Notes under the pieces: model-generated
The model's input: only the letters and a program-made list of their open reading frames with translations
Databases searched by the model: none
Told to the model about the DNA's origin: nothing
Program-made: the position numbers and the translations under genes
Origin: a virus
IMG/VR virus record: IMGVR_UViG_3300046009_008694
Coordinates: 1 to 23,136 of that record
Strand: one strand, 5' to 3'
Length of the DNA: 23,136 nt
Shown: in pieces, positions 1 through 23,136 of the stretch
Layout: each line of letters begins with the position of its first letter
How positions within the stretch are numbered: position 1 is the first letter of the stretch

Positions 1-66
1 TATTGGTTAAACTTACCACACAAGGTAAATTCCGACCTTAATTCGGAAGCAAATACACCATTTTAA
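1..66 (+). CDS. C-terminal end of an upstream gene (partial)
   Basis: Frame 1 is open from the first base to a TAA at 64-66, five bases before the polymerase start, and would encode a last segment ending NSEANTPF. Frame 3 is also open, from base 3 to a TAA at 39-41, ending TTQGKFRP. Twenty-odd codons are not enough to choose between them or to name a function. The tight packing suggests that an upstream + strand gene ends here and is co-transcribed with the polymerase. No late-promoter octamer is visible in these 71 bases. Confidence 0.35.
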   Translation, partial: YWLNLPHKVNSDLNSEANTPF

Positions 67-71
67 ATTTT

Positions 72-2999
72 ATGATATCAAACGAAGAAATTGAAAATTT
101 CCTTCAGGGAAATGATGACGAAAAATATATCGTCAGTGTAGAATACGATTACGTCAAAGATTGTGTTTGGAAAATTCTTGAACACCCAATTCACGGAAAA
201 CAAATTAAAAAAGATACCTTCATCCCATTTGCTTGGGTAGGTGACTTACGTGGGTTAAACTTCTACAAATCCTCAAAAGCATTACAAAAAGAGGCGATGA
301 CAAAACATAAAATTGTCATTGAAAAATTAAGAACAGATGGTAATGAACGATTAGAAAAAGGTTTAACCTTTATGGTTAAATCATTAAATGGATATCGTTC
401 ACTTATTCAGTTCTTTAGAGATGGTGGTGTTGACCCATGGGGTGAAACAACAAAAGGATTGGTACTAATATTACCACCTGTTGAACAATTTTTGGTTACC
501 AAAGAGAAAAGATTATTCAAAGGTTTTGATGATTACAACAGTATCACAAGGTTTGTATTTGACTTAGAGACGACCGCATTAGAACCAAAGGATGGTCGTA
601 TATTCATGATAGGAATGAAAACCAATAAAGGTTTTAGTCAGGTAATTGAGTGTTCAGATGAAGACCAAGAAAGGGAAGGTATCATTAAATTTTTTAATAC
701 CATAGATGAACTTAAACCAAGTATCATTGCATCATATAATGGATTTAACTTTGACTGGTTATGGATTTTTGAAAGAGCCAAAGCGTTAAAATTAGATATT
801 AAGAAAATTGCCAAGACATTAAATCCAATCAACCCAATCAAACAATCTGAAAGTATGTTGAAGTTGGCAAACGAGGTTGAAAGATTTAATCAAACATCCA
901 TGTGGGGTTATAATGTTGTGGATACGTTACACGCAGTTAGAAGAGCTCAAGCAATTAACTCTTCTATCAAATCTGCAGGTTTGAAATACATTACCCAATA
1001 CATTAAAGCCGAAGCACCTGACCGTGTATATATTGACCACACAGATATCGGTCCGTTCTATGCGAAGAAAGAAGATTTTTGGTTGAACATCCAAAATGGT
1101 AAATATAAGAAAGTTGGGGTAGACCCAAAGATTGATGAAGCTTGTTCTAAACACTCAAACATCTACATTAAAACAACAGGTGATGACTTGGTTGAGAGAT
1201 ACCTTGACGATGACTTGGAAGAAACTCTAACGGTAGATGAAGAATTCAATCAAGGTTCATTCCTACTTGCGTCTTTGGTTCCAACAACATATGAAAGGGT
1301 TTCTACTATGGGAACCGCAACATTATGGGAAATCCAAATGAGAGCTTGGTCATATAAGAACATGTTAGCAATCCCTAAAAAGAATGAAAAGACAGACTTT
1401 GTAGGAGGGTTATCACGATTATTAAAGGTAGGATATTCAACAGATGTATTGAAACTTGACTTTTCGTCACTTTATCCCTCAATACAACTTGTTCACGATG
1501 TATTCCCAACTTGTGATATTACAGGGGCGATGAAAGGGATGTTAAATTACTTCCGTAATACTCGTATCAAGTATAAAAACTTGGCTAAAGAGTATCAGGA
1601 TATTGACAAAAAACAAGCAACATCTTACGATAGAAAACAATTACCAATTAAGATTTTCATCAACTCCATGTTCGGAGCATTATCAGCACCACAAGTATAT
1701 CACTGGGGTGACATGTATATGGGTGAACAGATTACCTGTACAGGACGACAATACCTTCGTCAGATGTTACGTTTCTTTATGAAACGAGGTTATACCCCAC
1801 TAGTATGTGATACGGATGGTATGAACTTCTCGTTACCTGAAGGTGGTGTAGATGATAGAACTTATATCGGTAAGGGTAAGAACTGGTTAGTTAAAGAAGG
1901 TAAGGAATATAAAGGATACGATGCCGATGTTGCTGAGTTTAACGACACGTTTATGAAAGGTGCGATGGGTCTTGACTGTGATGGAACATGGAAATCATGT
2001 ATGAATATTGCTCGTAAGAATTACGCAACAATGGAACATAATGGTAAGATTAAACTTACAGGTAACTCCATTAAAAGTAAAAAATTACCATTATACATTG
2101 AGGATTTCTTGGACAAGGGAATTAAGATGTTATTAGAAGGTAATGGACAATCGTTTGTTGAGTGGTACTATGAATATTTGGAAGTAATCTTTAACCAACA
2201 AATTCCTTTAATGAAGATTGCTCAAAGAGCGAAAGTAAAACTATCTATTGAAGATTATAAGAAACGTTCAAACCAAAAAACAAAGGCGGGGAATATGATG
2301 TCAATGATGGCTCATATGGAATTGGCAATTAGAGATGGTATTGCGGTTAGTTTGGGTGATGTTATATTCTATGTAAATAATGGTCTTAAAGCATCACACG
2401 GAGATGTTCAAAAGGTTAATAAACCTAAAAAAGGATGGTCTCAAGAACAATTAGATATATTTTTCAATACCGATGAAGATAGAAAAGAAAAGGTAAAATT
2501 TTTACAAAAAAATGGATGGGAACAATCTTGGGGTGAGGATAACTGGGTTCGTAGTGATGCGACAAATAAGGAAGCGAATACAGGAATTCCAACAGAACAG
2601 GCATATGGAATATCATTTTCAGATATGGTCGGTTCAGTAGTTCAACTTAATTGTTATAGATTAAATCCTGCTGAATTAGAGTCCAATCCTGGTATGACTG
2701 GTGAATATAACGTAGCAAGAGCAATTGTTACATTTAACAAACGTATTGAACCATTATTGATTGTGTTTAATGAAGAAATTAGAAATAATCTAATCGTTAC
2801 CGACCCTAAAGACAGAGGTTTATTTACCAAAGAACAATGTAAACTAATCAACGGTGTTCCATTTGAAAATGGTGACCAAGATAGTATTGAAGATTTGTTA
2901 ACTATTACAGACCAAGAAATGGAATATTGGGGTAAACGAGGAATTGACCCTGAATACATTTACGAATTAGCTGAAGAAGGATGGGAAGAAATGGTTTAA
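72..2999 (+). CDS. gp43: Family B DNA polymerase, T4 gp43-like
   Basis: This is the replicative DNA polymerase, with a 3'-5' proofreading exonuclease domain followed by the polymerase domain. Exo I is FDLETTALEP (D164, E166). Exo II is SYNGFNFDWL (N223, D228). A likely Exo III aspartate is D284. Polymerase motif A is LDFSSLYPSI (D463), motif B is KIFINSMFGALSAP near residue 527, and motif C is CDTDGMNF (D580, D582). All catalytic acidic residues are present. Motif C reads DTDG where DTDS is more common. At 975 residues it is complete and somewhat longer than the roughly 900-residue T4 enzyme. The stop overlaps the stop of the opposing gene by four bases. No late-promoter motif precedes it, which fits early or middle expression. 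Confidence 0.95.
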   Translation: MISNEEIENFLQGNDDEKYIVSVEYDYVKDCVWKILEHPIHGKQIKKDTFIPFAWVGDLRGLNFYKSSKALQKEAMTKHKIVIEKLRTDGNERLEKGLTFMVKSLNGYRSLIQFFRDGGVDPWGETTKGLVLILPPVEQFLVTKEKRLFKGFDDYNSITRFVFDLETTALEPKDGRIFMIGMKTNKGFSQVIECSDEDQEREGIIKFFNTIDELKPSIIASYNGFNFDWLWIFERAKALKLDIKKIAKTLNPINPIKQSESMLKLANEVERFNQTSMWGYNVVDTLHAVRRAQAINSSIKSAGLKYITQYIKAEAPDRVYIDHTDIGPFYAKKEDFWLNIQNGKYKKVGVDPKIDEACSKHSNIYIKTTGDDLVERYLDDDLEETLTVDEEFNQGSFLLASLVPTTYERVSTMGTATLWEIQMRAWSYKNMLAIPKKNEKTDFVGGLSRLLKVGYSTDVLKLDFSSLYPSIQLVHDVFPTCDITGAMKGMLNYFRNTRIKYKNLAKEYQDIDKKQATSYDRKQLPIKIFINSMFGALSAPQVYHWGDMYMGEQITCTGRQYLRQMLRFFMKRGYTPLVCDTDGMNFSLPEGGVDDRTYIGKGKNWLVKEGKEYKGYDADVAEFNDTFMKGAMGLDCDGTWKSCMNIARKNYATMEHNGKIKLTGNSIKSKKLPLYIEDFLDKGIKMLLEGNGQSFVEWYYEYLEVIFNQQIPLMKIAQRAKVKLSIEDYKKRSNQKTKAGNMMSMMAHMELAIRDGIAVSLGDVIFYVNNGLKASHGDVQKVNKPKKGWSQEQLDIFFNTDEDRKEKVKFLQKNGWEQSWGEDNWVRSDATNKEANTGIPTEQAYGISFSDMVGSVVQLNCYRLNPAELESNPGMTGEYNVARAIVTFNKRIEPLLIVFNEEIRNNLIVTDPKDRGLFTKEQCKLINGVPFENGDQDSIEDLLTITDQEMEYWGKRGIDPEYIYELAEEGWEEMV

Positions 3000-3331
3000 G
3001 ACTGTTTTAACCCGTCTGATGAAACTATAAACCAAGAACCAAAGGCGTAATATAGTTCAACACAAGCACCTTTTTCAATATTAATTTCATTAAACTCTTC
3101 ATCAATCAAACCCTCAATGGGTTTGATTTTTGTATTTGTAAGGGCTTTAATTATTACGTGGTCAGTATTTCTATGATTTAAAATTACCTCAATCGATTCT
3201 AAATCTTTAGTAATAACCACTGACTCACCTTCAGTTGTATATGTGTTATCAGATATCATACACACTTGTGATGTTAATAAAACTTCTTCCCCAATAACAC
3301 GTTTCATTGGGATTGATTTTTGTATACTCAT
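2996..3331 (-). CDS. Small beta-rich protein, probably a virion component
   Basis: This 111-residue protein has no recognised catalytic motif. Its second half alternates hydrophobic and polar residues as in a beta-sheet, and ends with GSWFIVSSDGLK. This resembles the repeated strand-turn modules ending in a W-x-[IV] strand that are common in phage tail fibre and decoration proteins. That resemblance is by eye only. The ATG at 3329-3331 lies four bases after the stop of the neck-like gene (3336-4466), so it is probably co-transcribed with it from the late promoter at 4482-4489. The stop shares the bases TTAA with the polymerase stop. A structural role is inferred from context; the function is unknown. 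Confidence 0.7.
   Translation of the reverse strand: MSIQKSIPMKRVIGEEVLLTSQVCMISDNTYTTEGESVVITKDLESIEVILNHRNTDHVIIKALTNTKIKPIEGLIDEEFNEINIEKGACVELYYAFGSWFIVSSDGLKQS
3105..3131 (+). terminator. Intrinsic terminator for the polymerase transcript, inside the opposing gene
   Basis: A perfect 9-bp inverted repeat, ATCAAACCC (3105-3113) and GGGTTTGAT (3119-3127), encloses the loop TCAAT and is followed by TTTT on the + strand. It lies about 105 bases past the polymerase stop codon, within the coding region of the - strand gene at 2996-3331. On the - strand the hairpin is not followed by a T tract, so it should act in one direction only. Confidence 0.6.
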
Positions 3332-3335
3332 AAAA

Positions 3336-4466
3336 TTAAATTACATACATATTTCTTGGGAACGCTCTGAACTTCATTTGTTTGTTAAGATTTTCAGCAA
3401 TTAATGCCTCACGTTCCATTATTTTTTCAGGTCGTAATCTTGTCAATCTACCATCGGCACCAATTAATTCCTCAATTAATTTTGTTTTTTCATCTTTACC
3501 TTCAGTTGCTAATGTTGCGTAATCCATAGTTAATTCTGAGTCAGGTGTTTTTAAATTTCCTGAATACTTTCCTCTAACTTTAGACAACGTTTCTTTACAT
3601 CCTGCAACAAAATATCTTCTAACCCATTGTTGTGCCGGTTCATTTAAGTCAGCCCAATCAATTGAGTTCATCGGAATATCTGATGGTAGTTTAATAATAT
3701 CAGGATTAGCAGCTAAACAAGCGTCTCTATCTTCAGGTCCAACATCATAATACCAATACCAAACTTGATGATGATTTAATGATGAGCTACCAAAGTCAAA
3801 TTTACCACCAGGTGTTTGCATTAAATGAATAGCCTTTTTACCGTTTGGTAAACCTGTAATTCTATAAGTTAAATCACCACCAATAATTCTTCTCTGAATA
3901 TTAATCTCTTGCATTCTTAATAACATGTCAAATGCTGGCATCATAAAATACGAACCTGAACCACCCATTTGAGCGAAACCACCTGGCCCACCTATACCTG
4001 TACCACCTAAAGCCCCAAAACTCCATGGGTCAAATAAAATATTATTTAGAGTCGCCGGTGTAAACCATAATAATTCATTAATTTCACGACCTGCAGGAAT
4101 TTCATATATTTGTTGGTTTGGTACTAATGTAATAAAATCTTTTTTAAGTTCCCAATCCCCAAGTGGGTTAGATTGTAACCCAACTATTTTAGAATACGCC
4201 TGAGCATATCTATTTTCATAATCTAAACTTTTAGTTACAAATGCTCTTGATAGTGATTGTGTGTCTAAATTTAAATTGTATAATGAAGTCCATTGTGATT
4301 CAATTAACCAATCTTGGACATATTGAGAGTAATCCCCAATAGCAAATTCCAAAATTGAGTCCATTTGTTCGTCTTCTAATTCAATTGAACGAATTGGAGC
4401 TCCTAATACGTGTCTAACTTTTGTGTATAGCTGACTTCTGTAAGGTTCTGCGATTATTGTATTCAT
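3336..4466 (-). CDS. Neck / head-tail connector protein, possibly T4 gp13-like
   Basis: This 376-residue protein opens with YTKVRHVLGAPIRSIEL, followed by an acidic helical stretch (DEQMDSILEFAIGDYSQY). That arrangement, a 'LGAP ... IEL ... DEQ' helix pair, is seen in neck-type structural proteins of marine T4-like phages. Residues around 140-175 are Gly- and Met-rich (GGTGIGGPGGFAQMGGSG), perhaps a flexible loop. The C-terminal third is charged and helical. A late-promoter octamer lies 15 bases upstream. It is followed directly by the small beta-rich gene. Its proximity to gp14-like and gp15-like genes supports a role where head meets tail. The assignment to gp13 specifically is tentative; another head-tail adaptor is possible. 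Confidence 0.5.
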   Translation of the reverse strand: MNTIIAEPYRSQLYTKVRHVLGAPIRSIELEDEQMDSILEFAIGDYSQYVQDWLIESQWTSLYNLNLDTQSLSRAFVTKSLDYENRYAQAYSKIVGLQSNPLGDWELKKDFITLVPNQQIYEIPAGREINELLWFTPATLNNILFDPWSFGALGGTGIGGPGGFAQMGGSGSYFMMPAFDMLLRMQEINIQRRIIGGDLTYRITGLPNGKKAIHLMQTPGGKFDFGSSSLNHHQVWYWYYDVGPEDRDACLAANPDIIKLPSDIPMNSIDWADLNEPAQQWVRRYFVAGCKETLSKVRGKYSGNLKTPDSELTMDYATLATEGKDEKTKLIEELIGADGRLTRLRPEKIMEREALIAENLNKQMKFRAFPRNMYVI

Positions 4467-4481
4467 GAAGTGATATTTCTA

Positions 4482-4489
4482 TATAAATA
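4482..4489 (-). promoter_or_regulatory. Putative late promoter for the neck-like gene
   Basis: The - strand reads TATTTATA, flanked as GATATTTATAT. It ends 15 bases before the ATG at 4466 and overlaps the last bases of the upstream fusion gene. The spacing matches that of the same octamer before the tape measure gene (16 bases) and the baseplate gene (14 bases). Confidence 0.55.
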
Positions 4490-6007
4490 TCAATTCACAG
4501 TATAAATTAAATTTTCTGTTGGGATTTTAAATAAACTTGAACTAAAATCAACATCTTGATTTTTAAAAACATAGACAGGTTCATTTAAGTTAGAAAAAAT
4601 TAATAGGTCAGTATTAAACTTTTTAACAAATCCTTTGATTTTGATATGATACATTCCTTCAATAACTTCCGTACTCAAAATAGGTTTTACTTGAGCGGAT
4701 TGTATTTTATTATCAAAGTTTACTATTAAGTCAGTTCCTGCGAAATCTTCTTTGGAACCTAAACTACCTATAAGAGTTGCGGTCTTATCACCAAATTCTT
4801 TGTTGATTTTATTTGCAACATATGCCTCAAGGTCACCACCTTTTTTGTGTGTCCTATTCAAAAGAGCCATAATCTTATCTAAAGTTTTAGAACCTTCAAA
4901 TATTCTTTGTCCAAAACCGTATTTTTTTAGAACTAAACAAAATCTATCAATTTCTTGGATTTGTTTTTCAGGAGTTACACCAATAAATTCCAATTTTGGT
5001 TGATTTAATCTTTGTAGGACAATGTTAATATCCTCAACTAAAATCTTAAACCCAATATAGTTTGTGTTCAATTTATTAATAACTGAACGACCCTCTGTTT
5101 CATAGTTGTAAATACCTGAAGCGGAACCATGATGATATTGGTTATTTTCATACCACTTATCTGACATAACATTTTTCAAAGTGTTATCAATACATTTTCT
5201 ATATTTCCAAAGAACTGCTTTGTTGTTACTGAAAATATCTGCAAAATCAGATACATTATATTCTTCTTTTAAAAGTTTTTTATTAGAAATAGATTCAGTC
5301 AATTTTTTTTCAGTTTTTGATTTGTATAATTCATTAACAAATTCCCAATTAATTACATCCCAAAAGTTTTCAATATATTCGTCTCTTTTGTTTTGGTATT
5401 TTAAATAATAAGCGTGTTCCCATAAATCTAAACCTAACAACGGAAACCCACCCTTACTTATTATATTCATAAGTGGATTGTCCTGATTTGAAGTGGACAT
5501 CACTTTTAATCTACCAGTATCAGTTAAAACTAACCAACACCATCCTGAACCAAATCTTTTTCTTGAAATTTCTTCAAACTTAGTTTTAAAGTTACGGTAA
5601 GTACCAAATTGTTTAACTATTTTTTGAAACACTTCACCACTTGGTTTTTGTGGGGTGGGTGATAACATCTTCCAAAATAATGCGTGGTTAAATGCTCCAC
5701 CTGCGTTATTTCTTATTGTTGTACTATACTTCGATATTTGTTTAACAATGTTTTCTAATTCAACATCACCATAATCTTTTTTACGAAGAGCTGAATTTAG
5801 TTTTTTAACATACCCCTTGTAATGTTTTTGGTAATGAAACTTCATTGTTTCAGGGTCAATAAATCTTCTTAACGATGCGTATCCATAAGGTAGTTTATCA
5901 ATACCAATGGTTTTCATTTCGTTAATAAAAAATTTAGTTTCAGGTTGAGTATCCTCACCTGATATACTACTGACTAATGATTCTGATAAAATGTTTAATG
6001 ATTTCAT
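4490..6007 (-). CDS. Mn-type superoxide dismutase fused to a C-terminal nuclease-like domain
   Basis: Residues about 30-228 are a full Fe/Mn superoxide dismutase domain, which converts superoxide to oxygen and hydrogen peroxide. The four metal ligands are visible: H58 in KFHYQKHY, H108 in NNAGGAFNHALFW, and D194 and H198 in LDLWEHAYYLKYQN. G104 and Q175 (in STSNQDNPLM) match the manganese rather than the iron pattern. The domain ends with FWDVINWEF. A linker leads to a C-terminal region (about 285-505) not found in ordinary superoxide dismutases. Its last part, with E393, GTDLIVN (D426) and SAQVKP (Q439, K441), resembles a PD-(D/E)XK nuclease core in which Q replaces E. I chose the ATG at 6007; a TTG at 6013 overlaps the promoter motif. 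The gene lies between the SNF2 ATPase and neck genes and has its own late-promoter octamer. The superoxide dismutase assignment is firm; the nuclease fold is an inference. Confidence 0.88.
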   Translation of the reverse strand: MKSLNILSESLVSSISGEDTQPETKFFINEMKTIGIDKLPYGYASLRRFIDPETMKFHYQKHYKGYVKKLNSALRKKDYGDVELENIVKQISKYSTTIRNNAGGAFNHALFWKMLSPTPQKPSGEVFQKIVKQFGTYRNFKTKFEEISRKRFGSGWCWLVLTDTGRLKVMSTSNQDNPLMNIISKGGFPLLGLDLWEHAYYLKYQNKRDEYIENFWDVINWEFVNELYKSKTEKKLTESISNKKLLKEEYNVSDFADIFSNNKAVLWKYRKCIDNTLKNVMSDKWYENNQYHHGSASGIYNYETEGRSVINKLNTNYIGFKILVEDINIVLQRLNQPKLEFIGVTPEKQIQEIDRFCLVLKKYGFGQRIFEGSKTLDKIMALLNRTHKKGGDLEAYVANKINKEFGDKTATLIGSLGSKEDFAGTDLIVNFDNKIQSAQVKPILSTEVIEGMYHIKIKGFVKKFNTDLLIFSNLNEPVYVFKNQDVDFSSSLFKIPTENLIYTVN

Positions 6008-6011
6008 TAAC

Positions 6012-6019
6012 AATAAATA
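6012..6019 (-). promoter_or_regulatory. Putative late promoter for the superoxide dismutase fusion
   Basis: The - strand reads TATTTATT within GTATTTATTG, filling the 13-base gap between the SNF2 gene stop (6021) and the ATG at 6007. Only four bases separate the octamer from the ATG, so the transcript would have almost no leader. Confidence 0.45.
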
Positions 6020-6020
6020 C

Positions 6021-7778
6021 TTACTTATTGTTGATTTCGTTCAGGATTTGTTCCACAATATCTGCCGAGGTTCCATCATCACCCATAACGGTCCCAATAA
6101 TTTGTTTTTTATGTATTAGAATATCATAAATTACACCTTCAATTGTGTTTTCAAATAAAGGGTAAAACACCGAAACATTATTTTTTTGACCATAACGATA
6201 TGCTCTATCTTCAGCTTGTGCGTGGTCTGCTGGAACAAATGATAAATCATTCATAATAACTGCTTCAGCGGCAGTTAAGGTTAAACCGACACCAGCTGCT
6301 TTCATATTACCACAAAAAACTTGTATCTTATCACTCTCTTGGAACTTGTCCACAGCGTCCTGTCTTGCAGGTTTTGTAGATGACCCGTCCAAATAAACTG
6401 ACTTCTTACCAAAGTGTTCGTGTATCTTTTTAAGGGGGTCTGTGAAATTACTAAAGATGATTACTTTTTTACCTTGTTCAATAATGTTTTCTGCAAGTTC
6501 AATTGTTGTTGCAATTTTTTCCTCAGCAATAACTTGTCTCACCTTCATTAATTTTGTGAATTGTATTGAAAGTGATTTTGATTCATCTTGTCTATTATTA
6601 TACCAATCATAATACTCACCCATCAAACCTTCGTATAGTTTTGATTTTAAACGAAGGTAAACGGGTGTTATAATTTTTTCAGGTAAATCTAAAACATCGG
6701 TTTTAAGTCTTCTTAATATTTGACGAGAAGTTCTTTCTCTTAATTCTTCCAAATTAGATGCTCCTGTAACATTCCAAACTTTCTTATTACCAACTCTAAA
6801 TTGATACCCACCACAATAACGAATAGCGTACGCCATCCAATTTTGACTAACTGGACTATCAATAAGTTTTAAAATATTATAATAATTCATAGGACGAGAA
6901 GTCATGGGAGTTCCCGTTAATAACCAAAGTCGTTTAATATCTTTGGTAAAATCCATTATAATCTTTGTTCTTTGAGCTTGAGCGTTTGAAACATAATGTG
7001 CTTCGTCAATAACAATCAAATCAAAATTTGATTTAAAAATTATTGAGTTTTCTTTGTCCTTTGGGTCGTGGAAATTTTTAAGGATGTCGTAGTTTGTAAT
7101 AACAAAATCAGCGTCTTCGTATTTTTTACCTTCACAGATATAAACACTTCTATCAGTATAGTTTCTAATTTCCCTTTCCCAATTTAATTTCAAAGATGCT
7201 GGACATATAATTAATGTTCTTTTAGCACCACTTTCTAACGACGCAATTACTGTTGATGTGGTTTTACCCAATCCCATGTCATCCGCTAAAATGAATTTAT
7301 TATTTTTTAATAATTTTTCTATCGCTTCTTTTTGGTGTGCCAATGGTGGACGATTTCCATATTTTGAGTAATCAACCTCAACAACATTTTCCTTATACTC
7401 TTTAATTACCGCCGCCTTTGGTATCCAAAAGTCATGGATAGTATCCGCACTGAAAATCTTACCCCATATATGATATGATTTATCTTTCTCAATTAAAATC
7501 TTCTCAACGTAAATTTTATCGGGTTCTTTAATGAATGGGTTGTCCTCAACAAGTTTTTGAGAAAAATATGAATCAATATCAACCCACTTTTTAGCAACCT
7601 TTGGGACAACTGAATTGTAATCAATTACATAATCACATTGAGCTCTTGTCGGAACATATTTCTTGTTTGACTCAATTTGTTTTTTTAATTTAAGGATATA
7701 GTTATTTGACCCCTGATAATTCTCAAGAATAGAAATTGCTCTCTGTTCAACACTTAAATGTCCTGTGGATGTGGTCAA
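6021..7778 (-). CDS. SNF2-family DEAH ATPase/helicase
   Basis: This 585-residue superfamily 2 protein of the SNF2 branch probably translocates on or remodels DNA, for example at forks or in recombination. Motif I is DDMGLGKT (residues 166-173), motif II is DEAH (258-261), motif III is LLTGTP (about 286-291), and motif VI is QAEDRAYRYGQ (about 520-530), typical of SNF2 ATPases. Residues 1-140 form an N-terminal region I cannot assign. There is no in-frame ATG upstream of the motifs. An in-frame TAA lies just upstream, so the TTG at 7778 is the likely start. No clear late-promoter octamer precedes it, unlike the structural genes, which fits an earlier expression class. It shares a short divergent region with the gp14-like gene. 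Distant functional analogues include the T4 UvsW helicase, but I do not claim orthology. Confidence 0.9.
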   Translation of the reverse strand: MTTSTGHLSVEQRAISILENYQGSNNYILKLKKQIESNKKYVPTRAQCDYVIDYNSVVPKVAKKWVDIDSYFSQKLVEDNPFIKEPDKIYVEKILIEKDKSYHIWGKIFSADTIHDFWIPKAAVIKEYKENVVEVDYSKYGNRPPLAHQKEAIEKLLKNNKFILADDMGLGKTTSTVIASLESGAKRTLIICPASLKLNWEREIRNYTDRSVYICEGKKYEDADFVITNYDILKNFHDPKDKENSIIFKSNFDLIVIDEAHYVSNAQAQRTKIIMDFTKDIKRLWLLTGTPMTSRPMNYYNILKLIDSPVSQNWMAYAIRYCGGYQFRVGNKKVWNVTGASNLEELRERTSRQILRRLKTDVLDLPEKIITPVYLRLKSKLYEGLMGEYYDWYNNRQDESKSLSIQFTKLMKVRQVIAEEKIATTIELAENIIEQGKKVIIFSNFTDPLKKIHEHFGKKSVYLDGSSTKPARQDAVDKFQESDKIQVFCGNMKAAGVGLTLTAAEAVIMNDLSFVPADHAQAEDRAYRYGQKNNVSVFYPLFENTIEGVIYDILIHKKQIIGTVMGDDGTSADIVEQILNEINNK

Positions 7779-7824
7779 AATATTTTAATTAACTCTACAA
7801 CTATAATAATAATCAAAAAAGAAA

Positions 7825-7832
7825 TATTTATC
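7825..7832 (+). promoter_or_regulatory. Putative late promoter for the gp14-like/gp15-like pair
   Basis: TATTTATC lies three bases before the ATG at 7836. It is part of the 14-mer AATATTTATCAATA (7823-7836), which is repeated exactly upstream of the tail sheath gene at 9626-9639. A transcript starting at the usual distance from a -10 element would be leaderless or nearly so. Confidence 0.5.
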
Positions 7833-7835
7833 AAT

Positions 7836-8351
7836 ATGTCAAATAGAATAGTTCCAATAACAAGATTAGGTAAATTTTTCGGAGCGGAAGATTATAGTTT
7901 AGATATTAGTATGGGAAGGGAGTGGTTAGAAGGAGATATGAACTTCACTCTTGTCCTATATCGTGTAGATAAACAAAAGACAAATGTTGACAATGTTTAT
8001 GGTGAAGCATTAGAAGACGGAATTAAATTTTTACCTCCTGTTGAGTTTAAAGCTTATTTACAAATTGTTGCACCTGAAAATAAATTTGTTGGAACAAGTA
8101 AGATAAATCAAATGGAACCTGGTAATGCTCGAATTTCGGTTTACCAAAAACATTTAGATGAATTAGAAATTGACATCGAACTTGGGGATTATATTGGTTA
8201 TTACGAAACTGAAACTCAAGTGAGATATTATGTAGTTAATAATGATGGACGTGTTGTTTCAGATAACAAACACACATACGGAGGATATAAACCATTTTAC
8301 AGAACCATAAATGCGTCACCTGTAATGGAAAATGAATTTAGAGGAATATAA
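7836..8351 (+). CDS. Neck protein, T4 gp14-like
   Basis: This 171-residue protein begins MSNRIVPITRLGKFFG. The central part (YGEALEDGIKFLPPVEF, then ARISVYQKHLDELEIDIELG and DYIGYYETETQVRYYV) follows the order seen in T4 gp14. In gp14, a 'GE-L' segment, beta strands with an 'isi' core, and a 'GDLIY...' strand lead into the neck fold. The ATG at 7836 is chosen over an in-frame ATG at 7758: the latter adds an unlikely Ile-rich leader, and the promoter octamer sits immediately before 7836. The stop overlaps the start of the next gene as TAATG. Its position before a gp15-like gene and the sheath matches the T4 late order 14-15-18. The identification is moderate because the sequence is diverged. 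Confidence 0.5.
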   Translation: MSNRIVPITRLGKFFGAEDYSLDISMGREWLEGDMNFTLVLYRVDKQKTNVDNVYGEALEDGIKFLPPVEFKAYLQIVAPENKFVGTSKINQMEPGNARISVYQKHLDELEIDIELGDYIGYYETETQVRYYVVNNDGRVVSDNKHTYGGYKPFYRTINASPVMENEFRGI

Positions 8352-9403
8352 TGTTACCAAAAAAAGTAATTAAAAAAATACCATTAACATCTGAAAAAGT
8401 TGGTTATCCTAGACGAGAACAACTTCTTGCGGATATAAACAAAGATGGTACTTATTTACCTAAATCATTATTACATGAAGATTTAGATGGTGGGTTTTTA
8501 GAATTTGTTAAAAATGATTTAAGAACTTCAGTTTCAGGTAAAGATATTAGAGTTGTTGATATTTTGATGACAACTCAAAACTGGTCTCAATTTACTCAAA
8601 CTTGGGATTTTAACAATATTGATAAAAATATTCAACCTCCATTCATTACAACAATAAGAACACCTGAAGTAAAATTTGGGACAATACCTTCATTAAAGTA
8701 TAACATACCAAATAGAAAACAATATTATTATGCGGCTGTACCAACTTGGGATGGTCAAAGAAAAGGAATGGATATCTATACTATTCCACAACCTGTTCCT
8801 GTTGATATAAAATATTCGGTTAAAATTATCTGTAATAGAATGAGAGAATTAAATAAATTCAATCAAGTTATTATTGAAAAGTTTTCATCAAGACAAGCTT
8901 ATGCTCAAATTAAAGGTCACTATATTCCAATCCAACTTGACGAAGTATCAGATGAATCAGTTATGGATTTAGAAAAAAGAAGATATTACATCCAAACATA
9001 TTCTTTTACTTTACAAGGATTTTTAATTGACGAAAATGAATTTGAGGTTAAACCAGCTGTTAGTCGTTCATTATTACTTATGGAAGTTAGCCCAACTAAA
9101 ACAAAAAGACGAGTTAAAAAAAATCCACCAAACCCTGATATAGTACCTTTAAACATTTCTTTTCCAATTGGGGTAACTTCATATACTCAAACATTTGAAT
9201 ATACTACAAATATTAAACTTATTGATGATGATAATATCTCATCATATTCAATGTATATTAATGGACTTTTTTATGGAACCGATATTCCACAACTTTTAAC
9301 AGGTGAGATTCAAATTAATACTAATGATGTTTTAAACATTCAGATAGTTAAAACTAATAATTCACAATCGGCTAATTTCCAACTTGAATCAACTCTGATT
9401 TAG
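8351..9403 (+). CDS. gp15: Tail completion / sheath terminator protein, T4 gp15-like, with extra C-terminal domain
   Basis: In T4, gp15 caps the tail tube and sheath and binds the neck. Here, residues about 145-240 carry the pattern of that family. VPVDIKYSVKIICNRMRE resembles the strand 'P-ik-y-l-i-tr'. It is followed by a helix (FNQVIIEKFSS), a G-x-Y-IPIQLDE strand, and RRYYIQTYSFTLQGFLIDE, matching the 'RRi-w-ltF-v-G' ending in T4. Residues about 262-350 are an added beta-rich domain (ISFPIGVTSYTQTFEY, MYINGLFYG) after a basic, proline-rich linker (TKTKRRVKKNPPNPD). The usual family length is about 270, so the extension is real. It starts one base inside the previous stop codon, so the two are translationally coupled. 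Its stop overlaps the opposing small gene by four bases. Confidence 0.65.
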   Translation: MLPKKVIKKIPLTSEKVGYPRREQLLADINKDGTYLPKSLLHEDLDGGFLEFVKNDLRTSVSGKDIRVVDILMTTQNWSQFTQTWDFNNIDKNIQPPFITTIRTPEVKFGTIPSLKYNIPNRKQYYYAAVPTWDGQRKGMDIYTIPQPVPVDIKYSVKIICNRMRELNKFNQVIIEKFSSRQAYAQIKGHYIPIQLDEVSDESVMDLEKRRYYIQTYSFTLQGFLIDENEFEVKPAVSRSLLLMEVSPTKTKRRVKKNPPNPDIVPLNISFPIGVTSYTQTFEYTTNIKLIDDDNISSYSMYINGLFYGTDIPQLLTGEIQINTNDVLNIQIVKTNNSQSANFQLESTLI

Positions 9404-9549
9404 TTTTCACCATAAATGTCTTTTTTTTCAGAACAATTTAATTCGATAAGTTTTTCAATAAACTTATGAATTTTTAATCCGTGTTTTAAACAATGTTTTT
9501 TTAACAACAAATGTGATTCTTCAGATATCTTAAGGTTCTTTATTTTCAA
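9400..9549 (-). CDS. Small ribbon-helix-helix-like protein
   Basis: This is a 49-residue protein with KIKNLKISEESHLLLKKH, then GLKIHKFIEKLIEL. One beta strand followed by two amphipathic helices, with a turn at HG, is the layout of Arc/MetJ-type ribbon-helix-helix proteins. Such proteins usually bind operator DNA as dimers. There is no ATG; I chose the TTG at 9549 because it gives the strand at the N terminus and a 34-base leader after the octamer at 9584-9591. An alternative TTG at 9585 overlaps that octamer and adds 12 residues (ISKNKILLFS...). The gene overlaps the gp15-like stop by four bases and sits divergent from the tail sheath gene. The DNA-binding role is inferred from fold alone. 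Confidence 0.55.
   Translation of the reverse strand: MKIKNLKISEESHLLLKKHCLKHGLKIHKFIEKLIELNCSEKKDIYGEN
9446..9467 (+). terminator. Terminator-like hairpin for the gp15-like transcript, inside the opposing gene
   Basis: An 8-bp inverted repeat ATAAGTTT (9446-9453) / AAACTTAT (9460-9467) has loop TTCAAT, followed by GAATTTTT. It lies about 45 bases beyond the gp15-like stop and within the coding sequence of the - strand small gene. The stem is AT-rich and the T run starts three bases late, so activity may be modest. Confidence 0.4.
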
Positions 9550-9554
9550 GGTAG

Positions 9555-9579
9555 AAAAAAGTAAGATTTTATTCTTACT
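9555..9579 (-). terminator. Leader hairpin with T tract (possible attenuator)
   Basis: Read on the - strand, AGTAAGA (9579-9573), loop ATAAAA and TCTTACT (9566-9560) form a 7-bp stem followed directly by TTTTT. It sits between the octamer at 9584-9591 and the TTG at 9549, in the expected leader of the small ribbon-helix-helix gene. It could terminate transcription early or reduce it. The stem is short and AT-rich. Confidence 0.35.
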
Positions 9580-9583
9580 AATC

Positions 9584-9591
9584 AATAAATA
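9584..9591 (-). promoter_or_regulatory. Putative late promoter for the small ribbon-helix-helix gene
   Basis: The - strand reads TATTTATT within CTATTTATTG, 34 bases before the TTG at 9549. It resembles the copy before the superoxide dismutase fusion (GTATTTATTG). It is divergent from the sheath promoter at 9628-9635. Confidence 0.4.
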
Positions 9592-9627
9592 GTTGTTTAG
9601 ACCAATAGTTTTTCAAGTTTTATAGAA

Positions 9628-9635
9628 TATTTATC
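9628..9635 (+). promoter_or_regulatory. Putative late promoter for the tail sheath gene
   Basis: TATTTATC, within the 14-mer AATATTTATCAATA that is repeated exactly before the gp14-like gene, lies 32 bases before the sheath ATG at 9668. The intervening leader is nearly pure A/T with no Shine-Dalgarno sequence. Confidence 0.55.
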
Positions 9636-9667
9636 AATAAATAAATTTTAAACAATTAAATTAAAAA

Positions 9668-12600
9668 ATGGCTACAGCAAACAAAGTATTCGTTTCTCCA
9701 GGTGTATACACTTCAGAGAGAGATTTATCTTTTGTTTCACAAAGTGTTGGTGTAACTACTTTAGGTATTGTCGGTGAAACCCTTAAGGGACCCGCTTTTG
9801 AACCTATATTCATCACTAATTATGATGAATTCCAAACTTATTTTGGAGGTACGTTACCTGAAAAATTTGTGAATACACAAATCCCAAAATATGAAGCAGC
9901 ATATATTGCTAAATCATATTTACAACAATCTAACCAATTGTACGTAACAAGAATTTTAGGTCTTTCAGGTTATGATGCAGGACCATCTTGGTCAATAACA
10001 ACAATTGCAAATGTTAATTGTAGTACTGTCGGAATTACGGGTGGAACACCGTTCTCTTTTAACTTCACAGGTAGTACAGCATCTACAACATCGGTTCAAT
10101 TTACTTCAGCAGTCCCAAGTGTTATAAGTGGTAATACTTACTACTTAAATGGATATACACAATTTGATGGTGGAACATCAACTATTTTAGGTGATTTACA
10201 AACACAACTTCACGATATTATAGTAACTAACAGTACATCAGCAACTTCGGTTTATTATTTTGGTCCAGTTTCGGGAACTCAAGCAACTGCAAATGTTGTC
10301 GCGGGTTTAACAACCGCAACAAATGTATTTGGTGTTAATAGTGTAACCTCAACAACAATCGATTATTGTTCAGGAACAAATGACGCTTGGTTCTACGCTA
10401 ACTTTGTACCACCTTCTAATGGTAACGCATATTATGGTAACTCATATTATACAAATGTTTCTTCATTATCAGGAACAGCTTACGGAGTTGCGGGTTCATT
10501 CACAGGAACTGTGTCAGGTTTTTATTATGGATTTTCGGGTACAAGTTACTCAGGATATAATAATCTTGTAGTTGCAACATTACGTTCAAGAGGTATTACT
10601 CAATACTCTACTACATTACATGGTCCTCAATACCAAGTTACTGGTACATCAGATGTGACAATGATTGGTACTGGAAGTTATTCAGGGATAAGTCAAAATC
10701 CTTATGCAACTTTCTTAATCTCAGGTAGAACTTATGAAAATGATACGTTTAGTTTTGAAACATCATTTACAACATCACAATCTAATTACATTAGTAGTGT
10801 ATTTGGTGTTGAAAACTTTGCTAAAGACAGAACTGAGGTTCCTCTATTTGTCGAAGAAAGATATTCAACGATGTTAAACTATGGATATAGTCAAGGTTAT
10901 ATTCGTGGGTTAAATGCTAATAACTTTATTAAATTAGGTGATGCAAGAAATCCTTTAAATACTGACACTATTGGTTTCTATTTGGAGAGATATCAAACAC
11001 CATCGTCTCCATGGGTTGTTTCTGAACTTAGAGGTAATTTAGTATATAAATTATTCCGTGTTTATACAATTCCTGATGGAAATGCTGCAAACAGAGAAGT
11101 TAAAGTATCTATTGCAAACATTTCGTTTAATAATGGAACATTTGACTTAATAGTTAGAGATTTCTATGATACAGATGCTAACCCTACTGTTATTGAAAAA
11201 TTCACTAATTGTACTTTAGACGCAACTAATAATAGTTATGTAGCTAAAAAAGTTGGTTCTATTGATGGTGAATATGCAATTCTTTCTAAATATATTATGT
11301 TAGAAATGAGTGAAGAAGCTCCATTAGACGCGCTACCTTGTGGATTTGAAGGTTTTATTACAAGAAGTTATACTAATGGTACATCACCATTCCCAATTTA
11401 TAAGACACATTATTATATTCCTGGTGAGCAAATATCAAACCCTCCGTTTGGTAGTGATACAGGAGCAGATAACGCACTTGTAAGTCCGGGTGATAATGTA
11501 AGAAGAACTTATTTAGGTATCTCAAGTTCAATTGGAATTGACGCTGATTTTTATGACTACAAAGGAAAACAACCTGGTACATTATGTGCGGAAGGTAACT
11601 ATTCTAATTGGCCAAATACAACAAAAGGTTTCCACATGGATAGTGGAGCTACAGTTGTAACATTAAGTGGTGTTACTCAGTTTGAAGTTGGTGATGGTTC
11701 ATTTAGTTCTGAACCTACAGAAAATACAAATCCATATTACTTCTTATACTCAAGAAAATTCAGTTTCTTAGTACAAGGTGGTTTTGACGGATGGGATATC
11801 TACGATGAAAGAAGAACAAATGATGACTCTTATGCTCTTGGTCAAACCAAGTTTAAAGCAGGTTATTGTCCACAAGCTCCGTATCCAACATCAACAGGAT
11901 GGGGTTCATTCAAGATTATCACAATCGAAGATGGAACTATTGATTATGGTAATACTGACTATTACGCATACTTGTTAGGTATTAGAACATTTGCTAACCC
12001 TGAAGTAACAAACATCAACGTCCTTGTAACACCTGGTATTGATTATGTTAATAATAGTGGATTAGTTGAAGCATCTATAGATATGATTACAAACGAAAGA
12101 GCTGACTCAATCTATGTTTGTACAACTCCTGACTTTAATCTATTACAAAACTCAACTTCGATGGATAATTTAATTTACCCACAAGAAGCGGTTGATAGTT
12201 TAGAACAAACAGGAATTGACTCTAACTATACAGCGACTTACTACCCATGGGTTCTTACTCGTGATACAGTAAATAACACACAAATTTATCTTCCAGCAAC
12301 GGCTGAAGTTACTCGTAACTTAGCATTAACTGATAATATCGCTTTTCCATGGTTCGCAACTGCGGGTTACACAAGAGGTATTGTAAATGCGGTTAGAGCA
12401 AGAAAGAGATTAACTCAAGAGGATAGAGACACTCTTTACAAAGGAAGAATTAACCCAATCGCAACTTTCAACGACGTTGGAACTGTTATTTGGGGTAATA
12501 AAACTCTTCAAATTGCTGAATCAGCGTTAGATAGAATTAACGTTAGAAGATTGTTGTTACAAGCTCGTAAATTAATTTCAGCGGTGGCTATCAGATTGTT

Positions 12601-12841
12601 ATTCGAACAAAATGATAACACAGTAAGACAACAATTCCTTGACTCTGTTAATCCAATCTTAGATGCTATCAGAAGAGATAGAGGATTATACGACTTCCGT
12701 GTAACAGTTCAAAATACACCTGAAGACTTAGATGCTAACCAATTAGTAGGTAAGATTTACATCAAACCAACTAAAGCATTAGAGTTCATAGATATTGAGT
12801 TCTTAATTACACCAACAGGAGCGTCTTTCGAAGACATCTAA
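9668..12841 (+). CDS. gp18: Contractile tail sheath protein, T4 gp18-like, enlarged
   Basis: This protein forms the contractile sheath around the tail tube. The N terminus, VFVSPGVYTSERDLSF, and the following VGVTTLGIVGETLKGPAF are typical of phage sheaths. The C-terminal part (INVRRLLLQARKLISAV, then FEQND...RQQFLDSVNP and a final beta strand EFIDIEFLITPTG) is the conserved sheath core domain. At 1057 residues it is far longer than the T4 protein (about 660). Most of the excess is a Ser/Thr/Gly/Tyr-rich segment at about residues 110-297. This is inserted between LYVTRILG and VVATLRSRG, and is likely a surface domain. A late-promoter octamer is 32 bases upstream and an intrinsic terminator follows 20 bases downstream, so it is a single-gene unit. 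Confidence 0.95.
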   Translation: MATANKVFVSPGVYTSERDLSFVSQSVGVTTLGIVGETLKGPAFEPIFITNYDEFQTYFGGTLPEKFVNTQIPKYEAAYIAKSYLQQSNQLYVTRILGLSGYDAGPSWSITTIANVNCSTVGITGGTPFSFNFTGSTASTTSVQFTSAVPSVISGNTYYLNGYTQFDGGTSTILGDLQTQLHDIIVTNSTSATSVYYFGPVSGTQATANVVAGLTTATNVFGVNSVTSTTIDYCSGTNDAWFYANFVPPSNGNAYYGNSYYTNVSSLSGTAYGVAGSFTGTVSGFYYGFSGTSYSGYNNLVVATLRSRGITQYSTTLHGPQYQVTGTSDVTMIGTGSYSGISQNPYATFLISGRTYENDTFSFETSFTTSQSNYISSVFGVENFAKDRTEVPLFVEERYSTMLNYGYSQGYIRGLNANNFIKLGDARNPLNTDTIGFYLERYQTPSSPWVVSELRGNLVYKLFRVYTIPDGNAANREVKVSIANISFNNGTFDLIVRDFYDTDANPTVIEKFTNCTLDATNNSYVAKKVGSIDGEYAILSKYIMLEMSEEAPLDALPCGFEGFITRSYTNGTSPFPIYKTHYYIPGEQISNPPFGSDTGADNALVSPGDNVRRTYLGISSSIGIDADFYDYKGKQPGTLCAEGNYSNWPNTTKGFHMDSGATVVTLSGVTQFEVGDGSFSSEPTENTNPYYFLYSRKFSFLVQGGFDGWDIYDERRTNDDSYALGQTKFKAGYCPQAPYPTSTGWGSFKIITIEDGTIDYGNTDYYAYLLGIRTFANPEVTNINVLVTPGIDYVNNSGLVEASIDMITNERADSIYVCTTPDFNLLQNSTSMDNLIYPQEAVDSLEQTGIDSNYTATYYPWVLTRDTVNNTQIYLPATAEVTRNLALTDNIAFPWFATAGYTRGIVNAVRARKRLTQEDRDTLYKGRINPIATFNDVGTVIWGNKTLQIAESALDRINVRRLLLQARKLISAVAIRLLFEQNDNTVRQQFLDSVNPILDAIRRDRGLYDFRVTVQNTPEDLDANQLVGKIYIKPTKALEFIDIEFLITPTGASFEDI

Positions 12842-12860
12842 TTAACTAAAATTTAAAAAG

Positions 12861-12887
12861 ACCCTCACAGAAATGTGGGGGTTTTTT
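12861..12887 (+). terminator. Intrinsic terminator after the sheath gene
   Basis: ACCCTCACA (12861-12869) pairs with TGTGGGGGT (12874-12882), with one G-T pair, around a GAAA tetraloop. It is preceded by AAAAAG and followed by TTTTT. It starts 20 bases after the sheath stop codon. Confidence 0.9.
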
Positions 12888-12897
12888 ATTTGTATAA

Positions 12898-12905
12898 TAT
12901 TTATA
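12898..12905 (+). promoter_or_regulatory. Putative late promoter for the HAD hydrolase gene
   Basis: TATTTATA within AATATTTATA lies between the sheath terminator and the ATG at 12909, with three bases between octamer and ATG. If it is a promoter, the mRNA would be leaderless or would use the second ATG at 12915. Confidence 0.5.
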
Positions 12906-12908
12906 GGT

Positions 12909-13724
12909 ATGAAAATGTACTTAGTTGAAAAATTTGAAGAAGAAGTTACACCTGATTTAAAGTATTATGCTTTTGATTGGGATGATAATATTCTTACAAT
13001 GCCGACTCAGATTATCTTACAAGATGAAAATGGTGATGAAGTTGGTATGTCCACAGAAGATTTTGCGGAATATCGTGTAAAGGTTGGAGTTGAACCTTTT
13101 GAATATAAGAAAAAGACTATTGTAGGGTTCGCTGACGACCCATTTAGGAACTTTGGTTCTAAAGGTGATAAAAGATTCATTATAGATGCTATGATGGCTA
13201 AAACAGGACCTGCTTGGGATGATTTTATGGAAGCAATTAACGGAGGTTCAATTTTTTCAATAGTTACTGCAAGAGGACATTCACCATTGGCTTTACGTAG
13301 AGCAATTGAAAATATGATTGAAACTAACTTTAGAGGTATTTCCAAAAAAGAATTAGTTAAAAATCTAAGAAAGTTTAGAAAGTTTTCAGGAGAAGAAGAT
13401 ATGAAGGATAAAGAACTTATAGATGCTTATATGGATATGAATAAGTATTATCCTGTAACTTTTGGTGAGGGTTCGGCACAAAGTCCTGAAGTTGGGAAAG
13501 TTAAGGCTTTAAAAGAATTTCAAGAATATGTTAAATATTTGGCCAATAGACTTAAAAAACCAGTAATGTTTAAAGATGATATAAGTAATAATTTTATTCC
13601 TAAAATAGGATTTTCAGATGATGATTTAAGAAATCTAGAAAAAGTTAAAGATGAATTATCAAAAGACCCAGAAAATATTATTCAAACAATATCAACACAT
13701 GGTGGTAAAAAGCAAAACTATTAA
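12909..13724 (+). CDS. HAD-superfamily hydrolase (probable phosphatase)
   Basis: This 271-residue protein has the four HAD elements in order. Motif I is YAFDWDDNIL (nucleophile D23, acid D25). Motif II is SIVTARGHSP (T120). A lysine-containing helix (EVGKVKALKEFQEY, about 195-208) fits motif III. Motif IV is KIGFSDDDLRN (D237-D239). HAD enzymes usually remove phosphate from sugars, nucleotides or nucleic acid ends; the substrate cannot be read from the sequence. Between motifs I and II is a cap-like insert (about residues 30-112), with another charged insert at about 140-190. The ATG at 12909 is used because it follows the octamer; an in-frame ATG at 12873 lies in the terminator. Its place between sheath and tube is unusual for a T4-like tail cluster. 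Confidence 0.85.
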   Translation: MKMYLVEKFEEEVTPDLKYYAFDWDDNILTMPTQIILQDENGDEVGMSTEDFAEYRVKVGVEPFEYKKKTIVGFADDPFRNFGSKGDKRFIIDAMMAKTGPAWDDFMEAINGGSIFSIVTARGHSPLALRRAIENMIETNFRGISKKELVKNLRKFRKFSGEEDMKDKELIDAYMDMNKYYPVTFGEGSAQSPEVGKVKALKEFQEYVKYLANRLKKPVMFKDDISNNFIPKIGFSDDDLRNLEKVKDELSKDPENIIQTISTHGGKKQNY

Positions 13725-13732
13725 TATTTATA
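13725..13732 (+). promoter_or_regulatory. Upstream copy of the late-promoter motif before the tail tube gene
   Basis: TATTTATA directly follows the HAD stop codon, 108 bases before the tail tube ATG. A second copy stands at 13800-13807. The tube is needed in many copies, so two promoters would make sense, but this copy may be chance in A/T-rich DNA. Confidence 0.3.
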
Positions 13733-13799
13733 AACTGGACTTATAGCAAGTTTGAATAAAAAAAACCTTAAAGTAAATAGAAAAATTTTCAATAGGGAC

Positions 13800-13807
13800 T
13801 ATTTATA
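13800..13807 (+). promoter_or_regulatory. Putative late promoter for the tail tube gene
   Basis: TATTTATA within GACTATTTATAATAAAA ends 33 bases before the tube ATG at 13841. The spacing matches that before the sheath gene (32 bases). Confidence 0.55.
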
Positions 13808-13840
13808 ATAAAATAAAAGAAAAATTTAAAACAAAATAAT

Positions 13841-14326
13841 ATGGCTGATTTACTGATGAAAATGCCGATACCCTACGAACCAAAAAGGAAGAATAGGTTT
13901 ATCATGTCTTTTAATGACTTGGGTATTAACGAATGGTATGTTGAATCAACAAGTAGACCTTCTTTAACGATTAACTCTACGGCAATTGATTTCTTAAATA
14001 CTAAAACTTATGTTGCGGGTAAATATGAGTGGGGAGAAATCTCTGTAACTTTCCGTGACCCAATCGGACCTTCTGCGTCACAAGCGTTGATGGAATGGGT
14101 ACGTTTACATGCTGAGTCTGTAACAGGACGTATGGGATACGCTGCGGGTTATAAGAGAGACATTTTCTTAAGTCTATTAGACCCAACAGGTGTTGTAATT
14201 GAAAAGTGGGTTCTTAAAAACACATTCCTTACAAAAGTGGATTTCCAAGGGTTATCTTACGCTGAAGATGGGTTGGTGACTATCCAAGCGTCTTTGAGAC
14301 CTGATTATTGTGTATTATTATACTAA
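13841..14326 (+). CDS. gp19: Tail tube protein, T4 gp19-like
   Basis: This 161-residue protein is close to the 163 residues of T4 gp19, which stacks as hexamers to form the inner tail tube. It begins with the family-type segment IPYEPKRKNRFIMSF. The sequence continues with ISVTFRDPIGPSASQALMEW, a helix containing VRLHAESVTGRMGYAAGYKR, and the closing strands KVDFQGLSYAEDGLVTIQ and SLRPDYCVLLY. It is flanked by its own promoter motif and terminator and lies downstream of the sheath, as in T4 (18 then 19), except that the HAD gene intervenes. There is no Shine-Dalgarno sequence before ATGGCT. Confidence 0.93.
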   Translation: MADLLMKMPIPYEPKRKNRFIMSFNDLGINEWYVESTSRPSLTINSTAIDFLNTKTYVAGKYEWGEISVTFRDPIGPSASQALMEWVRLHAESVTGRMGYAAGYKRDIFLSLLDPTGVVIEKWVLKNTFLTKVDFQGLSYAEDGLVTIQASLRPDYCVLLY

Positions 14327-14348
14327 TATTATTTACTTTTTCATATTC

Positions 14349-14372
14349 AAACCCACGAAAGTGGGTTTTTTT
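14349..14372 (+). terminator. Intrinsic terminator after the tail tube gene
   Basis: AAACCCAC (14349-14356), the loop GAAA and GTGGGTTT (14361-14368) form a perfect 8-bp hairpin that runs into TTTT. It has the same GAAA tetraloop as the terminator after the sheath gene. Confidence 0.9.
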
Positions 14373-14395
14373 ATTTACAATAAAAAAGAATAAGG

Positions 14396-14403
14396 TATTT
14401 TTC
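14396..14403 (+). promoter_or_regulatory. Variant late-promoter motif before the gp26-like gene
   Basis: TATTTTTC differs from TATTTATC at one position. It lies 12 bases before the ATG at 14416 and just after the tube terminator, where a new promoter would be needed. It is weaker evidence than the exact copies. Confidence 0.3.
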
Positions 14404-14415
14404 TAATAAAAAACT

Positions 14416-15165
14416 ATGAGTGACAATATAAATCAAATGCATTTAGACCTTCCACACGATGTGGTTTTATTACCAAGTGAGGGGAAATTTTATAAAAATA
14501 AGAAAAAATCTGTTAAGGTTGGGTATCTAACAGCCGCTGATGAAAATATTTTGGCTTCAGTAAGTAATCTAAGTGGTGACCAAGTAATTACTAATTTGGT
14601 TAGAAGTAAATTATATGAACCAGATATTAGACCTGAAGAAATGTTGGAAGGTGATTTGGAAGCTATTTTAGTTTTTTTAAGAAACACTTCGTTTGGGGCT
14701 AATTATGATTTTACTTTAGTAGACCCTGAAACCGATAGAAAATTTGAACATACAATACAACTTGATGAGTTAAATTTCAAAAAAACTGAGGTTGAACCTA
14801 ATTCAGAAGGGTTAATTTCTTTGGTTTTACCAAAAACTAAACAAGAAATTAAAGTAAAATTTTTAACATATGGTGAAGTACAAAGTATCAATCGACAAAT
14901 TGATTCTTATCCAAAAGGTATGGTTTCACCCTCAGTAACTTTAAAGTTAACTAAATTAATTGTTGATGTTGGTGGTAATAGAGAAGAAAGTGCAATCGCT
15001 GATTTCATATCTAAAATGCCAATCATGGATTCAAAATACATAAACAACTTCATTAGAGAAAACGAACCTAGGTTGGATTTAATGAGAGAAATAACAGCCC
15101 CATCTGGAAAAAAGGTACTCACCCGTGTGACCTTTGGGGCGGAGTTTTTTCGCCCTTTCTTCTGA
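14416..15165 (+). CDS. gp26-like baseplate hub / tape-measure-associated protein, zero-frame product
   Basis: This 249-residue protein starts with LDLPHDVVLLPSEGKFY, then VKVGYLTAADENILAS, GDLEAILVFLRNTSFGANY, and near the end SKYINNFIRENEPRLDL and VTFGAEFF. This order (a 'LPS-GK-Y' strand, 'lt-aDE-iL', 'lR-tsfG-Y', 'FirenEP', 'g-eFF') is seen in T4-like baseplate hub proteins of the gp26 type, which lie just before the tape measure gene. The zero frame ends abruptly with RPFF after GAEFF. The downstream frame, one base ahead, continues with a conserved-looking C-terminal segment to 15313. The gene therefore probably yields both a short form and a frameshifted form of 298 residues, like the G and GT proteins of other phages. 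Confidence 0.65.
   Translation: MSDNINQMHLDLPHDVVLLPSEGKFYKNKKKSVKVGYLTAADENILASVSNLSGDQVITNLVRSKLYEPDIRPEEMLEGDLEAILVFLRNTSFGANYDFTLVDPETDRKFEHTIQLDELNFKKTEVEPNSEGLISLVLPKTKQEIKVKFLTYGEVQSINRQIDSYPKGMVSPSVTLKLTKLIVDVGGNREESAIADFISKMPIMDSKYINNFIRENEPRLDLMREITAPSGKKVLTRVTFGAEFFRPFF
15136..15151 (+). promoter_or_regulatory. Putative +1 ribosomal frameshift site
   Basis: The sequence is GGGGCGGAGTTTTTTC. In the zero frame it reads GGG GCG GAG TTT TTT CGC. A Phe-tRNA on the second TTT (15148-15150) could slip one base forward onto TTC while waiting at CGC, an uncommon codon type in this AT-rich genome. The G-rich GGGGCGGAG ends three bases before that codon, the same spacing as the Shine-Dalgarno-like stimulator in the release factor 2 (prfB) frameshift. 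A -2 slip would reach the same frame. Confidence 0.5.
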
Positions 15166-15313
15166 GTATTTAAAAAGTTTATTGGACCAATATTATCTGT
15201 TGGGTTCAAAAATGAATCTGTCTTATTCTGATTTCATGAAAATGCCGTCTTATCACCGTAGATACTTAGTTGATAGGGTTATTGAAATTAATACGCCTAA
15301 AAACGAACAGTAG
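15152..15313 (+). CDS. C-terminal frameshift extension of the gp26-like protein (+1 frame)
   Basis: The frame one base ahead of the gp26-like gene is open from 15131 to a TAG at 15311-15313. From the presumed slip site it encodes 53 residues. These include SSEYLKSLLDQYYLLGSKM and YSDFMKMPSYHRRYLVDRV. A small aromatic 'ys-f--MP-y-RR-yl---i' segment is characteristic of the short proteins or C-terminal extensions before tape measure genes in T4-like phages. As a separate gene it could start at ATG 15212 (33 residues) or TTG 15182. Both would cut off the first helix, so fusion by frameshift is the better explanation. Alternatively, one extra T in the T6 run is a sequence error that split one gene. 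Confidence 0.6.
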   Translation, partial: ALSSEYLKSLLDQYYLLGSKMNLSYSDFMKMPSYHRRYLVDRVIEINTPKNEQ

Positions 15314-15315
15314 GT

Positions 15316-15323
15316 TATTTATA
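15316..15323 (+). promoter_or_regulatory. Putative late promoter for the tape measure gene
   Basis: TATTTATA lies in the 26-base gap after the frameshift-extension stop, 16 bases before the ATG at 15340. The leader is A-rich without a Shine-Dalgarno sequence. Confidence 0.55.
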
Positions 15324-15339
15324 TAAAAAAGATTAAACA

Positions 15340-17403
15340 ATGTTACATTTTGTAGTAGGTGGTGGTGAGGCAACTCCTGAGTCAGACCCGTTAGGAAGTT
15401 ATTTAAGTAGTTATGGTCTTGGACCTGCAAAGGAATTAAAGGATGGTTTTAAAGAGATTTTCAAAACTATCCAGTCTATGGATGCTGAGATGGCAAAGTT
15501 TAACAAAACCATGGGTCTCAGTGCAGCTAATGGAATTGCTTTAAAAAATAATTTTAATGAATCTTATCAGTCAATAGTAGATTTAGGTGGTAAATTAAGT
15601 GATGTTGTTGACCAACAAGCTGCTCTTTTAAATGTTTCGGGTAGAAACTTAATATCTCTTCAAAGTCAATCAGAGGCGTTATTCGCCGCAGTATCGGTAA
15701 CGGGACTCAAAGCTGAAGAACTACAAAAATCATTTTATGATGCCGGTATGGAAGGTGCTCATATTGCTGAAAATATTGGGAAAATAGTTCAAGTATCAAA
15801 TCAATTAGGTGTTAACGCACAGGCGGTTTCAAAAACTGTAACTGAAAATCTTGATAAATTAAATAGGTTTGGTTTTACAAATGGTGTTGAAGGTTTAGCT
15901 AAAATGGCTGGAAAGGCTCAAGCTTTAAGGTTTGATATGAATGAAACTTTAGATTTAGCTGATGACTTAATGAGTCCTGAAAAGGCAATTGAGACCGCAG
16001 CTGCGATACAAAGATTAGGGGGAGCGGCAACTGCATTAACTGACCCATTAAAATTAATGGATTTGGCTCAAAATGATGTTGGAGGACTTCAAGACGAACT
16101 TGGTAAATTAGCTAAACAATATACATATTTTGATGAAAAAACTGAATCTTTCCAAATTATGCCAGGAGCGAGAAGACAACTTAAAGAAGTTGCTGACGCT
16201 TTAGGTATTGATAGAAAAGAATTTGAGAAAATGGCGTTGGAGACTAGTAAGTTGGATGATAAAATGTCTAAAATTAAATTTTCTGGTTTAGACATATCTA
16301 AAGAAGATAGAGAACAACTTGCAAATCTTGCTCAATTACAGGATAGTAAAATTACAGGTAAAAAAGAATATGTTGTAAATTATCGAGATGCTGATGGTAA
16401 AATGCAACAGGCAGAATTAGCTAGTTTGAGTCGAGAACAATTAGACGCGATTAAAAAACAAACTGAACAAGATGCTATGGATGAGGGTAAAGACCCTCAA
16501 AAAGAATTAGTTAGACTTGCTAAAGAACAATTAGGACAATTTGGTCGATTAGCCGCCGCTAACGAAAAAATTGCAAACACTGCAAATATTACCGCAGGTG
16601 CGTCTAAAGCTGGTGAAAACATCTTAAAGGAAGCTGCTAAGACTTCAGAGACGTTTGCCAATGACATAGTCTTAAAGAGCTTCGGTCCAAAATCCGAATT
16701 TAAAACTGAGTTAGATAGAGCAGGAAAAGATATTGGAGAACTTTCAAATTTATTAATAAATTTGGCATCAGGTGATATTGTAAAAGTTTTTAAATCTCTT
16801 GAAGGTGCAACATCAGTTCTTGGTCCAACTATTGCGAGTGTAGGAACAACATTGTCGACACAATTTCAAGCTGCATTAAGCAAACAACTTCTTAATCTTC
16901 AAACCTTAACCGCGACAGTTTCAACTGGAAGTTTTAATATTACGGCAATCAAAGCCTTACAAACACAAATAACTACAGAACAGACTAAATCAACTGGTGA
17001 TGGATTTAGAACTCCGATTGGAGATAGTCTTAAAACGCCTCAAGGGACTTTTGATATCTATGAAAAAGATTATATGTTAATAGCGACAAAACTTCCCGAA
17101 GTTTTACAAAAAAGTTCAGAGACAGGTATGAAAAACGTGTTAAAGGATAAAATGACAGATATTAATAATATAATTTCAGGTGCGTTAAGTAACATTAATG
17201 TAAATAATAATACAGGAAATAACCAACCTCAAAAACAAGAAGTTGTACATACTGTTAATTTTAAAGTTTCTGTTGACGGACCAAAAAACAAACTTACAGA
17301 CATGTTAGTTGAGGAACTCCCAAAGAACCCAACTTTAATGCAATATATTGTTAAACACTTTGATAATACAAAAACTTCGGGAGGAATGATTGTTAAAAAA
17401 TAA
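15340..17403 (+). CDS. Tail tape measure protein
   Basis: This 687-residue protein is largely alpha-helical and rich in Ala, Gln, Lys and Leu, with few aromatic residues. It contains long helical stretches (for example DLGGKLSDVVDQQAALLN and GKIVQVSNQLGVNAQAV). A hydrophobic, glycine-containing segment near residues 466-510 (LSNLLINLASGDIVKVFK, GPTIASVGTTLST) is typical of the membrane-interacting part of tape measures. A Asn-rich linker near residues 625-635 leads to a C-terminal beta-containing domain (VVHTVNFKVSVDGPKNK). Its position after tube and gp26-like genes fits. At the usual 1.5 angstroms per residue the tail would be about 100 nm long. The N-terminal glycine run (GGGEATPESDP) is unusual but in frame with the only ATG near the octamer. 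Confidence 0.8.
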   Translation: MLHFVVGGGEATPESDPLGSYLSSYGLGPAKELKDGFKEIFKTIQSMDAEMAKFNKTMGLSAANGIALKNNFNESYQSIVDLGGKLSDVVDQQAALLNVSGRNLISLQSQSEALFAAVSVTGLKAEELQKSFYDAGMEGAHIAENIGKIVQVSNQLGVNAQAVSKTVTENLDKLNRFGFTNGVEGLAKMAGKAQALRFDMNETLDLADDLMSPEKAIETAAAIQRLGGAATALTDPLKLMDLAQNDVGGLQDELGKLAKQYTYFDEKTESFQIMPGARRQLKEVADALGIDRKEFEKMALETSKLDDKMSKIKFSGLDISKEDREQLANLAQLQDSKITGKKEYVVNYRDADGKMQQAELASLSREQLDAIKKQTEQDAMDEGKDPQKELVRLAKEQLGQFGRLAAANEKIANTANITAGASKAGENILKEAAKTSETFANDIVLKSFGPKSEFKTELDRAGKDIGELSNLLINLASGDIVKVFKSLEGATSVLGPTIASVGTTLSTQFQAALSKQLLNLQTLTATVSTGSFNITAIKALQTQITTEQTKSTGDGFRTPIGDSLKTPQGTFDIYEKDYMLIATKLPEVLQKSSETGMKNVLKDKMTDINNIISGALSNINVNNNTGNNQPQKQEVVHTVNFKVSVDGPKNKLTDMLVEELPKNPTLMQYIVKHFDNTKTSGGMIVKK

Positions 17404-17413
17404 TAAATCATTC

Positions 17414-17421
17414 TATTTATA
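17414..17421 (+). promoter_or_regulatory. Putative late promoter for the large baseplate gene
   Basis: TATTTATA lies 14 bases before the ATG at 17436. Here the sequence extends to a near-palindrome, TATTTATAAATA, so it also contains TATAAATA, the T4 late-promoter consensus, at 17418-17425. Confidence 0.55.
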
Positions 17422-17435
17422 AATAAAATCACCCG

Positions 17436-20400
17436 ATGAGTGAAAGTACATTAGATTATTCAAATTCAGAGTTTTTTAGGAATCGTCTTGTTACAAGAAA
17501 CCTACAACCATATAATGTTGAAGGTGCTTTCCAATCGTCAAATTCTAACCCTTATTATGAAACTAACATTAGTGATAATTCAGTAATTGATTCACCTAAT
17601 GTTAATAATGAAATTTTTACTGAAGCTCAACAAGAGATTATACCAAATCAATATGGGCCTACAGGTGGTTTCCAAGACGCATCTGGTTTTATTAATAAAA
17701 CAACAGGACAGGTAAATGAAAACTCATCAAATCAATTAGAATATTGGCCATTACAAAATGATACCAATATGGATTTGGTTAATGAAACATGGATTGATTT
17801 GGCAGAAGTTAGTAATAGATTTATTCCTAATGGTGGTTATCAAGGGTTATATTTTACAGATACTAAAATTTTACCTAAAAATGAAGGGGTTAAAGAGTAT
17901 AATCCATTAAACTTACCGTTTGTTATTGGTAATTACTCTTTAGCGGATATTATTTTTGGTAATGATAGTTTAGTACAACAAGATTCATACTTATTACAAA
18001 TATCGGTTCTTGAATTAAGAAAGGCATTTCAATATAGAATTGCTCAAGAATTATTACAAACAAGTGTTGCAAATAATCTATCAATTAATAGTAATCCGTT
18101 ACAATCAAGTTTACTTGCGACAAATCAAATTCAATTAAGTTATTTAGATTATCACATTACCGTTCCTGATGGTGTTTTAGATTTTACAGCAGATTTAGGA
18201 CAAAGAATAACAGGAGCTTATTTACCATTTTCACCAATCGAAGGTGATTATTTTTCTTTTTCACCAAGACAACCTAAAACAGGACTTGGTAGGTATGTAC
18301 AAAGATTAAGTAATAATGATGGTAACGCTTCGGTAAAGTTTTTAGCAAATACTGGAGGAGGTCAAAAATCCATATTATTCTCTAACTTGGAGTATAATAG
18401 ATATTCACCAAACTACGATAGGAATATCACAAGAGCTGGACAATTATTAAATAATATATTTGGTGATATTGGAAGAAATAATGAACAAGATGATAGTGGT
18501 AATTTATATGTTGGTGGTAGAGACGAATTAAAGTATACCACATCACCTGCTGGTGAAACACCAATTAATGGATACGGAGAACCGACTGGAGCGGTTGTAT
18601 TAGGTCCTGATGCGGTTGGTAAATTATATGAAGGAAACCAAAATTTTGATTTTGGTTTAAATGATAACAATACTGTTGTTGGTGGATTTGTTTGGACAAA
18701 AACAGGTGATGAAGACTTTGGTACATTATACGGACCTGAAGGAGAACAATTTGGTGTTGATAACAGTAATAACACCGCAATTAATTTATCTGATAGATAT
18801 TCATCTTCTTTAAACTATGAATTTAAAAGAGGTTCAATATTAGACAATACACAAAGATTAATTGATTCAGCACCTGCTAGCGGATTAGCGAGAAGATTAC
18901 ATGCGGGTAATGCAATTAATCAAATGTCAAAAGTTTTTAATGACGGATATAAAGAATTAACTAAAGGTTCTAAAGTTATTAAATACTATACCGATGTTAA
19001 CAAAAATTTAATTGGTAAAGAATACGGTAGAATTTTTACAAAAGATAAACCATATCAACAATACCAAGATTTACAAAGTACAGTTGCTAATACAAGTGCA
19101 AGTGAAACTAATGGAAATATACGAAAATACAGTAACTCAGTTATTGACTCAACATATAATTTGAATATTGCACCATGGAGAGGAGAAGGCTCAACAAATG
19201 TTTTAGGTACTGGTGACGATACAAAAGTTAAAAAATATATGTTCTCAATTGAGAATTTAGCTTGGAAAGGAAGTGCGTTGTATAATGATTTACCGGGATG
19301 TGAAAAAGGTCCTAATGGGGGAAGAATAATGTGGTTCCCACCATACGATTTAACATTTAGTGAGACTTCTTCACCTAATTTTGACTCAACTACATTTTTA
19401 GGTAGACCTGAACCAATATATACTTATAAAGACACAAGTAGAACAGGTTCACTTTCGTTTTCAATTATTGTTGACCATCCGTCAGTTTTAAATTTAATTG
19501 CTAAAAAAGAATTACAAAATGATTTAACTGATAAAAAAGATTCTGTTATAGAGTCGTTTTTCGCGGGAGCGGCAAAATTTGACTTATACGATTTAGCGGC
19601 AAGATTTGCAACATTAGATATTCAAACACTTAAACAATTACAAGAAAGTGTGTTATCAAGTAATCAAAGTTCGGCGGAACAAGTAAATGTGGTTACGACA
19701 GAATTGTCAGAAAATAACTCAACTGCTCAAAACCTACCTAATTTTTCAGACTACCAAGGGTATGGTGCGTATTTTCCTCAGTGGGATTCATCAATAACAG
19801 CAACTGATTATGAGGTTATTTATAATGATTATATCGGTCAAAAATTAATTTATTCAGGATACCCCGAATCAACCGCAACAACTATTTTTTTTAACACAAT
19901 AACTGATAACTATAATAAATTAGTTGATTTAAGAAAAAGAGTTTTAGAAGCTGTTACAACAGAAAATTGTCAAGTTGTAATAGAAATGAATGGTATAAAA
20001 TTTCAACCAATAGACGCAGCACCTAGTGAATCGCGAAATAAAGATTATATTGAATCTATAAAATTGTTTTTTTCTAATTTTACTGACTCTAATAATAATA
20101 AATTGGCTAAATATATTCGAGATGAAACTGTTAAGTTTATTTATTCAAATTTACTTTTAACTACTGCTGAAACTAAAAAGGCTGATGGTTCACCACCAAT
20201 ACCTATTAATTGTGCGGTTAATTTAACAGGTTGGACTCAAACATATAGTTTAGTTGCAATGTGTTCAAGATATGTTAGTATTAAAAGTATTAGTGTAACA
20301 CCTAAAAATCCGGCAAATGCAAACGCTGGTTCAAATACAAACGCTAATAATATTGCTAATCAAAGTACACCTTTTGGTTTAACACCACAAAGTCCTCAGG

Positions 20401-22178
20401 ATATACAGAAAAAAAACTTAACTAAAAGATTGTTAAGAAAAAAACTCTTAAATGAATGTGATTATTTTGAAGTGTTAAAACAAACGGACCCATTTGCGTA
20501 TACATCTATTTCTGATAAAGTAAAATATTTTCAACCGGCGTTTCATGCTATTACTCCCGAAGGATTAAATAGTCGATTAACTTTCTTAAATCAATGTACA
20601 AGACCTGGTAACACAATACCCGTTATTAATGACCAAGGTCAACAAGATACATCAACATCAACATATAATACAAATTTTGGTACACCACCTGTATTAGTAA
20701 TTAGAGTGGGTGATTTTTACAATACAAAGGCAATTCCTGATAATTTACAATTAACTTTTGAAAATTTAGATATTAATCCTGAAGGAATTGGGTTACAACC
20801 GATGATTGCAAAGGTTACATTAGGTCTTAAACTTATTGGTGGTAGTGGGTTAAAAGGACCTATTGATAAATTACAAAACGCATTATCATTTAACTACTTT
20901 GCAAATACTGAAATGTATGATGAAAGAGCGGACGAAACTGAAAGTACTGATATATTAGATGATAGATTGTTTGATTCTATTGTTTTTGCGGAGCCTTTAG
21001 CAACATTTAATGATTTACAAATTATTCCCGAGGCAGGGGATACAATAGGTACTATTTTAACAATAATTCCTTCAGGAGATACTCAAACAGGTACCATACA
21101 GTATACAGACTTTTTTAACAAATTTATTGATTCAACAAAAGAGTATTTTACTACAACTTTGAATTTTATTGAAAATTCAATTAATAACTATAATTTTGGA
21201 ATTTACTCTCAAATGACATTTGATAGAAACTTTGTTAATGGAGATTTTAAAATTTCAGGGTTAACACAATCTTGTAAAATTTATGGTAAACCAAGTAGTA
21301 CAACCTTAAATTTAACTGAAGTTGCTAATCAATTAAAATCTGAAATAGATACCGGTGATGAAACAATCATAAAGGCTTTAATTGATGATAATAGTGTTGG
21401 TGGTCTTGCAGCTAATAGAGTTAAAACTAATTATAAAAATTTAATTGATAATAAAATTAATAATGCGTTTAATAATGTTAATTCAGACGCTCAAAATTTT
21501 GCGAATTACCAATCAGAATATATTAAAAATATTGAAAAATTAAATTCAATTGTTGGAAATCAATTAGACGGAAAAATATTAACTAACGGAGAACCTAAAG
21601 GATATCTAATATCCACCGATACTGATTTTAATGACGCATATTCTTTAGTTTGTTCAGGTATTACAAATTTTTATAATTTGCTTTCAGCTAACCAATTTTT
21701 ACCTAGTGGTAGTGGCTCACCATATTTTGAATATACTAATTATTTGGTTAATATTTTAGAAGGGGAAATTGTTTCAGATTCAAATAATCTTTTATTTACA
21801 TTATTTTATGATGACCTAAAAGATTCTACTAAAAGAGAACAATTTATTAAAGATTTAACTATCAATCCTATTCTGAGTTCCTCAGGTGCGACCATAGATA
21901 GGGTTGAGACAACAGTAGGTAGTATTACTGAAACATTAGACGCTTGGAATTACACAATAGTTGGAAGTTTTAAAGCGTTTACAGACAAACCTGAGGTACA
22001 ACAATATCTTAATTATAATCCGCAAATAAACAATTCAACAATTAAAGAACCAAGGGTGTATAATTTCACAACATCAGGTGTTACAAATACACAATTAACT
22101 AGTTTAAGAAATTTATTTTCATCTGTTAATACAAATGATGATAATAATACTTTTAATGGTAAAAAACAATTTAACTAA
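17436..22178 (+). CDS. Large multidomain baseplate structural protein
   Basis: This 1580-residue protein has no catalytic motif that I recognise. The N-terminal 600 residues are Asn/Gln/Tyr-rich. Residues about 602-690 read FSIENLAWKGSALYNDLP, then FPPYDLTFSET and PIYTYKDTSRTGSLSFSI, a beta-rich block like those in tail-tube-cap or baseplate proteins. A Asn/Ala-rich linker lies near 960-990. Residues about 1035-1165 contain HAITPEGLNSRLTFLNQC, PPVLVIRVGDFYNTKAIPD and PEGIGLQPMIAKVTLGLK. This second module looks like one found in structural proteins of large T4-like phages. The remainder is Asn-rich with helices. It overlaps the LysM-like gene by one base (TAATG). A baseplate hub or wedge role is inferred from position and the neighbouring gp53-like gene. 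Confidence 0.65.
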   Translation: MSESTLDYSNSEFFRNRLVTRNLQPYNVEGAFQSSNSNPYYETNISDNSVIDSPNVNNEIFTEAQQEIIPNQYGPTGGFQDASGFINKTTGQVNENSSNQLEYWPLQNDTNMDLVNETWIDLAEVSNRFIPNGGYQGLYFTDTKILPKNEGVKEYNPLNLPFVIGNYSLADIIFGNDSLVQQDSYLLQISVLELRKAFQYRIAQELLQTSVANNLSINSNPLQSSLLATNQIQLSYLDYHITVPDGVLDFTADLGQRITGAYLPFSPIEGDYFSFSPRQPKTGLGRYVQRLSNNDGNASVKFLANTGGGQKSILFSNLEYNRYSPNYDRNITRAGQLLNNIFGDIGRNNEQDDSGNLYVGGRDELKYTTSPAGETPINGYGEPTGAVVLGPDAVGKLYEGNQNFDFGLNDNNTVVGGFVWTKTGDEDFGTLYGPEGEQFGVDNSNNTAINLSDRYSSSLNYEFKRGSILDNTQRLIDSAPASGLARRLHAGNAINQMSKVFNDGYKELTKGSKVIKYYTDVNKNLIGKEYGRIFTKDKPYQQYQDLQSTVANTSASETNGNIRKYSNSVIDSTYNLNIAPWRGEGSTNVLGTGDDTKVKKYMFSIENLAWKGSALYNDLPGCEKGPNGGRIMWFPPYDLTFSETSSPNFDSTTFLGRPEPIYTYKDTSRTGSLSFSIIVDHPSVLNLIAKKELQNDLTDKKDSVIESFFAGAAKFDLYDLAARFATLDIQTLKQLQESVLSSNQSSAEQVNVVTTELSENNSTAQNLPNFSDYQGYGAYFPQWDSSITATDYEVIYNDYIGQKLIYSGYPESTATTIFFNTITDNYNKLVDLRKRVLEAVTTENCQVVIEMNGIKFQPIDAAPSESRNKDYIESIKLFFSNFTDSNNNKLAKYIRDETVKFIYSNLLLTTAETKKADGSPPIPINCAVNLTGWTQTYSLVAMCSRYVSIKSISVTPKNPANANAGSNTNANNIANQSTPFGLTPQSPQDIQKKNLTKRLLRKKLLNECDYFEVLKQTDPFAYTSISDKVKYFQPAFHAITPEGLNSRLTFLNQCTRPGNTIPVINDQGQQDTSTSTYNTNFGTPPVLVIRVGDFYNTKAIPDNLQLTFENLDINPEGIGLQPMIAKVTLGLKLIGGSGLKGPIDKLQNALSFNYFANTEMYDERADETESTDILDDRLFDSIVFAEPLATFNDLQIIPEAGDTIGTILTIIPSGDTQTGTIQYTDFFNKFIDSTKEYFTTTLNFIENSINNYNFGIYSQMTFDRNFVNGDFKISGLTQSCKIYGKPSSTTLNLTEVANQLKSEIDTGDETIIKALIDDNSVGGLAANRVKTNYKNLIDNKINNAFNNVNSDAQNFANYQSEYIKNIEKLNSIVGNQLDGKILTNGEPKGYLISTDTDFNDAYSLVCSGITNFYNLLSANQFLPSGSGSPYFEYTNYLVNILEGEIVSDSNNLLFTLFYDDLKDSTKREQFIKDLTINPILSSSGATIDRVETTVGSITETLDAWNYTIVGSFKAFTDKPEVQQYLNYNPQINNSTIKEPRVYNFTTSGVTNTQLTSLRNLFSSVNTNDDNNTFNGKKQFN

Positions 22179-22501
22179 TGGCGTTACAATATTATAATCG
22201 ATATGAGAGTTTTATAGTTAATGGTCAACAAACAGTTGTACCTTATGTTAATTTATTACCTAAATCAACTGATAAAAAACATATATACATTATTGGTCAA
22301 TCAAGATTAGATAAAATATCACAACTATATTATGGAACACCATTTTTTGGTTGGTTAATTTTACAAGCGAATGGTAAATATGGTGGGTCTGAAATTAATA
22401 TTCCTAATAACGCCATTTTAACTATACCATTCCCTTTGATTAATTCCTTATTAGATTATAAAGGAGCATTAGAGCAACAGTTCTTCTATTATGGCAGGTA
22501 A
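22178..22501 (+). CDS. gp53: LysM-like baseplate wedge protein, T4 gp53-like
   Basis: This 107-residue protein contains a LysM-type core: IIGQSRLDKISQLYYGTPFF, then GWLILQANGK and EINIPNNAILTIPFP. This is the strand-helix-helix-strand pattern 'D-l-aq-yYG-p-lww-I---N' shared by LysM domains and T4 gp53. In T4, gp53 helps join baseplate wedges and is about 196 residues; here little more than the LysM core is present. It starts on the last base of the previous stop codon and overlaps the next gene by 11 bases, so the three genes are translationally coupled. No promoter motif precedes it. Confidence 0.7.
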   Translation: MALQYYNRYESFIVNGQQTVVPYVNLLPKSTDKKHIYIIGQSRLDKISQLYYGTPFFGWLILQANGKYGGSEINIPNNAILTIPFPLINSLLDYKGALEQQFFYYGR

Positions 22502-23136
22502 TATACACATTGAAAATGACTATCAAAATATTTTTGTAGTTGACCCAAATAAAGTCGATTTACCTGGTGGTCAAGTTGACCAAAGGAACATTGCACAAGA
22601 AGAATTAGTAATGTATGCTAATTTGGAATGTAACTTACAACCAAGAAGTAAATTAATTGTTGGTAGTGGGGACAAACAACTTAGAACGTTAGGTCTTGGT
22701 AAAATTAATTTTTTAAAACCAACTGGTGAAGATTTTTTAACTACTAAATGGACTGAATTACAATCACAATCTAGAACCGCTGACGAAGTAAATGGTGAAC
22801 TGTTAGGTATCACTCAAATTAGTTATAAAGTAAGTCAACCTTATGTTGCTCAGTTTACAATAAATTTAGAAGACATAAGAGGACGAGCCTTATTTGAAAG
22901 TGGAAATGACTCAATTTATTCTGCATTTTTTAACTTACCGTATCCCGTTTTTTATTTAACATTAAAAGGATGGTATGGTAAGGCTATAAGATATCAATTA
23001 GTACTTGATAAATTTCATGGAGCATTTAATTCCTCAACAGGTAATTTTGAAATAACATTAACTCTTAAATCGTTTACATTTTCAGTTTTAAGAGATTTGT
23101 TTATGACTGATTTATATGCAGTTCCTCAGATGTTCC
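22491..23136 (+). CDS. Baseplate-associated structural protein (partial, runs off the window)
   Basis: An ATG at 22491, inside the end of the gp53-like gene, opens a frame that stays open for 215 codons to the window edge. It begins MAGNIHIENDYQNIFVV. The visible C-terminal part includes FNLPYPVFYLTLKGWYGKAI and FHGAFNSSTGNFEITLTLKS, followed by FSVLRDLFMTDLYAVPQM. This 'tvKGyYGkai-y-l-L-kf---f-s-tGnfe' module is of a kind I associate with baseplate or tail structural proteins, but I cannot name the family. The 11-base overlap implies coupling with the gp53-like gene. Confidence 0.7.
   Translation, partial: MAGNIHIENDYQNIFVVDPNKVDLPGGQVDQRNIAQEELVMYANLECNLQPRSKLIVGSGDKQLRTLGLGKINFLKPTGEDFLTTKWTELQSQSRTADEVNGELLGITQISYKVSQPYVAQFTINLEDIRGRALFESGNDSIYSAFFNLPYPVFYLTLKGWYGKAIRYQLVLDKFHGAFNSSTGNFEITLTLKSFTFSVLRDLFMTDLYAVPQMF

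Follow-up and report, generated by a model that had tools for sequence, protein, structure and literature searches.

A minus-strand open reading frame (6007-4490; ATG at 6007, stop codon 4492-4490) in a 23,136-nucleotide stretch of viral DNA, hereafter the window (IMG/VR record IMGVR_UViG_3300046009_008694, positions 1 to 23,136), encodes a 505-amino-acid protein that joins a superoxide dismutase (SOD) to a region with the predicted fold of a nuclease (Table 1). Motifs resembling the cleavage sites of T4-type prohead proteases lie at the domain boundaries. Reading from sequence, we give slightly better than even weight to the view that the protein is a late precursor which is taken into the prohead and cleaved there, and that SOD and nuclease are then ejected with the genome.

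Table 1. Features of the SOD-nuclease locus, in coordinates of the window
Feature	Position	Strand	Remarks
SOD-nuclease precursor gene (precursor status predicted)	4490..6007	-	505 aa + stop; unbroken in 156/156 full-coverage relatives
N-terminal extension, residues 1-30	5918..6007	-	ends FINE↓MK immediately ahead of the SOD domain (arrow, predicted cut)
Fe/Mn superoxide dismutase domain, Mn-type, residues 36-229	5321..5902	-	Pfam, PDB profile, Foldseek
Disordered inter-domain linker, residues 230-251	5255..5320	-	pLDDT <50 at 234-251; two predicted prohead-protease sites
C-terminal region, residues 252-505	4493..5254	-	helical 252-~385; PD-(D/E)XK core ~385-505
Late-promoter-like TATTTATT, upstream of the SOD-nuclease gene	6012..6019	-	TATTTAT in 51/52 relatives
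Neck / head-tail adaptor gene, downstream conserved neighbour	3336..4466	-	PHROG 211; synteny
SNF2-type DNA helicase gene, upstream conserved neighbour	6021..7778	-	Pfam SNF2-rel_dom 1.2e-29; synteny

Relatives of the protein are encoded at no fewer than 594 viral loci in IMG/VR. We fetched 158 of these: 156 carry a single uninterrupted two-domain ORF and the other two run off the contig. A read error or accidental fusion is ruled out by the 156 relatives that cover the gene in full, all of them uninterrupted and in the same gene order, and the two-domain gene of the original prediction is thus real. The extension of ~275 residues first noticed after the SOD is real, and its C-terminal region (252-505) accounts for ~254 of them. 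Nearly every locus of sufficient length preserves the order helicase, SOD-nuclease, neck gene, small ORF and DNA polymerase, and the neighbour earlier described as a neck gene indeed matches a head-tail adaptor PHROG.

Elsewhere in the window, the tail sheath gene (9668-12841, plus strand) encodes 1057 amino acids with a large N-terminal insertion, and the sheath families match its last ~300 residues only. Between the tail sheath and tail tube genes lies a gene for a conserved protein (12873-13724, plus strand; probable start MKMYLVEKF, ~12909), which looks HAD-type phosphatase-like by eye from its DWDDNIL motif; a PHROG search gave no match to this product.

A search of other phages for the same architecture gave a divided answer: the fusion is frequent in IMG/VR, but among the INPHARED/GenBank phages searched it is absent, the matches there being free-standing or SOD-only. 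Nor was it found among the bacterial genomes searched, and a search of 84,980 species genomes with one pattern returned no relative of the C-terminal nuclease part. The bacterial SOD relatives are mostly Bacteroidota, and none of 80 extends more than 20 residues past the SOD match. We therefore rejected a host gene or a prophage-borne bacterial fusion as the source, the nuclease having no relative in that single-pattern search and the bacterial SODs ending at most 20 residues past the SOD. In a tree with bacterial relatives the phage SODs group as a single, fully supported clade, on a stem of 0.66 substitutions per site. One member of the family has been deposited already: UniProt A0A6J5L953, from an uncultured Caudovirales phage (501 aa), has a C-terminal domain that is 75% identical and is annotated as a superoxide dismutase only. 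The carriers are giant T4-like phages, uncultured and belonging to a very common group. The SOD-nuclease gene belongs to the syntenic core of this abundant clade, whose SODs are Bacteroidota-like, and so it is no rarity.

The gene was also said to have a late-promoter motif. The late-promoter-like element is TATTTATT at 6019-6012, and 51 of 52 relatives have TATTTAT upstream of the gene. In two genomes TATTTATA lies a short distance ahead of the start codon, on the coding strand, in 41 genes out of 261 and 50 out of 354, where 2-6 and 3-7 are expected by chance. Most of the genes behind it have structural products (tube, neck, terminase, scaffold-like, baseplate-like) or are of unknown function. 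Its reverse complement is the T4 late box TATAAATA. The T4 box itself precedes 14 genes in each of two genomes (2-8 expected) and was set aside as the promoter, being not clearly enriched; the enriched element is TATTTATA, which we infer to act as a promoter. Its spacing to the ATG clusters near 11-12 and 20-24 nucleotides, and the shorter class perhaps yields leaderless mRNAs. Within the window it occurs on the coding strand ahead of late genes, at 4482-4489 (read 4489-4482, ahead of the neck / head-tail adaptor gene), 12898-12905 and 13725-13732, with further sites at 13800-13807, 15316-15323 and 17414-17421. Given the late-type motif and the set of genes that share it, expression together with the virion genes, as originally proposed, is likely.

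The predicted cut sites were examined in 52 relatives that are less than 92% identical. At E30, just before the SOD, all 52 have [LIV]xE followed by methionine or alanine and then lysine ([LIV]xE↓[MA]K). Two further sites lie in the linker, whose residues 234-251 are predicted to be disordered (pLDDT <50). The E238 site, LTE↓S (codon 5296-5294), reads [LIVM]xE in 52/52 relatives, with an entropy of 0.27 bits; the E248 site, LKE↓E (codon 5266-5264), does so in 51/52, with 0.14 bits. The other linker columns mostly have 1.2-3.5 bits, and E238 and E248 are the sole near-invariant positions of the linker. Leucine or isoleucine stands two residues ahead of each glutamate, and the next residue is usually S/T at the first site and G/S/Q/A at the second. 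The three [L/I]xE↓ motifs at the domain boundaries look like T4-type prohead-protease sites and bracket the SOD exactly. Two details of the sites are less typical: P1' of the E30 site is methionine in 40/52 relatives, which is unusual among the sites seen here, and LKE↓E in the window's own protein was counted against cleavage. A Peptidase_S77 prohead protease was present in 6/11 related records, all of them fragments or uncertified, and a Gp23 capsid gene in 7/14. In three genomes the major capsid protein has the matching site LINE↓A, with the site at its residue 60. In T4, the ejected head protein Alt is cleaved at ITE-6 and LTE-619 (PMC5694885).

Residues 1-30 are predicted to be a propeptide or packaging signal. 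An export signal was considered and rejected: the phage N-terminus is charged and not hydrophobic, whereas the bacterial relatives that extend as far N-terminally have hydrophobic Tat- or lipoprotein-like leaders. An HMM of the N-terminal tag of this clade (MKKIIRLTESDL...) gave no significant match to the N-terminus or the linker of the SOD-nuclease, and no packaging signal was therefore recognised by homology. The HMM likewise gives no support to reading the linker as another MKKIIRLTESDL-type tag.

Are the glutamate motifs more than chance? We scanned without bias the 86 ortholog groups common to three genomes for conserved [LI]xE[AGST] within divergent sequence (flank identity <42%) and obtained six matches. 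Three fall in a 238-aa protein whose gene lies between those for portal and protease, one is in the SOD-nuclease linker, one is in a 441-aa protein beside terminase ([LI][NV]E↓API[DG]Y), and one is in a peptidase-like protein without a known head role, so the scan is not perfectly specific. When E was swapped for each of the 19 other residues, there were nine matches in total and at most two per residue. Six matches for glutamate against nine for 19 residues indicate that an unusual constraint acts on glutamate motifs of this type, chiefly in proteins of the head region. Near N-termini, [LI][TSN]E is enriched in TATTTAT-bearing genes (Fisher 2.6e-4, 3e-6 and 0.03), and [LI][TSN]D and [LI][TSN]K show no such enrichment; a looser control, [LI]xK, also shows mild enrichment in late-type genes.

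Two side observations concern these motifs. The 238-aa protein (L101:1604-2320; G003:115604-116320, plus strand), which lies between portal and prohead protease and has three conserved xE sites, had no match in a family search; it is a likely prohead core protein that is shredded in maturation. At least 12 proteins in the records of two genomes, G001 and G003 (for example L111:12370-13395 and L123:13628-14965, both minus strand), have an N-terminal peptide in common, MKK(I/V)IRLTESDL(T/V)(R/K)(I/L)(V/I)K(R/K)(V/I)I.E, which contains xE sites and often stands behind TATTTAT. The proteins that bear it are otherwise unrelated, mostly short and unannotated, and most of the late ones have no Pfam family. 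We regard the peptide as a candidate tag that would target many packaged proteins to the capsid. A search of the open-access literature for the tag sequence found no paper.

We propose the following course of events. The SOD-nuclease would be made late, as the precursor of two virion-cargo enzymes, and its N-terminal ~30 residues may help to incorporate it into the prohead core. Once the shell is complete, a T4-type prohead protease would, judging by the motifs, cut after E30 and after E238 and/or E248, releasing an MnSOD of native length (~residues 31-238) and a PD-(D/E)XK nuclease (~249-505). Both would remain in the head with the DNA and be ejected into the next host, where the nuclease may process the phage's own genome or cut the DNA of the host or of competitors, and the SOD may remove superoxide during DNA entry. 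The protein is then probably a precursor that is cut apart, which the original prediction did not foresee, and the mature enzymes may not be fused. A more specific form of this idea, to which we give a little less than even weight, is that of a bacteriophage polyprotein: SOD and nuclease would enter the prohead in equal numbers, be cut by the maturation protease and be injected together, so that from time zero the entering genome would have protection against oxidation and an effector that cuts DNA. The original prediction had offered action late in infection and carriage in the virion with injection as alternatives; the second is favoured because of the conserved prohead-protease-like sites. 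It also counts against packaging that a nuclease kept alongside DNA would have to be held in check or act selectively.

The protein might instead be an intact bifunctional enzyme that is never cut or packaged and works in the cytoplasm late in infection. Its SOD would then protect replicating DNA, and its nuclease would degrade host DNA or trim recombination intermediates. That the late-type motif speaks of timing only, that the upstream neighbour is a DNA helicase, and that the SODs of cultured jumbo phages are free-standing and encoded among metabolic or replication genes are all in keeping with such an enzyme. Still, we think it unlikely, since it leaves unexplained why the only near-invariant residues of a disordered linker are two prohead-protease-like motifs, and why a third stands exactly ahead of the SOD.

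Modelled on its own from 52 sequences, the C-terminal part gave a confident structure (pLDDT 93.6, pTM 0.85). The top PDB match in Foldseek was I-Ssp6803I (E 4e-3, probability 1.00), followed by archaeal Hjc. In VIA-align 2 the leading match was archaeal Hjc (Z 8.4; 103 residues at 3.8 Å), NhoI, DpnI, PvuII and HhaI scored Z 5.5-7.1, and these matches all fall on residues ~135-254 of the model. Rows 1-31 of VIA-align and the best rows of Foldseek are nearly all PD-(D/E)XK enzymes. We firmly assign the modelled region to the PD-(D/E)XK nuclease superfamily, by fold only, in line with the nuclease-like character first ascribed to the extension. E394, D426, Q439 and K441 (143, 175, 188 and 190 of the C-terminal part) are invariant in 52 relatives and would form the expected E...D...(E/Q)xK catalytic set, in its Q variant. 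Ahead of the nuclease core are ~130 helical residues with an invariant G-R-S-x-x-N motif, for which no clear structural match was obtained. By sequence, neither PHROGs nor Pfam nor a phmmer search of the PDB named a family for the domain; tblastn in phages gave only matches with E≥4; and the Hjc family (PF01870) had no match in a Pfam scan of the C-terminal part nor in the genomes that carry the gene.

Relatives of this domain also occur outside the fusion. The genome of locus L059 (G003) encodes a free-standing one (E 2e-12; L101:4104-5060, G003:118104-119060, plus strand) that conserves the E, the D and QVKP and begins MKITISE↓G. Its gene lies between the prohead protease and a large gene directly before the capsid protein gene, and this place in the head gene cluster is a second hint of head association; the free-standing form was found only in close relatives of this phage and at one distant locus. 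In BFVD, an uncultured marine phage protein of 1113 aa (A0A8D9CCA0) contains the same ~254-residue C-terminal domain (TM 0.84, 22% identity) within a different, larger protein.

T4 endonuclease VII clears branched DNA for packaging. The C-terminal domain could be a Holliday-junction or branch-cutting nuclease of similar use, with the SOD as passenger or protector. The first place of Hjc in VIA-align 2 points this way, as does the same D-x12-(E/Q)-x-K spacing in Hjc. In six related records, searches for RuvC, Hjc and RusA gave no match and none for Endonuclease_7 exceeded the cut-off, and for this reason the resolvase reading was kept; the absence of other resolvases is weak evidence, as these records are not certified complete. 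Restriction and homing endonucleases have the same fold and score nearly as well, and a resolvase explains neither the SOD nor the cut sites. We consider it distinctly improbable.

Residues 36-229 are firmly identified as a SOD. Both Pfam domains score far above their cut-offs: Sod_Fe_N over residues 36-116 (1.7e-22, 80.1 bits against 27) and Sod_Fe_C over residues 122-226 (2e-40, 137.4 bits against 20.9). The family profile matched solved MnSODs in the PDB at 1e-71, and in the structural comparison called for originally the predicted structure, of moderate confidence in its SOD part, superposes on MnSODs at 45-48% identity (Foldseek). The complete set of ligands and the Mn-type pair noticed at first inspection (H58, H108, D194 and H198; G104 and Q175) are invariant in 25 diverse relatives, and so are H62, Y66, W156, W196, E197 and Y201, residues with roles known from SODs in general. 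The three histidines, one aspartate and outer-sphere Tyr/Gln that define Fe/Mn SODs are here H58, H108, D194, H198, Y66 and Q175, and the G104/Q175 pair suggests manganese as the metal. That the domain is catalytically idle, serving the nuclease as a scaffold for dimerisation or as a carrier of metal, would suit its long separate branch from the bacterial SODs, but is very improbable in view of the metal ligands and outer-sphere residues that are invariant across the 25 sequences and the 45-48% identity to active MnSODs.

Each element of the proposed system is of a known kind: Fe/Mn SOD, PD-(D/E)XK nuclease and head cargo trimmed by a prohead protease. In the open-access literature we did not find SOD and nuclease combined in a single precursor that has conserved cut sites within it, and the phrase 'phage-encoded superoxide dismutase' returned no paper. 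Bacterial MnSODs (e.g. that of Sphingobacterium sp. T2, 6gsc) have the same ligands but are free-standing and end within 20 residues of the SOD match, whereas the phage protein continues into the nuclease. Vibrio phage 2.275.O and Pseudomonas phage MIJ3 likewise encode Fe/Mn SODs; these, however, are free-standing, ~180-190 aa long, encoded among metabolic or replication genes and only 23-31% identical. Hjc, I-Ssp6803I and NhoI-type nucleases resemble the last ~120 residues in fold and in the layout of catalytic residues, but at 10-18% identity, with Q replacing D/E in the -xK motif here and with the extra ~130-residue helical part.

The internal head proteins of T4 (IPI-IPIII and Alt) are made late, matured by gp21 and cut after glutamate in (I/L)xE-type motifs near their termini (PMC5694885, PMC9958956). 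The likeness lies in probable late expression and in (I/L)xE motifs, from which cleavage and packaging in the head core are predicted here. The T4 proteins are single-enzyme or small and end-trimmed, whereas here two catalytic domains are joined, with conserved sites between them. If the proposal is right, a capsid maturation protease can make two cargo enzymes in a fixed ratio from one precursor, and the late-type motif combined with [L/I]xE sites would offer a sequence rule for predicting ejected cargo in uncultured phages. The closest functional parallel is chlorovirus PBCV-1, which packages a late-made Cu/Zn SOD (A245R) and DNA-degrading restriction endonucleases in its virion (PMC7019647). 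PBCV-1 differs in being a virus of eukaryotic algae, with an unrelated Cu/Zn SOD, separate genes and no prohead-protease precursor described there. Phages of the clade studied here would, if the proposal holds, deliver antioxidant enzymes with their DNA, as a bacterial-virus counterpart of the virion SODs of giant viruses.
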